Part shown: positions 1 to 64,000 of the stretch, in pieces
Position numbering within the stretch: position 1 is the first letter of the stretch
Layout: each line of letters begins with the position of its first letter
Origin: Cellulomonas iranensis NBRC 101100 = JCM 18110
Lineage (GTDB): Bacteria > Actinomycetota > Actinomycetes > Actinomycetales > Cellulomonadaceae
Direction: 5' to 3'
Length of the DNA: 64,000 nucleotides
Assembly (NCBI RefSeq): GCF_001552375.1
Contig: NZ_BCRB01000009.1
Span: forward strand, 1 to 64,000
Notes under the pieces: model-generated
The model's input: only the letters and a program-made list of their open reading frames with translations
The model's database searches: none
What the model was told of the DNA's origin: nothing
Made by a program: the position numbers and the translations under genes

Positions 1-381
1 AGCGCGGCGCCCACCGCCCCGCCGACCTCCGGCGCGCCCGGCGTCGCCGCGCCGCCCGCGGCCGTGCCGGCCGGTGCCTGCACGGCGACCTACGAGCTCC
101 TCAACGCCTGGCCGGGCGGGTTCCAGGGGCAGGTCCGCGTCACGGCGTCCGCGCCCGACCTGCGGGGGTGGACCGTGTCCTGGACGCGGCCGGACGGCGT
201 CGAGATGAGCGACGACACGTGGGGCGCGGCGTTCACCTACAGCGGAGACGTCGTGACGGCCGAGAGCCTGTCCTGGAACGGGACCGTCGCGCAGGGGGAG
301 TCCGTGGTCGTCGGGTTCAACGCCGGCGCGCAGCAGGCGCCCACGACCCTGCCCGGGCTGCGCTGCGCGCGCACCGGCTGA
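1..381 (+). CDS. C-terminal end of a secreted protein with a CBM2 cellulose-binding module (5' partial)
   Basis: The reading frame is open from base 1 and ends in TGA at 379-381, leaving 126 residues. The first 25 or so are a Pro/Ala/Thr/Ser-rich linker. The remainder looks like a family 2 carbohydrate-binding module: it opens with a Cys (AGACTATYELLN), closes with a Cys (LPGLRCARTG) that would form the typical CBM2 disulfide, and has regularly spaced Trp residues (NAWPGGF, GWTVSWT, DTWGAAF, LSWNG) and the VGFNA motif. CBM2 modules usually sit behind a Pro/Thr linker on secreted cellulases, xylanases or LPMOs and bind crystalline cellulose. The catalytic part lies upstream of the window, so the enzyme class cannot be told. 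Confidence 0.85.
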   Translation, partial: SAAPTAPPTSGAPGVAAPPAAVPAGACTATYELLNAWPGGFQGQVRVTASAPDLRGWTVSWTRPDGVEMSDDTWGAAFTYSGDVVTAESLSWNGTVAQGESVVVGFNAGAQQAPTTLPGLRCARTG

Positions 382-435
382 CCGTGCCGTCGGTGGTGCG
401 GTGCCGCGAGGCGCGCCGCACCACCGACGTCGACG

Positions 436-2355
436 TCAGGCGGCGTCGAGGCCCAGTGCGGCCCGCACGTCGTGCGCGACGTGCGCGAGCCGCTCGCGGG
501 CGCTGCCGTGCGCGGCGTCCAGGGTCTCCCGGTCCGCGTCGTGCGGCACCGGCACGATCACCTCGAGGTACGCCTTCACCTTGGGCTCCGTGCCCGACGG
601 CCGCACGACGACGCGCGTGCCGTCGGACGTGAGCAGGCGGATGCCGTCGGTGGGCGGCAGGCCGCCGCGCTCGTCGTCGGTGCCGGCCGCGAGGTCGACG
701 ACCTCGGTCACCGGCGAGCCCGCGAGCGTCGCGGGCGGGGCCTCGCGCAGCGTCGTCATGGTCGCGCCGATCCGGCTCAGGTCGGAGAACCGGGCGCTGA
801 CCTGGCTGGTCGCGTGCAGGCCGTGCGCGCGCGCGAGGTCGTCGAGCGCGTCGACGAGCGTGCGCCCCTCCGCGGTGAGGCGAGCGGCCAGGTCGCACAC
901 CCGCACCGCGGCCGAGATGCCGTCCTTGTCGCGCACGTGCGCCGGGTCGACGCAGTAGCCCAGCGCCTCCTCGTAGCCGAACACCAGGCCCTCGGCGCGC
1001 GAGATCCACTTGAAGCCCGTCAGGGTCGACGCGAACCGCAGCCCGGCGTCGCGCGCGACGGCCGCCAGCAGGCGCGACGACACGATCGAGCAGGCGAGCG
1101 TCGCGTCGTCGGCGGCCCCGCCGTCCCGTGCGCGGGCCGCGGCGTCCGCGCCCAGCAGCGCGCCCACCTCGTCGCCCGTGAGCATGCGCCAGCCGTCGGC
1201 CTGCGGCGTCTCGGGCCCGAGGGACCGGACGTGCGCGCGCCGGTCGCGCACCGCGACCGCGCAGCGGTCCGCGTCGGGGTCGACCGCGACGACCAGGTCG
1301 GCCCGGGTCGCGGCGGCGAGCGCGAGCGCGAGGTCGGTCGCGCCCGGCTCCTCGGGGTTCGGGAACGCGACGGTCGGGAAGTCGGGGTCCGGCTCGGCCT
1401 GCTCCGGCACGAGCGTGACGTCGGGGAAGCCGGCCCGCGCGAGCACGTCGACCGCGACGGCCCCGCCGACGCCGTGCAACGGCGTCAGCACGACCTTCAG
1501 CCGCTCGCGCCCGGCCGGGTCACCGCCGGGCGCGACCGCCGCCGCGTCCGCGACGTACGCGTCGACGACGTCCTCGCCGAGCGTCGTCCAGCCGGACGCC
1601 GCGCGCGGCACCGACGCGACCGACCGGACCCGCGCGATCGCGGCGGCGATCGCCGCGTCCGCGGGCGGCACGATCTGCGCGCCCTGCCCGGCGCCCGTGA
1701 CGACCCGGCCCCCCAGGTACACCTTGTAGCCGTTGTCACGCGGCGGGTTGTGGGACGCGGTCACCATGACCCCCGCGTCGGCGTCGAACCGGCGCACGGC
1801 CGACGCCAGCACGGGCGTCGGCAGGGGCCGCGGCAGCAGCAGCACCTCGATGCCGACGGCCGTCATGACCTCGGCCGTGTCGAGCGCGAACCGGTGCGAG
1901 TTGTGGCGGGCGTCGTACCCGACGACCACGCGCGGCGCGGGCGACGCGCCCTCGAGCTCGCCGACCAGGAAGTCTGCGAGCCCCGCGGCCGCGCGGATCA
2001 CCACGGCGCGGTTCATGCGGTGCGGGCCGCCCGCGAGCTCGCCGCGCAGCCCGGCGGTGCCGAACTGCAGCAGCCCGGAGAACCGGTCCGCGAGCTCGGT
2101 GCGCGCGGCCTCGGCGTCCGCGCGGACCAGGTCGGCGGCGGTCTCGGTGGCCGCGCTGCGCGGGTCCTCGCGCGCGGTGCGCAGCAGGTCCGCGAGCTCG
2201 TCGGCGGTCTGCGGGTCGGGGTCGTCCGCGATCCAGGCCTCGACCTCCTCGACCAGACGCGTCCACGCGTCGTGCTCGTCGGTGCCGGGTCGGTCGTCCG
2301 CGGGTGCCGCCGGCGCGTCGCCGCGCAGCACGTCGTCGTGGTCGGAGCTGCTCAC
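436..2355 (-). CDS. Phospho-sugar mutase (phosphoglucomutase/phosphomannomutase family)
   Basis: This 639-residue protein belongs to the alpha-D-phosphohexomutase superfamily and would interconvert hexose 1- and 6-phosphates in the cytosol. The catalytic phosphoserine loop is VTASHNP, with Ser201. The Mg-binding loop DPDADR lies at about 359-364, and the C-terminal phosphate-binding loop RPSGTEPK is intact. An N-terminal extension of about 90 residues before the first domain is normal for the PmmB-like branch. The start is GTG at 2353-2355. It lies 67 bp downstream of the purine nucleoside phosphorylase gene on the same strand, the order seen in mycobacteria (deoD-pmmB). That context suggests a role in converting (deoxy)ribose phosphates from nucleoside salvage as well as hexose phosphates. 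Exact substrate preference cannot be read from the sequence. Confidence 0.9.
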   Translation of the reverse strand: MSSSDHDDVLRGDAPAAPADDRPGTDEHDAWTRLVEEVEAWIADDPDPQTADELADLLRTAREDPRSAATETAADLVRADAEAARTELADRFSGLLQFGTAGLRGELAGGPHRMNRAVVIRAAAGLADFLVGELEGASPAPRVVVGYDARHNSHRFALDTAEVMTAVGIEVLLLPRPLPTPVLASAVRRFDADAGVMVTASHNPPRDNGYKVYLGGRVVTGAGQGAQIVPPADAAIAAAIARVRSVASVPRAASGWTTLGEDVVDAYVADAAAVAPGGDPAGRERLKVVLTPLHGVGGAVAVDVLARAGFPDVTLVPEQAEPDPDFPTVAFPNPEEPGATDLALALAAATRADLVVAVDPDADRCAVAVRDRRAHVRSLGPETPQADGWRMLTGDEVGALLGADAAARARDGGAADDATLACSIVSSRLLAAVARDAGLRFASTLTGFKWISRAEGLVFGYEEALGYCVDPAHVRDKDGISAAVRVCDLAARLTAEGRTLVDALDDLARAHGLHATSQVSARFSDLSRIGATMTTLREAPPATLAGSPVTEVVDLAAGTDDERGGLPPTDGIRLLTSDGTRVVVRPSGTEPKVKAYLEVIVPVPHDADRETLDAAHGSARERLAHVAHDVRAALGLDAA

Positions 2356-2422
2356 CCCTCCAACCTACTGGCCGGTACCGCTGCGTCGCGCCGGACGGCG
2401 ACGTCCGGCGCGACGCGTCGCG

Positions 2423-3298
2423 TCACACGCGCCGCACGACCTCCGCGAGGAGCGCGCTGATGCGCGGCCCGGCCGCGCGGCCGGCCTCGAGCACCTCGGC
2501 GTGGTCGAGCGGCTCGGGGCTGATGCCCGCGCCGAGGTTCGTGACGAGCGAGATGCCGAGCACCTCCAGGCCCGCGTGACGCGCGGCGATCGCCTCGAGC
2601 GTCGTCGACATGCCGACGAGGTCGCCGCCGATGCGGCCCGCCATCGCGACCTCCGCGGGCGTCTCGTAGTGCGGCCCGGGGAACTGCACGTACACGCCCT
2701 CGTCGAGGCTCGCGTCGACCTCGCGCGCGACCGCGCGCAGACGCGGCGAGTACAGGTCGGTGAGGTCGACGAACGTCGCGCCCTCGAGCGGCGACGTCGC
2801 CGTGAGGTTGATGTGGTCGCGGATCAGGACGGGCGTGCCCGGCCCCCACGCGAGGTTGAGCCCGCCGCAGCCGTTGGTGAGGACGATCGTCGAGGCACCC
2901 GTCGCGGCCGCCGTGCGCACGCCGTGCACGACGCGCCGCACGCCGCGGCCCTCGTACAGGTGCGTGCGCGAGCCCAGCACGAGCGCGAACCGGTCGGGGC
3001 GACCGTCGGCCCCCGCGATGCGGATCGAGCGCAGCGTGCCCACGTGCCCCTGCACGGCCGGGCGCGAGAAGCCCGGGACCTCGTGGCTCGGCAGCTCGGC
3101 GACCGTCTCGCCCAGCAGGTCGGCCGCGCCGCCCCAGCCGGAGCCGAGCACGAGCGCGACGTCGTGGCGCTCGACGCCCGTGCGGGCGGCGATCACCTCC
3201 GCCGCGCGGCGGGCGACCTCGAACGGGTCGGTCGTGGGGTCGTCGAGGTCGGGGACAGCGCCGCCGGTGAGGTCGTGCGCGGGGGAGACGTCGGTCAT
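2423..3298 (-). CDS. punA: Purine-nucleoside phosphorylase, trimeric type
   Basis: The enzyme cleaves purine (deoxy)nucleosides with phosphate to the free base and (deoxy)ribose 1-phosphate. At 291 residues it matches the trimeric class found in actinobacteria. Visible signatures are the phosphate loop LGSGWGG, the H-Y-E-G-R segment ([15 protein letters not shown]) and the base-binding stretch [13 protein letters not shown]. The purine-site region YETPAEVAM follows. The ATG start at 3298 gives a normal length. The gene precedes the phosphosugar mutase in the same orientation, suggesting a small nucleoside-salvage operon. It is divergent from the lpdA-like gene, with only about 50 bp between the two starts. 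Confidence 0.92.
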
Positions 3299-3351
3299 GG
3301 GCCCAGGCTAGTCGCGGGGCCCGGCGGCGGTCCGTCGGGCAGGATGGGACG

Positions 3352-4857
3352 GTGACCAGCCACGCGCCCGCCGCCGCCCCCGACGAGCCGACCGCTCCCG
3401 CCACGACCGCCGCGTCGACCGTGCGTCCCGCCCCCGACGCGCCGTCCGCGGGCCGGGTCGTGGTCGTCGGCGGCGGGCCCGGCGGGTACGAGGCCGCACT
3501 GGTCGCGCGGCGCCTCGGGGCGCACGTCACGGTCGTCGAGCGCGCCGGCCTCGGCGGGTCCGCCGTGCTGACCGACGTCGTCCCGTCGAAGACCCTCATC
3601 GCGACGGCCGAGTGGATGACCATCGCCGACCGCGCACCCGAGCTGGGCATCCGCACCGACGCGGTCGGGGCCGACTCGCCCGCCGACCTGCTGCGGCACC
3701 GCATCGACCTCGGCGCCGTCAACGCGCGCGTGCGGACGCTCGCGGCCGCGCAGTCCGACGACATCCGCGCGCGCCTCGCGCGCGAGGGCGTCGACATCGT
3801 CGCGGGCACCGGCCGGCTGCTCGACCCCGAGCACGTCGCGGTGACCGAGGGCGACGGCCGCGAGCGCGTGCTCGACGCCGACGTCGTGCTCGTCGCGACG
3901 GGCGCGACGCCGCGCGTGCTGCCCGACGCGCGGCCCGACGGCGAGCGCATCCTCACCTGGACGCAGCTCTACGACCTCACCGAGCTGCCCGAGCGGCTCG
4001 TCGTCGTGGGGTCCGGCGTCACGGGCGCCGAGTTCGCGGGCGCGTACACGTCGCTCGGTGCGGACGTCGTGCTCGTGTCGAGCCGCGACCGCGTGCTGCC
4101 CGGCGAGGACGCCGACGCGGCCGAGCTGATCGAGCGGGTGTTCCGGCAGCGCGGCATGACGGTGATGTCGCGCTCGCGGGCGTCGTCGGCGCGGCGCACG
4201 GCCGACGGCGTGGTCGTGACGCTCGAGGACGGGCGCACGGTCGAGGGCTCGCACGTGCTGTTCGCGGTCGGGTCGGTGCCGACCACGCGCGGGATCGGCC
4301 TCGAGGAGGCAGGCGTGCGGCTCACGCCGTCGGGGCACGTCGAGGTCGACAAGGTCTCGCGCACCAACGTGCGGGGCGTGTACGCCGCGGGGGACTGCAC
4401 GGGCGTGCTGCCGCTCGCGTCGGTCGCCGCGACGCAGGGCCGCATCGCGATGTCGCACGCGCTCGGCGACGCCGTGCGGCCGCTGCAGCTGCGCGGCATC
4501 TCCGCCAACATCTTCACGGCGCCCGAGATCGCGACCGTCGGGGTCCCCGAGTCGGTGCTCAAGGAGCGCGGCACGCACTACCGCACGAGCATGCTGCCGC
4601 TGTCGCGCAACCCGCGCGCCAAGATGCTCGGCGTCCGCGACGGGTTCATCAAGCTGTTCGCGCACGCGGGCACGGGCACCGTGCTGGGCGGCGTCGTGGT
4701 CGGGCCGCGTGCGAGCGAGTCCGTGTTCCCGCTGACGCTCGCCGTCACGCACCGGCTCACGGCCGACCAGGTGGCCGACGCGTCGACCGTGTACCCGTCG
4801 ATGTCGGGGACGATCGGCGAGGTCGCGCGCATGCTGCACCAGCGCACCGAGGACTGA
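3352..4857 (+). CDS. lpdA: LpdA-like NAD(P)H quinone dehydrogenase of the flavoprotein disulfide reductase family
   Basis: The protein has 501 residues, with an N-terminal FAD-binding motif (VVVGGGPGGYEAA, about 37-49), a second NAD-binding fold (VVVGSGVTGAEFAGAY), the YAAGDCTG FAD segment and a C-terminal dimerisation domain. In true lipoamide dehydrogenases the helix after the FAD motif carries Cys-x4-Cys. Here the corresponding positions 71 and 76 are Ala and Val (GGSAVLTDVVPSK), so a disulfide redox centre is missing. That substitution is a hallmark of Mycobacterium LpdA (Rv3303c), which reduces quinones rather than lipoamide, and the neighbouring genes also match that locus. The first 30 residues are an Ala/Pro-rich extension. 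GTG at 3352 is the first start in frame; a later start near residue 33 is possible. Confidence 0.87.
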   Translation: MTSHAPAAAPDEPTAPATTAASTVRPAPDAPSAGRVVVVGGGPGGYEAALVARRLGAHVTVVERAGLGGSAVLTDVVPSKTLIATAEWMTIADRAPELGIRTDAVGADSPADLLRHRIDLGAVNARVRTLAAAQSDDIRARLAREGVDIVAGTGRLLDPEHVAVTEGDGRERVLDADVVLVATGATPRVLPDARPDGERILTWTQLYDLTELPERLVVVGSGVTGAEFAGAYTSLGADVVLVSSRDRVLPGEDADAAELIERVFRQRGMTVMSRSRASSARRTADGVVVTLEDGRTVEGSHVLFAVGSVPTTRGIGLEEAGVRLTPSGHVEVDKVSRTNVRGVYAAGDCTGVLPLASVAATQGRIAMSHALGDAVRPLQLRGISANIFTAPEIATVGVPESVLKERGTHYRTSMLPLSRNPRAKMLGVRDGFIKLFAHAGTGTVLGGVVVGPRASESVFPLTLAVTHRLTADQVADASTVYPSMSGTIGEVARMLHQRTED

Positions 4858-4904
4858 GCGCCGAGCGTCCGCGCGCCGGCCGGGCGTCCCGCGGCGGCAC
4901 CGGG

Positions 4905-6311
4905 TCAGCCCAGCAGCGTGTCGCCCCAGAACGCGCCGTCCGCCATCATGACGGCCCCGCCGTCGGCGCCGGTCGGCAGCGACGCGACGCCCGGCGGCAC
5001 CGCGTACAGCCCGGACCCGGTGTGCTGCAGGTACTCCTGCAGCCGGTCCTCGCGCGACATGCGCGCCTGCATCGGCACGTACTGCGTGCGCGGGTCGCGC
5101 ACGAACGCGAGGAAGAACAGTCCCGCGTCGAGGCGGCCGAGCGCGTCGTTGCCGTCGGTGAAGTTGTAGCCGCGGCGCAGCATGCGCGCGCCGCCGTTGC
5201 GGGTCGGGTGCGCGAGCGCGACGTGCGAGTCCACGGGGATGAGCGGCCGACCGCCGCGGCCCTCGCGTGCGAAGTCGGGCTCGGAGTGCTCCGCGCCGCC
5301 CGACAGCGGCGCACCCTCGGCCTTGGTGCGGCCGACGACGGCCTCCTGCTCGCGCAGCGAGGACCGGTCCCAGGTCTCGATGGTCATGCGGATGCGCCGC
5401 GCGACGAGGTAGCTGCCGCCCGCGAGCCAGTCCGCCGCCGCGTCGTCGCCCGGCTGGACCCACACGTGCTCGTCGAGCGCGGCGGTCTCCTCGGCCATGA
5501 CGTTCGCGGTGCCGTCCTTGAAGCCGAACAGGTTGCGCGGCGTGCGCTGCGCGGTGCTGGTCGACGACGTGCGGCCGTACCCGAGCTGCGCCCACCGCAG
5601 CGTCGCGGTGCCGAACGCCGCGCGCGACAGGTTGCGGATCGCGTGCACCGCGACCTGCGGGTCGTCGGCGCAGGCCTGCACCACGAGGTCGCCGTCGCAC
5701 CGCGCGGGGTCGAGCGCGTCGCCCGCGAACTGCGGCAGCGCGACGAGCGCGGCGGGCAGCCGGTCGGCGAGGCCGAACCGGTCGACGCCCGGCGTGCCGT
5801 CGGGGCCCGGTGTCCCGACGAACAGCGACCGGCCGAACCCGACCGTGACCGTCAGGCCCGCGGGCGGCAGGTCGAGCGCCTCACCCGTGTCGTCCGGCGG
5901 TGCGTCGTACGGGCCCGACGTAGGGCCGAGCGGGCCGGCGGGCAGACCCTGCGTGAGCCGCGCCGCCATGACGGTCCAGCGCCGCAGCAGGTCGACGAGC
6001 TCGCCGCGGTCGGTCGTCGTGAGGTCGAACGCCGCGGCGTACAGGCGGTCCTGCGCGGGCGTCACGACGCCGGCCTGGTGACGGCCGGTGAACGCGTACG
6101 TGCGTGCCGCGGCGGTCGGCGCGGCGGCGGGCGCGGGTGCCGGTGCGGTCGCGCGGCCCGCGCCGAGCCCCGCGAGGCCCGCACCGACCGCGACCGCACC
6201 GCCCCAGCCCAGCAGCGCGCGGCGGCTCACGCCGCGCGGGGACGGCCCCGGGGCCGGTGCCGTCCCCGCCGGCGCGTCCGGGTCGGGTGCGGGTGCGGTC
6301 GCGTCGGTCAC
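4905..6311 (-). CDS. efeB: EfeB: Tat-exported heme-dependent Dyp-type peroxidase / deferrochelatase
   Basis: The 468-residue protein begins with a twin-arginine signal (SRRALLGWGG followed by an Ala/Gly-rich hydrophobic stretch), so it should be exported folded with heme. It has the Dyp-peroxidase GxxDG motif (FGFKDGTANV) and the RRGYNFTDG segment near the heme. EfeB proteins oxidise ferrous iron or release iron from heme to feed the EfeUO importer. The gene is the last of the three-gene efeUOB operon, 4 bp after efeO, under the DtxR/IdeR-type box at 8576-8594. The GTG start at 6311 fits the efeO stop. Confidence 0.93.
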   Translation of the reverse strand: MTDATAPAPDPDAPAGTAPAPGPSPRGVSRRALLGWGGAVAVGAGLAGLGAGRATAPAPAPAAAPTAAARTYAFTGRHQAGVVTPAQDRLYAAAFDLTTTDRGELVDLLRRWTVMAARLTQGLPAGPLGPTSGPYDAPPDDTGEALDLPPAGLTVTVGFGRSLFVGTPGPDGTPGVDRFGLADRLPAALVALPQFAGDALDPARCDGDLVVQACADDPQVAVHAIRNLSRAAFGTATLRWAQLGYGRTSSTSTAQRTPRNLFGFKDGTANVMAEETAALDEHVWVQPGDDAAADWLAGGSYLVARRIRMTIETWDRSSLREQEAVVGRTKAEGAPLSGGAEHSEPDFAREGRGGRPLIPVDSHVALAHPTRNGGARMLRRGYNFTDGNDALGRLDAGLFFLAFVRDPRTQYVPMQARMSREDRLQEYLQHTGSGLYAVPPGVASLPTGADGGAVMMADGAFWGDTLLG

Positions 6312-6315
6312 GGGG

Positions 6316-7572
6316 TCACGCGCTCGTCACGGTGGTGGTCAGACGCGACAGCGGCTCCGACAGCGCGTCGACCGCGGCCGCGAGCTCGCGGACCTGCGGC
6401 TCGGTGAGCGTGTCGTAGCCGACGAAGCCGGCGTCGACCGAGCCGTGCTGCGCGAGCAGCTGCTCGAGGGCGGCGAACCGCTCGTCGAGCTGCGTCGCGA
6501 GGTCGGGGTCCTGCTCGCGCACGACGTCCTGCACGACCTCGTAGGCGACGCGCGCGCCGTCGACGTTGGCCGCGAAGTCCCACAGGTCGGTGTGGGACCA
6601 GATCTCCTCCTCGCCCGTGACCTTGCCGGTCGCGACCTCGTCGAGCAGCTCCTTCGCGCCGTTGGTGATCTGGAACGCCTCGAACGTGAACGACGGGTCG
6701 GTCACGGCGTCGACGAGCTTCTGCGTGTTCGCGACGAGGTCCTGGGCGGCGGCCACGCGCTCCTCGGGCGTCAGGGGCACGTACGCGGCGCCGCCGTTCG
6801 CCTCGGGCGTCGGCTGCCACAGGTCCTTCTCGATCAGGTGCCAGCCGCTCCACGTGTCGCCGTCCACGAGGTCGGCCTCGCGCAGGTCGAGCAGCGGGTC
6901 GAGGTCGCCGAACGACTCGGCGACGGGCTCGACGCGCTCCCAGTGCACGCGCGTCGGCGCGTAGAGCTCGCGCGCGCGGGCGTCGTCGCCGGCCGCGTAC
7001 GCGTCGGCGAGCTCCTGCGTGCCGGCGACGAGCGTGCCGACCTGGTCCTTGACGTACGCGACGTAGGACGCCTCGGCGGCCGCGAGCTGCTCGGCGACGT
7101 CGCCCGTGGGCCCCGTGCCGGCGCCCGAGTCGGTCACCGTGAACGCCGCGCGGATGCCCTCGCCGACCATGCCGGGCTTGCAGGCGGTGAAGTAGTCGCC
7201 CGGGCGGGCCTGGATCACGAGGTCGCGCGAGATGCCGGGGCCGATGTTCTCGACCTCGGAGACCACCCGCAGCCCGTCCTCGCCCAGGAGGTAGAACTCG
7301 GTGACGTCGTCCCCCGTGTTGGTGACCCGGAACGTGAGCGTGCCGGACGGCGCCGACGTGGTGGAGACGTCGCACGCGTCGGCGCTGGACGACACCGTGA
7401 TGGGGCCGCCGTCCCCGGCCGCGCCGGTCGCCGCGCCGGTGGGCGTGTTGGCGACGCACGCGGCCAGCAGCGGCAGCGCGAGGGCGGCCGTGAGGCCGCC
7501 GCGCAGGTGGGACGCGCGGACGGTGGTCCGCGGGGCGGGGCGCAGGGGTGCGGGGCGCGGGGTCGGGGACAC
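6316..7572 (-). CDS. efeO: EfeO: iron-uptake lipoprotein with cupredoxin and imelysin (M75) domains
   Basis: This 418-residue extracytoplasmic protein has a lipoprotein signal with lipobox LLAAC (Cys39), then a cupredoxin-like domain (about 50-160) and an imelysin/peptidase M75 domain (about 170-415). The M75 part carries the ExWxH-type element (THWERVEPVAESFGD on reading: HWERVEP) and the GWHLIEKDLW segment expected to bind iron. EfeO captures ferric or ferrous iron at the cell surface and passes it to the EfeU permease. It sits between efeU (93 bp gap) and efeB (4 bp gap). GTG at 7572 gives a complete signal peptide. Confidence 0.93.
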   Translation of the reverse strand: MSPTPRPAPLRPAPRTTVRASHLRGGLTAALALPLLAACVANTPTGAATGAAGDGGPITVSSSADACDVSTTSAPSGTLTFRVTNTGDDVTEFYLLGEDGLRVVSEVENIGPGISRDLVIQARPGDYFTACKPGMVGEGIRAAFTVTDSGAGTGPTGDVAEQLAAAEASYVAYVKDQVGTLVAGTQELADAYAAGDDARARELYAPTRVHWERVEPVAESFGDLDPLLDLREADLVDGDTWSGWHLIEKDLWQPTPEANGGAAYVPLTPEERVAAAQDLVANTQKLVDAVTDPSFTFEAFQITNGAKELLDEVATGKVTGEEEIWSHTDLWDFAANVDGARVAYEVVQDVVREQDPDLATQLDERFAALEQLLAQHGSVDAGFVGYDTLTEPQVRELAAAVDALSEPLSRLTTTVTSA

Positions 7573-7665
7573 GGGACTCCTCGGGAGCGGGCGCGGGTGC
7601 GCGGGCGTCGGTGCGGTTGGGCACGCGGTGTCGCGCGCCGGGGTGGGACGGCGGTGGGGCGCGGC

Positions 7666-8523
7666 TCACGCGGGAGGAGCGCCGGCCGCGACGGGCGTCG
7701 GGGTCGCACGGCGCGGCGCGCCGCCGCGCACGGTGCGCAGGAAGACGGCGCCGGTCGGGACGACGTAGCAGGTCCACGCGATCGCCTGCAGCCACGTCGT
7801 GGCGGGCGAGAAGTTGAGGACGCCCTTGAGCAGCGCGCCGTACCAGCTGGACGGCGGCACGGCGGCGGAGACGTCGAACGCGAGGTCGTGCAGCCCGGGC
7901 AGGAGGCCGGCCTCCTGCAGGTCGTGCACGCCGTAGGCGAGCACGCCGCCCGCGACCACGACGAGGAAGGCGCCGGTCCACGCGAAGAAGCGCCGCAGGT
8001 CGAGGCGGACGGCGCCGCGGTAGAGGGCCCAGCCGAGCGCGATCGCGACGACGAGGCCGAGCAGGGCCCCGAGCAGCGGTGCGGCGCTCGTGCTGCCGGC
8101 GGCGCGTGCCCCGGCCCACAGGAAGAGCGCGGTCTCGAGGCCCTCGCGACCGACCGCGAGCAGCGCGACGACGGCGACCGCGCGGCGCCCGGACGCGACC
8201 GCGCCGTCGAGCTTGTGCTCGAGGTCGCCGCGCAGCGTGCGCGCGGTCCGCGCCATCCAGAAGATCATCCACGTGAGCAGGCCCACGGCGACGATGGACA
8301 GCGAGCCGCCGATGGCCTCCTGCGCCTCGAACGTCAGCCCCTGCGGACCGAACGTGAGGAGCGCGCCGAACGCCAGGGACGCGAGCGCGGCGACGCCGAC
8401 GCCCGCCCAGACGGCGGGCAGCTGGTCGCGGCGTCCGGTGCGCACGAGGTACGCGACGAGGATGCTGACGACGAGGGCGGCCTCGAGGCCCTCGCGCAGG
8501 CCGATGAGGAAGTTCGCGAGCAC
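7666..8523 (-). CDS. efeU: EfeU: FTR1-family iron permease
   Basis: The 285-residue integral membrane protein has about seven hydrophobic helices. It carries the two REGLE iron-binding motifs that define the FTR1/EfeU family: LREGLEAAL near residue 10 and GREGLETALFLW at about 125. It is the permease of the ferrous-iron importer and works with EfeO and EfeB encoded downstream. The GTG start at 8523 places the first REGLE motif in the first helix, as in homologues. A DtxR/IdeR-like palindrome lies 53 bp upstream of the start, so expression should rise under iron limitation. Confidence 0.94.
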   Translation of the reverse strand: MLANFLIGLREGLEAALVVSILVAYLVRTGRRDQLPAVWAGVGVAALASLAFGALLTFGPQGLTFEAQEAIGGSLSIVAVGLLTWMIFWMARTARTLRGDLEHKLDGAVASGRRAVAVVALLAVGREGLETALFLWAGARAAGSTSAAPLLGALLGLVVAIALGWALYRGAVRLDLRRFFAWTGAFLVVVAGGVLAYGVHDLQEAGLLPGLHDLAFDVSAAVPPSSWYGALLKGVLNFSPATTWLQAIAWTCYVVPTGAVFLRTVRGGAPRRATPTPVAAGAPPA

Positions 8524-8575
8524 GGGCGTCCCTGGTGGTGCGGGGGACGGCGGGCGGGGGACCCCGGACGCCGGG

Positions 8576-8594
8576 TGAGGTAAGGCTCACCTCA
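8576..8594 (-). promoter_or_regulatory. DtxR/IdeR-type iron box upstream of efeUOB
   Basis: A 19-bp near-perfect palindrome has arms TGAGGT and ACCTCA around AAGGCTC. It agrees at 15 of 19 positions with the DtxR/IdeR consensus TTAGGTTAGGCTAACCTAA. It lies 53 bp before the efeU start, where binding of the iron-loaded repressor would block the promoter. Binding itself is inferred. Confidence 0.85.
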
Positions 8595-8654
8595 TCGGTC
8601 GGGAGCGTACTCCTGCTCCGCGCGTGCGCACACCCCCGGACCACGTGGCGCGGC

Positions 8655-9143
8655 TCACGCCGCCAGGCGCTCCAGCAGCGTGGGCCACGCGTCGGCGAAC
8701 GCGGGCAGCAGCGGGCGGTCGGGCACCTCGGCGAGGGGCACCCACGCGACCGCGAGGCTCTCGGCGTCCGTCACCGCGGGCTCGAACGGCGTCAGCGCCT
8801 CCGCGAGCACGGTCGTGTACGACCAGTCGGGGTGCGTCAGCACGTGCTCGCCGCGCACCGCGACCGTCGCGGGGTCGACCCCGGCCTCCTCGTGCGCCTC
8901 GCGCAGCGCGGCGTCGACGGCCGTCTCCTGCGGCTCGCGCGCACCGCCGGGCAGCCCCCAGGTGCCGCCCTGGTCGCTCCACGGCGCACGGTGCTGCAGC
9001 ACGACGTCGGTCGCCGCACCGGTCGCGTCGCGCCGCACGAGCAGCAGCCCGGCCGCGCCGTGCAGGCCCCAGTGGCGCCGCCCGCACGCGCACTCGACCC
9101 AGCCGTCGCCCGGACGGCGGTGGGTCGGGCGCGGCACGCTCAC
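8655..9143 (-). CDS. Nudix hydrolase
   Basis: The 162-residue protein carries a complete Nudix box (Gx5Ex7REUxEExGU), seen as GLPGGAREPQET followed by REAHEEAGV. It would hydrolyse a nucleoside diphosphate linked to another moiety, with Mg ions held by the REAHEE glutamates. A short Cys-rich stretch (ECACGRRHWG) precedes the Nudix fold and is common in actinobacterial relatives. It starts 7 bp after the carboxylase alpha-chain stop on the same strand, so the two are probably co-transcribed. The substrate is unknown. Confidence 0.88.
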   Translation of the reverse strand: MSVPRPTHRRPGDGWVECACGRRHWGLHGAAGLLLVRRDATGAATDVVLQHRAPWSDQGGTWGLPGGAREPQETAVDAALREAHEEAGVDPATVAVRGEHVLTHPDWSYTTVLAEALTPFEPAVTDAESLAVAWVPLAEVPDRPLLPAFADAWPTLLERLAA

Positions 9144-9150
9144 GCGGACG

Positions 9151-10953
9151 TCAGCCGACGATCTCGCAGATCGCGGTGCCCGCGCTCACGCTCGAGCCGA
9201 CGCCCGCCGTGAGCGACTGCACCGTGCCCGCGCGGTGCGCGACGAGCGGCTGCTCCATCTTCATGGCCTCGAGCACCACGACGAGGTCGCCCTCGGCGAC
9301 CTGCTCGCCCTCGGCGACCGCGACCTTGACGATCGTGCCCTGCATGGGCGACGCGAGCGTCGTGCCGTTGCCGGCGGCGCGCGTGCTGCGTGCGCGCGGC
9401 GAGCGGCGCGGACCGGCGCCGGGACGCGCGCGCCCGGGCCCGGTGCCCGGCACGCGGCCCAGGCCGAGCGCGGCGGGCAGCACGACCTCGAGCCGCTTGC
9501 CGCCGACCTCGACCACGACGCGCTCGAGCGCCGCGTCGGGCTCGTCCTCGGTCTCCTGCGCCGGGGCGGGCGTGCGGCCGAGCGCCGCGACGGTCTCGGC
9601 GAACTCGGTCTCGATCCAGCGCGTGTGCACCGAGAACGGCTGCGCGTCGTCGGCGGGCACGAACGCCTCCGACTCCAGCACGGCGCGGTGGAACGGCACG
9701 ACCGTCGGGATGCCGACGACCTCGAGCTCGGCCAGCGCGCGGCGCGCCCGCTCGACCGCCTGGCGGCGCGTCGCGCCCGTGACGATGACCTTGGCGATCA
9801 TCGAGTCGAACAGTCCCGACACGGTGTCGCCCTCGGCGACGCCCGAGTCGACGCGCACGCCCGGCCCGGACGGGTAGCGCAGCCGCGTGATGCGGCCCGG
9901 TGCGGGCAGGAAGCCGGCGGCCGGGTCCTCGCCGTTGAGGCGGAACTCGATCGAGTGCCCGCGCGTCTCGACCTCGGTGTAGCCCAGCGGCTCGCCCGCG
10001 GCGATGCGCAGCTGCTCGCGCACGAGGTCGATGCCGCTGATCTCCTCGGTCACGGGGTGCTCGACCTGCAGACGCGTGTTGACCTCGAGGAACGACACCG
10101 TCCCGTCGACGCCCACGAGGAACTCGCACGTGCCCGCGCCGACGTACCCGGCCTCGCGCAGGATCGCCTGCGACGCCGTGACGAGCGTCGCGCGCTGCTC
10201 GTCGGTGAGGAACGGCGCGGGCGCCTCCTCGACGAGCTTCTGGTGGCGGCGCTGCAGCGAGCAGTCGCGCGTCGAGACGACGACGACCGTGCCGTGCTGG
10301 TCCGCGAGGCACTGCGTCTCGACGTGCCGCGGCCGGTCGAGGTACCGCTCGACGAAGCACTCGCCGCGCCCGAACGACGCCACGGCCTCGCGGACCGCCG
10401 ACTCGTACATCTCGTCGATCTCGTCGGCCGTGCGCGCGACCTTGAGGCCGCGCCCGCCGCCGCCGAACGCCGCCTTGATGGCGATCGGCAGGCCGTGCTC
10501 GGCGACGAACGCGTGGATCTGCGAGGCGTCCGCGACCGGGTCGGGCGTGCCCGCGACGAGCGGCGCACCGGCGCGCTGCGCGATGTGCCGCGCGCTGACC
10601 TTGTCGCCGAGGCCCTCGATCGCGGCCGGCGGCGGGCCGACCCACACGAGGCCGGCGTCCATGACGGCCTGCGCGAAGTGCGCGTTCTCGGACAGGAAGC
10701 CGTAGCCGGGGTGCACGGCGTCGGCGCCCGAGCGGCGCGCGACGTCGAGCAGCTTGGCGACGTCGAGGTACGTCTCGGCGGCGCGGGCGCCGTCGAGCGC
10801 GTACGCCTCGTCGGCGACGCGCACGTGCAGGGCCTCGCGGTCGGTGTCCGAGTACACGGCGACCGACGCGATCCCGGCGTCACGGCAGGCACGGGCGATG
10901 CGGACGGCGATCTCGCCGCGGTTGGCGACGAGGACCTTGGTGATGGCGGGCAC
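9151..10953 (-). CDS. Acyl-CoA carboxylase alpha chain (biotin carboxylase plus biotin carrier domain)
   Basis: This 600-residue protein fuses biotin carboxylase and BCCP. From the N-terminus are the carboxylase N-domain ([17 protein letters not shown]), the ATP-grasp domain with glycine-rich loop ([10 protein letters not shown]), the carboxylase C-domain and a Pro/Arg-rich linker. The biotinyl domain ends the protein, with the attachment site EAMKM (Lys565). It would carboxylate its own biotin using ATP and bicarbonate and pass the carboxyl group to the beta chain (17825-19453), giving malonyl- or methylmalonyl-CoA for lipid synthesis. The size and layout match AccA3 of mycobacteria and AccA2 of Streptomyces. 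The start is GTG at 10953. The gene maps 7 kb from the beta and epsilon subunits but shares a candidate operator with them. Confidence 0.93.
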
Positions 10954-11096
10954 GGCTCACGGTAGCGCGCGATCCGTCCCGGTCCGCGGTGCCGTCCGGG
11001 CGTCGTCGCAAGATTGCCGCATCCCCCCAGCCGCGCGCGGTTCGTTTTGGAGGAACCCACCACTGCGCGTCGCCCAGGGCTCCTGCTGCCCGGCGC

Positions 11097-11117
11097 GGTT
11101 GTGGCGACTGCACAACC
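11097..11117. promoter_or_regulatory. Inverted repeat upstream of the carboxylase alpha chain, shared with the accD/birA region
   Basis: Perfect 7-bp arms GGTTGTG and CACAACC are separated by 7 bp. The core pattern TGTGG-n-GAC-nn-CACAAC is identical at 14 of 17 positions to a site at 19524-19540, between the carboxylase beta-chain gene and birA. It lies 144 bp upstream of the alpha-chain start and between that gene and maf. It is a candidate operator for coordinated control of acyl-CoA carboxylase; the regulator is unknown. Confidence 0.55.
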
Positions 11118-11187
11118 CGCGCCTCGTCGGGGAGGGGGCCGCGGGGCGGGGAGGGGAGCGGCGGGTGTCGTGCGACGTCGTGGCGGC

Positions 11188-11853
11188 TCAGCGGCGCCAG
11201 AGGGCGGGGACCGTGAGGTCCACGTCGGCCAGCAGGTGGCGCAGCAGCGGCAGGCTCACGCCGACGACGGCGTGGTGGTCGCCCTCGATCCGCTCGACGA
11301 ACGGCCCGCCCAGCCCGTCGATCGTGAACGCACCCGCGACGGCGAGCGGCTCGCGCGTCGCGACGTAGGCCGTGACCTCGTCTTCGGACAGGTCCGCGAA
11401 GTGCACGACCGTCGACGCGGTCGCCCCGAGCGTCGCGCGCGTGCCGCCGTTCTCCGGGTCGCGCTCGTCGACGAGCCAGTGGCCCGTGTGCAGCACGCCC
11501 GAGCGGCCGCGCATCGCGTGCCACCGTGCGACCGCGTCGTCGGCGTCGCGCGGCTTGCCGAGGACCTCGCCGTCGAGCTCGAGCATCGAGTCGCAGCCCA
11601 GCACCACGACGTCCTCGTCGTCGTCCCAGCCCGCGACGTCGAGCTCGTCGAGCCGGCGGGCGACGTCCTCCGCCTTGGCCTGCGCGAGCACGAGGACGGC
11701 GTCGGCCGGGTCGAGCGCGCCGAAGCGCTCGCGGGCCGCGGCGAGCACCGCGTCCTCGTCGACGCCGGAGACCGCGACGAGCGGGTCGAGGCCGGCGGAC
11801 GCGAGGGTCGAGCGGCGGGCGGGGGAGGCGGAGGCGAGCAGCAGCCGGGTCAC
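11188..11853 (-). CDS. maf: Maf-like nucleotide pyrophosphatase
   Basis: The 221-residue protein is a Maf/HAM1-fold house-cleaning enzyme that hydrolyses non-canonical or modified nucleoside triphosphates to monophosphates. Signatures are the N-terminal nucleotide-binding stretch LLLASASPARR and the central LGCDSMLELDGEVLGKP segment containing the catalytic Asp. The C-terminal YVATREPLAVAGAF region also fits the family. A maf gene next to the acyl-CoA carboxylase genes is conserved in Streptomyces and Mycobacterium. GTG at 11853 is the first start and yields the normal N-terminus. Confidence 0.9.
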   Translation of the reverse strand: MTRLLLASASPARRSTLASAGLDPLVAVSGVDEDAVLAAARERFGALDPADAVLVLAQAKAEDVARRLDELDVAGWDDDEDVVVLGCDSMLELDGEVLGKPRDADDAVARWHAMRGRSGVLHTGHWLVDERDPENGGTRATLGATASTVVHFADLSEDEVTAYVATREPLAVAGAFTIDGLGGPFVERIEGDHHAVVGVSLPLLRHLLADVDLTVPALWRR

Positions 11854-12033
11854 GTGCCGACCCTAGCCGCCGGTGGAGCCCGTCCGGGCCGTCGGACGGG
11901 GTGCGTGCGGACGGTCCGGACGTCGTCGCGGGGGCGCAGGTGGTCGCCGCGCGTCGGGACGTCCGACCCCTGCCGGACGCACAGGCGGGCAGGGCAGAAT
12001 GACGCACCGGACCGCAGGGGCGAGGAGACCACG

Positions 12034-12726
12034 GTGAACGACACGACGCAGGTGCACGAGCACGACGACGAGCTCGACGAGATCGACGAGATCGACGACC
12101 ACCTCGTCGAGGACGACCCCGACCTGCTGCGGCCGGCCGCCCTGCCGTGGCGGCGACGCACCGCGATCGAGATGGTCGTGTCGGGGCTCATCGGCCTGTA
12201 CACGTCGTTCGTGCTGTCGATCGAGGCGCTGACCCTCGCCGCGGACAAGGACGCGAAGCTCAGCTGCGACCTCAACTCGTTCATCAGCTGCGGCACGGTC
12301 GCGAAGTCGTGGCAGGCCGAGCTGTTCGGCTTCCCCAACGCGTTCCTCGGGATCGCCGCCGAGGCGGTGGTCATCACCCTGGCGGTCGCGCTGATCGGGG
12401 GCGTGGTGTTCCCGCGCTGGTTCATGCTCAGCGCGCAGGCGATCTACACCGCCGGCCTGGTGTTCGCGTGGTGGCTGTTCCAGCAGTCGTTCTTCGAGAT
12501 CGGCGCGCTGTGCCCGTGGTGCCTGCTGATCACCGTGACGACGACGCTCGTCTGGGCGGGGTTGACCCGCATCAACGTCCGGGACGGGCACATGTCGTTG
12601 CCGGGGCGTGCGGGTCCGTGGGGTCGGCGCTTCGTCGCGTCGGGCAACGACTGGTTCATCACCGCGGCCGTGCTCGTGCTGTTCGGCGCCGTGATCTTCG
12701 CGAAGTACGGCTGGACGCTGCTCTGA
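12034..12726 (+). CDS. Vitamin K epoxide reductase (VKOR) family membrane protein
   Basis: The 230-residue protein starts at GTG 12034 behind GAGGAG at 12022. It has an acidic N-terminus rich in Asp/Glu (about 35 residues), then four to five transmembrane helices. Both VKOR cysteine pairs are present: the loop pair in KLSCDLNSFISCG and the active-site CxxC in LCPWCLL. Bacterial VKOR reoxidises DsbA-like thiol oxidases using quinones and so drives disulfide formation in exported proteins. No DsbA partner lies beside it. A strong hairpin at 12734-12772 follows the stop. The frame is open far upstream, but the SD sequence and conserved start decide for 12034. Confidence 0.9.
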   Translation: MNDTTQVHEHDDELDEIDEIDDHLVEDDPDLLRPAALPWRRRTAIEMVVSGLIGLYTSFVLSIEALTLAADKDAKLSCDLNSFISCGTVAKSWQAELFGFPNAFLGIAAEAVVITLAVALIGGVVFPRWFMLSAQAIYTAGLVFAWWLFQQSFFEIGALCPWCLLITVTTTLVWAGLTRINVRDGHMSLPGRAGPWGRRFVASGNDWFITAAVLVLFGAVIFAKYGWTLL

Positions 12727-12733
12727 CCCGTCC

Positions 12734-12772
12734 CGACGGCCCGGTCGCGTCCTGGACGTGACCGGGCCGTCG
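12734..12772 (+). terminator. Intrinsic terminator-like hairpin after the VKOR gene
   Basis: Perfect 13-bp arms (CGACGGCCCGGTC and its complement) enclose a 13-nt loop, 7 bp after the stop codon. There is no T-run, as is usual in high-G+C actinobacteria. Confidence 0.7.
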
Positions 12773-12820
12773 TGCGTCCCTGGCCGGTGACGGCACGCGT
12801 GACGGGCGGCGTGGCACGGG

Positions 12821-12849
12821 TTGACGGACCGATCGACCCTCCGTAGTCT
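12821..12849 (+). promoter_or_regulatory. Promoter of the alpha-amylase gene
   Basis: A -35 box TTGACG (12821-12826) and a -10 box TAGTCT (12844-12849) are separated by 17 bp. This fits an actinobacterial sigma-A promoter and would give a 5' leader of about 155 nt before the start at 13013. Confidence 0.65.
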
Positions 12850-12862
12850 CCCGTTTCAGCAA

Positions 12863-12883
12863 GATTGCAGGCTCATCGCAATC
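12863..12883. promoter_or_regulatory. Operator-like inverted repeat just downstream of the amylase promoter
   Basis: GATTGC (12863-12868) and GCAATC (12878-12883) form an inverted repeat with a 9-bp spacer, starting 13 bp after the -10 box. The TTGCA words resemble LacI-family sugar-repressor operators such as MalR or CebR sites. No repressor gene is nearby, so the assignment is inference. Confidence 0.5.
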
Positions 12884-13012
12884 CGTTGCAGCCTGTGCGC
12901 CCCGGGTCCGCCCGGGTCACCTCCTCCACGCGGCGCACGCCGCACCGGTCGGCGCACCGACGCGCCGACCTCCCGCCCGACACCGTCGTCGAGCCCGACC
13001 GAGGAGAGTCCC

Positions 13013-14923
13013 GTGCCCCGACCCTCACCGCGCCCCGCCAGCGGCGCACCCGTCCCGCCCGTGGCCCCGGCGCCCGCCCTCGGTGGTGCGGCCGCCCGGC
13101 GCGCCGCCACCGACACCGCCACGGTGCGTCGTCTCACCGCCGCGGCCCTCGCGCTCGTGCTCGCGGCCGCGGCCCTCGTGGTCGCCGCCGCGCGCCCCGC
13201 CGCGGCCGGCCCGCCCGACGACCGCCCCGGCGTCACCCTCTTCCAGTGGACGTGGACGTCGATCGCGCGCGAGTGCACCGACGTCCTCGGCCCCGCCGGC
13301 TACGGCTGGGTCCAGACGTCCCCGCCGCAGGAGCACGCCGTGGTCGGCGGGCAGTGGTGGACGTCCTACCAGCCCGTGAGCTACCGCATCGAGTCCAAGC
13401 TCGGCACGCGCGCCGAGTACGCCGCCATGGTGTCGGCGTGCCGTGGCGCGGGCGTCGAGGTGATCGCCGACGCCGTCGTCAACCACATGAGCGGCCAGAC
13501 CGGCGGCACCGGCTGGGCCGGCACGCAGTTCTCCACCGAGCGGTACCCCGGCCCGGCCGGCGGCTACGGCCCGCAGGACTTCAACGACTGCCGCACCAAC
13601 ATCGCGAGCTACCAGGACCGCTACCAGGTGCAGCACTGCCGCCTCGTGGGCCTGCAGGACCTGCGCACCGGCTCGGAGTACGTCCGCCAGGAGATCGCGG
13701 ACTACCTGCTGGACCTCGTGTCCCTGGGCGTGCGCGGCTTCCGCGTCGACGCCGCCAAGCACGTCCCCGCGGCCGACCTCGAGGCGATCCTCGGCAAGGT
13801 GCGCGCGACGCCCCAGGGGCGCGACGTCTACGTCGTGCACGAGGTCATCGGCGCCGGCGGCGAGCCGATCCAGCCGGCCGAGTACCTCGGCTCGGGCGAC
13901 TCGCACGAGTTCTCCTACGCGCGCCACCTCAAGGGTCAGGTGCAGTCCGGCCGGCTCGCGTCGCTGCGCGACCTGCGCACGCAGCCCTGGCTGCTGCCGT
14001 CGGACCGCGCGGGCGTGTTCGTCGACAACCACGACACCGAGCGCAACGGCGAGACCCTCAGCTACAAGGACGGCACCGACTACCGGCTCGCGAACGTCTT
14101 CATGCTCGCGTACCCGTACGGGTGGCCCACCGTCCACTCCGGGTACGCGTTCAGCGACCACGACGCCGGCGCGCCGCAGTCCGGCAGCGGCGAGGTGCTC
14201 GACGCCGCGTGCGGGCAGGGCACCTTCACGTGCGCGCACCGCTGGAACGAGACCGCGCACATGGTCGGGTTCCGCAACGCGGTGGCGGGCACGGACCTCA
14301 CGCAGTGGTGGGACGACGGCGGCAGCCGCATCGCGTTCGGTCGCGGCGACCGCGGGTACGTCGCGCTGAACGCCGGGTCGTCCGCGCTGACGCGCACGTT
14401 CGCGACGTCGCTGCCCGCGGGGGCCTACTGCGACGTGATCAGCGGGCAGGCGGCCGGCGGCGCGTGCACCGGGACGACCGTCACGGTCGACGCCGCGGGC
14501 CGCGCGACGTTCACCGTCCCCGCCGAGGGAGCCGTCGCGCTGCACGTCGGCCAGCGACCGTCCGGGACGACGGCGCCCACGCCCACCCCGACGCCCACGC
14601 CCACCCCGACGCCCGCACCGAGCCCGACGGGCGCCGCGCAGGTCGCGTTCGGCGTCACCGCGACGACCGTGTGGGGGCAGGACCTGTACGTCGTCGGCGA
14701 CCACGCGGCCCTCGGCGGCTGGGACCCGGCGCGCGCCGTGCCCCTGTCGTCCGCGACCTACCCGGTGTGGCGCGCGACCGTGACGCTCCCGCCGGGCACG
14801 GCCGTGCAGTACAAGTACGTCCGCAAGCAGGGCGCGACCGTCACGTGGGAGTCGGGGGCGAACCGCACGCTCACGGTGCCCGCGAGCGGCACCCTCACGA
14901 CGACGGACACGTGGCGCCCCTGA
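13013..14923 (+). CDS. Secreted alpha-amylase (GH13) with C-terminal starch-binding CBM20
   Basis: The enzyme hydrolyses alpha-1,4 bonds of starch outside the cell. GTG at 13013 follows GAGGAGAG at 13001 and gives 636 residues. A long Pro/Ala N-terminus precedes a hydrophobic signal segment (TAAALALVLAAAALVVAAA) that ends at an Ala-rich cleavage site. The GH13 barrel shows the nucleophile region GFRVDAAKH, the acid/base Glu in VVHEVIG and the DNHDTERN region. A beta-domain follows, then a Pro-Thr repeat linker at about residues 522-540, and finally a CBM20 of about 95 residues (GQDLYVVGDHAALGGWDPA) typical of raw-starch binding. Its own promoter and a sugar-repressor-like operator lie upstream, and a hairpin at 14942-14981 follows. 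Confidence 0.94.
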   Translation: MPRPSPRPASGAPVPPVAPAPALGGAAARRAATDTATVRRLTAAALALVLAAAALVVAAARPAAAGPPDDRPGVTLFQWTWTSIARECTDVLGPAGYGWVQTSPPQEHAVVGGQWWTSYQPVSYRIESKLGTRAEYAAMVSACRGAGVEVIADAVVNHMSGQTGGTGWAGTQFSTERYPGPAGGYGPQDFNDCRTNIASYQDRYQVQHCRLVGLQDLRTGSEYVRQEIADYLLDLVSLGVRGFRVDAAKHVPAADLEAILGKVRATPQGRDVYVVHEVIGAGGEPIQPAEYLGSGDSHEFSYARHLKGQVQSGRLASLRDLRTQPWLLPSDRAGVFVDNHDTERNGETLSYKDGTDYRLANVFMLAYPYGWPTVHSGYAFSDHDAGAPQSGSGEVLDAACGQGTFTCAHRWNETAHMVGFRNAVAGTDLTQWWDDGGSRIAFGRGDRGYVALNAGSSALTRTFATSLPAGAYCDVISGQAAGGACTGTTVTVDAAGRATFTVPAEGAVALHVGQRPSGTTAPTPTPTPTPTPTPAPSPTGAAQVAFGVTATTVWGQDLYVVGDHAALGGWDPARAVPLSSATYPVWRATVTLPPGTAVQYKYVRKQGATVTWESGANRTLTVPASGTLTTTDTWRP

Positions 14924-14941
14924 CCGGGGACCGGACGACGT

Positions 14942-14981
14942 CCGCCCGCCCGGCCCTCCGTGCGGAGGTCCGGGCGGGCGG
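14942..14981. terminator. Bidirectional terminator between alpha-amylase and the DUF885 gene
   Basis: Twelve-bp perfect outer arms (14942-14953 and 14970-14981) continue, after one mismatch, into a 6-bp inner stem with a 2-nt loop. It lies between convergent genes and can serve both. Confidence 0.75.
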
Positions 14982-15058
14982 CTGAGACGGGGGCGGCGCC
15001 GGGCGCGTGGAGGTGACCGGCGCCGCCCCTCCCGTCGTGCGAGGGACGGCGGCCGGCG

Positions 15059-16762
15059 TCAGCCCGCGAGCGCGCCCGGCAGCACGGCCAGCGGCACGGA
15101 CCCGAGCCGCAGCGCCCGCGCGTGGAAGTCGCGCAGGTCGAACACCTGGCCGCGCGCCTGCGCGGTCGCGCGCGCGGTGTCCCGCGCCTGCTCCCACAGG
15201 CGCTGCCCGACCTTGTACGACGGCGCCTGCCCGGGCCAGCCCAGGTAGCGCGTGTACTCGAAGCGCACGAACGACTCGGGCATGTTGACGTTGGCGCGCA
15301 GGAAGTCCCACCCGGTGTCGGGCGTCCACGCCGCACCCACCTCGGCGGGGGCCGGCAGGCCCAGGTGCATGCCGAGGTCGAACACGACGCGCGCGGCCCG
15401 CAGCCGCTGGCCGTCGAGCATGCCCAGGCGGTCGCCCGGGTCGTCGAGGAACCCGAGGTCGGCCATGAGCCGCTCGGCGTACAGCGCCCAGCCCTCGCCG
15501 TGGCCGGACGTCCACGACGCGAGGCGCCGCCACGAGTTCAGCGTCGCGCGCTCGTGCACGGCCTGCGCGATCTGCAGGTGGTGCCCCGGGACGCCCTCGT
15601 GGTAGACGGTCGTGCGCTCGCGCCACGTCGCGAACGACGTGACCTCCGGCGGCACCGACCACCACATGCGCCCGGGGCGGCTGAAGTCGTCGCTGGGGCC
15701 CGTGTAGTAGATCGCGCCCGTGCGGGACGGTGCGATGCGGCACTCGAGCGTGCGCACCGGCACCGGGATGTCGAAGTGCGTGCCGTCCAGCGCCTCGATC
15801 GCCGCGTCGGACGTCGCCTGCATCCACGCGCGCAGCGCGTCGGTGTCGCCCAGCCGGCGCGCCGGGTCCGCGTCGAGCAGCGCGACGGCCTGCTCGACGG
15901 TCGCGCCCGGTCCGGCGATCTGCTCGGCGACCTGCTGCTGCTCGGCCTGCACGCGGGCGAGCTCCTCGAGGCCCCACGCGTACGTCTCGTCGAGGTCGAC
16001 CTCGGCGCCCAGCGCCTGCCGCGACCACAGCGCGTAGCGCTCGCGGCCGACCGCGTCCTGCTCGGGGGCGAGCGGTGCGATCTCCTCGGTCAGCACCTGC
16101 GCGAGGCGCGCGTACGCGTCGCGCGCACTCGCGGCCGCGCGCTCCAGGTCGGCACGCAGCGCGTGGCCCTCGCCCAGCACGCGGCGCGCGTCGTCGCCGC
16201 GCACGAGCCGCGTGAACGCGGACTCCTCGGGGTCCGCGACCTCGCGGGCCTGCGCGACGACGGCCTCGACCTGCCGGCGGGCGGCGACGTCGCCGCGCGC
16301 GGCGGCCGCGCGCAGCGACGCGACGTACGAGTCCAGCGCCGCGGGCACGGCCGCGAGCCGCGCGGCGACGTCGTCCCACGCCTGCTCGGTGTCGGTCGCC
16401 ATGAGGTCGAAGACCTCGACGACCTCCTGCGACGGCGACGCGATGTTGTTGAGCTCGCGCTGGCGCTCGCCCGCGTCGAGCAGGTCGAGCTCGGTGCGCA
16501 GCGCGTAGCCCATGGCGGCGACCGTGACCTCGTCGACCGCGTCGGCCGGGGCGAGCCCCTCAAGCGCGAGCAGCGTCGAGCGGGACTGGTCGGCCCGCTC
16601 GGCCCACGCGTCGGGCGAGTAGTCGGTGAGCTCGCGCTCGTGGCCGGGCACGCCGAGGTGGGTCGCGTGGATCGGGTGCAGGCGGGCGAGCGTCGCGACG
16701 AACGCGTCGGCGACGGCGTCGACCGGGCTGGCGGGGCGGGGATCGGTGGCGGGGGTGGTCAC
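15059..16762 (-). CDS. DUF885-family protein, putative metallopeptidase-like
   Basis: The 567-residue protein belongs to the DUF885 family. The diagnostic stretch is YHEGVPGHHLQ, an HExxxHH-like metal-binding motif, backed by the conserved GEGWALYAERL segment and a C-terminal RYLGWPGQAPSYKVG element. These features suggest a zinc-dependent peptidase fold, but no physiological substrate is known for actinobacterial members. No signal peptide is visible, so it is probably cytosolic. An upstream in-frame extension of 60 residues is low-complexity Arg/Gly sequence, so GTG at 16762 (VTTPATDPR) is preferred. It is convergent with the amylase gene and not clearly in an operon. Confidence 0.85.
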   Translation of the reverse strand: MTTPATDPRPASPVDAVADAFVATLARLHPIHATHLGVPGHERELTDYSPDAWAERADQSRSTLLALEGLAPADAVDEVTVAAMGYALRTELDLLDAGERQRELNNIASPSQEVVEVFDLMATDTEQAWDDVAARLAAVPAALDSYVASLRAAAARGDVAARRQVEAVVAQAREVADPEESAFTRLVRGDDARRVLGEGHALRADLERAAASARDAYARLAQVLTEEIAPLAPEQDAVGRERYALWSRQALGAEVDLDETYAWGLEELARVQAEQQQVAEQIAGPGATVEQAVALLDADPARRLGDTDALRAWMQATSDAAIEALDGTHFDIPVPVRTLECRIAPSRTGAIYYTGPSDDFSRPGRMWWSVPPEVTSFATWRERTTVYHEGVPGHHLQIAQAVHERATLNSWRRLASWTSGHGEGWALYAERLMADLGFLDDPGDRLGMLDGQRLRAARVVFDLGMHLGLPAPAEVGAAWTPDTGWDFLRANVNMPESFVRFEYTRYLGWPGQAPSYKVGQRLWEQARDTARATAQARGQVFDLRDFHARALRLGSVPLAVLPGALAG

Positions 16763-16966
16763 GCGCAGCACCCTACGACGACGCCGCGCGCGGCCGCCGC
16801 CGCCCGAGGCCGCGCGGCGCGCACCGCGGGATGGCTGCCCGACTCTCGTCCGGCCCGCCGACCCCGTCCTCCGTCGCGGGTCGGACGCGCGACGCGCGAC
16901 CGATGACGGCCCCGCACCGCACCGCACCGGGGCGGCCCGCACGGCCGTCGCCGACGTGCGCGACCG

Positions 16967-17236
16967 TCAGGGGTGCAGGCTCCACCGCCACGCGTCGGGC
17001 CCGCGCACCGGACCCGTGGCGCCGCGCAGCCGCCCCGGCGCGGTCCAGCGGGCGCGCGCCGCGCGCGCCACGGCCTCGGTGTCGTCGCCGACCGGCTCGT
17101 GCCCGCTCGCCGCGGCGACCAGCCCCGCGACGAGCGCCGCGAGCTCGACGTCGTCCGGCGTGCCGCGCACGACCTGCACGTGCGGGTCGACGCGCGGCGC
17201 CACGCCCCCCGACGAGCCGTCCGCCGGCGCGCTCAC
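16967..17236 (-). CDS. accE: Acyl-CoA carboxylase epsilon subunit
   Basis: This short protein of 89 residues has the family layout: a variable N-terminus, a conserved core HVQVVRGTPDDVELAAL, and a C-terminal W-rich tail (RARWTAPGRL and WRWSLHP). Epsilon subunits bind the beta subunit of actinobacterial acyl-CoA carboxylases and raise its activity. The gene overlaps the stop of the gene before it by 4 bp (GTGA), and the beta-chain gene lies just upstream in the same operon. That context supports the call strongly despite low sequence complexity. Confidence 0.85.
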   Translation of the reverse strand: MSAPADGSSGGVAPRVDPHVQVVRGTPDDVELAALVAGLVAAASGHEPVGDDTEAVARAARARWTAPGRLRGATGPVRGPDAWRWSLHP

Positions 17237-17793
17237 GCGTCGCCCTCGTCGTCGTCCTCGTCCTCGTCGAGCAGGACCGGGCCGCCGCGCCCCGCGCCCC
17301 ACTCGCCGACCACGTAGCCGCGGTCGCCCAGGGTCCGCGCGATCTGCGCACCGCCGTCGTCGACGATGTCGATCACCGCGTCGAGCGTGAGGTCGGTGAC
17401 CGTCGGGGGCAGCTCGACCACGAAGCCGAGGTGGAACGTGTCGTGGTCCCCGGGCGCCACCGGCACGTCGGCGTCCCCCTCGGTCTCGTCCCACGTCATG
17501 CCCGTGAGGTCCGCGTGCAGGCCCAGCCGGTCGTGCAGCAGGTCGTACAGGCGCGCGTTGAGCGTGCCGACGCGGGACTCCAGCGCGAGCACGCGCGGGT
17601 CCTCGTCCGCCTCGCGCGCACCGAACTCGGCGCGCACGCCCACGGCCGTCTCGACGTACGCGTGCAGCGCCGCCGACAGCTCGTCGACCGTCGCGTGCAG
17701 GTCGCGCGCGTCGACCCCCGTGAGCGGCTCGCCGCCGTGCGACGCGGGGTCGTGCTCGTCGTCGTGGCCGTGGCCGTCGTGCTCGTCGGTCAT
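17233..17793 (-). CDS. Conserved hypothetical acidic protein between carboxylase beta and epsilon genes
   Basis: The 186-residue protein starts with a His/Asp-rich segment (DEHDGHGHDDEHD) that could bind metal. A helical region and a beta-rich domain (FHLGFVVELPPTVTDL) follow, and it ends in an acidic tail (DEDEDDDEGDA). No family is recognised and there is no signal peptide or membrane helix. It is wedged between accD and accE, 31 bp after accD and overlapping accE by 4 bp, so it should be co-translated with the carboxylase subunits. A role in the carboxylase complex is only a contextual guess. Confidence 0.75.
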   Translation of the reverse strand: MTDEHDGHGHDDEHDPASHGGEPLTGVDARDLHATVDELSAALHAYVETAVGVRAEFGAREADEDPRVLALESRVGTLNARLYDLLHDRLGLHADLTGMTWDETEGDADVPVAPGDHDTFHLGFVVELPPTVTDLTLDAVIDIVDDGGAQIARTLGDRGYVVGEWGAGRGGPVLLDEDEDDDEGDA

Positions 17794-17824
17794 GCGGGGC
17801 TCCGGTCGTCGCTCCGGTCGTGGG

Positions 17825-19453
17825 TCACAGCGGGATGTTCCCGTGCTTCTTGGGGGGCAGGCTCGCGCGCTTGGTGCGCAGCAGGCGCAGCGCGCGCACC
17901 ACCTGCGACCGCGTCTGCGACGGTGCGATCACGTCGTCGACGTACCCGCGGTCCGCGGCGTCCCACGGGTTGACGATCGCGTCCTCGTACTCGTCGGTGA
18001 GGCGACGGCGCTCGGCCTCGACGTCGCCGCCCGCGTCCGCGACCTTCTTCAGCGCGCCGCGCTGCAGGATGTTCACGGCGCCACCCGCACCCATGACGGC
18101 GATCTGCGCGGTCGGCCACGCGAGGTTCACGTCGGCGCCGAGCTGCTTGGAGCCCATGACGATGTACGCGCCGCCGTAGGCCTTGCGCGTGATGACCGTG
18201 ACGAGCGGGACCGTCGCCTCGGCGTACGCGTAGATGAGCTTCGCGCCGCGGCGGATGATGCCGTTCCACTCCTGGTCGGTGCCCGGCAGGAAGCCCGGCA
18301 CGTCCACGAACGTCAGCACCGGGATGCCGAACGCGTCGCACGTGCGCACGAACCGCGCGGCCTTCTCGGCGGCGTTGATGTCGAGCGTGCCGGCCATCTG
18401 CATCGGCTGGTTCGCGACGACCCCGACGGGGTGCCCCTCGACGTGGCCGAACCCGACCACGACGTTCTGCGCGTACAGCGCCTGCACCTCGAGGAAGCTG
18501 CCGTCGTCCAGGACGGTCTCGAGCACCGTGTGCATGTCGTACGGCTGGTTGTCGGAGTCGGGCACGAGCGTGTCGAGCACGAGGTCGTCGTCGGTGACCT
18601 CGAGGTCGGCGTCGTGCGCGAACGCGGGCGGCTCGGCGAGGTTGTTGGTCGGCAGGTACGCGAGCAGCGTGCGGACCCAGTCGATCGCGTCGTCCTCGTC
18701 CGAGGCCATGTAGTGCGCGACGCCCGAGCGCGTCGAGTGCGTCGTCGCGCCGCCCAGCTCCTCGAAGCCGACGTCCTCGCCGGTCACCGAGCGGATCACG
18801 TCGGGGCCCGTGATGAACATGTTCGACGTGCCGTCGGCCATGACGATGAAGTCGGTGAGCGCGGGGGAGTACACCGCGCCACCCGCCGACGGCCCGAGGA
18901 TGAGGCTGATCTGCGGGATCACGCCCGAGGCGGCGACGTTGCGGCGGAAGATCTCCGCGAACTGCGTGAGCCCCGCGACGCCCTCCTGGATGCGCGCGCC
19001 GCCGCCGTCGCTGATGCCGACCAGCGGCACGCCCGTGCGCAGCGCGAGGTCCATGACCTTCGTGATCTTCTGGCCGTGGACCTCGCCCAGCGAGCCGCCG
19101 AAGACCGTGAAGTCCTGCGAGTACACGCACACCGGCCGGCCGTCGACCGTGCCGTGCCCGACGACCACGCCGTCGCCCTCGACGCGCCGCTTCTCGAGCC
19201 CGAAGTTCGTGGACCGGTGCCGCACGAACGCGTCGATCTCGGTGAACGAGCCCGGGTCGAGCAGCGCCTCGACGCGCTCGCGGGCGGTCTTCTTGCCGCG
19301 CGCGTGCTGCTTGGCGGCCGCGTTCTCCTCGGCCGCGTCGACGGCCGCCGCGCGGCGCGCGCGCAGGTCGTCGAGGAGGGCGGCGGTGGTGCGGGGCGGG
19401 CGGGCCGGCTGCGGCGTCGCGGGCGTCGGCGCGGTGGGGTCGGTCTGCGTCAC
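17825..19453 (-). CDS. accD: Acyl-CoA carboxylase beta chain (carboxyltransferase, AccD/PccB type)
   Basis: This 542-residue carboxyltransferase has the two crotonase-like halves of the AccD5/PccB family. The N-half motifs include [12 protein letters not shown] and the oxyanion region [10 protein letters not shown]. The C-half holds [17 protein letters not shown] and [14 protein letters not shown]. It transfers the carboxyl group from biotin on the alpha chain to acetyl- or propionyl-CoA. GTG at 19453 (VTQTDP) is chosen over an upstream in-frame start because the extra 28 residues run through the shared operator region. The operon continues with the hypothetical gene and accE. It is divergent from birA, which attaches the biotin, so supply and use of biotin are controlled from one intergenic region. 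Confidence 0.93.
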
Positions 19454-19520
19454 CCGACCGAGGCTAGTTGTCGCAGGGCCACCACGGGCGTGCACCGGCT
19501 CGACCGTGTTGTCGCGACCG

Positions 19521-19541
19521 CGCTGTGGAGACCCCACAACT
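19521..19541. promoter_or_regulatory. Inverted repeat between accD and birA, matching the site at 11097-11117
   Basis: TGTGG and CCACA arms surround AGACC, with the sequence continuing into CACAAC. It matches the site upstream of the alpha-chain gene at 14 of 17 core positions. It lies 71 bp from the accD start and 42 bp from the birA start, in position to control both divergent genes. Confidence 0.55.
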
Positions 19542-19581
19542 CGCCCTGCCCGGGCGGCGGGCCGTGCGCCATCATGGGCGG

Positions 19582-20454
19582 ATGACGAGCGCGCGACCGC
19601 CCCTCGACGTCGGCACGCTGCGCGAGCTGCTGCTCGCTCCGGCCGGGCCGCTCGCGCGGCTCGGCGTCGTGCCGGCCTCGGCGTCGACCAACGACGACGT
19701 CGTCGCGGGGCTGCGCGCCGAGCCCGACGCGTGGCCGCACGCGAGCCTGCTGGTCGCCGAGCACCAGACCGCGGGCCACGGGCGCGCCGGGCGCACCTGG
19801 AGCACGCCCGCCAGGGCCGCGCTGACCTGCACGTTCGTCGCCCGTCCGCGGTCGGCGCCCGCGACGTACGGCTGGTTGCCGCTGCTGGCGGGCCTCGGCA
19901 CCGTGCGCGCCCTGCGCGCGACCGCGGGCGTGCGCGCGGTCCTCAAGTGGCCCAACGACGTGCTCGTCGAGCTCGACGGCACGGTCGAGCCGCTCGACGG
20001 CTGGGGCACCGCGCGCAAGGTCGCCGGAATCCTCGCGTCGGCCGTGCCGCAGGTGCCCGCCGTCGCGGTGGGGATCGGCGTCAACGTCGACCAGTCCGCC
20101 GACGAGCTGCCCGTGCCGTGGGCGACGTCGCTCGCGCTCGCGGGTGCGCGCGCGGCCGACCGGGCGACCGTGCTCGTCGCGCTCGTCGCGTCGCTCGACG
20201 AGGTCGCGCGCCGGTGGGCCGAGCACGACGGCGACGCCGTCGCCGCGGGCCTGCTCGACGAGGTCGCGTCGGTGTGCGCGACGCTCGGGCAGGACGTGCG
20301 CGTCGAGCTGCCCGGCGGCGGGGTCCTCGCGGGCACCGCGCACGGCCTGGCCGCCGACGGTGCGCTCGAGGTCCGGGACGCGGCGGGCGTCGTGCACCGC
20401 GTGCTCGCGGGCGACGTCGCGCACGTGCGCGTGACGGGGACCACAGGGGCGTGA
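19582..20454 (+). CDS. birA: Biotin--[acetyl-CoA-carboxylase] ligase, single-domain BirA
   Basis: The 290-residue enzyme activates biotin with ATP and attaches it to the carrier lysine of the acyl-CoA carboxylase alpha chain. It shows the biotinyl-AMP loop ([12 protein letters not shown]), the KWPNDVLV motif and the C-terminal SH3-like domain. It lacks the N-terminal winged-helix domain of bifunctional BirA, so it cannot itself repress transcription. ATG at 19582 is used; an upstream in-frame extension overlaps the divergent promoter region. The class III cyclase gene follows 15 bp downstream, probably in the same transcript. Confidence 0.92.
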
Positions 20455-20469
20455 ACTAGGCTCGCACCC

Positions 20470-21597
20470 GTGCAGGACGGCGTCGCAGGACCGGGTGACG
20501 CACCCGGGGACGTGCCCGCGGCGACCGTCGCGGGCACCGCGGAGGTACCCCCGCGCACCGGCCGCACGACCGACCAGCTCGACGAGCTCCTGCTCGGCGG
20601 GCCGCGCACGCTGACGGCGCGCGACCTCGCACGGATCGCGCACGTCGACCTCGAGATGGTCCGCACGTTCTGGCGCACGCTGGGCCTGCCGAGCCACGGC
20701 GACGACGAGGTGATGTTCACCGAGGCCGACGCGCGCGCCCTGTCGATGGCCGCGTCGCTCGTCGCCGAGCACGGTCTGGACCTGCGCACGGTCGTCACGG
20801 TCATCCGGTCGCTCGGGCACACCTCCGACCGGCTCGCGCTGTGGCAGGTCGAGGCGCTCGTCGAGGACATGTCGACGCGGTACGAGCTCGACGACACGTC
20901 GGCGCGCCTGCTCGTGCTCGACCGGTTGCGCGACCTCGCGCCGGTGCTCGAGCAGCAGCTCCTGCACTCGTACCGGCGCCAGCTCGCGGCGGTCGCCGAC
21001 CGCTACGCCGCGGAGTTCGGCGACGCGCGCGGCCGCGCCGCCGACGCGGGGGCGCTGCCGCTCGCCCGGGCGGTGGGGTTCGCGGACATGGTGTCGTTCA
21101 CGCGACGCACCGCGGGCCTGGGCTCGACCGACCTGTCGTCGTTCGTGCAGCGCTTCGAGACGGCGGCGCGCGACGTCGTCGTCGGTGCCGGCGGGCGCGT
21201 CGTGAAGACGATCGGCGACGCCGTGCTGTTCATCGCGGACACCCCCGGTGCGGGCGCCGCCGTCGCGGTGGGCCTGGCGGACGCGTTCGGCGACTCGCTC
21301 GACGTCGCGGCCGCGCGCGGCACGGGCGGTCTCGCCGAGGGCGCGCGGGGCGTCACGCCCGTGCGCGTGGGCCTCGTGTGGGGGCGCGTGCTGTCGCGGT
21401 TCGGCGACGTGTTCGGCCCGAGCGTCAACCTCGCGGCGCGGCTGACCGACGTCGCCGAGCCGTCCACCGTGCTCGTCGACGCCGCGACCGCGCAGGTGCT
21501 CGGCGGCGACCCGCGGTTCCGCCTCGCCGAGCAGCCGGTGCGCGACCTCCCGGGCCTCGGCCCGACCGCGTCGTTCCGGCTGTCGCGCGCGAACTGA
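20470..21597 (+). CDS. Class III adenylate/guanylate cyclase with N-terminal regulatory domain
   Basis: In this 375-residue soluble protein, residues 1-190 form a helical regulatory domain that resembles those of mycobacterial Rv2212 and Rv1264, where it senses conditions such as pH. The catalytic domain holds both metal-binding aspartates: Asp206 in FADMVSFT and Asp250 in KTIGDAVLF. It also has the FGPSVNLAARL motif with the Asn and Arg that stabilise the transition state. It should make cAMP; choice between ATP and GTP is not certain from sequence. GTG at 20470 follows birA by 15 bp. Confidence 0.88.
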   Translation: MQDGVAGPGDAPGDVPAATVAGTAEVPPRTGRTTDQLDELLLGGPRTLTARDLARIAHVDLEMVRTFWRTLGLPSHGDDEVMFTEADARALSMAASLVAEHGLDLRTVVTVIRSLGHTSDRLALWQVEALVEDMSTRYELDDTSARLLVLDRLRDLAPVLEQQLLHSYRRQLAAVADRYAAEFGDARGRAADAGALPLARAVGFADMVSFTRRTAGLGSTDLSSFVQRFETAARDVVVGAGGRVVKTIGDAVLFIADTPGAGAAVAVGLADAFGDSLDVAAARGTGGLAEGARGVTPVRVGLVWGRVLSRFGDVFGPSVNLAARLTDVAEPSTVLVDAATAQVLGGDPRFRLAEQPVRDLPGLGPTASFRLSRAN

Positions 21598-21610
21598 CGA
21601 TCGCCTCGGA

Positions 21611-22375
21611 TCAGGCCGGGGACTGCGACCCGTCCACGTCGACCGGGTCCAGCAGGGCGGGGGAGTTGTTCGCGACCGCGTTGACGCGCGTCGAGACGGG
21701 GACCGCCGTGAGCCGCGGGGGTGCGACCGTGAGCAGGTCGCGCGCCTCGTCGGCGCCGACCGCGGGGTCGAGCCACGCCGACCACGCGTCGCGCGGCAGG
21801 ATCACCGGTTGGCGGTCGTGGATCGGGGCCATCGCCTCGGTCGCGGGCCGCGTCACGACCGTGACGGTGACGAGCCAGCGGTCGGGCGCGTCGTCCGCCT
21901 TGCCCGGGTCCCGCCAGAACTCGTAGAGCCCCGCGAGCGCCGCGAGGTCGTCGTCGGCGGGGTGGATCCAGAACGGCTGCTTCGGGGCCCGGCGTGAGCG
22001 GGGAGCCCCGGCGGGCGCGTCCGGCGGGGCCTGCCACTCGTAGTAGCCGTCGGCCGGGAGCAGCGCGCGGCGCGCGGCGAACGCGCGCGCGAACGCGGGC
22101 TTGTCGGCGACGGTCTCGACGCGCGCGTTGATCATGCGGCTGCCGACCGACGGGTCCTTCGCCCACGACGGCACGAGCCCCCACCGCGCGACCCGCAGCT
22201 GGCGCGTGATCTCGCCGGTCGCGCGGTCGGCACGCTCGACGACCGTGCGGACGCCGTCGGTCGGGGCGACGTTCCACGACGGCGGCAGCAGCCGGACGTC
22301 GTCGGCGACGGTCGCGACCGCGAACTCGTCGGCGATCGCCTGGTCCTCCCGGAACGACGCGTACCTCCCGCACAT
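21611..22375 (-). CDS. SRAP-domain protein (SOS response-associated peptidase, HMCES/YedK type)
   Basis: SRAP proteins crosslink to abasic sites in single-stranded DNA through the amino-terminal Cys exposed after removal of Met. This 254-residue protein begins MCGRYASF, with the catalytic Cys2. It carries the other conserved elements: NVAPT, INARVET, PADGYYEW with the active Glu, and MAPIHDRQPVIL with the active His. The ATG at 22375 is fixed by the need for Cys at position 2. The frame remains open upstream by chance. It converges on the cyclase gene with 13 bp between stops. Confidence 0.93.
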   Translation of the reverse strand: MCGRYASFREDQAIADEFAVATVADDVRLLPPSWNVAPTDGVRTVVERADRATGEITRQLRVARWGLVPSWAKDPSVGSRMINARVETVADKPAFARAFAARRALLPADGYYEWQAPPDAPAGAPRSRRAPKQPFWIHPADDDLAALAGLYEFWRDPGKADDAPDRWLVTVTVVTRPATEAMAPIHDRQPVILPRDAWSAWLDPAVGADEARDLLTVAPPRLTAVPVSTRVNAVANNSPALLDPVDVDGSQSPA

Positions 22376-22588
22376 GCGCGCCAGCCTCCCACCGCCCACC
22401 GACACGCGCCGTCCGGGCGCCGAGGTGCGCGTCGACCCGCACGACATGCGTCGCCCGCGTGCGCGCCCGGGGCGGGCGTCGGGCGTCGGGGGCGTGACGA
22501 GGCCCACGCCCCGTGCGGCGTGACGCTGCGCACGAGTTCGTCGAATCGATTCGTGGACGCCCTGGCGCGGTGCGACCATGGAAGGACC

Positions 22589-24001
22589 ATGCGCGAGCCC
22601 GACCCGCAGGTGCCCGTCCCCGACGCCCCCGCCGTCCCGGCCCCCGGCACCGTCACGCCCTCCGTCCCCGCACCCTCCACCGCCGCCTCCGCCGCGCCCG
22701 CGACCGCCGCCGCAGCCGCCGCGGACGCCGCCGCGCCCGGCCCCGCCGTCCCGGGCGCCCCCGGGACCGCCGGCGCCGCCGACGCGCCCGACTCCCCGCG
22801 GTACCGCCCCGACGCCAAGCACGTGCTGCTGCTGGGCACCATGGCCGCGCTGCCCGCGGTCTCGACCGACATCTACCTGCCGTCGCTGCCCGAGGTCGCG
22901 CGCGACCTCGGCACCACGGCCGCGGCCGCGCAGCTGACGATCGCGGGGATGATGGTCGGTGGCGCGCTCGGCCAGCTGGTCATCGGGCCGGTGTCGGACC
23001 GGTTCGGGCGGCGGCTGCCGGTGCTCGTCGGGGTCGCGCTGCACGTCGTGACGTCGCTGCTGTGCGCGATCGCGCCGGCGATCGTGCCGCTCGTCGCGCT
23101 GCGCGTCGCGCAGGGGTTCTTCAACGCCGCCGCCACCGTGGTGGCGATGGCGCTCATCCGCGACCGGTTCGTCGGGTCGGACGCGTCGCGGCTGATGTCG
23201 CGGCTCATGCTCGTGATCGGCGTCGCGCCGCTGTTCGCGCCGTCGGTCGGCGGGCTCATCGCCGGCGAGCTGGGGTGGCGCGCGGTGTTCGTGGCGCTCG
23301 CGCTGTTCGGTGCGTCGGTGTGGGTGCTGGTGCTGCTCAAGATGCCCGAGACGCTGCCCGCCGAGCGACGCCGCCCGGGCGGCGTGCGCACGGCGCTCGC
23401 GGGGTACGCGCACCTGCTGCGCGACCGGCACTTCGTCGCGCTCGCGGTGCTGCCGGGCCTCATGATGGCCGTCCTCATGACGTACGTCGTCGCGTCGCCG
23501 TTCGTGCTGCAGGAGGGCTACGGCCTCACCGAGCACCAGTTCGCGCTGCTGTTCGCGGTGAACGGCCTCGGGCTCGTGCTCGGCGCCCAGGTGAACGCCG
23601 CGATCGTGCGGCGCGTGTCGCCCATCCGGATCCTGCGCGTGGTCCAGGTCGCGACCGTCGTGCTCACGGGCCTGCTGCTGGTCGTCGCGCTCACCGGCGC
23701 GGGCGGCCTGTGGGGGCTGCTCGTCGTGCTGTGGCTCGTGCTCGCGCTGGTGAACTTCGCGCCGCCCAACGCGTCGGCGATCGCGCTGGGGCGGCACGGC
23801 GCCATCGCGGGCACGGCCGCGGCCTTCATCGGCGCGTGCCAGGCGGGCCTCGGCGGCCTGGTGAGCAACCTGTCGGGCCTGTTCGGCGGCGACGCGGTCG
23901 CGATGGCCGCGGTCATGACGGGCACGAGCGTCCTCGCGCTCGCGATCCTCGCGTTCGCGACGCCCGCGTTCCGCCGCGGCGGGGCCTGGTCGCTGGGCTG
24001 A
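22589..24001 (+). CDS. MFS multidrug transporter, Bcr/CflA-like
   Basis: The 470-residue protein has 12 predicted membrane helices after an unusually long Pro/Ala-rich cytosolic N-terminus of about 70 residues. The first loop shows the Bcr/CflA signature (STDIYLPSLPEVARDL) and the MFS loop 2-3 motif (GPVSDRFGRRLPVL). Such pumps export drugs or small metabolites by proton antiport; the substrate is unknown. GAAGGA at 22581 lies just 2 bp before ATG 22589, which is short. An internal start nearer the first helix cannot be excluded. Confidence 0.85.
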   Translation: MREPDPQVPVPDAPAVPAPGTVTPSVPAPSTAASAAPATAAAAAADAAAPGPAVPGAPGTAGAADAPDSPRYRPDAKHVLLLGTMAALPAVSTDIYLPSLPEVARDLGTTAAAAQLTIAGMMVGGALGQLVIGPVSDRFGRRLPVLVGVALHVVTSLLCAIAPAIVPLVALRVAQGFFNAAATVVAMALIRDRFVGSDASRLMSRLMLVIGVAPLFAPSVGGLIAGELGWRAVFVALALFGASVWVLVLLKMPETLPAERRRPGGVRTALAGYAHLLRDRHFVALAVLPGLMMAVLMTYVVASPFVLQEGYGLTEHQFALLFAVNGLGLVLGAQVNAAIVRRVSPIRILRVVQVATVVLTGLLLVVALTGAGGLWGLLVVLWLVLALVNFAPPNASAIALGRHGAIAGTAAAFIGACQAGLGGLVSNLSGLFGGDAVAMAAVMTGTSVLALAILAFATPAFRRGGAWSLG

Positions 24002-24022
24002 CGCCCGGCGGGACGCCCCGGG

Positions 24023-25246
24023 TCAGGCGCCGAACGCCACCCGCAGGCGTGCCACCGCGTCCTCCAGCACGTCCCGGCGCTTGACGAACGTGAACCGCAC
24101 CCACGTGCGCAGCGCGTCGTGCGCCGCGGTGCCCGGGCGCGTGAAGGCGCTGACGGGCACGCCGACGACACCGGCCCGCGCGGGCAGGTCGCGGCAGAAC
24201 GCGACGCCGTCGCGTGCGCCGAGCGGCGCGGCGTCGGCGAGCACGAAGTAGGTGCCGTCGGGCCGCACGACGTCGAAGCCGGCGTCGCGCAGGCCCGCGA
24301 GCAGCAGGTCGCGGCGCTGCGTGAGCGACACGACGAGGTCGTCGACCCACGTGAGCGCGGCGGGGTCGGTGAGCGCGTGCGCGACCGCGGGCTGGAACGG
24401 TGCGCCCGACACGTACGTGAGGAACTGCTTGACCGTGCGCACCGCCGTCACGAGCTCGGCCGGGCCGGTGACCCAGCCGATCTTCCAGCCGGTGAACGAG
24501 AACGTCTTGCCGCTCGACGACACCGTGAGCGTCCGGTCCGCCATGCCGGGCAGCGTCGCGAGCGGCACGTGCCGCACGCCGAACACCAGGTGCTCGTACA
24601 CCTCGTCGGTCACGACCAGCAGGTCGTGCGCGACCGCGAGGCGCGCGACCGCGGCGAGCTCGTCGGGCCGCAGCACCGCGCCCGTGGGGTTGTGCGGCGA
24701 GTTGAGCAGCAGCAGCCGCGTGCGCGGCGTCACGGCGGCGGTGAGCGCGTCGACGTCGAGCCGGAACCCGTCGGGCGTCGCGCGCAGCGGCGCCGTGGTG
24801 TGCGTGGCGCCGGCCATCGCGACGACCGCCGCGTACGAGTCGTAGTACGGCTCGAGCGTCAGCACCTCGTCGCCCGGGCCGACCAGCGCGAGGACGGCGG
24901 CCGCGAGCGCCTCGGTCGCACCGGTCGTGACGAGCACCTGCGTCTCGGGGTCCACGACGAGGCCGTACCGGGCGCGCTGGTGCGCGGCGACCGCCGCGCG
25001 CAGCGGCGCGATCCCGGGGCCGGGCGGGTACTGGTTGACGCCCGCGAGGATCGCGTCCGCCGCCGCGCGCGCGACGGGCGCGGGGCCGTCGACGTCGGGG
25101 AACCCCTGGCCGAGGTTGAGCGCGCCGGTGCGCGCGGCGAGCGCGGACATCTCCGCGAACACGGTCGCGCGGACCGTGCCGTCGGCGTCGAGGAGCCCCG
25201 ACGCAGACGCGACCTGCTGCCACCGGCTGCTCACGCCCGCGAGCAT
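24023..25246 (-). CDS. PLP-dependent aminotransferase, class I/II (DapC- or methionine aminotransferase-like)
   Basis: The 407-residue fold-type I aminotransferase has the N-terminal substrate-loop segment LNLGQGFPDVDGP. The cofactor-binding motifs are NSPHNPTGAVL and TDEVYEHLVF, and the Schiff-base lysine lies in SSSGKTFSFTGWKIGW. The C-terminal Arg (RFTFVKRR) binds the substrate carboxylate. The closest characterised relatives by motif are actinobacterial DapC (N-succinyldiaminopimelate aminotransferase) and YbdL-type enzymes, so lysine/peptidoglycan precursor synthesis is possible but not certain. ATG at 25246 is used; GTG at 25234 would remove four residues. It converges on the MFS gene. 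Confidence 0.85.
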   Translation of the reverse strand: MLAGVSSRWQQVASASGLLDADGTVRATVFAEMSALAARTGALNLGQGFPDVDGPAPVARAAADAILAGVNQYPPGPGIAPLRAAVAAHQRARYGLVVDPETQVLVTTGATEALAAAVLALVGPGDEVLTLEPYYDSYAAVVAMAGATHTTAPLRATPDGFRLDVDALTAAVTPRTRLLLLNSPHNPTGAVLRPDELAAVARLAVAHDLLVVTDEVYEHLVFGVRHVPLATLPGMADRTLTVSSSGKTFSFTGWKIGWVTGPAELVTAVRTVKQFLTYVSGAPFQPAVAHALTDPAALTWVDDLVVSLTQRRDLLLAGLRDAGFDVVRPDGTYFVLADAAPLGARDGVAFCRDLPARAGVVGVPVSAFTRPGTAAHDALRTWVRFTFVKRRDVLEDAVARLRVAFGA

Positions 25247-25295
25247 AGGGCGGAGCGCCCCGCCCCGGTCCGACCGGTCGCGCGTCCGGCCCGGC

Positions 25296-25421
25296 TCAGA
25301 GCAGCCCGGCCGCCGCGAGCAGCCCGCTGACCACCAGCAGGGCGAGCGACGCCCACGCGGTCACCACCCACCACTCGGCGCGGTGGTGTCGCATCTCGCG
25401 GCTCTGCGTGCGGACGGCCAT
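25296..25421 (-). CDS. Small single-helix membrane protein (41 aa)
   Basis: A 41-residue frame starts at ATG 25421, preceded by a G-rich weak SD (GGGGG). It has a basic, His-rich N-terminus (MAVRTQSREMRHHRAEWW) followed by one hydrophobic helix to the C-terminus (ASLALLVVSGLLAAAGLL). The clean charge/hydrophobic split favours a real inner-membrane micropeptide of unknown role. It lies 49 bp upstream of the aminotransferase and could be co-transcribed. Confidence 0.45.
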   Translation of the reverse strand: MAVRTQSREMRHHRAEWWVVTAWASLALLVVSGLLAAAGLL

Positions 25422-25531
25422 ACCCCCACGATCGGCAGGTCCGGGCCGCTCGACAACGTCTGCGCCGGTGGGTCGTGAAGTTCACCCGGTCGGCCGCGAC
25501 GCGGCGGTCCGCCACCCGCCACCGGCACGGG

Positions 25532-26080
25532 TCAGCGCGTCGCGGTCTCCAGGTCCTGACCGAGGCTCGCGAGCTGCTCGCCGAGCCGCTGCAGCGCGCC
25601 GCCGGCCTCCGAACCCGCGCCGGAGGTCACGGCGTCGAGCTCGGTGCGCGCGGCCTCGACCTTGTCGCGCGCGGTCTGCAGCGCGTCGGCGGAGGCCGCC
25701 TCGCCGTCGGCCTTCGCCTGCTCGAGCGCGGTCCGGGCGTCGTCGACCGCCGACTGCGCCGACGTCACGGCCGCGTCGGCGCGCGTGCGGCTCTGCTCGT
25801 CGAGCGACGCGAGCGCCGCGCGGGCCTCCTCGACGCGCGCGGCCGCGGCGTCGGCGTGCGTCCGGGCCTCGGCGAGGGCCTCGCGCACCGAGTCCCCGGC
25901 CTCCGAGATGCCGGCCGCGGCGTCCTGCGCGGCGGTCGCGACCTCGTCGGCGATGTCCCGCGGGTCGCCGTCCGCGCACGCGCTCAGGCCCAGGGCCAGC
26001 GCGCCCGCGGTGGCGAGCCCGAGCAGGAGTCGCGCGGGGCGGTGACCGACGGGGCGGAGGGCGGGCGTGGGGGCGGTCAC
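25532..26080 (-). CDS. Coiled-coil lipoprotein of unknown function
   Basis: GTG at 26080 with AAGGAG 6 bp upstream gives 182 residues. The N-terminus is a lipoprotein signal with lipobox GLSAC (Cys35). The rest is almost entirely helical, Ala/Glu/Arg-rich heptads (for example EEARAALASLDEQSRTRA), predicted to form a long coiled coil outside the membrane. It carries no recognised catalytic domain. A structural or cell-wall-spanning role is possible. A strong terminator hairpin at 26231-26265 separates it from adhE upstream. Confidence 0.75.
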   Translation of the reverse strand: MTAPTPALRPVGHRPARLLLGLATAGALALGLSACADGDPRDIADEVATAAQDAAAGISEAGDSVREALAEARTHADAAAARVEEARAALASLDEQSRTRADAAVTSAQSAVDDARTALEQAKADGEAASADALQTARDKVEAARTELDAVTSGAGSEAGGALQRLGEQLASLGQDLETATR

Positions 26081-26230
26081 GGTGGCTCCTTCTCGACGGG
26101 GGCCGGGACCGTCGTGGTCCCGGGAGGCGACAGTCTGCCGCGCGGCGGGTGCCGCCGCGCGCCGTCTCACGAGGTCCTCACACGGCGGCCGTCGACCCCG
26201 CCCGGCCGGCCGTCGTGGGCCCGGGCAGGG

Positions 26231-26265
26231 CGACGCCCCCGCCGGCGTGGCCGGCGGGGGCGTCG
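26231..26265 (-). terminator. Terminator after adhE
   Basis: Sixteen-bp perfect arms (CGACGCCCCCGCCGGC and its complement) with a 3-nt loop, 58 bp after the adhE stop. Confidence 0.8.
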
Positions 26266-26322
26266 GGAGCGGTGACGAGGGGGCGCCCCGTGGGGAGGGA
26301 CGCCGGACCGTCGGGGAGTCGG

Positions 26323-29088
26323 TCAGGCCCCCGCCCGCTCGCGGCGGCCACGGACGTCCTCCAGCGACGTGCCGTAGTAGGCCGCGGTCATGATGTCCTT
26401 CATGTCGTCGATCATCGGCATGCGCGGGTTGGCCGGTGCGCACTGGTCCTCGTAGGCGCCCATGGCGACCTCGTCGAGGCGCGACATGAACTCCTGCTCG
26501 TCGACGCCCTGCGCCTGGAACGACGCCGGGATCCCGACCTTGGCGCGCAGCGCCTCGACCGCGATCGCGAACGACTCGACGCCCTCCTCGGGGGTCGACG
26601 CCGGCAGGCCGAGCATCTGCGCGATCGCCGCGAACCGCTCGGGAGCCACGTAGGACTCGTACTTCGGCCAGCTCGTGAGCTTGGTCGGGACGGTGCCGTT
26701 GTAGCGGATCACGTGCGGCAGCAGCGTCGCGTTCGTGCGGCCGTGCACCAGGTGGTACGTCGAGCCGACGACGTGCGCCATGGCGTGCACGATCCCGAGG
26801 AACGCGTTGCCGAACGCCATGCCGGCGATCGTGCCGGCGTTGTGCATCTTGGCGCGCGCGTCCTTGGTGGCCGGGTCGGCCGGGTCGCCGTTCACCGACT
26901 GCGCGAGGTTGTCGAAGATCAGGCGGATCGCCTGCAGCGCCATGCCGTCGGTGAAGTCGTTCGCGTAGACCGCGACGTACGCCTCGATCGCGTGCGTCAG
27001 GGCGTCGAAGCCCGAGTCGGCGGCGAGCGAGCGCGGCATCTTCGACGTGAGCACCGGGTCGATGATCGCGACGGTCGGCGTCAGCGCGTAGTCCGCGAGC
27101 GGGTACTTCTTGCCCGCGTCGGGGTCGGAGATGACGGCGAACGGCGTGACCTCGGCGCCCGTGCCCGACGTGGTCGGGATGCAGACGAGCTTGGCCTGCT
27201 CGCCCAGCGTCGGGAACTTGAACGCGCGCTTGCGGACGTCGAAGAACTTCTGCTTGAGGTCCGAGAACACGATCTCGGGGTGCTCGTACAGCAGCCACAT
27301 GACCTTGGCGGCGTCCATCGGCGAGCCGCCGCCGAGCGCGATGATCGTGTCGGGGCGGAAGTGCCGCATGTTCGCGGCGCCCTTCTGCACGGTCTGCACG
27401 GACGGCTCGGGCTCGACCTCGTCGATGATCTGCACGGCCACGTTGTTCGAGCGGCGGCGCAGCACGTCGAGGACCTTGTCGACGAACCCGAGGGTCGTCA
27501 TGGTCGTGTCGGTGACGATGGTGACGCGCTCGACGTCCGCCATGTCCGCGAGGTAGCGGATGGCGTTCGGCTCGAAGTACGTCTTGGCGGGGACCTTGAA
27601 CCACTGCAAGTTGTTGTTCCTCCGGCCCACGCGCTTGACGTTGATGAGGTTCACCGCCGACACGTTGTTCGACACCGAGTTGTGGCCGTAGGAGCCGCAG
27701 CCCAGGGTCAGCGACGGGATGAAGGCGTTGTAGATGTCGCCGATGCCGCCGAGCGACGACGGCGCGTTGCAGATCACGCGGATGGCCTTGACGCGCTTGC
27801 CGTACTCGATCGTGAGCGCGTCGTCCTGCGTGTGGATCGCGGCCGAGTGGCCGAGGCCGTCGAACTCGACCATCTTCTCGGCGAGGGTCATGCCCTCCTC
27901 GGTGGTGCCGGCGCGCAGCACCGCGAGGACGGGGCACAGCTTCTCGCGCGTGAGGGGCTCGAACGGTCCGACGCCCGAGACCTCGGCGAGGATGATCGAC
28001 GTGTCCGCCGGGACCGTGAAGCCGGCCTGCTCGGCGATCCAGACGGGCGACTTGCCGACGACCGCGGGGTTGAGCTTGGCGCCCGCGCAGTTCTCGCCGC
28101 CGGCCTCGACGCCGAAGATGAACTGCTCGAGCTTGGCCTTCTCGGCGGGCGTCGCGCGGTACGCGTGCAGCCGGGCGAACTCGGCCATGGCGGGGTCGTA
28201 GATCTCGTCGTCCAGGATCACGGCCTGCTCGGACGCGCAGATCACGCCGTTGTCGAACGCCTTGCTGAGCACGATGTCGTTGATCGCGCGGGCCAGCTTG
28301 GCGGTCTTCTCGACGTACGCCGGGACGTTGCCGGCGCCGACGCCCAGGGCGGGCTTGCCGCACGAGTACGCGGCCTTGACCATGGCGTTGCCGCCGGTCG
28401 CGAGGATCGTGGCGACGCCCGGGTGGTTCATGAGGGCGCCGGTCGCGGCGAGCGACGGCAGCTCGACCCACTGGATGCAGTGCTCGGGGGCGCCCGCGGC
28501 GACCGCGGCGTCGCGCACGATGCGCGCGGCGGCGACCGACGACCGCTGCGCGTTCGGGTGGAACGCGAAGATGATCGGGTTGCGGGTCTTGAGCGAGATG
28601 AGCGACTTGAAGATCGCCGTCGAGGTCGGGTTCGTCACGGGCGTGATGCCGGCGATGACGCCGACGGGCTCGGCGATCTCGGTGATGCCGTTGAGCTCGT
28701 CGACGTTGATGACGCCGACGGTCTTGAGGTTGGCCATCGAGTTGGTGACGTGCTCGCACGCGAAGATGTTCTTCACGGCCTTGTCCTCGAAGACGCCGCG
28801 CCCGGTCTCCTCGACCGCGAGCTTGGCGAGCTGGCCGTGCTGGTCGAGCGCCGCGACCGCACCCTTCTTGACGAAGCGGTCGACGTCCTCCTGCGTCATG
28901 GACTCGAACTGCGCGAGCGCCTTGGTGGCGTTGGCGACGAGCTCGTCGATCGCGAGCGCGACCGCGTCGGCCTCGCTGACGCCGAGGGCGGAGCCGGCGG
29001 GCTCCGCGACGGCGGTGGCCGAGGTCGCCTCGGCGGGCGCGTCGGCGGGGGCCTTCGCGCGGGTGCTCTTCTTGGTGGTCTCGGACAC
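26323..29088 (-). CDS. adhE: Bifunctional acetaldehyde-CoA/alcohol dehydrogenase AdhE
   Basis: This 921-residue fermentative enzyme reduces acetyl-CoA to acetaldehyde and then ethanol with NADH. The N-terminal half is a CoA-acylating aldehyde dehydrogenase with the catalytic Cys in NGVICASEQAV. The C-terminal half is an iron-dependent alcohol dehydrogenase with the GGGSPMDAAK NAD motif and the metal-binding helix IVHAMAHVVGSTYH. Length is slightly above the usual 870-890 because of an Ala/Glu-rich N-terminal extension of about 35 residues. GTG at 29088 is preceded by GGGGAG. The presence of AdhE fits a facultative, ethanol-forming Cellulomonas metabolism. AdhE proteins usually form filaments (spirosomes). 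Confidence 0.95.
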   Translation of the reverse strand: MSETTKKSTRAKAPADAPAEATSATAVAEPAGSALGVSEADAVALAIDELVANATKALAQFESMTQEDVDRFVKKGAVAALDQHGQLAKLAVEETGRGVFEDKAVKNIFACEHVTNSMANLKTVGVINVDELNGITEIAEPVGVIAGITPVTNPTSTAIFKSLISLKTRNPIIFAFHPNAQRSSVAAARIVRDAAVAAGAPEHCIQWVELPSLAATGALMNHPGVATILATGGNAMVKAAYSCGKPALGVGAGNVPAYVEKTAKLARAINDIVLSKAFDNGVICASEQAVILDDEIYDPAMAEFARLHAYRATPAEKAKLEQFIFGVEAGGENCAGAKLNPAVVGKSPVWIAEQAGFTVPADTSIILAEVSGVGPFEPLTREKLCPVLAVLRAGTTEEGMTLAEKMVEFDGLGHSAAIHTQDDALTIEYGKRVKAIRVICNAPSSLGGIGDIYNAFIPSLTLGCGSYGHNSVSNNVSAVNLINVKRVGRRNNNLQWFKVPAKTYFEPNAIRYLADMADVERVTIVTDTTMTTLGFVDKVLDVLRRRSNNVAVQIIDEVEPEPSVQTVQKGAANMRHFRPDTIIALGGGSPMDAAKVMWLLYEHPEIVFSDLKQKFFDVRKRAFKFPTLGEQAKLVCIPTTSGTGAEVTPFAVISDPDAGKKYPLADYALTPTVAIIDPVLTSKMPRSLAADSGFDALTHAIEAYVAVYANDFTDGMALQAIRLIFDNLAQSVNGDPADPATKDARAKMHNAGTIAGMAFGNAFLGIVHAMAHVVGSTYHLVHGRTNATLLPHVIRYNGTVPTKLTSWPKYESYVAPERFAAIAQMLGLPASTPEEGVESFAIAVEALRAKVGIPASFQAQGVDEQEFMSRLDEVAMGAYEDQCAPANPRMPMIDDMKDIMTAAYYGTSLEDVRGRRERAGA

Positions 29089-29446
29089 CTTCGACTCCCC
29101 TGGTAGTGGTGAGAAGGGGCGGACGCTGGAGTCGTCCGTCGCTGTCTCCGACGCTAGGGAGAGGGGGTCCCAGATACGTGGGATGAAAGTCCCCGGGGCC
29201 TGTGGACAACTCTCCCGACGGGCCTCCGTCGCGGGTGCGCCGGGACCTGGGTCCCGCCCGGCGCCGCGGGCCTCGGCGCGCGTGCCGCGGGCCCGCACGC
29301 TGCACGGATGACACGTGCGCGACGCCTCGCCTAGCATCGGCCCGACTCGCCGGGGCCGTGCGCGCGACAGGGGACCTCGCCCCGCACCCGGGCTCCGGCA
29401 GTCCGACGCGCCCCGTGCGGGGCGCGCGGGACCCCGGGGACGCACT
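29089..29446. promoter_or_regulatory. Divergent intergenic region between adhE and the first LytTR regulator
   Basis: No gene is seen in these 358 bp. On the minus strand a -10-like TAGCGT (29156-29151) would serve adhE with a short leader. Its -35 region overlaps a TCCCA/TGGGA inverted repeat (29168-29183). On the plus strand TAGCAT at 29332-29337 is a -10 candidate for the regulator gene. No Rex-type (TTGTGAAnnnnnnTTCACAA) site is visible. Confidence 0.45.
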
Positions 29447-30163
29447 GTGATCAGGATCGGCATCGTCGAGGACGACAACGCGTGCGCGACGCGTCTCGTC
29501 GAGCACCTGCGACGGTACGAGCGCGAGCACGGCCACCGGTTCGCCGTCGCGCGCTTCACCGACGGCGCGCAGGCCGTCGCGGCGCACCGCCCGGGTGCGG
29601 TCGACGTGCTGCTGCTCGACGTCGAGATGCCCGCGCTCGACGGCTTCTCCGCGGCCCGCGCGATCCGCGCCGTCGACCCCGACGTGCCGATCGTGTTCGT
29701 CACGCACCTCGCGCAGGCCGCCGCGCGCGGCTACGAGGTCGAGGCCCTGGGCTACGTCGTCAAGCCCGTGCCGTACTTCGCGTTCGCGCAGCAGGTGACG
29801 CGTGCGCTCGCGCGCGTGCGGCGCGACCACGAGGACGCGCTGCTGCTGGCGGTCGACGGCGGCCTCGAACGGGTCCCCGTCGCGGACGTCGTGAGCCTCG
29901 AGAGCGCCCGCAACCGCACGACGGTGCACACGCTCACGGCGCAGCACTCGGTCGTGCGGCCGCTCAAGGCGCTCGAGGCCGCGCTGCCGGGCGCGGGCTT
30001 CGCGCGCGCGGGGGCCGGTGCGGTCGTGCACCTGCGGCACGTGCTGGCCGTGCGCGACGGCGAGGCCGTGCTCGTCGACGGCCGGCGCGTGGCCATCAGC
30101 CGGGCCCGGCGCAAGGCGTTCCTCGCCGCGCTGACCGACCACCTCGGGGCGCGGGCGTCGTGA
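29447..30163 (+). CDS. LytTR-family response regulator
   Basis: This 238-residue protein has an N-terminal receiver (acidic pocket IVEDDN, phospho-acceptor Asp58 in LLLDVEMP, conserved Lys in YVVKPVPYF) and a C-terminal LytTR DNA-binding domain (about 140-238). It is an AgrA/ComE-type regulator that would bind 9-bp direct repeats when phosphorylated by the partner kinase encoded next, with which it overlaps by 4 bp. GTG at 29447 gives the standard receiver start. Its own promoter lacks the tandem repeats found at the other LytTR-linked promoters. Confidence 0.92.
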   Translation: MIRIGIVEDDNACATRLVEHLRRYEREHGHRFAVARFTDGAQAVAAHRPGAVDVLLLDVEMPALDGFSAARAIRAVDPDVPIVFVTHLAQAAARGYEVEALGYVVKPVPYFAFAQQVTRALARVRRDHEDALLLAVDGGLERVPVADVVSLESARNRTTVHTLTAQHSVVRPLKALEAALPGAGFARAGAGAVVHLRHVLAVRDGEAVLVDGRRVAISRARRKAFLAALTDHLGARAS

Positions 30164-31557
30164 TCCTCGCCCCCCTGGTCGACGCCCTCGCGGACGTCCC
30201 TCCCGACATCCCGCGCGTCCTCACCGGTCTCGCCGAGTGGCTCGCGTGCGTCGTGTACGTGCTGCTGCGCCGGCGCCGCTGGCCGTGGTCGCGGTTCGTG
30301 GTGCTCGCCGTCGCGGCGCTCGCGGTGCAGGTCGGCGTGCAGGTCGGCGCCGGGCGCCTGCCGCTCGGTCTGTGGACCGTGGGCATGGCCGCCGCGGTCG
30401 CCGCGATGTACGGGTTCATCGTGTCGGCCGCGAAGGTGTCGGCGCGCGACGCCGGGTACTTCACGGCACGCGCGCTCGTGCTCGCCGAGCTCGTGGCGGC
30501 GCTGCACTGGCAGATGCACGTGTTCTTCTTCGTGCCCGAGGGGCGCGACGGCAGCGTGTGGTCCACGGGGTTCTTCGTGCTGGTGTACGCGGCGGCGTTC
30601 GCGGGCGCCTACGTCGCGGAGGCGCGGCACTTCCGGTCGCGGCAGTCGCTCGACGTCACGTCGGGCGAGCTCGCGTCGACCGTCGCGATCGCGCTCGTGA
30701 CGTTCTTCATGAGCAACATCAGCTTCCTCAACGCGAACACGCCGTTCTCGGGCCGCCTCGGCCCCGAGATCTCGTACATCCGTACGCTCGTCGACCTGTG
30801 CGGCTTCGTCGCGCTGTACGCGCAGCAGGGGCAGCGGCTGCAGCAGCGGGCGCGCGCCGAGGTGCGCGCGGTCGACGAGATGCTGCGCCGCCAGCACGAG
30901 CAGTACCTGCAGTCCAAGCGCAGCATCGAGGTCGTCAACCGCAAGTACCACGACCTCAAGCACCAGATCGCGGTGATCCGCGCCGAGGACGACGACGACC
31001 GGCGCAGGTCCTACCTCGACGACCTCGACGCGAGCATCTCGGGCTACGCGCGGCAGGCCGACACGGGCAACGGCGTGCTCGACGTCGTGCTGACGACCAA
31101 GAGCCTGGAGTGCGCCGAGCGCGGCATCACGCTCACGTACGTCGTGGACGGCGCGGCGCTCGACTTCGTCTCGACCATGGACCTCGCGGCGCTGTTCGGC
31201 AACGCGCTCGACAACGCGATCGACGGGGCCGCGGCCGTGCCCGCGACCGACCAGCGCCTGGTGAAGGTCGCGGTGTACGCGCGCGACCGGTTCGTGCTGC
31301 TGTCGTTCGAGAACTACTTCACCGGCGAGCTGCGCACCGAGGACGGCGACATCGTCACGCGCCGCGCCGACCGCACGCGCCACGGCTACGGCCTGAAGTC
31401 GATCCGGCACACGGCCGAGAAGTACGACGGCTCCATGACGGTCAACACCGAGGGCGGCTGGTTCGTGCTGCGCATCCTGCTGCCCGTGCCGCAGGACGCA
31501 CCCGCGCGACGCCCCTCGCGCCCCCGCCCGCGCGCCGCGGTCGAGCCGACCCCGTGA
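30160..31557 (+). CDS. GHKL-type membrane sensor histidine kinase, partner of the LytTR regulator
   Basis: The 465-residue kinase has about six membrane helices in residues 1-210, then a coiled-coil (RAVDEMLRRQHEQYLQSK) leading to the phospho-acceptor His264 (YHDLKHQIAV). A GHKL ATPase domain follows, with N-box FGNALDNAIDGA and the G-box-like HGYGLKSI. It is AgrC/ComD-like: such kinases often sense peptides at the membrane, but no peptide gene is seen here. It overlaps the regulator stop (GTGA) and is therefore translationally coupled. It faces the glf gene convergently. Confidence 0.9.
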   Translation: MILAPLVDALADVPPDIPRVLTGLAEWLACVVYVLLRRRRWPWSRFVVLAVAALAVQVGVQVGAGRLPLGLWTVGMAAAVAAMYGFIVSAAKVSARDAGYFTARALVLAELVAALHWQMHVFFFVPEGRDGSVWSTGFFVLVYAAAFAGAYVAEARHFRSRQSLDVTSGELASTVAIALVTFFMSNISFLNANTPFSGRLGPEISYIRTLVDLCGFVALYAQQGQRLQQRARAEVRAVDEMLRRQHEQYLQSKRSIEVVNRKYHDLKHQIAVIRAEDDDDRRRSYLDDLDASISGYARQADTGNGVLDVVLTTKSLECAERGITLTYVVDGAALDFVSTMDLAALFGNALDNAIDGAAAVPATDQRLVKVAVYARDRFVLLSFENYFTGELRTEDGDIVTRRADRTRHGYGLKSIRHTAEKYDGSMTVNTEGGWFVLRILLPVPQDAPARRPSRPRPRAAVEPTP

Positions 31558-31568
31558 GGGCGGCGCGC

Positions 31569-32774
<1,206 letters not shown>

Positions 32775-32818
32775 CTAGGCCGGGGTCGCGGCTGCCCCGG
32801 GCGCGCCCGGCGCGGGCG

Positions 32819-32887
32819 ACCGAACGGCCACGGGATCCGACGGATCGTGCGACCCGGGCACCCCGGTGCGGCGTGCGGTGGTTGCGT
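32819..32887 (+). promoter_or_regulatory. LytTR-type tandem repeat and promoter of the orphan LytTR regulator
   Basis: ACCGAACGG (32819-32827) and ACGGATCGT (32840-32848) are 9-mers 21 bp apart. They lie 33 bp before a degenerate -10 TTGCGT (32882-32887). The 18 bp from 32837 match 37006-37023, upstream of the permuted GH3 gene, at 16 positions. This suggests autoregulation. Confidence 0.55.
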
Positions 32888-32974
32888 GGTGGACGCCCGC
32901 GCCGAGCGCCGCCGCGGGCCGGCGGGACCCCGGCAGGCGGGTGCGGCCGCGACCGGCGAGGGAGGACCCCACCC

Positions 32975-33697
32975 GTGGACGGCGTGACCTACATCGGCGT
33001 GGTCGACGACGACCCGCACTCGCGCGCGACGGTCGTCGCGCACCTCCAGCGGTACGAGGAGGAGCACGGCGTCGAGTTCTCGGTGCGCACGTTCTCGGAC
33101 GGCGCGCAGCTCACGCGCGGCTACCGCGCCGACTTCGACGTGCTGTTCCTCGACGTCGAGATGGCGCGCATGGACGGGTTCGAGACCGCGCACGCGGTGC
33201 GCGCGCTCGACGACCGCGTCGTCATCGTGTTCATCACGCGCATGGCGCAGATGGCGATCAAGGGCTACGAGGTCGACGCGCTGAGCTACCTCGTCAAGCC
33301 CGTGCCGTACTTCGCGTTCTCGCAGGAGCTCGCGAGGTCCCTGCAGCGCGTGCGGCGCACGCAGTCGGAGGGCGTCATGCTCCCGGTCGCGGGCGGCACG
33401 GCGCGCGTCGACGTCGCGGACATCGTGTACGTCGAGAGCATCAAGCACCGCATCGTCGTGCACGCGATCGGGCGGAAGTACGCGTTCACGGGGACCCTCA
33501 AGGCGATCGAGGAGCAGCTCGCGGGGCAGGGGTTCTTCCGCAGCAACAACTGCTACCTGGTGAACCTGCGGCACGTGCACGCCGTGCGGCAGTCGACGTC
33601 GGTGATGCTCGGCGGCGACGAGCTGCAGATCAGCCGCGCCCGCAAGCGCGCGTTCCTCGACGCGATGGCGGACCACCTCGGCGGCCGCGTGCCGTGA
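32975..33697 (+). CDS. Second (orphan) LytTR-family response regulator
   Basis: The 240-residue protein has the same layout as the regulator at 29447, with receiver pocket VVDDDP, phospho-Asp60 in LFLDVEMARMDG and YLVKPVPYFAF. The LytTR domain includes YVESIKHRIVVHAIG and NCYLVNLRHVHAV. GGAGG at 32961 lies 9 bp before GTG 32975. No kinase gene is adjacent; the GHKL kinase 1.4 kb away may serve both regulators. Its own promoter and the promoters of the next GH3 lipoprotein gene and of the permuted GH3 gene carry LytTR-type tandem repeats, so this is the likely local activator. Confidence 0.9.
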   Translation: MDGVTYIGVVDDDPHSRATVVAHLQRYEEEHGVEFSVRTFSDGAQLTRGYRADFDVLFLDVEMARMDGFETAHAVRALDDRVVIVFITRMAQMAIKGYEVDALSYLVKPVPYFAFSQELARSLQRVRRTQSEGVMLPVAGGTARVDVADIVYVESIKHRIVVHAIGRKYAFTGTLKAIEEQLAGQGFFRSNNCYLVNLRHVHAVRQSTSVMLGGDELQISRARKRAFLDAMADHLGGRVP

Positions 33698-33716
33698 CCT
33701 GCCCGTGACCTGAGGG

Positions 33717-33785
33717 ACTGTTCGTGCACGCAAAGCGACGGTCCGTGTAGGGGCACGGTCCGTCGCCACGGTCGCTGCCTAGCGT
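33717..33785 (+). promoter_or_regulatory. LytTR-type tandem repeat and promoter of the GH3 lipoprotein gene
   Basis: ACTGTTCGT (33717-33725) and ACGGTCCGT (33738-33746) are separated by 12 bp. The -10 TAGCGT (33780-33785) follows after 33 bp, and no recognisable -35 exists, as expected for an activator-dependent promoter. A further ACGGTCCGT copy lies at 33755-33763, over the -35 region. Confidence 0.65.
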
Positions 33786-33931
33786 GAACGCGCCGGCCAC
33801 GGGACCACGACGTCCCGGGCGGCGACGGGTTCGCGAGTGCGCCGCGCGTGCACCGGCTCAGCGGTCCCACCCCGACGACGGGGCGGTGACGACGGGCGCG
33901 GGCGGGGCCACGAGACGACAAGGGAAGGTCG

Positions 33932-36331
33932 ATGAAGACAACGAGTACGGCGCGGGTCGCCGCCAGCCGGTCGGCACGCCTCACGAGCGCCGCGCTGGTC
34001 GCGGGCCTCACGCTCACGGGCCTGGCGGCGTGCACCGCCGGCGACACCGACGACAAGGGCGCGTCCGCCGACGAGTTCACGACGCGCGAGGTGTCGGACG
34101 GCAAGACGACGTTCGTCGTCGTCGACAACCCGGGCGACGCCCCGACGCTCTCCTACGGCGCGGACAGCGACGTCGAGCTCCTCTCGGAGGACGTCGACGG
34201 CGCGAAGGTCGCGTTCAAGGACATGAACGGCAACGGCGAGCTGGACGCGTGGGAGGACTGGCGCAAGTCCCCGCAGGAGCGCGCCGCCGCCCTCGCCGAG
34301 GACCTGACGATCGAGCAGATCGCCGGCCTCATGCTCTTCAGCTCGCACGAGCGCTCGCAGGCCGACGGCCTCACCGACGCGCAGAAGGAGTACCTGACGG
34401 ACTCCCACCTGCGCAACGTGCTGCACGCGGGCCCGAGCGACGTCACGGCGACCGTCACGTGGGCGAACCAGATGCAGGCGTTCGCCGAGTCGCTCGCGTC
34501 CGAGGGCGAGCCGTACGTGCCCGTCAACTTCGCGTCCGACCCGCGCTCGACCGCCGGCTCCGGCGGTTACAACGCCGAGGGTGACGACATCTCCCGCTGG
34601 CCGTCGAACCTGGGCCTCGCGGCCACGTTCGACGTCGAGCACATGGACGAGTTCGCGCAGATGTCGTCCGCGGAGTACCGCGCGCTCGGCATCACCACGG
34701 CCCTGAGCCCGCAGATCGACCTCGCGACCGAGCCGCGCTGGCTGCGCGTCGGCGGTACGTTCGGCGAGGACGTCGACCAGAACACCGAGCTCGCCGCGGC
34801 CTACGTCGACGGCTACCAGAGCACGCGCGGCCAGGACGGCTGGGGCTTCGAGTCCGTCAACGCGATGATCAAGCACTGGGCTGGCGACGGTCCGGGCGAG
34901 GGTGGCCGCGAGGCCCACACCAACGCCGGCAAGTACGGCGTCTACCCGGGCGGCAACTTCGAGGCGCACACCAAGGCGTTCCTCGGGTCGCTCGACTCGG
35001 CCGCCGTCATGACGGCGTACTCGATCGCGCTGGACGGCGACGGCGAGCCGCTGTTCGGCGAGCGCCTGGGCACGGCGTACGACCACGGCCGCATGGACCT
35101 GCTCCGCAAGGACAACGGGTACGAGGGCGTCGTCGTCACCGACTGGGGCGTCACGTCGAGCTACCTCGACCCCGAGAAGCCGTTCGGCATGGGCTGGGGC
35201 GCCGAGGACCTCACCGACGAGCAGCGTCACTACGAGGTGCTGCGCACGGGCCACGACATGTTCGGCGGCAACAACAAGGTCGAGCCGGTGCTGGCCGCGC
35301 ACGAGATGTGGCAGAAGGACTTCGAGGCCGGCACCAACGACGTGGACGCGGACACCCGCTTCCGCGAGTCGGGCAAGCGCATCCTCACGATGTTCTTCCA
35401 GCCGGGCCTGTACGAGAACGCGTACCTCGACCTCGACGAGTCCAAGAAGGTCCTCGCGAGCGACGACAAGGTCGAGGCCGGCTACGCCGCGCAGCTCGAC
35501 TCGGTGGTCATGCTGAAGAACGACGGCAGCACGATCGCGAAGTCCGACGCCGCCGCGTGGAAGGACAAGAAGGTCTACATCCCGCGGTCGTACAACATCG
35601 GCTTCGCGGGCGCGTTCGGCCCGGCCGAGTACAAGGAGGCCCCCGGGCTCACGCTCGAGGTCGCCGAGGAGCTGTTCGGCGAGGTCGTCACCGACGAGGC
35701 CGAGCTCGACGCCGACGGCAAGGTCGTGAGCTACACCGCGCCCGACCTGTCCGACGTGGACCTCGTCCTGGTCGGCATGGCCAGCCCCGACAACGGCGGC
35801 AACTTCTCGAACATCGGCCACGACGTCGAGAACGACACGTGGTACCCGCTGTCGCTGCAGTACCGCCCGTACACGGCCGACGGCCCGCACGTCCGCCAGA
35901 CGTCGATCGGCGGCGACATCCTGCCCGACGGCACGAAGCAGAACCGCTCGTACTTCGGCAACACCTCGAAGATCGCGAACGAGTCCGACCTCGACGCGTT
36001 CGAGCGCGCCACGGCCGCCGTCGCGGCGTCCGGCAAGGAGATCCCCGTGATCACCGTGCTCAAGGCGATCAACCCGGTCGTCCCGGCCGAGTTCGAGGCC
36101 GCGTCCGACGCGATCGTCGTCGGGTTCGGCACGAGCGACAAGGCGCTCCTCGAGGTCGCGCTCGGGCTCCACGAGCCCGCCGGCCGCCTGCCGATCCAGT
36201 TCCCCCAGGACATGGACACGGTCGAGGCGCAGCAGGAGGACGTCAGCAAGGACATGACGCCCTACACCGACGCGTCGGGCAACACGTACGACTACGGCTT
36301 CGGCCTGAACTTCGCGGGCCCGATCGGCTGA
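33932..36331 (+). CDS. GH3 beta-glucosidase-like lipoprotein
   Basis: The 799-residue exported GH3 enzyme starts at ATG with GGAAGG upstream. A lipoprotein signal with lipobox GLAAC (Cys34) would tether it to the outer face of the membrane. The barrel domain contains the substrate-binding KHWAGDGPGEGGREAH region and the nucleophile Asp404 in VVVTDWGV. The second alpha/beta sandwich domain follows, ending in YDYGFGLNF. The organisation resembles exo-acting beta-glucosidases, but the true substrate is not given by sequence. Given the neighbours (glf, GT2, GtrA), a surface glycan is at least as likely as cellulose fragments. A LytTR-type activator site lies upstream, and a hairpin at 36344-36380 follows. 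Confidence 0.9.
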   Translation: MKTTSTARVAASRSARLTSAALVAGLTLTGLAACTAGDTDDKGASADEFTTREVSDGKTTFVVVDNPGDAPTLSYGADSDVELLSEDVDGAKVAFKDMNGNGELDAWEDWRKSPQERAAALAEDLTIEQIAGLMLFSSHERSQADGLTDAQKEYLTDSHLRNVLHAGPSDVTATVTWANQMQAFAESLASEGEPYVPVNFASDPRSTAGSGGYNAEGDDISRWPSNLGLAATFDVEHMDEFAQMSSAEYRALGITTALSPQIDLATEPRWLRVGGTFGEDVDQNTELAAAYVDGYQSTRGQDGWGFESVNAMIKHWAGDGPGEGGREAHTNAGKYGVYPGGNFEAHTKAFLGSLDSAAVMTAYSIALDGDGEPLFGERLGTAYDHGRMDLLRKDNGYEGVVVTDWGVTSSYLDPEKPFGMGWGAEDLTDEQRHYEVLRTGHDMFGGNNKVEPVLAAHEMWQKDFEAGTNDVDADTRFRESGKRILTMFFQPGLYENAYLDLDESKKVLASDDKVEAGYAAQLDSVVMLKNDGSTIAKSDAAAWKDKKVYIPRSYNIGFAGAFGPAEYKEAPGLTLEVAEELFGEVVTDEAELDADGKVVSYTAPDLSDVDLVLVGMASPDNGGNFSNIGHDVENDTWYPLSLQYRPYTADGPHVRQTSIGGDILPDGTKQNRSYFGNTSKIANESDLDAFERATAAVAASGKEIPVITVLKAINPVVPAEFEAASDAIVVGFGTSDKALLEVALGLHEPAGRLPIQFPQDMDTVEAQQEDVSKDMTPYTDASGNTYDYGFGLNFAGPIG

Positions 36332-36343
36332 CCCGCGCACCGT

Positions 36344-36380
36344 CCGGGCCGGTCGGCGACCACGTCGTCGACCGGCCCGG
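36344..36380 (+). terminator. Terminator-like hairpin after the GH3 lipoprotein gene
   Basis: Twelve-bp perfect arms (CCGGGCCGGTCG and its complement) with a 13-nt loop, 12 bp after the stop codon. Confidence 0.7.
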
Positions 36381-36471
36381 GCACCGCACCGGCGGGCGTC
36401 CTGGGGACACCGACCGGTGCGGGCCTGGGCCGCGGGGTGGGCTCGCGGCCGGAACCCACGAAGGAGCAGAA

Positions 36472-36888
36472 GTGAAGCGGAACAAGGTGCTGCACACCGG
36501 GCTCGGCCTGCTGGTCGCCGCGACGGGCGTCTTCGGCCTCGCGGCCTGCGGCAACGACGACGGCGGCAGCCAGGACTCCGGCACGTCGGACAGCGCCGCG
36601 GCCGAGGTCGACGTCAAGGACGACCTCGAGAACGCGCGCAAGGCCGTCGCCGACGCGCTCGCCGAGGACGACTCGTGGGCGCAGATCATGCTCGCGAGCG
36701 ACGTCGACGCGCCGACCGTGAAGTACGGCCTGCTGGTCGTGCCCTACTCCTACTCGGACGCCGCCTCGCGCGTGCAGGGCACCATCACGATCACCGACGG
36801 CAAGTACACGATCGACGCCGACTCGGCCGCGACGGGCGACACCTGGCGCATCGACCAGGACGGCAAGATCACCGAGGTCTCGGAGTAA
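36472..36888 (+). CDS. Small lipoprotein of unknown function
   Basis: GTG at 36472 with AAGGAG 5 bp upstream gives 138 residues. The lipobox is GLAAC (Cys26), followed by an Asp/Ser/Gly-rich spacer and a small mixed domain (residues 42-138) ending in a YTIDADSA...TWRIDQDGKI pattern that looks like a beta-sandwich edge. No family is recognised. It lies between two exported GH3 enzymes and is bracketed by terminator hairpins, so it may be partly expressed by read-through. A helper role for the neighbouring enzymes is only a contextual guess. Confidence 0.75.
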   Translation: MKRNKVLHTGLGLLVAATGVFGLAACGNDDGGSQDSGTSDSAAAEVDVKDDLENARKAVADALAEDDSWAQIMLASDVDAPTVKYGLLVVPYSYSDAASRVQGTITITDGKYTIDADSAATGDTWRIDQDGKITEVSE

Positions 36889-36896
36889 GGACCCCC

Positions 36897-36923
36897 GCCG
36901 GCCCGCCCACCGGGCGGGCCGGC
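36897..36923 (+). terminator. Terminator-like hairpin after the small lipoprotein gene
   Basis: Twelve-bp perfect arms (GCCGGCCCGCCC and its complement) with a 3-nt loop directly after the stop. Confidence 0.75.
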
Positions 36924-36987
36924 CTCCGTGCGCGCGCCAGGACGGCGCCGCACCCCGCGCACGAGCACGCCGACGGCCCCGTGGACG

Positions 36988-37055
36988 ACGGTCCGTGCCC
37001 CGGAACCGACCGATCGTGCGGCCGCGGCGGGCGCTCACGACACCGCTCCTAGCCT
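36988..37055 (+). promoter_or_regulatory. LytTR-type tandem repeat and promoter of the permuted GH3 gene
   Basis: ACGGTCCGT (36988-36996) and ACCGATCGT (37009-37017) are 9-mers with a 12-bp spacer. The -10 TAGCCT (37050-37055) follows after 32 bp, and the -35 region is poor. The first repeat lies in a 12-bp stretch identical to 33736-33747. The second lies in an 18-bp stretch matching 32837-32854 at 16 positions. Confidence 0.68.
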
Positions 37056-37087
37056 GATTCGTGAGCCCGCACTCGAGGAGGAATGCA

Positions 37088-40036
37088 GTGAACGCCAGGT
37101 CGAAGAACGACCGCGCCAAGGCGCCGATGTCCAACAAGAAGTTCCTGTGGATCTGGGTCCCCGTGCTCGCCACGGTGACCGTGCTGACGGTGGTCGCGAA
37201 CATCGCCCTGAGCGTCGCGGGCGGCTGGGTCGCCTCGCAGCTGGGCACCGGCACGTACACGTTCACCAACTCGGACGAGTCGAAGGACTGGGACACCGAG
37301 TACTACACGCCCGAGCTCGCGTCGATGGAGGACGTCGACGTCGCGGCGAAGGACCTCGTCGAGGAGATCGCCGGCTCCGGCATCGTCCTGGCGAAGAACG
37401 AGACCGCCGCGCTGCCGCTGGCGCCCGGCGGCCGCGTGACGCTCCTCGGCCGCGCCGCCGCCGACCCGGTGTTCGGCGGCTCGGGCTCCGGCTCGGTCGA
37501 CACGAACTCGGCCGTCACGCCGCGTGCGGGCCTCGAGAACGCGGGCTTCCAGGTCAACGAGACCGTGCTCACCGCGATCGAGGAGTACGCCGCGGAGAAC
37601 AAGCGCGGGCACATCGAGATGGACCGCCCCGACATCTCGACCTACGACATCGGCGAGCTGCCGGTCGCCGACTACCAGGCCGTCGCGTCGTCGTTCGCGG
37701 ACTACGCGGACGCCGCGGTGGTCGTCATCGGCCGCCCGGGCGGCGAGGGCGGCGACCTCACGCAGGACATGTCCGGCTGGGACGACGACGCGGCCCCCGG
37801 GCAGCACCAGCTCGAGCTGAACACGGCCGAGCGCGACCTGATCGAGCTCGCGAAGGCGAGCTTCGAGACCGTCGTCGTCGTCGTGAACGCGTCGACCACG
37901 ATCGAGATGGGCGACCTGCAGGCCGACCCGGGCGTCGACGCGATCCTGCTCGCGGGCTCGCCGGGCGCCACCGGCTTCAACGCGCTGGGCGGCATCCTGT
38001 CCGGTGACGTGAACCCGTCGGGCCGCACGGCCGACGTGTGGGCCGCCGACTTCACGGCCGACCCGACGTTCGTCAACTTCGGCGCGTTCCTCTACGACGG
38101 CATCGAGGTCTCGTACCCGCAGTCGGCGGTCGAGCGCGCGACGTCGAACGCGACCGTCACCGACGAGGCGCCGTTCGTCAACTACGCCGAGGGCATCTAC
38201 GTCGGCTACCGCTACTACGAGACCGCCGCCGCCGAGGGCTTCCTCGACTACGACTCCGCGGTCGTCTACCCGTTCGGCTACGGCCTGAGCTACACCGACT
38301 TCGCGTGGCGCCTGGTCGACCAGCAGCTCGGTGCGGTCGACGGCACGGTCGCGCTCACGGTCGAGGTCACCAACACCGGCACGGTCCCGGGACGCGACGT
38401 CGTCGAGCTCTACTACACCGCGCCCTACACGCCCGGCGGCATCGAGAAGCCCGAGGTCGTGCTGGGCGGCTTCGCCAAGACCGGCGTCGTCGCGCCGGGT
38501 GCGAGCGAGACCGTGACGATCGAGGTCGACGTCGAGGACATGGCGTCGTACGACCACCTGGGCGAGCGCGCGTACGTGCTCGAGGCCGGCGACTACGTGC
38601 TGTCGCTGCGCACGGACTCGCACACGGTCGCCGAGGGCGTCGCGCCCGTCACCTACACGGTCGACTCCGACGTCGTGTACTCGGGCGAGAACCACCGTGC
38701 GTCCGACCGCACCGAGGTCACGAACCTGTTCGACGACGTGTCGGACCGGTTCAGCACGACGCCGCAGGACGGCAAGATCCTGTCGATGTCGCGCGCCGAC
38801 TTCGCGGGCACGTTCCCGAAGGCCCCGACGGCCGACCTGCTCGCGGCGGACGACGCGATCCGCGAGGGCTTCGCCGCGTGGGACGCGCAGGCGCAGGCCG
38901 ACGCGTTCGACGGCCCGAAGCCGGCGACCGGCAAGAGCACCGACCTGACGCTCGCCGATCTGCGCGGCCTGCCCAAGGACGACCCGAAGTGGGACGAGCT
39001 GCTCGACTCGCTGTCGGTCGGCGACATGACGGACATGCTGCTCAACGGCGCGTACCAGACGGCCGCGATCGCCTCGATCGCCAAGCCGCAGACGCTCGAG
39101 CCGGACGGCCCCGCGGGCTTCTCGTCCTTCATCAACCAGTCGATCAACGGCGTGGCCTACCCGTCGCAGTTCCTCATCGCGCAGACGTGGGACACGCAGA
39201 TCGGCGAGCGCATGGGCCGCATGCTCGGCGAGGAGGCTCTGCACAAGGGCATCAACGGCTGGTACGCGCCCGCCGTGAACCTGCACCGCTCGCCGTTCGG
39301 GGGCCGCAACTTCGAGTACTACTCGGAGGACCCGCTGCTGTCGGGCGCGATGCTCACGTCCGTCGCGAACGGCGTGGCCGAGAAGGGCGTCTACACGCTC
39401 ATCAAGCACTTCGCGATGAACGAGCAGGAGACCAACCGCGTCAACAACGGCATCGCGACGTGGGCGACCGAGCAGACGATCCGCGAGCTCTACCTCAAGC
39501 CGTTCGAGATGGCCGTCAAGGACATCACGATGGACGTGCGGTACGTCGCGGACGACAAGGGCACGGTCGAGCAGACCACCGTCGGGTCGACGGGCGTCAT
39601 GAGCTCGTTCAACCGCATCGGCGCGACGTGGGCCGGCGGCTCGCCCGCCCTCATGGACGGCGTGCTGCGCGGGGAGTGGGGCTTCGAGGGCTTCGCGATC
39701 TCGGACTTCAACCTCTACCCGTACATGAACCCGAACGAGGGCATCGCCGCGGGCACCGACCTGCAGCTCACGTTCCAGCCGTCGAAGTCCTTCAACGACA
39801 CGTCGTCCGCGAAGGCCCTGACGGACATCCGCGACGCGACCCACAACATCCTGTTCACGGTCGCGAACTCGAACGCGATGAACGGGCTCGCACCCGGCGC
39901 GACGGTCACCTACACGCCGCCCACCTGGGTGTACGTGCAGATCGGCGTGTCGGTCCTGCTCGGCCTGCTCGTCGTGGCCGGCGGCGTGCTGGTCACACGC
40001 CGCGTGCTGCGGCACCGCGGCACCACGGCGGCCTGA
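37088..40036 (+). CDS. Membrane-anchored GH3 glycosidase with permuted domain order
   Basis: This 982-residue protein starts at GTG 37088, 6 bp after GAGGAGG. One membrane helix lies near residues 20-50 and another at the C-terminus (about 945-972), so the body should sit outside the cell held at both ends. Domain order is reversed. The GH3 C-terminal alpha/beta sandwich comes first (SGIVLAKNETAALPL, the family's usual VLLKN segment), then a fibronectin III-like domain. The TIM-barrel domain comes last, with FGGRNFEYYSEDPLL, KHFAMNEQE and the nucleophile Asp873 in FAISDFN. Reversed GH3 enzymes are known in rumen bacteria such as Ruminococcus albus. The catalytic residues look intact. A LytTR-type site lies upstream. 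Confidence 0.9.
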   Translation: MNARSKNDRAKAPMSNKKFLWIWVPVLATVTVLTVVANIALSVAGGWVASQLGTGTYTFTNSDESKDWDTEYYTPELASMEDVDVAAKDLVEEIAGSGIVLAKNETAALPLAPGGRVTLLGRAAADPVFGGSGSGSVDTNSAVTPRAGLENAGFQVNETVLTAIEEYAAENKRGHIEMDRPDISTYDIGELPVADYQAVASSFADYADAAVVVIGRPGGEGGDLTQDMSGWDDDAAPGQHQLELNTAERDLIELAKASFETVVVVVNASTTIEMGDLQADPGVDAILLAGSPGATGFNALGGILSGDVNPSGRTADVWAADFTADPTFVNFGAFLYDGIEVSYPQSAVERATSNATVTDEAPFVNYAEGIYVGYRYYETAAAEGFLDYDSAVVYPFGYGLSYTDFAWRLVDQQLGAVDGTVALTVEVTNTGTVPGRDVVELYYTAPYTPGGIEKPEVVLGGFAKTGVVAPGASETVTIEVDVEDMASYDHLGERAYVLEAGDYVLSLRTDSHTVAEGVAPVTYTVDSDVVYSGENHRASDRTEVTNLFDDVSDRFSTTPQDGKILSMSRADFAGTFPKAPTADLLAADDAIREGFAAWDAQAQADAFDGPKPATGKSTDLTLADLRGLPKDDPKWDELLDSLSVGDMTDMLLNGAYQTAAIASIAKPQTLEPDGPAGFSSFINQSINGVAYPSQFLIAQTWDTQIGERMGRMLGEEALHKGINGWYAPAVNLHRSPFGGRNFEYYSEDPLLSGAMLTSVANGVAEKGVYTLIKHFAMNEQETNRVNNGIATWATEQTIRELYLKPFEMAVKDITMDVRYVADDKGTVEQTTVGSTGVMSSFNRIGATWAGGSPALMDGVLRGEWGFEGFAISDFNLYPYMNPNEGIAAGTDLQLTFQPSKSFNDTSSAKALTDIRDATHNILFTVANSNAMNGLAPGATVTYTPPTWVYVQIGVSVLLGLLVVAGGVLVTRRVLRHRGTTAA

Positions 40037-40043
40037 TCGCCGG

Positions 40044-40074
40044 GCCGGGCCCCGCCCACGCGGCGGGGCCCGGC
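40044..40074 (+). terminator. Terminator-like hairpin after the permuted GH3 gene
   Basis: Thirteen-bp perfect arms (GCCGGGCCCCGCC and its complement) with a 5-nt loop, 7 bp after the stop. It may limit read-through into the third GH3 gene. Confidence 0.75.
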
Positions 40075-40178
40075 GCCCGGGCCCCCGTCGGGTCGGCGGC
40101 GCCCACCACCGTCGACCCGACGGCGAGGCCGCGCGCCCGCACCGCCCCGCCACACCCCTGAACCACCGAGGAGACACC

Positions 40179-42623
40179 GTGCGAACCGAGGACGCCGCCA
40201 CCGCGTCGCCGCGCGCGACCGTGACGACCGACGACCTGACGCTGCTGGAGAAGGCGGCGCTGCTGACGGGTGCGTCGGTGTGGCAGACGCACGCGCTGCC
40301 GCGGCACGGCGTGCGCGCGCTGTGGCTGGCCGACGGCCCGCACGGCGTGCGCAAGCAGGTCGGCTCGGCCGACCACCTCGGCCTCAACGCGTCCGAGCCC
40401 GCGACGTGCTTCCCGACGGCCGCGACGGTCGCCAACACGTGGGACGTCGACCTCGCGGAGCGGATCGGCGAGGCGCTGGGGACCGAGGCCGCGGCGCAGG
40501 GCGTCGACGTGCTGCTCGGCCCCGGCCTCAACGTCAAGCGCTCGCCGCTGGGCGGCCGGTCGTTCGAGTACTTCTCGGAGGACCCGCTGCTGTCCGGGCG
40601 GCTGGCCGCCGGCTACGTGCGCGGCATCCAGGCGCAGGGCGTCGCGGCGTGCCCCAAGCACTACGCGGCGAACTCGCAGGAGCTGCGGCGCATGGTGTCC
40701 GACTCCGTGGTCGACGAGCGCACGCTGCGCGAGATCTACCTGACGGCGTTCGGGATCGTCGTCACCGAAGCGCGCCCACGCTCGATCATGTCGGCGTACA
40801 ACCTGGTCAACGGGGTCTACGCCAACGAGCACCCGTTCCTGCTGACGACGGTCCTGCGCGACGAGTGGGGCTTCGACGGCGCGGTCGTCACCGACTGGGG
40901 CGGCTCGAACGACGTCGTGGCCGGCACGGCGGCGGGCTCGTCGCTCGAGATGCCGGCCGCCGGTCTGGACTCGGCGCGCCAGGTCGTCGCCGCGGTGCGC
41001 GACGGGCGCCTGCTCGGCTCCGACGTCGACGCGCGCGCGGCCGAGATCCTGCGGCTGGTCGCCGAGGCGCGCGACCCCGGGACCGCTCCCACCGTGGACG
41101 CCGACGCGCACCACGCGCTGGCCCGGGACGTCGCGGCGCGCAGCGCCGTGCTGCTGAAGAACGACGACGCGATCCTGCCGCTCGCGGCGGGCACGCGCGT
41201 CGCGGTGGTCGGCGACTTCGCGCGCACCCCGCGCTACCAGGGGTCGGGATCGTCGGTCGTCAACCCGACGCGGCTCGAGTCGGTGCTCGACGTCATCGGC
41301 GCCTCGGGCCTGGAGATGACGGCCTTCGCACCCGGGTTCACGCGCAACGGCTCGCCCGACCCGGCGCTGCGCGCGCAGGCCGTCGAGGCCGCGCGCGACG
41401 CCGACGTGGTCCTGCTGTTCCTGGGCCTCGACGAGATCGCCGAGTCCGAGGGCCTCGACCGCTCGACGCTCGCGCTGCACCAGGCGCAGGTCGAGGTGCT
41501 CGACGCGGTCGCGGCCGTCAACCCGCGCACCGTCGTCGTGCTGTCGGGCGGCGGGGTCGTCGAGACGCCGTGGCTCGGGCAGGCGCGCGCGCTCGTGCAC
41601 GGCTACCTCGCCGGGCAGGCCGGGGCCAGCGGGCTGCTCGACGTGCTCACGGGTGCGGTCAACCCGTCGGGGCACCTCGCCGAGACCATGCCGCTCGCGC
41701 TCGCCGACACCCCGACCGCGGGGATCTTCCCCGCGACGGGCCGCACGGCCGAGTACCGCGAGGGCCTGTTCGTCGGCTACCGCTACTACACGTCGGCCGG
41801 CGTGCCCGTCGCGTTCCCGTTCGGGTACGGCCTGTCGTACACGACGTTCGAGCACCGCGACCTCGTCGCGACGCCCGAGAAGGCGACCGTCACGGTGACG
41901 AACACGGGCGACCGGTCCGGCGCCGACGTCGTGCAGGTGTACGTCGCGCGCACGTCGTCGGGCGTGCACCGCCCCGTGCGGACCCTCGCCGGGTTCGCGC
42001 GCGTCGAGCTCGCTCCGGGCGAGTCCGCGACGGTCGAGGTTCCGCTCGGCGACGCCGCGTTCCGGCACTGGGACACGGCCACGGGTGCGTGGCAGGTCGA
42101 GCAGGGCACGTGGGACGTGCTCGCGGGCCACCACGTCGACGACCTGCCGCTGCGCGCCGCGGTCGAGCTCACGGGCACCGTGCCGCCGCGCACGCAGGAC
42201 GTGACCGGCCCGTACCGCACGGGCCACGTCAAGGACGTCACGGACGCCGACTTCGCGGCGCTGCTGGGGCGGCAGGTCCCGGCGGGCGACTGGTCGGGGC
42301 CGCTCGGCGTCAACGACCCGCTGTCGCGCCTGGCCGACGCGCGCTCGCCGCTCGCGCGGGGCGCGTACCGCCTGCTCGCGTCGCGGCGCGACGCCGCGGC
42401 CCGCAAGGGCACGCCGGACCTCAACGTGCTCTTCCTGCTCAACATGCCGTTCCGCGCCATCGGGAAGATGACGAACGGCATGGTCAGCGCCGAGATGGTC
42501 GACGGGATCCTCCGCATCGTCAACGGCCACTTCCTCTCCGGCGCGGGCTTCACGCTGCGCGCCTACGTCCGCAACGTGCGCGCCAACCGCCGCACCGCCC
42601 GCGCGCTGCGCGGCGACTCCTGA
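40179..42623 (+). CDS. GH3 beta-glucosidase, canonical domain order, cytosolic
   Basis: The 814-residue enzyme has no signal peptide. Order is canonical: the TIM-barrel domain (LADGPHGVR, GGRSFEYFSEDPLLSG, PKHYAANSQE) with nucleophile Asp239 in VVTDWGGSND. The sandwich domain (AVLLKNDDAILPL and GSGSSVVNPT with its acid/base region) and a fibronectin III-like domain follow. A C-terminal tail of about 120 residues carries a conserved-looking DVTDADFAALLGR segment. It probably cleaves imported beta-glucosides in the cytosol. GTG at 40179 follows GAGGAG. It sits 17 bp before the GtrA-like gene, suggesting joint expression with the flippase and glycosyltransferase. Confidence 0.93.
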   Translation: MRTEDAATASPRATVTTDDLTLLEKAALLTGASVWQTHALPRHGVRALWLADGPHGVRKQVGSADHLGLNASEPATCFPTAATVANTWDVDLAERIGEALGTEAAAQGVDVLLGPGLNVKRSPLGGRSFEYFSEDPLLSGRLAAGYVRGIQAQGVAACPKHYAANSQELRRMVSDSVVDERTLREIYLTAFGIVVTEARPRSIMSAYNLVNGVYANEHPFLLTTVLRDEWGFDGAVVTDWGGSNDVVAGTAAGSSLEMPAAGLDSARQVVAAVRDGRLLGSDVDARAAEILRLVAEARDPGTAPTVDADAHHALARDVAARSAVLLKNDDAILPLAAGTRVAVVGDFARTPRYQGSGSSVVNPTRLESVLDVIGASGLEMTAFAPGFTRNGSPDPALRAQAVEAARDADVVLLFLGLDEIAESEGLDRSTLALHQAQVEVLDAVAAVNPRTVVVLSGGGVVETPWLGQARALVHGYLAGQAGASGLLDVLTGAVNPSGHLAETMPLALADTPTAGIFPATGRTAEYREGLFVGYRYYTSAGVPVAFPFGYGLSYTTFEHRDLVATPEKATVTVTNTGDRSGADVVQVYVARTSSGVHRPVRTLAGFARVELAPGESATVEVPLGDAAFRHWDTATGAWQVEQGTWDVLAGHHVDDLPLRAAVELTGTVPPRTQDVTGPYRTGHVKDVTDADFAALLGRQVPAGDWSGPLGVNDPLSRLADARSPLARGAYRLLASRRDAAARKGTPDLNVLFLLNMPFRAIGKMTNGMVSAEMVDGILRIVNGHFLSGAGFTLRAYVRNVRANRRTARALRGDS

Positions 42624-42640
42624 TCCCGGAGGCACCCCCC

Positions 42641-43279
42641 ATGCTCACGCGCCTGAAGTCCGCCTGGCACTCCTTCGAGGAGCGGCGCCCGGGAGTCGCC
42701 CAGTTCGTCGTGTTCCTCGTGCTCAGCAACGGCATCACCGCGCTGCAGCTCGCGCTCATGCCGCTCATCAAGTGGCTGTTCGGCATGACGGCGCTCGTCG
42801 ACACCGCGTTCCAGGTGTGGCCGGTCGGGTCGAACCCCGACGGGTCGCAGTACTTCGTGTTCGACTACGCGGCCGGTGCGCTGCCGCTGGGCGGCGGCGG
42901 CCTCGCGTACTTCCTGGCGGTGCAGATCACGCTGCTCGTGGCGCAGGTCATCAACTTCTTCGCGCAGCGCAGCATCACGTTCAAGTCGAACTCGTCGATC
43001 GCCAAGGCCGCGTTCTGGTACGCGGTGGCGTACGTGGTCATCACGATCCTCGCCGCGGCGGCGCAGGGCTGGTACAAGGCGCCCATCTACGATCTGTTCA
43101 TCGACACCTGGGGTCTGGGTGGCACCGGCGAGACGCTCGCCGACTTCGTCACCATGATCATCAACGCGGCGATCTCGTTCTGGGTGTTCTTCCCGATCTT
43201 CAAGGTCATCTTCAAGCAGGTTCCCGCCGAGGCGGGCGCGCAGGGGGCTGCGTCCGACTCGGAGGTACGTACGTCGTGA
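42641..43279 (+). CDS. GtrA-like polytopic membrane protein
   Basis: The 212-residue protein has four predicted membrane helices, with the GtrA hallmark between the second and third: NFFAQRSITFKS. An N-terminal QFVVFLVLSNGITALQL helix precedes it. GtrA proteins are thought to flip polyprenyl-linked sugars across the membrane for surface glycan glycosylation. It contains an insert of about 35 residues between helices 1 and 2 that is larger than usual. ATG at 42641 follows CGGAGG. The next gene, a GT2 glycosyltransferase, overlaps it by 4 bp, which is the typical GtrA/GtrB arrangement. Confidence 0.8.
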   Translation: MLTRLKSAWHSFEERRPGVAQFVVFLVLSNGITALQLALMPLIKWLFGMTALVDTAFQVWPVGSNPDGSQYFVFDYAAGALPLGGGGLAYFLAVQITLLVAQVINFFAQRSITFKSNSSIAKAAFWYAVAYVVITILAAAAQGWYKAPIYDLFIDTWGLGGTGETLADFVTMIINAAISFWVFFPIFKVIFKQVPAEAGAQGAASDSEVRTS

Positions 43280-44295
43280 ACCCGTTGCTGTCCGTCGTCA
43301 TCCCGGCGTACCAGGCGCAGGACTGCCTGGCGCGGGCGCTGGACTCGGTGGTGGGCTTCGGCGACGAGGTCGAGGTGATCGTGGTCGACGACGGGTCGAC
43401 CGACGGCACGGCCGACCTCGCGCGCCGCTACGTCGAGCGGTTCGCGGGGCAGGTGCACCTGCTGAGCAAGCCGAACGGTGGGCACGGCTCGGCGATCAAC
43501 GCCGGGCTCGAGCGCGCGACGGGCACGTACCTCAAGGTCGTCGACGCCGACGACTGGCTGGACCGCGACGCGCTCGCGCAGGTCCTGGCGACGCTGCGGG
43601 CGCAGGTGGCCGACGGCGGCGGGGTCGACCTGCTGGTGTCGAACTTCGTCTACGAGAAGGTCGGCAAGCGTCGCAAGACCGCGGTGCGCTACCGCGGTGC
43701 GCTGCGCCGCGGCCGCGTCTCGACGTGGGCGCAGACCCGGCACTTCGGCAAGCGGCAGTACCTCATGATGCACGCGCTGACGTACCGCACCGACGTGCTG
43801 CGTCGCTCGGGGCTGCGCCTGCCGGAGCACACGTTCTACGTCGACAACCTGTACGCCCTGGTGCCGCTGTCGCACGTGCACACGCTGTACTACCTGGACG
43901 TCGACCTGTACCGGTACTTCATCGGCCGCCCCGACCAGTCGGTGCAGGAGTCGGTCATGCTGCGCCGCCTGGACCAGCAGCTGCGCGTCAACTGGCTCAT
44001 GCTCGACCACGTCACCGGCACGCTCGCGCACGACCGCCGGCTGCGGCGCTACCAGCTGCACTACGTCGAGATCATCTGCGCCGTCACGTCGATCCTGCTG
44101 CTGCGGGCCGGCACCGCGCAGGCCCTGGCGGAGAAGGAGGCCCTGTGGTCGCAGATGCGCGCGCAGGACCGCGAGCTGTACCGCAAGGTCCGCTGGTCGG
44201 GCCTGGGGCAGATGTGCAACCTGCCCGGTGCGACGGGGCGGCGCGTGTCGGTGCTGGCGTACCGGGTCGCGCAGCGGGCGATCGGGTTCAGCTGA
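43276..44295 (+). CDS. GT2-family glycosyltransferase
   Basis: The 339-residue GT-A fold enzyme shows SVVIPAYQAQ at the start, VVDDGSTDGT for nucleotide-sugar binding, GGHGSAINAG and the metal-binding DADDW. The C-terminal 120 residues are helical and partly hydrophobic but without clear membrane helices. It would transfer a sugar from a nucleotide donor to a lipid carrier or glycan. Its GTGA overlap with the GtrA-like gene points to a shared pathway of surface-polymer decoration. Donor and acceptor are unknown; UDP-Galf made by the nearby Glf is one possibility. Confidence 0.9.
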   Translation: MNPLLSVVIPAYQAQDCLARALDSVVGFGDEVEVIVVDDGSTDGTADLARRYVERFAGQVHLLSKPNGGHGSAINAGLERATGTYLKVVDADDWLDRDALAQVLATLRAQVADGGGVDLLVSNFVYEKVGKRRKTAVRYRGALRRGRVSTWAQTRHFGKRQYLMMHALTYRTDVLRRSGLRLPEHTFYVDNLYALVPLSHVHTLYYLDVDLYRYFIGRPDQSVQESVMLRRLDQQLRVNWLMLDHVTGTLAHDRRLRRYQLHYVEIICAVTSILLLRAGTAQALAEKEALWSQMRAQDRELYRKVRWSGLGQMCNLPGATGRRVSVLAYRVAQRAIGFS

Positions 44296-44343
44296 CGGGT
44301 CGGCTCGGCTGGCGGGTCGGCCTCGGCTGACGGGTCGGCGTCA
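44291..44343. repeat. Three 17-18 bp tandem repeats spanning the ends of two convergent genes
   Basis: Units of the form GCTGRCGGGTCGGC plus 3-4 bases start at 44291, 44308 and 44326. The first contains the glycosyltransferase stop codon and the last the stop codon of the convergent membrane-protein gene. Confidence 0.8.
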
Positions 44344-44892
44344 GCTTGCCCGTCGCCGCGCGTGGCGGTCGAGTTCGCGCGCGAGCTGCGGCCGCACGAC
44401 GCGTCCGCGGGCCCACGCCGTCCACCCGCGCGCCGAGACCTGCACCCACCGGTAGTTGACGACCTCGACGACCGTGAACGCGGCCGTGCCCGCGGCGACC
44501 GCCGCGGCGCGCACGCCGACGTCCGGTCCTGCACCCGTCACCGCACCGAGCGCGAGCGCCGCGAGCACGGCGAGGGCGACGACGCCGCACGCGAGCAGCA
44601 CGGCCTCGGTGACCCGCAGCCACCGCAGCGGCACGTGACCGCGCGCCCGGCGCCACCAGAACGCCGCGGCGACCAGCAGCGCGACGCCCAGCGCGCCCGC
44701 CGCGGGCAGCAGCACCACCAGGTCGCCCGCCTTCGGGCGCGCGAACCACACGAGCAGCGGCGGCAGCAGCAGCCCGCTCACTGCCTCGCCCGACGCGAGC
44801 TGCCCGAGCTCGCGGCGCACCGCCGCGGGGGAGCGGCGGACGCCGCGGCGCGCTGCGCGAGGGTGCGAGGGAAGCGCAGGACGTCTGGACAC
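44341..44892 (-). CDS. Hypothetical membrane protein with four helices
   Basis: A 183-residue protein starts at GTG 44892 (VSRRPALPSH). After a basic N-terminus there are about four hydrophobic segments, including LLLPPLLVWF, VVLLPAAGALGVALLVAAAFWW and VLLACGVVALAVLAALAL. An Arg-rich tail (RPQLARELDRHARRR) follows. No family is recognised. The frame is open further upstream, but that part looks like non-coding Arg/Pro sequence. It converges on the glycosyltransferase gene across a tandem repeat. Confidence 0.7.
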   Translation of the reverse strand: MSRRPALPSHPRAARRGVRRSPAAVRRELGQLASGEAVSGLLLPPLLVWFARPKAGDLVVLLPAAGALGVALLVAAAFWWRRARGHVPLRWLRVTEAVLLACGVVALAVLAALALGAVTGAGPDVGVRAAAVAAGTAAFTVVEVVNYRWVQVSARGWTAWARGRVVRPQLARELDRHARRRAS

Positions 44893-45105
44893 CCGACCAC
44901 CTTGCCACCCGGGCCGTGTCGTGCCCGACGCGGCGGGGCACGACACACGTGGTCGGCCGGTGCGTCCAGTCAGGGGTCGACGGCGAGCGGCTGGGGGCAC
45001 CGCCGCGTGCGCTGAAACGGCTCTTCGCTCTGTGCACTATGCCGCACGGAAATCGACGACCAAAACGCCCGCGCGCGAGCCGCGGTCTTCGCTACCGTGG
45101 CCAGC

Positions 45106-45597
45106 ATGACGCCGACGTCAAGGATTCCTGCATCGGTGGCGGTTATCGGCATCGGCGTGATGTGGATCGTCGCAGGGTGCTCGCAGCCCGCAGACGGTGT
45201 CGGCTACGCCCAGGTGTCGGACCTTTCAGACGCGCAGATGGCCACGCACTTTACGGCCGCGCCGGAGAGGATCAAGGCGCGACTCGGGGTCACGCCTTCT
45301 GGGTGCGTGACGATCCGAATGGACGGCGTCGAGCATGTGCCGTTGTGGCCAGAGGGCACTCGTGTGACGGAGGACCGGGCTGAGCCCGGGGCCTACGTCG
45401 TCGAACTACCTGGTGGGTCGACGCTGCGCACGGGCGAGCGCGTCGAGGCGCTGGGTGTCGTCGACGACAGCGCGCTGTCGTTCGACGACGAGGACGCGCC
45501 GGTGAGCAAGGTCGGCGGTGTTATCGACTTCTGCGCGCCAGAGGCGGTACCCGTGGCGTTCTTCGACGCGACCGCGATCAAACCCCTCGTCGACTGA
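45106..45597 (+). CDS. Putative lipoprotein of unknown function
   Basis: ATG at 45106 gives 163 residues; GTG at 45097 would add three. The signal peptide ends in lipobox IVAGC (Cys25). The mature part holds two further Cys (PSGCVTI and IDFCAPE) that could pair, and a beta-rich domain. No family is recognised. Codon use is less G+C-extreme than in the chromosome to the left, as in the next two genes. It leads a group of three exported proteins next to a tRNA integration site, so horizontal origin is plausible. Confidence 0.7.
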   Translation: MTPTSRIPASVAVIGIGVMWIVAGCSQPADGVGYAQVSDLSDAQMATHFTAAPERIKARLGVTPSGCVTIRMDGVEHVPLWPEGTRVTEDRAEPGAYVVELPGGSTLRTGERVEALGVVDDSALSFDDEDAPVSKVGGVIDFCAPEAVPVAFFDATAIKPLVD

Positions 45598-45627
45598 CGC
45601 GGGTCTCTTCGTCGGAGTAGAGCCAGA

Positions 45628-46191
45628 GTGAGAAAGCGAAGCTCTTCGATCCGCACGCTGCTCTCGGTGGTTGCTGTGGCCGTGGGTCTGGTGTTGATCG
45701 GTCCAGGTGTTGCGCACGGTGCCGAGAAGGTGCTGAGCGTCACGCCGTACGCGCAGGAGAAGTCCAACTGGTGCTGGGCGGCGGCATCGAAGATGATCGT
45801 GAAGTTTCAGACAGGCAAGGTCGTCCCCCAGTGCACGCTGGTGAAGAACGGCAAGGGCACGTCCGCGTGCGCCAACGTGACGGGGACGAAATCGAACGTC
45901 ACGAACGCTCTGTCGAAGAACGGGGTGAACCCCGGTGTCGAGCGCCAGCTCGACTGGGGGACCGTCGTCGGCGAGATGAACTCGAGTCGCCCCGTGTACA
46001 GCTCGATCATCTGGTCCAGCGGTGGCGGGCACGCCCACGTCATCCGGGGCTACTACGACACCGGGTACTCCTATGGCGTCTCGTACGTGGATCCTCAGTC
46101 GGGGACCACCACGTCGAGGGAATGGGGCAGCTACGTGTCCAACTCGTCGTGGAAGACGGGCACCGGCCTGATCCACCTGACGAAGAAGTGA
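45628..46191 (+). CDS. Secreted papain-like cysteine protease, AvrRpt2/C39-like
   Basis: The 187-residue protein has a signal peptide (residues 1-31) and a compact papain-like domain. Catalytic residues can be read: Gln43 (oxyanion hole) in YAQEKSNWCWAA, nucleophile Cys49, His135 in GGGHAHVIRGY and Asp155 in YVDPQSG. The NWCWAAA pattern is that of the AvrRpt2-type papain-like family and C39-like peptidases. It would cleave proteins or peptides outside the cell. It starts at GTG 45628, 30 bp after the lipoprotein gene, and ends 8 bp before the next gene, so the three probably form one operon. Substrate is unknown. Confidence 0.85.
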   Translation: MRKRSSSIRTLLSVVAVAVGLVLIGPGVAHGAEKVLSVTPYAQEKSNWCWAAASKMIVKFQTGKVVPQCTLVKNGKGTSACANVTGTKSNVTNALSKNGVNPGVERQLDWGTVVGEMNSSRPVYSSIIWSSGGGHAHVIRGYYDTGYSYGVSYVDPQSGTTTSREWGSYVSNSSWKTGTGLIHLTKK

Positions 46192-46199
46192 GGGAGACC

Positions 46200-46940
46200 A
46201 TGGCGTCCCGTGTTCGTGTGTTGCCAGTCGTAGTCACGGTGCTGGTCCTCGGACTGATGGTGCCACCCGCCGCTGCAGCGGCAGAGGCGCCTGACGAGGT
46301 CGCCACGTGGTTCGCCCACGAGGCTCCGCGGGTGGCGGGGGACGTGCTGGAGGAGCGTGCCGTCGACATCGATCCGTCGGCCGTCCGGACGAGTGACTTT
46401 GCCGTCGGTGAACCCGTGGCGCTGCATCGATGGAGCCAGGAGTTCGTCGACGGTGAGTCGCTCGAGCCGCTGGTGGTCAGCGGTGAATGGGCAGCCCCTC
46501 TGTACCGTGACGGGTCGGTCGTGGGCACCATCGCCGCGACGCTGGAGACGGGCTCAGTCCGGTTCTCCTACGTCGACGACGACGCGGACGCGGGGCGCGC
46601 TCTGGCAGCTCACCCCTCGGCGCCCGTCGTGCAGGACCCGCGGCTCGGCGGTCTCCTCGCGGTCGAGCAGGACGGAGCGGTCGAGGATCTGTCGCGCGGT
46701 GCAGGTGCAGCCCTGGAAGAGGTCGGGGACATCCAGGAGCTGCGGTCCGCCGTGCTTGAGGCTCACGAACCGGACCTTCAGGCCTTCCCGGCTGACGGTG
46801 GCTCCGGTGGCGCCCGTGACGATGGCGGCCTGAGGGCTGCGGCCGGTCTCGTGCTAGTCGTCGGCGGCCTTGCGGCGCTGACGCGTCAGCGGTCCCTCGG
46901 GTCCGTTGCCCGACGATCGAAGGGTCGACCCGTGATGTGA
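46200..46940 (+). CDS. Exported, C-terminally membrane-anchored protein of unknown function
   Basis: ATG at 46200 follows GGGAG and gives 246 residues. A signal peptide covers residues 1-27. The domain from about 30 to 200 alternates strands and helices (PVALHRWSQEFVDG and APLYRDGSVVGTI), a pattern like propeptide or inhibitor domains of secreted proteases. A C-terminal helix (GLVLVVGGLAALTR) with a basic tail would anchor it, without an LPxTG motif. Coming 8 bp after the cysteine protease, it may be a partner, inhibitor or docking protein for it. That is inference from context and pattern only. Confidence 0.7.
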   Translation: MASRVRVLPVVVTVLVLGLMVPPAAAAAEAPDEVATWFAHEAPRVAGDVLEERAVDIDPSAVRTSDFAVGEPVALHRWSQEFVDGESLEPLVVSGEWAAPLYRDGSVVGTIAATLETGSVRFSYVDDDADAGRALAAHPSAPVVQDPRLGGLLAVEQDGAVEDLSRGAGAALEEVGDIQELRSAVLEAHEPDLQAFPADGGSGGARDDGGLRAAAGLVLVVGGLAALTRQRSLGSVARRSKGRPVM

Positions 46941-47011
46941 CCCGCGTGGACGTCGGCGCGGGGACGAGCCGATGATCCATCACGCGTCCGCGGTTCTCGT
47001 GCCCCGGAACG

Positions 47012-47051
47012 CCGCGAGCCGCCCCGCCGGTGACGGCGGGACGGCTCGCGG
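47012..47051. terminator. Strong hairpin next to the tRNA-derived attachment site
   Basis: Seventeen base pairs with one mismatch plus a closing pair around a GTGA loop. It would end transcripts of the gene at 46200. It also lies directly downstream of the original minus-strand tRNA end, so it may be that tRNA's terminator. Confidence 0.75.
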
Positions 47052-47054
47052 TGG

Positions 47055-47084
47055 TGGTGCGCCCGAAAGGATTCGAACCTTCGA
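47055..47084 (-). other. 3' tRNA fragment: attachment site at the left end of the integrated element
   Basis: Read on the minus strand, the segment gives a T-arm (GAAGG, loop TTCGAAT, CCTTT), the acceptor 3' half CGGGCGC, discriminator A and an encoded CCA. There is no matching D-arm, anticodon arm or GCGCCCG 5' half within the next 100 bp, so only the 3' end of a tRNA gene is present. The acceptor sequence resembles actinobacterial tRNA-Arg. The integrase gene starts about 150 bp to the right. Confidence 0.75.
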
Positions 47085-47230
47085 TGAGTGCATGCAGGAG
47101 CACGCGGGATGCGGCAGGTTTACAGCGTTGACCTGCGAAGATGTAGACATCGCTCGGCAAGAGGTGGCAGGCTGCGGCAGCGCGCGGAACGTTCTTCTGG
47201 CACGCAACTGGCACGACCGCGAACGAGGTG

Positions 47231-48328
47231 ATGATGGGCCGGCGAGACTTCGGATCGGTGCGCAAGCTCCCCTCGGGGCGGTACCAAGCTCGCTACCAGC
47301 TGCCTGGCGGATCGACCTCGGTCACGGCGCCGGACACGTTCCGCACGAAGATCGAGGCCACGGCGTGGCTCGCGAAGCAGCGGGCTGCGATCGGCGAGGG
47401 TCGGATCAACCCCGCCGCCGTCACCACGACGCTCGGCGAGTACGCCGACTCCTGGCTCCAGGCCCGGGACCTCAAGGCCACGACCAGGACGCTCTACCGG
47501 CGGCAGTACGCGAAGGCCATCGAGCCGCACTGGGGCGCGATCCGGCTCGGCGACATCACCCCTGCTGCTGTGTCGGCCTGGTACTCCACCCTCCTGGTCG
47601 AGCGGCCGACAGAGCGTGCGCACGTATACGCGCTGTTCCGGACGATCCTCAACACGGCGTGGCGTGACGACCTCATCGCCGCGAACCCGTGCCGCGTGCA
47701 GGGCGGAGGTGCCGTGAAGGGGCGCTCCAAGGCGATCCGGCCGGCGTCGCTCGCGGAGCTCGAGGCCCTCGTGGCCGCGCTCGACGAGAGGTGGCGGCCG
47801 CTCGTCATGCTCGGCGCCTGGTGCGCCCTGCGCTTCGGCGAGGCGACCGAGCTGCGCCGCGGTGACATCGACCTTGCCGCCGGGCTCGTGCGCGTTCGCC
47901 GGGGCGTCACATGGATGACAGGTGAGCCGCACGTCGACACCCCCAAGAGCGCAGCCGGGCTCCGCGACGTTGCGATCCCTCCGCACCTCACTCCGATGCT
48001 GAGCACGCACCTGGCCGATCATGTCGCCGCGGGTCGACGTGCGCTGCTGTTCCCCCTCGAGCCCGGGGGACTCGTGCAGGTCTCGCCTCATCGGTTCCGG
48101 CCACTGTTCGCCGCCGCTCGTTCCGCGGCTGGGCGCGAGGACCTCACGTTCCATGCGCTGCGACACACGGGGGCTGTGCTCGCCGCCGCGACGGGAGCCA
48201 CGGTCGCCGAGCTCATGGCTCGCCTCGGACACGCGACGCCCGCCATGGCGATGCGGTACCAGCACGCCGCGGCAGACCGCGATCGTGTCATCGCGGACGC
48301 GCTGTCGCGCATGATCAACGAAGGGTAG
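47231..48328 (+). CDS. int: Tyrosine recombinase (phage-type integrase)
   Basis: The 365-residue integrase has an N-terminal arm-binding region (DFGSVRKLPSGRYQARY), a SAM-like core-binding domain (about 70-165) and a catalytic domain. Catalytic residues visible are Arg in CALRFGEATEL, His-x-x-Arg in HALRHTG and the nucleophile Tyr in MRYQHAA. It would catalyse insertion at the tRNA 3' end beside it. Starts at 47228, 47231 and 47234 are all possible behind GAGG; 47231 is used. Upstream, inverted repeats (GATGT/ACATC at 47140-47151 and GCAGGT/ACCTGC at 47114-47136) may be arm or regulator sites. Confidence 0.93.
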   Translation: MMGRRDFGSVRKLPSGRYQARYQLPGGSTSVTAPDTFRTKIEATAWLAKQRAAIGEGRINPAAVTTTLGEYADSWLQARDLKATTRTLYRRQYAKAIEPHWGAIRLGDITPAAVSAWYSTLLVERPTERAHVYALFRTILNTAWRDDLIAANPCRVQGGGAVKGRSKAIRPASLAELEALVAALDERWRPLVMLGAWCALRFGEATELRRGDIDLAAGLVRVRRGVTWMTGEPHVDTPKSAAGLRDVAIPPHLTPMLSTHLADHVAAGRRALLFPLEPGGLVQVSPHRFRPLFAAARSAAGREDLTFHALRHTGAVLAAATGATVAELMARLGHATPAMAMRYQHAAADRDRVIADALSRMINEG

Positions 48329-48524
48329 TCAGAGTGGACTGAGGTGATGCGCAGTCACCTCGTTGATGTAGCAAGAATTGCTGCTACACGTAGCCACAGC
48401 CTTTCGGGTGAATCCGCAAGCTGCGACGTGTCGCACATTGACTTGCGGCCACTTGCAGTCCAAGAATAATCCCAAGGCGGCGATCGGCCGCTCAGCACCT
48501 CGACGACGCGGGAGCAGCAAGACC

Positions 48525-48737
48525 ATGAATTCGAGCCCTCGGCAGCCGCTCCTCACAGTGGCTGACGTCGCTCGGCAACTCGGCGTGCACCCCGAGACGG
48601 CCCGCAAACTGGCACGTCAGGGCCGCATCCGGGCCGCGAAGTTCGGCGGTCGGACATCCCCGTACCGCTTCCGTCAGTCTGCGGTGGACGAGTTCATCGC
48701 CATGCAGGAAGCGCGAATCCGGCGAGGTGCCGTGTAG
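48525..48737 (+). CDS. Small HTH protein, excisionase/MerR-like
   Basis: The 70-residue protein has one winged HTH of the helix_turn_helix 17/excisionase type. The pattern TVADVARQLGVHPETARKLAR, then GRIRAAKFGG and YRFRQSAVDEFI, is typical of Xis and small actinophage regulators. It lies directly after the integrase and probably directs excision or regulates the integrase. ATG at 48525 follows GGAGCAG. The 197 bp between int and this gene contain an inverted repeat TGTAGCA/TGCTACA (48367-48388) that could be its target. Confidence 0.8.
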   Translation: MNSSPRQPLLTVADVARQLGVHPETARKLARQGRIRAAKFGGRTSPYRFRQSAVDEFIAMQEARIRRGAV

Positions 48738-48753
48738 TACCACACAAGAAATC

Positions 48754-48787
48754 GGCTCCGTCCAGTGCGCCAACACCGGACGGAGCC
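48754..48787 (+). terminator. Terminator-like hairpin after the excisionase-like gene
   Basis: Ten-bp perfect arms GGCTCCGTCC and GGACGGAGCC with a 14-nt loop, 17 bp after the stop codon. Confidence 0.7.
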
Positions 48788-48817
48788 TAGGAATCACCTG
48801 AGGAAGCAGGTAACCCC

Positions 48818-49321
48818 ATGAACGACATTGTGTCATCCAGCACGTCCGCGGCCAAGTCCAGCGGATCGCCCGTCCTCCCGGACATCGCCGCCCCGGAGGT
48901 GGCCGCGTGGGAGCGGCTCGTCGACGCCCATGCCGGTGGCGAGTTCACGAGGGCGGGCGACGCCGACCCGTTCATCCGTGTCCCGCGCCCAGTCTGGGCG
49001 GACCCGGAGATCTGGAACGGCGAGACCACGGGCTCGCACCACGACCGGTGGTGGAGGTCGACGCCCGTCGCGATCCCGTTCGCCTCCGACCGCGATCGCC
49101 CCGTTGCCCCTGGGATGGTTCAGCACGCCACCTACGGGGTCCTTGCCATGCGCCCGGCTATCGCGGGGGCTGACCTCGTCGAGGTGCGGATCCAGCACCC
49201 CGGCAGCGGCCCCAGCTCGCGGTTGACCATGTCGCCGGCGAACGCCCGGCGCGTTGCTGACGCCATCCTTGCCGCAGCCCGACTCCTCGACCCTCACGAG
49301 GAGTTCGACCAGGCCGGCTGA
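48818..49321 (+). CDS. Hypothetical element protein (167 aa)
   Basis: A 167-residue soluble protein with a Trp-rich middle (VWADPEIWNGETTG and HHDRWWRS) and a C-terminal helix (SPANARRVADAILAAARLL). No family is recognised. AGGAAGCAGG precedes ATG 48818 at good spacing, and a 16-bp-arm terminator follows at 49331, so it forms a single-gene unit in the control region of the element. The role cannot be inferred. Confidence 0.7.
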   Translation: MNDIVSSSTSAAKSSGSPVLPDIAAPEVAAWERLVDAHAGGEFTRAGDADPFIRVPRPVWADPEIWNGETTGSHHDRWWRSTPVAIPFASDRDRPVAPGMVQHATYGVLAMRPAIAGADLVEVRIQHPGSGPSSRLTMSPANARRVADAILAAARLLDPHEEFDQAG

Positions 49322-49330
49322 CCAGTACCG

Positions 49331-49373
49331 CTGACGCGCTCGCCCTGGCCTCCACGCAGGGCGAGCGCGTCAG
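49331..49373 (+). terminator. Terminator after the 167-aa hypothetical gene
   Basis: Sixteen-bp perfect arms (CTGACGCGCTCGCCCT and its complement) with an 11-nt loop, 9 bp after the stop. Confidence 0.82.
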
Positions 49374-49585
49374 CGCGTCGCCCCCAGGGGAGCGCGATCA
49401 GCGCAAGGCGCGTTGCAGCGCGCTACAGAATGCGCGAACTCTTTCTTCGATCTGGACCGCCGCTGACCTGCGACGAGTGATACGCGCCCCTTCGCATACG
49501 TTCGCAAGGGGGTGGCTTCGCCTGTGCGGGATGCGGCACATTGCGGAAACTAGCCTCCCGCCGGCTCCGGAACTGAGGAGAGTTC

Positions 49586-49780
49586 ATGCCTGACGCGACC
49601 GAGCAGCAGACGCAGTGGATGACCATCCGCGAGGTGCAGGGCGTGCTCCGTGTGTCGGAGCGAACCGTCCGCAGCATGCTGGCAGACGGGCGGCTCCGGG
49701 GTTTCCGCCTCGCAGGAAGCAATCGAGTCCGCGTTCGTCGCGAGGACGTCGACGCGGTGTTCATCGACCACGCGCGATGA
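49586..49780 (+). CDS. Excisionase-like HTH DNA-binding protein
   Basis: The 64-residue protein has the helix_turn_helix 17 pattern: MTIREVQGVLRVSERTVRSML, then DGRLRGFRLAGSNRVRVRREDVDAVF. This is the compact MerR-like fold of excisionases and DNA-modification helper proteins. GAGGAGA lies 5 bp before ATG 49586. A TTCGCA direct repeat and TAGCCT -10-like box lie just upstream. Two such proteins in one element suggest one is Xis and the other a regulator; which is which is unclear. Confidence 0.82.
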   Translation: MPDATEQQTQWMTIREVQGVLRVSERTVRSMLADGRLRGFRLAGSNRVRVRREDVDAVFIDHAR

Positions 49781-49985
49781 ACGGGCTGCAGAGCCCTGTG
49801 CTCCTCAACAGCGGGCAGTGATGATCTCCAGCCTCCTGACCTGCGAACAGGCCGCGATCGCACTCCCTGAGCGGGTCGTCGGGACGCGGATTCCGGCGCG
49901 CCAGTCGGCCAGCTGACGCTGGCGTCTGACACCCCCGCAGCAGGCTGCACGTGTCATTGCATCTGCACACCGAAAGGACTCACCG

Positions 49986-50207
49986 GTGTCTCATCAACTG
50001 CCGCCCCCGGCGGTCGCTCGCCAGATCCGCATCGAGGCCGGACTGTCCCGCGAGAACCTGGCACAACGGATCCCGTGCTCCGCCGCCTCGGTCAGGCGCT
50101 GGGAGGAAGGCGAGAGCAGCCCGAACGGTCTCCTGCGCGAGCGGTACGTCAGCGAGCTACGAAGGCTCCGAGCCCAGCCTCCCGCATGGTGGGGAGGCCC
50201 CGCGTGA
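49986..50207 (+). CDS. XRE-family HTH regulator
   Basis: The 73-residue protein is one Cro/C1-type HTH (IRIEAGLSRENLAQRI, then CSAASVRRWEEGESSP), the standard fold of phage repressors and activators. It begins at GTG 49986 behind AAAGGA and overlaps the next gene by 4 bp (GTGA). It opens a run of five genes joined by 4-bp overlaps up to the RepA-like ATPase, so it may control replication of the element. Confidence 0.85.
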   Translation: MSHQLPPPAVARQIRIEAGLSRENLAQRIPCSAASVRRWEEGESSPNGLLRERYVSELRRLRAQPPAWWGGPA

Positions 50208-50488
50208 GCGAGACCTACCTCCCGACGGAAGACGGCTGGGTGTCGGCCAACCTTGACGCCGCTCTCGACACCCTCGTCGCAGAGGGACGACCGTTCACCG
50301 CGGACGACCTCCACGCAGAGCGCTTCGGCATCCCCGGCATCCGCCCCGGAGACGTCGGCGCAGCCTTTCGCCGCGCCCGAGCACGTCACGACCTCCGCGT
50401 CACCGACTACACGGCCTCTCGGCGCCCCTCGCGACACCACTCCCTGCTCCGCGTCTGGGCACCCACGCGACGAGAGACCGAGCGATGA
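50204..50488 (+). CDS. Hypothetical protein, winged-helix-like (94 aa)
   Basis: A 94-residue soluble protein, joined to its neighbours by GTGA and ATGA overlaps. The pattern LDTLVAEGRPFTADDL, then ERFGIPGIRPGDVGAAFRRARARH, and RRPSRHHSLLRVW at the end suggest a small winged helix as found in phage replication regions. No family is assigned. Confidence 0.7.
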   Translation: MSETYLPTEDGWVSANLDAALDTLVAEGRPFTADDLHAERFGIPGIRPGDVGAAFRRARARHDLRVTDYTASRRPSRHHSLLRVWAPTRRETER

Positions 50489-50874
50489 GGACGTACACCG
50501 CCCCCAGCGCCTACTGCGGCCCCGCGCTGGGCGAGATGACCCCGCGAGCCCGAGCCATCGCCTTGGACTGGTACGCGACCGGCTACGAGCACGGCCTCCT
50601 CGCCGGGCACCAGCAGGCAGACGCCGAGCACCACGGCCGCTGGGAGGAAGCCGCCGCCGTCGCACGCTACCTCAGCGCGCGCCCGCCCTTCAGCGACCTC
50701 GCCGACACCCGCGGGCAACCCGCACGCGCACAGGCCCAACGGCACCTCCTCGAGGTCCGGGGCATCACCCCGCCCAGGGCTGACCCTCCAGAGTCCCCGC
50801 CGTACGTCGACGACAAGGAGATCGCGCGATGCCTCGCGTCGTGGTCCACGGGAGACCGAGAGGCAGCAGCATGA
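50485..50874 (+). CDS. Hypothetical protein (129 aa)
   Basis: A 129-residue soluble protein with ATGA overlaps on both sides. The N-half is helical with the pattern ALDWYATGYEHGLLAGHQQAD, which recurs in small actinophage proteins of unknown role. The C-half is polar and probably extended. No function is evident beyond its place in the replication-region operon. Confidence 0.7.
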   Translation: MRTYTAPSAYCGPALGEMTPRARAIALDWYATGYEHGLLAGHQQADAEHHGRWEEAAAVARYLSARPPFSDLADTRGQPARAQAQRHLLEVRGITPPRADPPESPPYVDDKEIARCLASWSTGDREAAA

Positions 50875-51248
50875 CGGTGACGATTGACGACTTCGACGAC
50901 TTCAACCCGCACTGGCCGCAGCCGCCAGCCTGGTTCACCACAGCAGCTGATTCCGCGCTGGCGTCGTGGCTGCGCGACGAGCTCACACCGTGCGGACACG
51001 ACGCCGACACCCCCTTCATCGACACGGGACGAGCTGCCCTCCTCTGCGGCGCGTGCATGGTCCAGCACGTCGCCCACCACCTGGTCCTGAAGGGTGCCGC
51101 CAATCCCAGCGCACCCCGAGCCTTGGCCGGACAGTCCTGCGGCGCGTGCAACGAGCGGGCCACCCGCTTGCCCTACACCCTGTTCCGTCGCCTCAACGTC
51201 TTCGTCGTCATCGGCGCCTGCGACCGCCACGGGCAGGCCGACGCGTGA
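50871..51248 (+). CDS. Hypothetical Cys-rich protein (125 aa), possible zinc binding
   Basis: ATG at 50871 overlaps the previous stop (ATGA), and the stop overlaps the next start (GTGA). An in-frame ATG at 50829 is less likely because it lies inside the previous gene. Cysteines in TPCGHD, LLCGACM, QSCGAC and GACDRHG, with nearby His, form CxxC-like pairs suited to binding one or two zinc ions. It is encoded directly before the RepA-like ATPase and may act with it on DNA; no family is recognised. Confidence 0.72.
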   Translation: MTVTIDDFDDFNPHWPQPPAWFTTAADSALASWLRDELTPCGHDADTPFIDTGRAALLCGACMVQHVAHHLVLKGAANPSAPRALAGQSCGACNERATRLPYTLFRRLNVFVVIGACDRHGQADA

Positions 51249-52519
51249 CCACCACAGGCCACGACACACCCACCCGAGACCCCGCCGCGCTGCCGACCTC
51301 CTGGCAGCCCGCCGACCTCGCCGACACGGTTGCCGGGCTCCTCGGCGGAACGATCGCCCGCCCGGCGCCGACCATCGGGTACGTCACGAACGGGCTGGCG
51401 TTGTTCTACCCCGGGAAGGTCAACGGCATCGCTGGCGAGTCCGGATCGGGCAAGTCCTGGACTGCGCTCCTCGTCTGCGCCCAGCAGATCACCGACGGCG
51501 AGCACTCCCTCTACATCGACTTCGAGGACGACGCCGCCTCGATCGTCGCGCGACTCCTCGACATGGGCGCCGCCCCCGAGGCCATCGTGGCGCGCTTCCA
51601 CTACGTGCACCCCCACGAGCGCTTCGACGTCGTCGCCACCGAAGCCGTCGCCGCGCTCCTCGACACCCACCACCCCACGGTCGCCGTCATCGACTCCACC
51701 GGCGAAGCGCTCTCCCTCGACGGCCTGCGACCCAACGAGGACGACGACGTCGCTCGCTGGTTCCGCAACCTCCCCGCCGGGATGGCCGCACGCGGACCCG
51801 CCGTCATCGTCCTCGACCACGTCACTAAGGCCGACGACTCCGGGCTCTGGCCCATCGGCTCCCAGCGCAAGCGCGCCGCGATCTCCGGCGCCCAGTACAT
51901 GCAGCGCGCCGGACGCCCCTTCGCCAAGGGTCACCCCGGCGAAGCCGTCCTCATCTGCGCGAAGGACCGTCACGGCACCTACCGGATCAACCAGCGTGTC
52001 GCCCGACTGACCGTCGACCCCGATGGCGACCAGGTCACCGTCCAGCTCGTCACGGCCGACAACCCCACGGCCGACGCTGCCGGCTTCCGTCCCACCACGC
52101 TCATGAAGCGCGTCAGCGACGCACTCGCGGCTGCACCCGAGCCCTTGACCACCCGAGCCATCCGAGAGCGCGTCAACGGCAAGAGCACCGCCATCGCCGC
52201 CGCCACCGACGCCCTCATCCGCGAGGGCAACGTCACCACCGCCCCCGGACCCCGCGGAGCGACCCTCCATCACCTCCACCACCCATACGACGACGGGAAC
52301 CACTCGACCCCCGCCACCGGCTCCGAACGACCGGTGACTGGTTCCCGTCTTAGGGACGGGAAACGGGAACCAGTCACCCCACCGGTTCCCGGAACCGGTG
52401 GGGAACCAGTCAGGAACCAGGAACCAGGAGCCTGCTGCCCCACCTGCGCCGAACCCCTTAACACCCCAGGAGCAACCACACGATGCCGACCACACCACAC
52501 ACCCGGAGGAGCCCCATGA
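51245..52519 (+). CDS. RecA-like AAA ATPase of the RepA/AAA_25 type (replicative helicase candidate)
   Basis: The 424-residue protein begins at GTG 51245 (4-bp overlap). The RecA-like core spans about residues 30-270. It has Walker A GESGSGKS, an acidic strand SLYIDFEDD, the Walker B-like strand VAVIDST and a PAVIVLDHVTK strand typical of RepA-type hexameric helicases. A C-terminal winged-helix segment (LTTRAIRERVNGKSTAIAAATDALI) follows. A low-complexity tail encoded by repeat DNA ends in a Cys pair (CCPTCAEPL). It is the most likely replication initiator or helicase of the element. Iteron-like repeats occur inside its own 3' end. Confidence 0.83.
   Translation: MTTTGHDTPTRDPAALPTSWQPADLADTVAGLLGGTIARPAPTIGYVTNGLALFYPGKVNGIAGESGSGKSWTALLVCAQQITDGEHSLYIDFEDDAASIVARLLDMGAAPEAIVARFHYVHPHERFDVVATEAVAALLDTHHPTVAVIDSTGEALSLDGLRPNEDDDVARWFRNLPAGMAARGPAVIVLDHVTKADDSGLWPIGSQRKRAAISGAQYMQRAGRPFAKGHPGEAVLICAKDRHGTYRINQRVARLTVDPDGDQVTVQLVTADNPTADAAGFRPTTLMKRVSDALAAAPEPLTTRAIRERVNGKSTAIAAATDALIREGNVTTAPGPRGATLHHLHHPYDDGNHSTPATGSERPVTGSRLRDGKREPVTPPVPGTGGEPVRNQEPGACCPTCAEPLNTPGATTRCRPHHTPGGAP
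52333..52427. repeat. Dense inverted and direct repeats inside the 3' end of the RepA-like gene
   Basis: A perfect 16-bp inverted repeat has arms at 52333-52348 and 52363-52378, with a competing inner hairpin (52342-52349 with 52355-52362). A 13-bp-arm palindrome with one central base spans 52377-52403. The 12-mer GGGAACCAGTCA occurs at 52365 and 52401 and inverted at 52335. GGAACCA is repeated at 52413 and 52420. Confidence 0.9.
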
Positions 52520-52620
52520 CCCACCACAACCACCCCCAGCGACACCGACGAGAACCCTCCGCGCCCTCACGTCGACGACGTCGGGGACGGCGTCACCTCA
52601 TGAGGGGGGCGACCTCATGA
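52516..52620 (+). CDS. Micro-ORF encoding a 34-aa Arg/His-rich peptide
   Basis: ATG at 52516 overlaps the stop of the RepA-like gene (ATGA) and has GGAGGA 6 bp upstream, one of the best ribosome sites in the element. Its stop overlaps the next ATG (ATGA at 52617). The peptide is strongly basic (QRHRREPSAPSRRRRRGRRH) and could bind nucleic acid, or the frame may serve only to couple translation of its neighbours. Confidence 0.5.
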   Translation: MTHHNHPQRHRREPSAPSRRRRRGRRHLMRGATS

Positions 52621-53180
52621 GCAGCCTCAGGCTGTCGTCGCAGTGCACGGCCACGTCGAAGCGGACGGGGCAGCGCTGCGGGCAGATGGTTCTCGGCGGT
52701 GGGGTGTGCAAGTGGCACGGGGCCACTGCCGCGGTGCGGGCTAACCAGGAGGCTCGCGTCATGCGGATCCGGGCGCAGGCCTACGGGGAGGTCGAGGAGC
52801 GGACGCCGGCTGAGCGGCTGCTCGCTGGCTCACGTTCGCTGGACGACACCCTGCAGCGCCTTGAGGCGTTGGCCGCGGAGCAGGACGGCGCGGACCCCGT
52901 GCTGCTGAAGGAGATCCGTGCGGCCGCCGAGTCGTCGGGGCGGATGGCGAAGTTGGTCCAGGACGCCGGCCTTGATGAGCGTCGGCTGCAGCTGGCAGAG
53001 CGGGAGCAGGCGGACCTCGGTGCCGTGGTGGTGCTCACGCTGGCGGCGTTCGGGCTGGAAGCGGATGCCGCCGTTGTGCGACAGACGGTGGCCGCGGCGG
53101 TGGAGCGGGTGCAGGCGGGGGACTCGTCGCCGCTCCCGCTGGCGCAGGTGCTCGAACTGACGAAGGCAGACGAGTCGTGA
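52617..53180 (+). CDS. Phage protein with N-terminal Cys/His zinc motif, possible small terminase
   Basis: The 187-residue protein starts at ATG 52617 behind a G-rich ribosome site. The first 40 residues hold a Cys/His cluster (SSQCTATSKRTGQRCGQM then GGVCKWHGATA), a signature often found in proteins encoded next to terminase genes of actinophages. The rest is helical (RLEALAAEQDGADPVLLKEI and RRLQLAEREQADLGAVVV), as expected for a small terminase oligomerisation region. The large terminase lies 9.5 kb away, so the assignment is tentative. It overlaps the next gene by 4 bp. Confidence 0.6.
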   Translation: MSSLRLSSQCTATSKRTGQRCGQMVLGGGVCKWHGATAAVRANQEARVMRIRAQAYGEVEERTPAERLLAGSRSLDDTLQRLEALAAEQDGADPVLLKEIRAAAESSGRMAKLVQDAGLDERRLQLAEREQADLGAVVVLTLAAFGLEADAAVVRQTVAAAVERVQAGDSSPLPLAQVLELTKADES

Positions 53181-53410
53181 GCTCGGAACAGCGGACGATC
53201 AGGGCGTTTCATCGGGTGATCGCGGCGCGGATCGCTGGTGGTCCCGTGGGCGGTGCGACGTCGGATGCGCTGTACGGGCTGACGGTGGACGAGCTCGCGC
53301 AGGTCGCGGGGATGCTCGCGGAGGCGTACGCGGCCGTGACGGTCGGGGAGGCTCGGTCGCCTCAGGCGGCGTTGGTCTACCTCGAGGGGGTGGGGGCGTC
53401 GTGGGTGTGA
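53177..53410 (+). CDS. Hypothetical small element protein (77 aa)
   Basis: A 77-residue helical protein with GTGA overlaps on both sides, in the run of coupled genes after the zinc-motif protein. The pattern LYGLTVDELAQVAGMLAEAYAA is amphipathic helix. No family is recognised. Confidence 0.65.
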   Translation: MSSEQRTIRAFHRVIAARIAGGPVGGATSDALYGLTVDELAQVAGMLAEAYAAVTVGEARSPQAALVYLEGVGASWV

Positions 53411-53571
53411 CGCTGCGGGAGATCGTCGTCGAGGCGTTGGCCGCGGCGCACCGGGCTTCAGAGCCGTGGGTGGAGCACGCGGTTGTGACCTTCGAGCACG
53501 CGCCGACGGAGGCGGAGAGGGCGGAGGGGCTTCGTCGCTTCCTCAAGCGTCGCCGCGCTGACGGCCTCTGA
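53407..53571 (+). CDS. Hypothetical small element protein (54 aa)
   Basis: A 54-residue frame starts at GTG 53407, overlapping the previous stop (GTGA). The protein is helical (REIVVEALAAAHRASEPWVEHAV) with a basic tail (RRFLKRRRADGL). Supported mainly by tight coupling to the genes before it. No function is evident. Confidence 0.6.
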   Translation: MTLREIVVEALAAAHRASEPWVEHAVVTFEHAPTEAERAEGLRRFLKRRRADGL

Positions 53572-53603
53572 GGGAGGTGCGCAGTGCACCCGTTCGGCGT
53601 CTC

Positions 53604-53634
53604 CCTGTACAGGAAACGACCGTTTACTGTAAAC
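53604..53634. promoter_or_regulatory. Two palindromes at the serine recombinase start
   Basis: CCTGTACAGG (53604-53613, perfect) and GTTTAC-T-GTAAAC (53622-53634) lie immediately before ATG 53637. They are unusually A+T-rich for the region. They could be an operator or a recombination site for the recombinase that follows. Confidence 0.5.
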
Positions 53635-53636
53635 GC

Positions 53637-54332
53637 ATGGCCCGGCGACCACGCTCCCAACTCCACAGCCCGTGCATCGCGTACGTCCGCGTGAGTACGA
53701 CGGAGCAGGCTGACAGTGGAGCCGGGCTCGATGCCCAGCGTGCCGCGATCGAGGCGCACGCAGCCCGTGCGGGACTGTCGATCGACGGGTGGCATGTCGA
53801 CGCCGGGGTGTCGGGGTCCGTCGCCCCGGCTGACCGGCCCGCGCTCGCTGAGGCCCTCGTGGCCCTGGGTGCGGCGCGGTCCGGTGTGCTGCTCGTCGCG
53901 AAGTCGGACCGCATCGCCCGGCGCACCCTCGACCTCCTGGGGCTCTGCGCGCTCGCCGAGCGTCAGGGTTGGTCCATCGTCGCCGTGGATGGGACCGTCG
54001 ACCAGACGACGGCGCACGGCCGGTTCATGACCACCGTCATGGCCGGGGCGGCGGAGCTCGAGCGAGACCTCATACGGGCCCGGACCCGTGACGCGCTCGC
54101 GGCCAAGCGCGCTGCGGGTGTCCGTCTGGGCCGGCCGGTCACTCTTCCGGCTGAGGTTCGTGCGCGGGTAGCGTCGGAGCGAGTTGGTGGCGCCACGTTG
54201 CAGGCGATCGCTGACGGCCTCAACGCCGACCAGATCCACACTGCGAGGGGCGGTGCGCGTTGGTACGCCTCGACGGTCGCGAGCGTCCTGAAGTCGCTCG
54301 ACCACGATGCTGTGACCAGGGAGGCCCGTTGA
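53637..54332 (+). CDS. Small serine recombinase (resolvase/invertase family)
   Basis: The 231-residue protein has an N-terminal resolvase catalytic domain. The nucleophile Ser lies in AYVRVSTTEQ, and the active-site arginines in KSDRIARRTLDLL and ELERDLIRARTRD. A C-terminal HTH for DNA recognition follows (TLQAIADGLNADQIHTA). Its length fits small resolvases and invertases rather than large serine integrases. ATG at 53637 directly follows two palindromes. It may resolve multimers, invert a segment, or mark a second mobile unit inside the element. Confidence 0.9.
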   Translation: MARRPRSQLHSPCIAYVRVSTTEQADSGAGLDAQRAAIEAHAARAGLSIDGWHVDAGVSGSVAPADRPALAEALVALGAARSGVLLVAKSDRIARRTLDLLGLCALAERQGWSIVAVDGTVDQTTAHGRFMTTVMAGAAELERDLIRARTRDALAAKRAAGVRLGRPVTLPAEVRARVASERVGGATLQAIADGLNADQIHTARGGARWYASTVASVLKSLDHDAVTREAR

Positions 54333-54520
54333 GCAGCTCCTACACCGCCACGGTGACCCAGGACGGGCGCTGGTGGACCATCGTCGTTCCCGGTGTCGGC
54401 GTGACGCAGGCGTGCCGGCTCAGTGACGCCGAGGATGCGGCCCGCGAACTCGTCGCCGCCGGCCTCGACATCCCGCTTGAGTCGGTCAACATCGACGTCG
54501 TCGCTGAGGAAGGTGCGTGA
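54329..54520 (+). CDS. HicB-like antitoxin-family protein without a visible HicA
   Basis: A 63-residue protein starts at TTG 54329, overlapping the recombinase stop (TTGA). The fold pattern, a strand pair YTATVTQDGRWWTIVVPGVG followed by RLSDAEDAARELVAAGL, is that of the partial RNase H-like HicB family. HicB antitoxins normally pair with a short HicA RNase with a conserved His; no such frame flanks this gene. It may be a solitary regulator or a degenerate pair. Confidence 0.62.
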   Translation: MSSSYTATVTQDGRWWTIVVPGVGVTQACRLSDAEDAARELVAAGLDIPLESVNIDVVAEEGA

Positions 54521-54715
54521 CGTCAACGAGTCCCGGTCTGAGAGCCACGGGGCACGTGCGGGGCTCGGTGTGTCCACCAAGGACCAGCAGGTCAAGGCAA
54601 ACGGCCGGACGGGGCGCCTCGTGCTCATGTGCCGGATCTGGCCCGGACGCTGCCGCGTCAGCGCTACCTTCGCCTTGTCGGGGGCAATGGGGTCCCCACG
54701 CGAGGTGAGGAGCCG

Positions 54716-54877
54716 ATGATGGTGAAGGTTGGCGCGTACCACTCCAGCAACCCGAGCGACCCGGACGTCTACCACGACAGGGACGAGTGCCCGACGGGGC
54801 AGCAGATCCCGGCGAGGAACCGGCTGTCGGGCACGGGCGGCAACCGCAAGTGCAAGTGGTGCGCTGACAAGGGCTGA
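54716..54877 (+). CDS. Small Cys/His protein (53 aa), putative zinc ribbon
   Basis: ATG at 54716 follows GAGGTGAGGAG. The 53-residue protein has VYHDRDECPTGQQIP, then the C-terminal GGNRKCKWCADKG. That His/Cys...CxxC layout recurs in short actinobacterial proteins of unknown function and would suit a single zinc. A terminator hairpin follows at 54887. Confidence 0.65.
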   Translation: MMVKVGAYHSSNPSDPDVYHDRDECPTGQQIPARNRLSGTGGNRKCKWCADKG

Positions 54878-54886
54878 TCCGCGGGC

Positions 54887-54924
54887 CCTGCCGAGCCAGG
54901 GCGGTGCAGCTTTGGCTCGGCAGG
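54887..54924. terminator. Terminator-like hairpin between convergent genes
   Basis: Twelve-bp perfect arms (CCTGCCGAGCCA and its complement) with a 14-nt loop, between the zinc-ribbon gene and the DUF2510 gene. Confidence 0.78.
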
Positions 54925-55019
54925 AGCGTCCTCAGGTTGTGTAGCGCCGTCAGGGTCCGGCGAGCTCATACATTCAGTGCTTCCCCTTGAGTCACGAGGG
55001 CGGTCGTCGACGTGCTCCC

Positions 55020-55616
55020 TCAGGGCTCCTCGAAGATCATGTCGATGCCGGTGTCGGGGTGGTAGGACCACGAGACGGTGATGTCGTCGAACTCAGCGTC
55101 CTGCCGGCCGTCGAGTGCCCGTGTCGAGTCCATGCGGGCGTTGATGCTGTCGGGGACACCGAGCGCCACCGTGAAGCAGGCGACCTCGATGATGTCCAGG
55201 CCGGGGGAGTCGTCTTCTCCTTCGTGGTCGAGGATGACGGTCTTGCCGCCGTCGGTGAGGCGTGCGCCGACGCGCTCGTCCATGCCGCACTCGTCGAAGG
55301 CAGCCTCGAGGCGTGATGGCCGGTTCAGCAGAACCACCGCGACGGTCGCGACGGCGGCGACCGCCAAGACTGCGGTACCGATGAGGAGAGCCCGCCGCGG
55401 AACCTGTCGCCGGGGCTCGTCAATCGTCTGGACGGCATCCACGCTGGAGACGCCGATCGCCGGGGTCGTCGTGGCCGCCGTCGTGGCGGATGCGGCGTCG
55501 GGTCGCCTCGCCGGGCGGGTGTCGTTGGTCCACTCGGTGCCGTCCCACCGGCGCTCGGTGTCTGTGGCGCCTGCGGGGTCTGGGTACCAGCCTGTGGGTG
55601 GTCCTTCAGTGCTCAT
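55020..55616 (-). CDS. DUF2510-domain single-helix membrane protein
   Basis: The 198-residue protein begins with a DUF2510 motif (TGWYPDPAG followed by RRWDGTEWT). A Thr/Ala linker comes next, then one membrane helix (ALLIGTAVLAVAAVATVAVVLL). An extracellular domain of about 85 residues follows, with two Cys (FDECGMDE and VACFTVALG) that may pair. It is the only minus-strand gene of the element in this window, which suggests independent expression, for example from the integrated state. Proteins of this layout carried by prophages sometimes alter the host surface; no function is shown here. Confidence 0.82.
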   Translation of the reverse strand: MSTEGPPTGWYPDPAGATDTERRWDGTEWTNDTRPARRPDAASATTAATTTPAIGVSSVDAVQTIDEPRRQVPRRALLIGTAVLAVAAVATVAVVLLNRPSRLEAAFDECGMDERVGARLTDGGKTVILDHEGEDDSPGLDIIEVACFTVALGVPDSINARMDSTRALDGRQDAEFDDITVSWSYHPDTGIDMIFEEP

Positions 55617-55809
55617 GGAGCGCTCCTCGCGTCGGGCGGGTCTCTCCCTGTTCGTCGGCTTCGTCACCGAGTGCCTTGAGGGGATGCCCGCGAGAGGTGA
55701 GCGATATCGCGCGACGGTTCGGCTCTGTGTAGCGCGGTTACCGATCCGCCTGTCGCGGCGACTCGGGCAGGCTGGCACACCACGGGGCAACCTCCGCCCC
55801 GTGGAGACG

Positions 55810-56478
55810 ATGCGCGAGATCCCGCTCAGCTCGATGAGCGTCCACCCGGGGCACCCGCGGTCCGACCTCGGCAACCTCGACGCCCTCGTCGCAGACGTCG
55901 CCGCGCACGGAGTCATCGAGCCGGTGATCGTCGCGCCCGGGACACGTTGGCTCTCGACTGGCAAGTGCGCTGACTGCGGGCTCCGACGGCGACGCCACGG
56001 CAGCGGGGTCGTCGAGCAGCACGAGAGCTCAGGGCGTCCGTGCCCGGGGAGCGGCGAGCCGGCCGCGGACGACTGGGTCCTGCTCGCGGGTCGACGCCGT
56101 GCGATGGCCGCAACCATGGCCTGCCTCGAGACTGTGCCCGCCATCGTGCGGGCCGACCTGAGGTCCGACGCCGACCGGTTGAGCCTGATAGCGAGGGAGA
56201 ACCTGCACCGGCTCGACCTGACGCCTCTCGAGGTCGCAAGGCTGTTCGGCGCGCTGACGGCCGCCGGGCTGACGTCGACACGGATCAGTCAGCGGGTGCG
56301 CGTCCCGAAGGCGTTCGTCGACCGGCGACTGCGCCTCCTCGACCTGCCGAGCGGGGTGTGGGGCGCGCTGAGGCGGGGGAGGGTCGGCCTGGCGGCGGCC
56401 GAAGAGGTGGTTGGGCTCGAAGCCAACCCGCGGCGTCGTGGATGGGGTGTTGCGGAACGGTGCGACGTTCGGCCCTAG
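55810..56478 (+). CDS. ParB/Spo0J-like protein with a cysteine-rich insertion
   Basis: The 222-residue protein has an N-terminal ParB/sulfiredoxin-like domain (IPLSSMSVHPGHPR and AGRRRAMAA, the family's G-x-RR box). A KorB/HTH part follows (ARENLHRLDLTPLEVARLFG and STRISQRVRVPKAFVDRRLRLLDLP). About 35 residues with CADC and a further Cys (GRPCPGS) are inserted before the RR box, possibly a zinc site. No ParA gene is adjacent. It may partition a replicating form of the element or regulate transcription. ATG at 55810 is used; GTG at 55801 is an alternative, and neither has a strong SD. Confidence 0.8.
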   Translation: MREIPLSSMSVHPGHPRSDLGNLDALVADVAAHGVIEPVIVAPGTRWLSTGKCADCGLRRRRHGSGVVEQHESSGRPCPGSGEPAADDWVLLAGRRRAMAATMACLETVPAIVRADLRSDADRLSLIARENLHRLDLTPLEVARLFGALTAAGLTSTRISQRVRVPKAFVDRRLRLLDLPSGVWGALRRGRVGLAAAEEVVGLEANPRRRGWGVAERCDVRP

Positions 56479-56713
56479 GCTCGCGTGCTGACCGGTGCCG
56501 TTGAGCGAAGGATCGAACACTTCTTCGAAGGGTGAAGTTCTCGACTGGCTTCGCGGCAGGTTCGAGCGTCGACGCAGGTCAGGGGCATGTGAACCCAAAG
56601 CCCGTAGCAGGCCAAGGCTGCGGGGCGGGCACCGAGCGCTGTTCGTTGCCATGTGTCTCCCCAACTCGCCACGGAGACGCCGCGGAACCGCTACCTTGCC
56701 AGCAAGTGACGGC

Positions 56714-57673
56714 ATGGTGACGGGGGTAGTGGTGAGCGACAAGAAGCCGGTCTACTTCATGGAGGCGATCCTCCTTCACCCGGACGGTTCGGTGCACGAG
56801 TGGGGAAGCGACTTCTGGCAGGTTCTGCATCGGCACGTCGCGAATCTCCCGCTGAATGAACGCCGCTACTCGTTCCGCGGCATCCGATATGGCGGTTCGG
56901 CGAGGACCGAGAAGTCGCCCGCGGTTGACTACCTGTACGTAGGAAAGCGTCGATGGCGGTCGGATTTTCCGGACCACGCAGCCTCAGACATTGACGACGA
57001 GACGCCGCTCGATGTGCCGGGTGACCTGGTGGAGCCTCTCTACGCCGTCCCTGTGGCGGGGACGAGCTACGTCGCGATCTACCGCACGTCAGGGGGGCCA
57101 ACGTTCGAAGCGTTCGAGCGGTGGGTGGCGCATGTCCTGCGCTGCCATGAGACAGGGGACAGTTTCGAGCTGCGCCCATACGTACGCGGAGACGCGCTTG
57201 AGAGACTCCGTGGCGCGCTCGGTGTGAGCAAACTGCGTCTCAAGTACGACCCCGGCGCTCTCCGCGGGGAGGCGGGGAACGAGCGCAGCGTGATCGAGCG
57301 GGCTCTGCGGTCGGTGGAAGACCAACTGGGCGGTGGTGTCTCGGTGGACGTGGAGATCAGCTTTGGTCGGGCAACGCCCGATGATGGGGTCGCGGAGGCG
57401 TACGCGCGCGAGCTCGAGAAGAACCTGTCGATACCCGGAGTCACTCAGGCTCGGGCGACCCTCATCAAGGATGCGGCGAGAGGTAGTGGCGGGTCTCGTG
57501 AACCGGTGAACTTCCTTCGGGACCAGGTCGTGATGCGGGTCCCGATGATCGAAGACAGCGCCGCGAGTCGGACCCCCTCGCTAGTGTTGCAGGCGATGAC
57601 CGACACGTTCGGACCGTTCCGACACGGTCTCGAGCACCCCGAGGATGAGGGGTCGGACGAGCCCGAGGGGTAG
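56714..57673 (+). CDS. Soluble protein of unknown family, first gene of a putative exclusion pair (RexA-like role proposed)
   Basis: A 319-residue soluble protein. ATG at 56714 is used; GTG at 56732 has a better G-rich ribosome site and is an alternative. The N-half is beta-rich with aromatic residues (VYFMEAILLHPDG and RYSFRGIRYGG). The middle has EPLYAVPVAGTSYVAIYRTSGG, and the C-half alternates helices and strands (LERLRGALGVSKLRLKYDPG, VSVDVEISFGRA). There is no signal or membrane helix. The family is not recognised. It ends 9 bp before a four-helix membrane protein gene. A cytosolic protein of about 300 residues coupled to a small four-helix membrane protein in a prophage is the layout of lambda RexA-RexB. 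Base composition is somewhat lower in G+C than the flanks. Confidence 0.72.
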   Translation: MVTGVVVSDKKPVYFMEAILLHPDGSVHEWGSDFWQVLHRHVANLPLNERRYSFRGIRYGGSARTEKSPAVDYLYVGKRRWRSDFPDHAASDIDDETPLDVPGDLVEPLYAVPVAGTSYVAIYRTSGGPTFEAFERWVAHVLRCHETGDSFELRPYVRGDALERLRGALGVSKLRLKYDPGALRGEAGNERSVIERALRSVEDQLGGGVSVDVEISFGRATPDDGVAEAYARELEKNLSIPGVTQARATLIKDAARGSGGSREPVNFLRDQVVMRVPMIEDSAASRTPSLVLQAMTDTFGPFRHGLEHPEDEGSDEPEG

Positions 57674-57682
57674 GTAGCGGTT

Positions 57683-58216
57683 GTGTGGAGGATCAAGGAT
57701 CGTCCTGCGCTGGTCACTGGCGGTCTCATCATCATCGCTGTCCTGTACACCTTCGCTGCTTGGCTGTGGCCAGCGGTGGACTTCTTCGCGCTGTTGCGTG
57801 CCCCGGAGAGGCTGGACTCCGTCGTCTCGCTGTACCTCGGCGTCGCGGGCGTCGCTGCCGTTGGTGCTGGGTTCGCCGGAGTCGTGATCGTGTTCGGCCT
57901 CGACACTCAGTCCGAGAAGTTCCTCGACTTCCGGAGTGACGGACGAGAGCCCCTGACGCGCAACTGGATGTCGGTGATCGGATCGTCCATCGTGTCCGCT
58001 GCGCTTGCTGCCGGAGCGGCGCTGTCGGTTCTGCTCGAGTTCGGGCGAGCCGGTACGGCGATGTTCGCCCTTGCGGTCCTCCTGATTGCACACGCCCTAG
58101 TGCGCATGCTGTGGTTGCTTCGCGTGCTGATGCGAGTCGTGGCTGCCGGTGACCGTGCGACTCGGCGGGAGCGGAACCGTATCGACCCAGTTCAGTACCT
58201 GCACCGCGCTAGTTAG
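57683..58216 (+). CDS. Four-helix membrane protein, second gene of the putative exclusion pair
   Basis: The 177-residue protein starts at GTG 57683, 9 bp after the previous gene. It has four clear membrane helices, at about 10-32, 47-70, 96-120 and 128-147 (for example ALVTGGLIIIAVLYTF and MFALAVLLIAHALV). A cytosolic loop of about 25 residues lies between helices 2 and 3, and a basic tail ends the protein. No enzymatic motif is visible. Phage membrane effectors such as RexB depolarise the membrane when triggered by a cytosolic sensor; this protein has a matching size and topology but no recognised sequence relationship. Confidence 0.75.
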   Translation: MWRIKDRPALVTGGLIIIAVLYTFAAWLWPAVDFFALLRAPERLDSVVSLYLGVAGVAAVGAGFAGVVIVFGLDTQSEKFLDFRSDGREPLTRNWMSVIGSSIVSAALAAGAALSVLLEFGRAGTAMFALAVLLIAHALVRMLWLLRVLMRVVAAGDRATRRERNRIDPVQYLHRAS

Positions 58217-58384
58217 TGTTCGTCTTCTTCGAGCACCTCGGGGCCGCATGATGTGTGGTCGCTCGAGGCCCAGTGCGGGGTGATCCGACACGCTCGGCAA
58301 GGCGGCTGGATCTCACTGCTGCTGACGGCCAGGCGAGGCGAAACGCGTTCAACGTGTGACACCCCCCTGGTCATCCTCCGGCCC

Positions 58385-58579
58385 ATGACCAGGACCCCCG
58401 ACGAAGAGACAGCGCGCACGGTCACGCTGCACTGCCGCGTCACACCGGAGTTCGTCGCGACGCTCGACGCGGCACGCGGGATGGAGTCGCGATCGTCGAT
58501 CATGCGACGGATCCTGCGTGACAGCCTCGCCGTGCTGCGCCCTGCCGCGCACCAGGCACAGGACGGTGTCAGGTGGTGA
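58385..58579 (+). CDS. Ribbon-helix-helix DNA-binding protein
   Basis: A 64-residue protein starting at ATG 58385. The strand TVTLHCRVTPEFVATLD and the helices SRSSIMRRILRDSLAVL form a standard ribbon-helix-helix, which binds DNA as a dimer. It overlaps the next gene by 4 bp (GTGA) and could regulate the late operon that it opens. Confidence 0.75.
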   Translation: MTRTPDEETARTVTLHCRVTPEFVATLDAARGMESRSSIMRRILRDSLAVLRPAAHQAQDGVRW

Positions 58580-59127
58580 CCGCGGCGTTCGGTGCGCTCA
58601 GCGACGCGAGCCTGCGGGGCGGGCTCATACGCCTGGCGCACGCATACGCGCGAACCCACGGCGGCGACGTGCACGCCGCCGTCGCGTGGGTGATGCGCGA
58701 GGTGCCCGGGCCGTTCGAGCCGCTGTCCGCTGCGGAGGTCGGGGCGCGCGGGAACCGCGAGTTCCGGAAGCGATACCCGAGCGCGCTGCCTGATGACTCG
58801 CCGGCGGGTCGCACCTTCGCCGAGCGCGTCGCTCGCGACGCCCAGCAGCTCGACGACGCACTGCGGAAGGTCGAGGGTGCCGCGCCATCGCCCGGTGCTC
58901 GCTTCGCCGAGGTGTTCCGCCCGCTGTATGCGGGTGCGACGCCTGCTGCCAGTGGTCTCGCGGAGGGTGTGTCTGGCCCCGCGGGTTCGGGTTCGCGCGA
59001 TCCCAAGTCGGCTGGGGCAGGCGCCGCCCGGCCGGGCGCCGCCGGCGCGGAGGAGTTCGAGAGGCGCTACCCGAGCGCGCCTCCAGGTGGTTCGACGCAT
59101 GACACGAGTTGGAAGGGGTGGGTGTGA
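58576..59127 (+). CDS. Hypothetical late-operon protein (183 aa) with repeated RYPSA motif
   Basis: GTG at 58576 overlaps the previous stop. The 183-residue protein has a helical N-terminal domain (LRGGLIRLAHAYARTHGGDVHAAVAWVM, in part) and an Ala/Gly-rich middle. A short motif occurs twice: REFRKRYPSALP near residue 58 and EEFERRYPSAPP near 162. Such spaced motifs often dock to a partner protein. Next to the tape measure gene it may be a virion assembly or scaffolding protein; no family is recognised. Confidence 0.65.
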   Translation: MTAAFGALSDASLRGGLIRLAHAYARTHGGDVHAAVAWVMREVPGPFEPLSAAEVGARGNREFRKRYPSALPDDSPAGRTFAERVARDAQQLDDALRKVEGAAPSPGARFAEVFRPLYAGATPAASGLAEGVSGPAGSGSRDPKSAGAGAARPGAAGAEEFERRYPSAPPGGSTHDTSWKGWV

Positions 59128-59696
59128 TGTCGGCACTCTCGTTGAAGGTGAACCCGGACCCGCAGATCACGCACGCCGTGCTTCTGGGTGCACCCGGCGT
59201 GAAGAAGGCAGCGCAGGCTGTTCGGGTCGCCACGACGGCCGCGGCAGAGGAGCGCAAGAAGCGCCAGGCGGCACACCGCGAGTGGTACCGGCAGCTGCGC
59301 AGCCGGAAGGGCGACACGGCGGCCCTGCCGCCGGACGACGACCTGACGCCGGCCGAGGTGGAGCAGTTCCGGCGCGACCTCAAGGCGGCACAGTGGCGAC
59401 TCGCGGCGGCTGTCGACGCGGCGGGCGACGACATCATCGACGCTGCCCGGCTCCGCGAGGAGGAGATCCTCGAGGAGACGCGTCGACTCGTGGCCCAGCT
59501 CGACGAGCGCGCGGGAGAGCTCAAGCGCCTCGCGCAGGCCGTCAACGTGGTCGCGGCCGCCCGCAGCCGAGCTGGTTGCAAGGTGCCGCCGTTGCGGGTG
59601 GCTGACCTCGTGTACCTCGCGGGCAAGAGCGACCCCGCGGTGATCGACTTCGGTGACGGGCGCACGCTGTGGCTGAACGTGTCCGGGCGGGCCTGA
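59127..59696 (+). CDS. Hypothetical coiled-coil protein preceding the tape measure gene (189 aa)
   Basis: ATG at 59127 overlaps the previous stop (TGATG). The 189-residue protein is largely alpha-helical (AAEERKKRQAAHREWYRQL and REEEILEETRRLVAQLDERA), with a small beta C-terminus (DFGDGRTLWLNVSGRA). The position before the tape measure gene is normally held by tail assembly chaperones, but no similarity or frameshift signal is seen. Role unknown. Confidence 0.68.
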   Translation: MSALSLKVNPDPQITHAVLLGAPGVKKAAQAVRVATTAAAEERKKRQAAHREWYRQLRSRKGDTAALPPDDDLTPAEVEQFRRDLKAAQWRLAAAVDAAGDDIIDAARLREEEILEETRRLVAQLDERAGELKRLAQAVNVVAAARSRAGCKVPPLRVADLVYLAGKSDPAVIDFGDGRTLWLNVSGRA

Positions 59697-59706
59697 GCGG
59701 GCGCCG

Positions 59707-62700
59707 ATGAGCCTGGGAGATGCCTACACGCTCGGAGTCCGGCTGACCGGCGACACGTCGTCGCTGCGGCAGGAGCTCGCCGCTGCTGCCGCGCTGGTGA
59801 AGCAGTTCACGAACACGACGACCGAGGCGCTGAACCGCGCCGCGACTGCGTCCACCCGGTCGACGGAGTCGCTGCAGGGCGAGACGTCCCGTACGGCCCG
59901 GGCGAACAAGACGCGGGCGACGTCGTTCGACGAGTACATGCGCCGCGTCGAGGCCGCCGAACGTCAGGCCGCGAGGGCTTCCCGTGACTCGGCCGACGAG
60001 GTCGAGCGCGCTACGGCCAGGACCCAGACCTCGCTCACCGGGGTGGGCCGCAGCCTGGGGCGTCTTGCTGGGTTCAGCGGTCTCGCGGTCCTCGCGAAGC
60101 AGGTCTGGGACGCCGGGCGGGGGTTCCACGAGTTCTCCCAGAACAGCGAGATCGCGCTCGGCAACCTCCTGGGCGGTGCTGACAGGGCGAAGTCGTTCCT
60201 GGCGGACATCCTGGACTTCGCCAAGCAGACGCCGTTCTCGTTCCCCGAGCTGACGGAGTCCGCGCAGCAGCTCCTCGCGATGAACGTGAACGCCACCGAG
60301 GTCATCCCGACGCTGCGAGCACTGGGCGACGCGGCCGCGTCGCAGGGCCGTGGCATCGAGCGCGTCCAGCAGCTCGCGAGCGTTCTGGGGCAGGTCAGCA
60401 GCGTCGGGAAGCTCACCGGCGAGACGATGCTCCGCCTCCAGGAGGCAGGCGTGCCCGCCCTGGCGGGCATGGCGAACCTGGCCGGGGTGACGTCGGCGGA
60501 GTTCCAAACGATGGTCTCCGACGGCCTGATCCCCGCCGACCGTGCGCTCAGCGATCTGCGCACCGTGATCAACGACGGCACGAGCGGCATCAACGGCACC
60601 ACGGTCGCCATGGGCGGCCTCATGGAGCAGATCAAGGGCGCAGGCGGGCTGACCGCGACCACGGACTCAGCGAAGTCCGCGTTCCGGAACATGTCCGCCG
60701 AGCTCGTCGAGTCGCTGATCCCCGCATACACGGCGCTCATGCGCACCGCGACCGACGGCATGGGCTCCGTCCGCCAGGCCGCGGACACGTGGAACGCGCT
60801 GCCGGCGCCCGTGCAGGCATCCACCGTCGCGTTCGTGGCCGCGACCGTGGCGCTCCGGAGACTGAACGTGGAGGGCCGTGCCAAGGCCGCGTGGCTCAAG
60901 CAGTCGTCACTGTGGCGTACCTACCAGGGGAACGTCGGGCTGGCGCTGGACCGGCAGGTCGCGCTCGGCCGTGAGATGAGCGTCACCCGAGCCCGCATGT
61001 CCGCACTTGGGCCCGCGGCGCGTTCTGCGGGCAGCGCTCTCGTCGGCGCGTTCGGCGGTCCCGTGGGGCTCGCGGTCACCGGACTGACAGTGGTCATCGG
61101 CGCACTGGTCGCTGCGAACGCCGAGGCCCGGGCGCGTGCCGAGGAGCTCGCAGGCACGCTTGACGAGCAGACCGGCGCCCTCACGGGGAACACCGACGCG
61201 TGGATCCAGAACGAGCTCGCCAAGGAGAAGTCGTTCGGCCTCGCGGGTATCGGCAGCATGTCCACGATGGTCGAGATGGCCGACAAGATCGGTGTCTCGA
61301 TCGACACCCTGACGCAGGCGTACGAGGGCAACGCCACGGCACTCGCCGAGGCGAAGAAGGCCGCCGACGAGTACGAGGCCGCGAACATGTGGTCGATCAC
61401 CGCCGACCACGAGGCGTACCGGTTCCGCAAGTACCTCGACGACCAGGCGAACGGGCTCAAGAACGCCCGCCGGCTGGTGGAGGCCAAGAACCGCGTCGAC
61501 AAGGCTCAGAACGCGAACCTCGATGAGGGAGCCACGAAGACGCAGCAGTACACCGCCGCGACGCGTGTGTGGGCCGAGGAGCAGCAGAAGGCGATCGACG
61601 CGCAGGCGGACGCAGCGCGCAAGGCCTCGCAGATCAGCTACGGGACGCTCGACCTCGACCTCGCGACGGACGAAGACCTCGCGACGGCGCGCGAGAGGGT
61701 CGCCGAGGCCACGCGGAAGGTCCGCAACGAGGAGGCCGACCGGGAGGACACGTACGCGCGGAAGAAGGTGTCGGCGAACGACAAGGTCAAGGCCGACGAC
61801 GCGGCCCGGGAGGCCCGTGAGGCGCTCGCGTCTGCGACCGAGGAGCTGCGTGGCGTTGAGGCGCGCCGGGACCCCGTCGAGCAGTACAAGAAGAAGGCGA
61901 ACGACCTGATCGAAGCGGCCCGAACGTTCAAGGCGGACATCGAGACCCTCACCGCACAGGGGCTCAACGCCACGGACCTCGCAGCGATCATCGCCGCCGG
62001 CCCCGAGGGCTCGGTGGACACGCGCAAGGCGCTCCTGGGCGATCCGTCGCTCATCGACTTCACGAACGAGGCCCGCACGACGATCGACGCCCTCTCGAGC
62101 GAGATCGCGGCACAGGCACGGGTGAACCAGTCCGTCCTCGAGGCTCCCGGGCTGGATCTCGGCGCGAACCTGGTCCTCGGCATGCAGATCGCCGCGAAGG
62201 AGGGGTCGGCGAGCACGGTCCAGGAGATCGCGAACGCGCTCGGGCAGGACCCGCAGCTCATCTACAACGTGGGGCACAAGTTCGGGCTCTCGTTCATGGC
62301 CGGGTTCTCGGATGCCTCCCGGTACCAGCCCTTCGCTGACGGGTCGTTCCGGGTCCCCGGCGGGCCCACACGCGGCTACGCGACGGGTGGCATCTTCCCG
62401 GGGTACACCCCAGGCCGGGACGTCGGGTACATCGGTGTCTCGGGTGGTGAGGCGATCATGCGCCCGGAGTGGACCCGCGCCGTGGGCCCCGACTTCGTGC
62501 ACATGATGAACCGCATCGCCCGCACGGCGGGTGTGGGTGGTGTGCGGGAGGCGATGGGCCGCTACCTGGGCGGGTTCGCGAACGGTGGCATCCCGCAGGT
62601 CGTGACTGTCCCGGTGTCGTCGACGCACGAGCGGTACTCCCCGGTGACGGTGCAGAAGGCGTATGTCGTGAACGCCGACTCTCTCGGGCTGTACGGGGAC

Positions 62701-62745
62701 CGCACCCGCCAGCAGCGGAACACCTTCGGAGGCAACCGTGGCTGA
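59707..62745 (+). CDS. Phage tail tape measure protein
   Basis: The 1012-residue protein begins with a coiled-coil region. The tape-measure core domain (TIGR02675 type, about 140-345) follows, with LADILDFAKQTPFSFPEL, GQVSSVGKLTGETMLRLQEAG and MVSDGLIPADRALSDL. Hydrophobic segments (about 440-475) and long Ala/Glu/Lys helices come next, ending in a Gly-rich C-terminus (YATGGIFPGYTPGRD). Tape measure proteins set tail length and enter the host membrane during DNA injection. At about 0.15 nm per residue it would give a long siphovirus-type tail. ATG at 59707 follows a weak GGGCG. Its end overlaps the large terminase start by 8 bp. Confidence 0.92.
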   Translation: MSLGDAYTLGVRLTGDTSSLRQELAAAAALVKQFTNTTTEALNRAATASTRSTESLQGETSRTARANKTRATSFDEYMRRVEAAERQAARASRDSADEVERATARTQTSLTGVGRSLGRLAGFSGLAVLAKQVWDAGRGFHEFSQNSEIALGNLLGGADRAKSFLADILDFAKQTPFSFPELTESAQQLLAMNVNATEVIPTLRALGDAAASQGRGIERVQQLASVLGQVSSVGKLTGETMLRLQEAGVPALAGMANLAGVTSAEFQTMVSDGLIPADRALSDLRTVINDGTSGINGTTVAMGGLMEQIKGAGGLTATTDSAKSAFRNMSAELVESLIPAYTALMRTATDGMGSVRQAADTWNALPAPVQASTVAFVAATVALRRLNVEGRAKAAWLKQSSLWRTYQGNVGLALDRQVALGREMSVTRARMSALGPAARSAGSALVGAFGGPVGLAVTGLTVVIGALVAANAEARARAEELAGTLDEQTGALTGNTDAWIQNELAKEKSFGLAGIGSMSTMVEMADKIGVSIDTLTQAYEGNATALAEAKKAADEYEAANMWSITADHEAYRFRKYLDDQANGLKNARRLVEAKNRVDKAQNANLDEGATKTQQYTAATRVWAEEQQKAIDAQADAARKASQISYGTLDLDLATDEDLATARERVAEATRKVRNEEADREDTYARKKVSANDKVKADDAAREAREALASATEELRGVEARRDPVEQYKKKANDLIEAARTFKADIETLTAQGLNATDLAAIIAAGPEGSVDTRKALLGDPSLIDFTNEARTTIDALSSEIAAQARVNQSVLEAPGLDLGANLVLGMQIAAKEGSASTVQEIANALGQDPQLIYNVGHKFGLSFMAGFSDASRYQPFADGSFRVPGGPTRGYATGGIFPGYTPGRDVGYIGVSGGEAIMRPEWTRAVGPDFVHMMNRIARTAGVGGVREAMGRYLGGFANGGIPQVVTVPVSSTHERYSPVTVQKAYVVNADSLGLYGDRTRQQRNTFGGNRG

Positions 62746-64000
62746 CGTGCTGCACCGGTGGGACGTCAGGGCGTGGGCCAACGAAGCCTCCTCGTCGCGC
62801 AAGGGGCGGTGGGAGCGGGTTGCTCGGCCTGAGCAGCTTCCTCCGACGGGGGACTGGCAGACGTGGCTCATCCTCGCCGGCCGCGGTTGGGGCAAGACGC
62901 GTGCTGCTGCCGAGTACGTCGCCGATCTGGCCCGTCGATACCCCGGCGCTCGCATCGCGCTCGTCGCAGCGACCTTCGCCGACGGGCGGGACACGATGGT
63001 CGAAGGCATGTCGGGCCTGCTCGATGTGCTGGACGACGTCGAGCTGCGCGGTGGAACCCAGGACTCGGCGTGGAACCGGTCGCTGGGCGAGCTGTTCCTC
63101 GCGAACGGCTCACGGTTCAAGGTGTACTCGTCCGAGAAGCCACGGCAGCTACGCGGCCCTCAGCACCACTTCGCGTGGTGCGACGAAGCAGCAGCGTGGT
63201 TCGACGCCCACAAGGGCACGGCGAGGGACACGACCTGGTCGAACCTCATGTTCGGGCTGCGTCTTCCCGCGAAGGAGGGGTGGTCTTCCGACTACCGCAC
63301 CCGCGTGGTCGTCGCCACGACGCCGCGGAACGTCGCGCTGCTGAAGGTTCCCGAGACGCTCGCCGAACGAAAGCCCGAGCTCGCCGGCATCACACAGCGC
63401 AAGTCGACGGTCATCACCCGTGGACCGACCCGGGACAATCTCGCGAACCTCTCCGAGGAGTTCAAGGCCGAGGTCATCGATCCGCTCGCAGGGACGTCGC
63501 TCGCCCGTCAGGAGCTGGAGGGGGAGATCCTCGACGAGGCCGACGGCGCGCTCATCACCCGGGCCGCCGTCGAAGCGTGCGGGACCAACCTGGGCGAGGT
63601 CTTCGAGATGCTCGACTCCGCGGCCCGAGTCGTCGCCGTCGACCCAGCTGTGTCGACGGGGGAGAACTCCGACCTCACCGGGATCTCCGTCGTCGCCCGC
63701 GGCTACGACGGGAAGGTCTACGTGCTCGGCGACCACAGCCTCAAGGGCACCCCGGAGGAGTGGGCATTCACCGTCTGGGCCGCCGTGTACGCCTACCGGG
63801 CCAGCGCGATCGTCGTGGAGAACAACCAGGGCGGGCAGATGGTCGAGCACACGCTGCAGTCGGCGTGGCCCGGGTTCGCGACCGCCTGGATGCGCGACCC
63901 GCGCCGGCTGGCCGGTGAGCTCACCGGTGAGCGTGTCGACGCGATCCGTCAGGCGTCCCGTGGACGCGTCAACGAAGCCGCACGGATCGACACCCTGATG
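62738..64000 (+). CDS. Terminase large subunit (3' partial)
   Basis: GTG at 62738 lies inside the tape measure gene (8-bp overlap), with GGAGG 6 bp upstream. The frame stays open to the last base, giving 421 residues. The ATPase half shows Walker A AGRGWGKT (residues 47-54), Walker B FAWCDE (145-150) and a coupling motif VVATTPR. The nuclease half begins with VVAVDPAVSTGE, whose Asp is the first RNase H-like metal ligand, and then VVENNQGG. The protein packages DNA into proheads by ATP hydrolysis and cuts it. It is encoded after the tape measure gene, the reverse of the usual order. Confidence 0.93.
   Translation, partial: MADVLHRWDVRAWANEASSSRKGRWERVARPEQLPPTGDWQTWLILAGRGWGKTRAAAEYVADLARRYPGARIALVAATFADGRDTMVEGMSGLLDVLDDVELRGGTQDSAWNRSLGELFLANGSRFKVYSSEKPRQLRGPQHHFAWCDEAAAWFDAHKGTARDTTWSNLMFGLRLPAKEGWSSDYRTRVVVATTPRNVALLKVPETLAERKPELAGITQRKSTVITRGPTRDNLANLSEEFKAEVIDPLAGTSLARQELEGEILDEADGALITRAAVEACGTNLGEVFEMLDSAARVVAVDPAVSTGENSDLTGISVVARGYDGKVYVLGDHSLKGTPEEWAFTVWAAVYAYRASAIVVENNQGGQMVEHTLQSAWPGFATAWMRDPRRLAGELTGERVDAIRQASRGRVNEAARIDTLM

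Follow-up and report, generated by a model that had tools for sequence, protein, structure and literature searches.

LytTR regulators are known mainly for their roles in virulence, competence and bacteriocins. In the AgrA/AgrC, ComE and VirR systems a regulator consisting of a receiver and a LytTR domain is combined with a GHKL kinase, as is also the case at the locus described here. LytTR promoters carry two 9-bp repeats which are separated by 12 bp and often end 10 bp before the -35 (PMC6193735); the repeat pair of AgrA is centred at about -60 (PMC4227749). H169 of AgrA is essential for binding and N201 contributes to it, the bound 9-mer being ACAGTTAAG (PMC11039898). The HdrRM/BrsRM LytTR Regulatory Systems consist of a LytTR regulator and a membrane protein and are distinct from two-component systems (PMC6193735). 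They share with our locus the repeat length, the spacing and the promoter distance, as well as the positive autoregulation which we propose for one of our two regulators. However, both of our regulators contain receivers and their partner is a GHKL kinase.

A neighbourhood of LytTR regulators and glycoside hydrolases has been described for Butyrivibrio proteoclasticus, in which three LytTR regulators are each encoded close to a secreted GH3 enzyme with a C-terminal transmembrane helix (Kelly et al. 2010, PMC2914790). In the part of the paper that deals with these loci, which belong to a Firmicute, proximity alone is described and no sites, promoter or regulon are given. The likeness to our locus is one of description and does not imply orthology. 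A first, sequence-only reading of our locus had called LytTR control of glycoside hydrolases unusual; it has indeed been barely noticed, but judging from that part of the 2010 paper there is a precedent for LytTR regulators beside secreted GH3 enzymes. Our literature search, which covered sources other than subscription journals, found neither published sites or a regulon for a LytTR-GH3 system nor a LytTR system connected to GtrA. The mechanism proposed here is the standard one of LytTR regulators; new is the target set in Actinobacteria.

The window, i.e. the whole stretch of 64,000 nucleotides of Cellulomonas iranensis DNA that was analysed, has a GC content of 73%. As judged from its sequence, a set of cell-surface sugar-cleaving enzymes encoded there is very probably switched on by a single AgrA-type two-component regulator. 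The following features are discussed:

29447-30163, plus strand: RRb, second LytTR regulator; receiver intact, equivalents of AgrA H169/N201 replaced by N/A
30160-31557, plus strand: membrane GHKL histidine kinase (PF14501), likely cognate; adjoins the regulator in most relatives
31569-32717, minus strand: UDP-galactopyranose mutase (glf; TIGR00031, 319.6 bits, cut-off 303.75); conserved neighbourhood, no site
32819-32848, plus strand: tandem LytTR site in the regulator's own promoter, ACCGAACGG-12-ACGGATCGT
32882-32887, plus strand: -10-like TTGCGT, 33 bp past the preceding site
32975-33697, plus strand: RRa, response regulator with receiver and LytTR domain (PF00072, PF04397), 240 aa; proposed DNA-binding activator
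33717-33746, plus strand: tandem LytTR site of GH3a, ACTGTTCGT-12-ACGGTCCGT
33780-33785, plus strand: -10-like TAGCGT, 33 bp past the GH3a site
33932-36331, plus strand: GH3a, exported lipoprotein GH3 (lipobox LAAC; PF00933/PF01915)
36472-36888, plus strand: conserved 138-aa lipoprotein, present in about 50 of the loci analysed
36988-37017, plus strand: tandem LytTR site of GH3b, ACGGTCCGT-12-ACCGATCGT
37050-37055, plus strand: -10-like TAGCCT, 32 bp past the GH3b site
37088-40036, plus strand: GH3b, circularly permuted GH3 with a transmembrane helix at each end (Pfam order GH3_C, Fn3-like, GH3_N)
40179-42623, plus strand: GH3c, probably cytoplasmic; no site of its own here, own site in some relatives
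42641-43279, plus strand: GtrA/DPMS-TM-like membrane protein (PF04138, 24.5 bits, just below the cut-off of 26.1)
43282-44295, plus strand: GT2 glycosyltransferase (PF00535), adjacent in the conserved module

The nearest solved relative of GH3a is the beta-glucosidase 9ul7. The 138-aa lipoprotein, which is encoded between GH3a and GH3b, matches no Pfam family; it has a near-invariant core (APTVKYGLLVVP, TWQIDQDGTI), and its predicted structure was set aside with a pLDDT of 53. The hydrophobic segments of GH3b comprise residues 28-46 and 961-979 (numbering from 37061). With this C-terminal segment and a regulator gene 3.4 kb upstream, GH3b corresponds to the arrangement described for Butyrivibrio. 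The most likely start of GH3b is the GTG at 37088, which is preceded by GAGGAGG; a start at 37061 is less likely and would fall on the position where transcription is predicted to begin. Transcription would be expected to start near 33792 for GH3a and near 37062 for GH3b. GH3c reaches 739 bits with the model for exo-alpha-(1->6)-L-arabinopyranosidase, which is under the cut-off of that model. The glf gene is located on the opposite strand, between the RRb/kinase pair and RRa.

The sequence-only reading had reported three pairs of 9-mers (32819/32840, 33717/33738 and 36988/37009), and all six are placed correctly, with a spacer of exactly 12 bp in each pair. The reported similarities between the promoters, 12 of 12 identical positions for 33736 against 36986 and 16 of 18 for 32837 against 37006, are also correct, as are the three -10-like boxes beginning at 32882, 33780 and 37050 and their distances of 33, 33 and 32 bp. 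When strict pairs were counted in the window for every period from 9 to 39 bp, period 21 yielded three, period 17 two and period 38 one, and the other periods were empty. The 17-bp periods are due to additional partial half-sites at GH3a, which lie at 33755 and, on the other strand, at 33763; the extra copy differs in Cellulomonas sp. B6, the closest named genome, and is not conserved in other relatives. On both strands of the whole 3.97-Mb genome the strict 21-bp tandem pattern matches four times, three of these at the studied locus, and the reversed control pattern does not match at all. Genomes of the same genus that lack the regulator (26 in number) contain on average 1.8 strict matches each. 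This corresponds to about 0.002 matches expected by chance in 4.2 kb, and the three found there are thus not due to chance.

The promoter anatomy was derived from 71 sites of over a dozen genera, which share less than 80% identity and are the only non-redundant set of this study. Information is found only in the two repeats, in a central AA within the spacer and in the -10 box, and almost none in the -35 region and the flanks. The extended repeat unit is approximately GACNGNTCGTGC. The -10 box has the form T....T and its commonest distance from the repeats is exactly 33 bp, which is the peak position of TANNNT; T[TG]NNNT occurs at exactly this distance in 22 of the 71 sites. Due to this distance the repeat pair lies at about -75 to -46 with its centre near -60, as is likewise the case for AgrA, with which the two direct 9-bp repeats and the 12-bp spacer are shared. 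Two such repeats upstream of the -35 are characteristic of the LytTR family. The half-site ACNGTTCGT resembles the AgrA 9-mer, but is GC-rich and ends with CGT. The presumed targets also differ from those of AgrA, being surface glycoside hydrolases and a GtrA/GT2 pair.

Exactly two LytTR proteins are encoded in the whole genome, both of them at this locus. RRa has the architecture of a LytTR response regulator, with scores of 56.9 bits for PF00072 and 63.7 bits for PF04397, both above cut-off. Its earlier description as an orphan was half right: RRa is not isolated, as RRb and the GHKL kinase (29447-31557) lie upstream, and in most relatives the genes of regulator and kinase adjoin each other. 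In the tree RRa clusters with further copies that lack a kinase and stand directly before GH3a (L098, L105); RRb falls into the kinase-linked clade. H158 and N192 of RRa align to H169 and N201 of AgrA (PDB alignment), and Arg 221 near the C-terminus, which is invariant in the family, is assumed to be equivalent to AgrA R233; with this assumption all three DNA-contact residues of AgrA are present in RRa. At the position of H169, RRa and 81 of the 89 other members have H and RRb has N. At the neighbouring position of H200, RRa and 82 of the 89 have N and RRb has G. At that of N201, 79 of the 89 carry either S or N, RRa carries N and RRb carries A. Near-invariant contacts of RRb are changed (KHR to RNR, RSNSG to RAGAG), and the same changes are found in the sibling B6. 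Inspection by eye of the half-site class (CGT versus TGT) against the residues of the RSN[NS] loop of the regulators revealed no strict rule.

Since its DNA contacts are lost and its receiver is intact, RRb is proposed to be a phosphate sink or a partner and not the main DNA binder. The simplest reading is that RRa would bind DNA and that RRb would act as a receiver-only protein. In the proposed course of control the membrane GHKL kinase would sense a signal from outside and phosphorylate the LytTR response regulators. A dimer of RRa would then occupy the two direct repeats centred near -60, immediately ahead of a -35 element that is weak or lacking, and recruit RNA polymerase to the -10 box about 33 bp downstream. 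Activation is presumed to include the exported lipoprotein GH3a and the lipoprotein that accompanies it, as well as the permuted, membrane-anchored GH3b together with the GH3c, GtrA and GT2 genes that follow; in this species only, RRa would also switch on its own gene in a positive loop. We are confident, though not certain, that control runs in this way from the kinase through RRa at the 9-bp repeats to GH3a, GH3b and here RRa itself, with RRb not being the main binder. Peptide quorum sensing of the Agr type was rejected as a model, as an AgrB-like processing peptidase (PF04647) is absent from the genome.

There is perhaps a small chance that the sites are real LytTR sites which are mainly bound by the kinase-linked RRb (29447) or by a heterodimer of RRa and RRb. 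Most relatives have no regulator other than the kinase-linked one, yet their sites are of the same type, and the sites in the window resemble those of relatives that possess only an RRb-type regulator. It is, however, RRb of the window and of the sibling that carries N, G and A in place of AgrA H169, H200 and N201, while RRa retains the conserved residues, and the LytTR domain of RRb scores 36 bits in comparison to 64 for RRa.

Far less probable is that the repeats are the sites of a repressor or of another regulator unrelated to the adjoining LytTR proteins. The half-site is partly palindromic (ACGGTCCGT), but the 9-12-9 geometry, the 33 bp before the -10 box, the position at about -60 and the half-site sequence agree with published LytTR sites, and the presence of sites follows that of the regulator across genomes. 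At the family level (222 genomes) a close homologue of the regulator is found in 56 genomes, and all 56 contain GH3b. A true GH3b is otherwise present only in G110, where a contig edge cuts the regulator down to a fragment; two others match only at 43-44%. At the order level, where the GH3b threshold is loose, 53 genomes contain both, five the regulator only, 13 a GH3b-like protein only and 325 neither. GH3 genes that are distant from the regulator keep the site (GH3a in six genomes, Oerskovia-type genus g36). In Sanguibacter suarezii (G230) it is found before GH3c and GH3a, and in other genomes before an unlinked GtrA gene. The link between regulator, site and targets which had been suggested from the sequence is thus supported in three ways: the regulator and GH3b occur together almost without exception, the genome encodes no more than two LytTR proteins, and GH3 and GtrA genes that are unlinked to the regulator are preceded by the site.

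A looser pattern also matches in some genomes without the regulator, chiefly because of one recurrent look-alike, ACTGCTCGTGCGCGACGTCCGACGGGTCGT (21.9 bits), which is present in many genomes with or without the regulator and also in this one (G000:C21:42503-42532, outside the window). As it recurs without the regulator and is probably coding, it was not counted as a regulatory site. In viral contigs 62 matches to the looser pattern were treated as background.

Conservation was analysed in about 100 loci taken from relatives, in which close relatives are favoured and several genomes are present twice under different locus ids. The 400 bp 5' of every homologue were scanned for all periods from 10 to 44. 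In the other genomes period 21 was prominent before GH3a in 19 of 29 and before GH3b in 23 of 56 cases; it was absent before GH3c and the kinase, and the reversed controls were empty. A weight matrix was trained on the GH3a and GH3b sites of other genomes. These were picked with a pattern derived from the motif first noted, so that the matrix leans towards that motif; the -10 box and the AA of the spacer were not selected for, and sites of GH3c, GtrA and GT2 were outside the training set. The matrix ranks the three promoter sites first in the window, with 41.0 bits for GH3a, 38.6 for GH3b and 28.5 for the regulator. The next independent match has 11.8 bits, and one of 17.1 bits is an overlapping partial copy at GH3a. 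With a threshold of at least 14 bits, sites were found in 38/39 loci for GH3a, 40/78 for GH3b, 13/72 for GH3c, 10/65 for GtrA, 2/57 for GT2 (one species twice) and 3/103 for the regulator. No site was found before the kinase (0/83 loci) or the UDP-galactopyranose mutase (0/55). Many of the 38 of 78 GH3b genes without a site of their own stand behind GH3a, and a single upstream promoter could serve both.

The period scan, the matrix and the 71-site set clearly show that in relatives the repeats are conserved and the flanks are not, which is the outcome that the sequence-only reading had named as supportive; the outcome that it had named as a refutation was not observed. The pair of 9-bp repeats at the three promoters is real and deeply conserved. 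A chance similarity, for which the GC content of 73% and the recurrent 21.9-bit look-alike might speak, is refuted by the selective conservation across genera, the fixed register and the empty control genes and has a negligible probability.

Self-activation is of narrower scope. The predicted autoregulation of RRa would not be a general feature. A site before the regulator is seen in two very close genomes only, the present one and its sibling G007, in which it has one mismatch, and no convincing site was found in the other approximately 100 regulator promoters; one AT-rich Clostridia locus with 15.4 bits before the regulator was not counted as convincing.

More tentatively, and perhaps wrongly, the locus may represent an old module of Actinobacteria and Firmicutes, in which LytTR/GHKL control would serve the remodelling of the cell's own surface glycan and not the feeding on outside polysaccharide. 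The controlled set would comprise two exported GH3 enzymes, the lipoprotein, GH3c, the flippase-like GtrA protein and GT2, beside the UDP-galactopyranose mutase. Here the DNA surface of the kinase's own regulator would have decayed, and its role would have passed to a paralogue with a self-activating promoter. For a single regulator there are now a matrix of its sites, a regulon that is small and defined, and a near-perfect co-inheritance with its target in more than 12 actinobacterial genera including cellulose degraders, by which the remark of 2010 becomes a candidate regulon with named target promoters. It is a well-sampled actinobacterial LytTR system for the co-variation of site and protein, and the two neighbouring paralogues, of which one is intact and the other has eroded DNA contacts, provide a natural test of those contacts.

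Homologues of the regulator neighbouring GtrA or GH3 genes were also observed in Lachnospiraceae, other Clostridia and a Streptococcus, and sites were not found at these homologues. One locus of the Lachnospiraceae (L228, 6920-12027) encodes a GH2-like glycosidase (assigned by eye), a GtrA-like protein, a LytTR regulator and a GHKL kinase, with no GH3 nearby and no site detected. We do not claim conservation of the site across phyla, as judged from these sequences. The only convincing pair near GH3 or GtrA genes of the Firmicutes relatives is located in a Clostridia MAG (L229, 3285-3314), where a perfect 21-bp pair, ACTGTTTGT/ACCGTTCGT, lies between the kinase and GH3 on the strand opposite to GH3.

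Follow-up and report, generated by a model that had tools for sequence, protein, structure and literature searches.

An iteron cluster at positions 52292-52427 of the window, by which we mean the whole 64,000-nucleotide stretch of Cellulomonas iranensis DNA analyzed here, very probably acts as the replication origin for the integrated element that carries it, and the product of the gene in which it lies would be the initiator of that element. The original prediction had proposed that an excisable element has a plasmid-like origin within its initiator gene, bound by the ATPase that this gene encodes, and comparison of sequences favors that proposal. We favor the origin reading because the cluster, though variable in sequence, keeps its place at the 3' end of the ATPase gene in elements that are otherwise unrelated, because replication domains are found in ATPase relatives, and because a natural plasmid bears the module while the element itself has an intact att pair.

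The candidate initiator gene and its predicted domains

The initiator-helicase candidate is an AAA_25 ATPase gene on the forward strand (51245-52519). Its open frame runs from 50966 to 52519, and GTG 51245, which overlaps the upstream stop, was taken as the start and is probably correct. The protein matches PF13481 (AAA_25) with 38.7 bits against a gathering score of 27, its Pfam matches are AAA_25, KaiC and AAA_16 only, and the GK of its Walker A motif is invariant across 25 aligned sequences. In the predicted model, residues 36-276 (51350-52072, forward strand) form a RecA/KaiC-fold ATPase domain with pLDDT mostly above 85. The best PDB match of this domain model was KaiC (Z 22.2, 2.7 A over 213 residues), and a fold search with the full model returned KaiC and RAD51. 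Residues 278-351 (52076-52297, forward strand), modeled separately with a mean pLDDT of 88.9, form a predicted winged-helix domain whose nearest folds are MarR, Fur and Zalpha domains (Z 9-10.6). The tail after the winged helix has low model confidence and is not conserved in sequence, and the iterons sit in the DNA coding for this tail, just after the winged-helix segment. Database annotations of such ATPases are vague ('AAA family ATPase', 'RadB-like', 'DNA primase'), and the MinS1 paper speaks of chaperone-like functions (PMC8876498).

The repeat cluster and its tests against chance and coding constraint

Every repeat that the original prediction had described in this gene is present. The arms of the 16-bp perfect inverted repeat lie at 52333-52348 and 52363-52378, are 100% complementary and enclose a 14-nt loop. 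The competing inner hairpin is CCCGTC-ttagg-GACGGG at 52344-52360, which, as read from the sequence, would be a core flanked by inverted iterons, with a TA core also occurring in relatives. The 13-bp-arm palindrome at 52377-52403 (arms 52377-52389 and 52391-52403, 100% complementary, 1-nt spacer) consists of two iterons placed head to head, GGTTCC at 52384 and GGAACC at 52391. The three copies of the 12-mer GGGAACCAGTCA are found in both orientations, at 52365-52376 and 52401-52412 on the forward strand and at 52335-52346 on the reverse strand. The cluster extends somewhat beyond the 52333-52427 originally given for it: an outer iteron GACGGGAACCACTC occupies 52292-52305 on the forward strand, with an 83% copy of the 12-mer at 52295-52306. 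At the other end, two forward-strand iterons, GGAACCA GGAACCA, fill 52413-52427 (units at 52413 and 52420). In all, the cluster holds 8 GGAACC/GGTTCC units in both orientations, spread over all three reading frames and both strands, and these 8 copies within 52280-52432 compare with 31 over the 64-kb window.

The cluster has an 8-mer repeat score of 32, and the top-scoring 150-nt repeat windows of the entire 64 kb are this cluster. Synonymous recoding with the codon usage of the element (n=2000) gave a mean score of 4.2 and a maximum of 18, with none of the 2000 reaching 32, while shuffling of codon order (n=2000) gave a mean of 1.3 and a maximum of 9. A perfect 16-nt arm was attained in 1 of 500 synonymous recodings and in 0 of 500 codon shuffles. 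Folded as single-stranded DNA, the cluster has a z of -4.98, and 0 of 200 shuffles folded equally well. Since recoding reached at most 18 against the observed 32, the encoded protein does not explain the repeats, and the constraint acts at the level of DNA. It is barely credible that the cluster is a mobile repeat or that it arose by chance, as low-complexity DNA in a tail that evolves quickly. The tail past the winged helix is indeed unconserved and modeled with low confidence, but the recoding and shuffle tests fail to reproduce the cluster. The 3.97-Mb genome holds no second copy, the matches being the locus itself and its own palindrome only. Moreover, clusters of different sequence recur at the same place in relatives, an argument that holds unless the recurrence is an artefact of locus choice.

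The carrier element

The cluster is carried by a 19.1-kb element that is bounded by exact 29-bp repeats and integrated in tRNA-Arg (CCG). The left att core lies at 47056-47084, and its exact repeat, at positions 66162-66190 of the contig (C9), lies in the 3' end of the tRNA-Arg CCG gene. A tyrosine integrase (47228-48328, forward strand; PF00589, E 2.2e-15; phrog_1, E 1.5e-63) is encoded beside an excisionase-like HTH_17 protein (48378-48737, forward strand; PF12728, E 3.9e-14; phrog_66). Together, the integrase, the xis-like gene and the intact pair of att repeats suggest that the element can excise. In addition to the tyrosine integrase, a serine recombinase with a Resolvase domain is encoded at 53577-54332 of the window, and tblastn located relatives of it in L020, L046 and the plasmid pKRAD02. 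A ParB-like protein is encoded at 55735-56478, 3.2 kb from the cluster. The element also encodes a tape-measure protein and, directly after it, a large terminase subunit. No capsid or portal protein was recognized among the element proteins scanned, and the element is for this reason regarded as satellite-like or as a decayed prophage.

Position of the cluster in relatives of the ATPase

The first nine relatives of the ATPase came from viral contigs. In 8 of their loci (all but L007) the sequence was read through, and 7 of these 8 have at this position a repeat cluster of their own, different in sequence, the remaining one (L011) being a locus without a cluster. A blind 8-mer repeat scan, with 200 dinucleotide-preserving shuffles per locus, was run over the locus of each relative. 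The 3' end of the ATPase gene was the strongest repeat spot of the locus in 41 of 60 loci, and in 33 of 50 clusters when loci were grouped at 70% identity, a grouping beyond which loci of common descent are still not independent. The 3'-end repeat score exceeded all 200 shuffles in 45 of the 60. Half of the loci (30/60) were gathered after the hypothesis had been formed, and among these the 3' end was the top spot in 18 and above all shuffles in 20. The original prediction had proposed to check the conservation of the repeats in related elements; in this in silico comparison the relatives have not kept the precise sequence but have an equivalent cluster in its stead.

The set of 60 leaves out the window's own copies (L001, L002, L012, L039, L069) and its downstream stretch (L068), two loci in which a contig end cuts the gene (L007, L031), and one whose match covers only residues 19-150 (L033). 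Also left out were weak partial matches within the genus (L013-L015) and duplicates or refetches (L064-L067, L070, L071, L073, L074, L078, L081, L082).

The 3' end was not the top spot in 19 of the 60 loci and not beyond all shuffles in 15. Distant relatives are among these misses (L011, L034-L037, L060, L063, L077). Of two closer relatives, L047 gave no cluster in the scan, and L045 was missed by the scan and has a cluster visible by eye only. Five loci (L021, L032, L040, L056, L058) have a strong 3' cluster but a higher-scoring spot elsewhere. One family (L051, L053, L055, L057) is without the C-terminal winged helix and has no 3' cluster, and in three of its four members a cluster lies at the 5' end of the ATPase gene. 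We rejected the idea that the repeats of this family follow a separate winged-helix gene, as the clusters are 5' of the ATPase gene in three of the four and no upstream winged-helix gene was shown. L020 has a different C-terminal end and yet retains the 3' cluster. Clusters at the 5' end were observed at 2501-2750 of L064, 2651-2900 of L065 (on its reverse complement) and 2576-2825 of L066, where the ATPase has a different C-terminal end. In L064 and L066, a small Cys-containing protein is encoded directly upstream of the ATPase gene with the 5' cluster.

Iteron anatomy and the core across lineages

The iteron units vary by lineage and include CCTCGTCCC, CCGTTCCCC, CCCTGCC, GGTGTCC, GGACCGGTCC and AAAATCACG. 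The last of these is A-rich and replaces the usual G+C-rich iterons in two genomes of one genus (L054, L056), where it is still located 3'. A common plan can be recognized, in which direct iterons come first and a short pyrimidine-TA core then typically has two iterons on one side and two, inverted, on the other. The commonest 6-mer is present in a median of 10 and up to 17 copies, and its commonest same-strand spacing is 10-11 bp. In 23 of 37 lineages, the best gapped palindrome around the end of the gene has TA within its spacer or next to it, where shuffles would lead one to expect 3.9 (sd 1.8). This test used one locus per 70% cluster and excluded 15 of the 60 loci, namely the 14 without a cluster beyond all shuffles and L076, whose score was reached by 1 of 200 shuffles.

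Clusters of binding sites can also be regulatory, and the repeats might be an operator on which the ATPase or another regulator of the element controls downstream transcription, with replication starting elsewhere. The downstream genes do follow the ATPase gene closely, and the predicted winged-helix fold resembles the MarR and Fur repressors. We nevertheless consider an operator improbable. In most relatives the cluster is at the end of the gene, not its start, and one 6-mer can be present in as many as 17 copies. The precedents of phage-inducible islands and SCCmec, compared below, place origins exactly here. No sigma-70-like promoter was found near the cluster, a point to be weighed with the fact that actinobacterial promoters may not match the sigma-70 pattern.

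In the 29 loci for which a core was assigned, 23 by script and 6 (L003, L009, L021, L042, L046, L048) from second-ranked or tied palindromes chosen by hand, the core lies 98-258 bp past the wing start of the winged helix (sd 45) and between -177 and +198 relative to the stop codon (sd 93). The core thus keeps its distance from the wing better than that from the stop, so that the winged-helix codons are what the cluster is tied to, and in the window it is inside the gene because the stop codon there falls late. These distances also bear on the proposal that the cluster is an RNA hairpin or a transcription terminator closing the ATPase gene. Strong hairpins do exist in the cluster, and TTCG or short loops are found in relatives L038, L050 and L059, but in the window, L008, L016, L049, L075 and pKRAD02 the core precedes the stop by 72-177 nt, and termination there would cut off the gene. 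A scan gave no terminator-like site, and the direct repeats outside the hairpin would be left unexplained. We hold such a role to be highly unlikely. The TTCG of L038, L050 and L059, which represent three lineages, is contained in the loop of the core palindrome.

No clear AT-rich opening region was detected: the minimum GC of 30-bp stretches around the cluster has a mean of 0.45, and that of comparable windows 0.49. A DNA unwinding element was accordingly rejected as a component of the cluster. Across 41 loci (820 pairs), winged-helix similarity and iteron similarity have a partial rank correlation of 0.27 given ATPase identity. This value was reached by 0 of 2000 label permutations, a permutation that ignores shared ancestry, and exceptions occur in both directions (L042 and L059, for example). 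The correlation hints weakly that winged helix and iterons may co-evolve.

Replication domains in relatives and natural plasmids

Several relatives of the ATPase are associated with replication domains. The relative in phage MinS1 contains a DnaB N-terminal domain (PF00772, E 2.1e-20), Prim-Pol domains are found in the relatives that L008 and phage Hendrix encode, and in L021 a Prim-Pol gene (E 2.7e-34) lies directly upstream of the ATPase gene. The DnaB N-domain of the MinS1 relative speaks indirectly for hexameric helicase activity, which the AAA_25 ATPase may possess. The contig of L021, titled NODE_421_length_7210_cov_2943.61, is given a very high coverage by this title and holds Prim-Pol, ATPase and iterons within 7.2 kb. 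It is a possible multicopy replicon, which we do not count as evidence given that the coverage figure comes from a single contig; no exact end overlap was found for this contig.

Among 72,556 plasmids, two carry a relative of the ATPase. One of them, pKRAD02 of Kineococcus radiotolerans (PMC2587704), is a natural circular 12.9-kb replicon with the ATPase-cluster module. The ATPase relative is its sole replication-like protein in a Pfam analysis of 11 of the 16 annotated proteins. The cluster of pKRAD02 lies in the gene and uses the GGGAACC unit as in the window, and 9 of the 12 GGGAACC/GGTTCCC copies on the plasmid are inside it. The cluster is also present on the other plasmid, p-XQ-29-C of Streptomyces griseoaurantiacus. 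Another of its genes, which had no match in Pfam or NCBIfam, looks by eye like a rolling-circle Rep and has a corresponding motif. For this reason p-XQ-29-C was rejected as a sole-initiator case and is not decisive.

A separate tandem GTGACCGCC array was observed in pKRAD02 on the parA side (about 10890-10970 of L080), away from the GGGAACC cluster, and is possibly centromere-like. The original prediction had also allowed for binding of the cluster in the window by the ParB-like protein, which is encoded 3.2 kb away, and parS arrays are indeed repeats. This part of the prediction found no support. In 0 of 76 locus records (flanks of about 1.5-10 kb, some records overlapping) does the ATPase have a homologue of the element's ParB-like protein in its neighborhood, while the clusters persist, and pKRAD02 has its GTGACCGCC array apart from the cluster. 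A centromere-like site thus has very little probability.

Proposed mechanism and significance

Taking the cluster as an origin, we infer winged-helix binding, ring assembly, core opening and origin activity in the following form. The C-terminal winged helix of the ATPase would bind the iterons, and the RecA/KaiC-fold domains would form rings on both inverted sets of iterons. The rings would open, unwind or thread the short core between the sets, and replication would begin after excision of the element.

Beyond the window, the evidence inclines us, with some reservation, to propose that phages, integrated elements and small plasmids of actinobacteria share a widespread class of replicon that has so far gone without a name. 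In its members a single protein would be both initiator and helicase, with a RecA/KaiC-fold motor and a winged helix at its C terminus, and the iterons would stand head to head on either side of a pyrimidine-TA core located at a fixed distance past the winged-helix codons. The class would combine the origin layout of phage-inducible islands with an unrelated motor, so that this layout would have arisen or spread more than once. In a literature search of journals available without subscription, no paper was recognized as describing iterons with this ATPase. If the proposal is true, many phages, integrated elements and plasmids gain a predictable origin and initiator, and the claimed uniqueness of the island-type origin layout becomes testable. 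Vectors for actinobacteria could then be built on such compact replicons, and the specificity of recognition could be studied on the many winged helices that nature has paired with iterons.

Comparison with known systems

As in phage lambda O, the iterons of the window lie within the initiator coding sequence. Lambda O is not known to be an ATPase. Its DNA-binding domain is N-terminal, whereas the protein described here is an ATPase with a predicted C-terminal DNA-binding domain, and the iterons here come after that domain, a winged helix, and lie in opposite orientations on the two sides of a core. The lambda O gene origin is mentioned in PMC7157519, a paper on mycobacteriophage RepA origins. 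These resemble the present system as actinobacterial prophage replicons whose origin lies within the rep gene or next to it, but their RepA is of a different family with an N-terminal HTH, and the authors report no repeats in the region they examined (PMC7157519).

Two plasmid systems described in PMC4234260 share other features with ours. In pRN1 (ORF904), as in the candidate helicases here, a C-terminal winged helix is present, sometimes with Prim-Pol, and the origin of pRN1 lies just 3' of the gene, variable in sequence and with its structure kept; unlike the present system, pRN1 relies on a helicase of the SF3 type, and its 100-nt stem-loop has no iterons (PMC4234260). RSF1010 RepA was absent among the fold-search matches listed, which excludes nothing. 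The hexameric helicase of RSF1010 has the RecA fold. In RSF1010 RepA/RepC/oriV, as here, a hexameric helicase would act at an iteron origin, but iteron binding and helicase reside in separate RSF1010 proteins, while one polypeptide would combine them here (PMC4234260).

The phage-inducible islands provide the closest layout. In these islands the origin is immediately 3' of rep and has two iteron sets, a layout that PMC6092414 terms unique to them. According to PMC7581432, the C-terminal domain of SaPI and SCCmec helicases binds the origin, and that of SCCmec Cch2 binds repeats downstream of its own gene. The likeness to PICI/SaPI in placing the putative origin directly 3' of the DNA-binding end of the initiator is one of position only (PMC6092414, PMC7581432). 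Further likenesses are the two iteron sets around a center, in the window and in relatives, the initiator with a C-terminal DNA-binding domain (here predicted), and the small, integrase-bearing carrier. The differences from these systems are an AAA_25 RecA/KaiC-fold ATPase here in place of a DUF927 or D5/Primase_Cterm helicase, a 5-14-nt TA core in place of an AT-rich center, and iterons that here can lie within the gene. With its unrelated motor and no AT-rich center, the ATPase-cluster system is not a member of the PICI/SaPI family, and the present set is a candidate exception to the rule that this origin layout belongs to islands alone.
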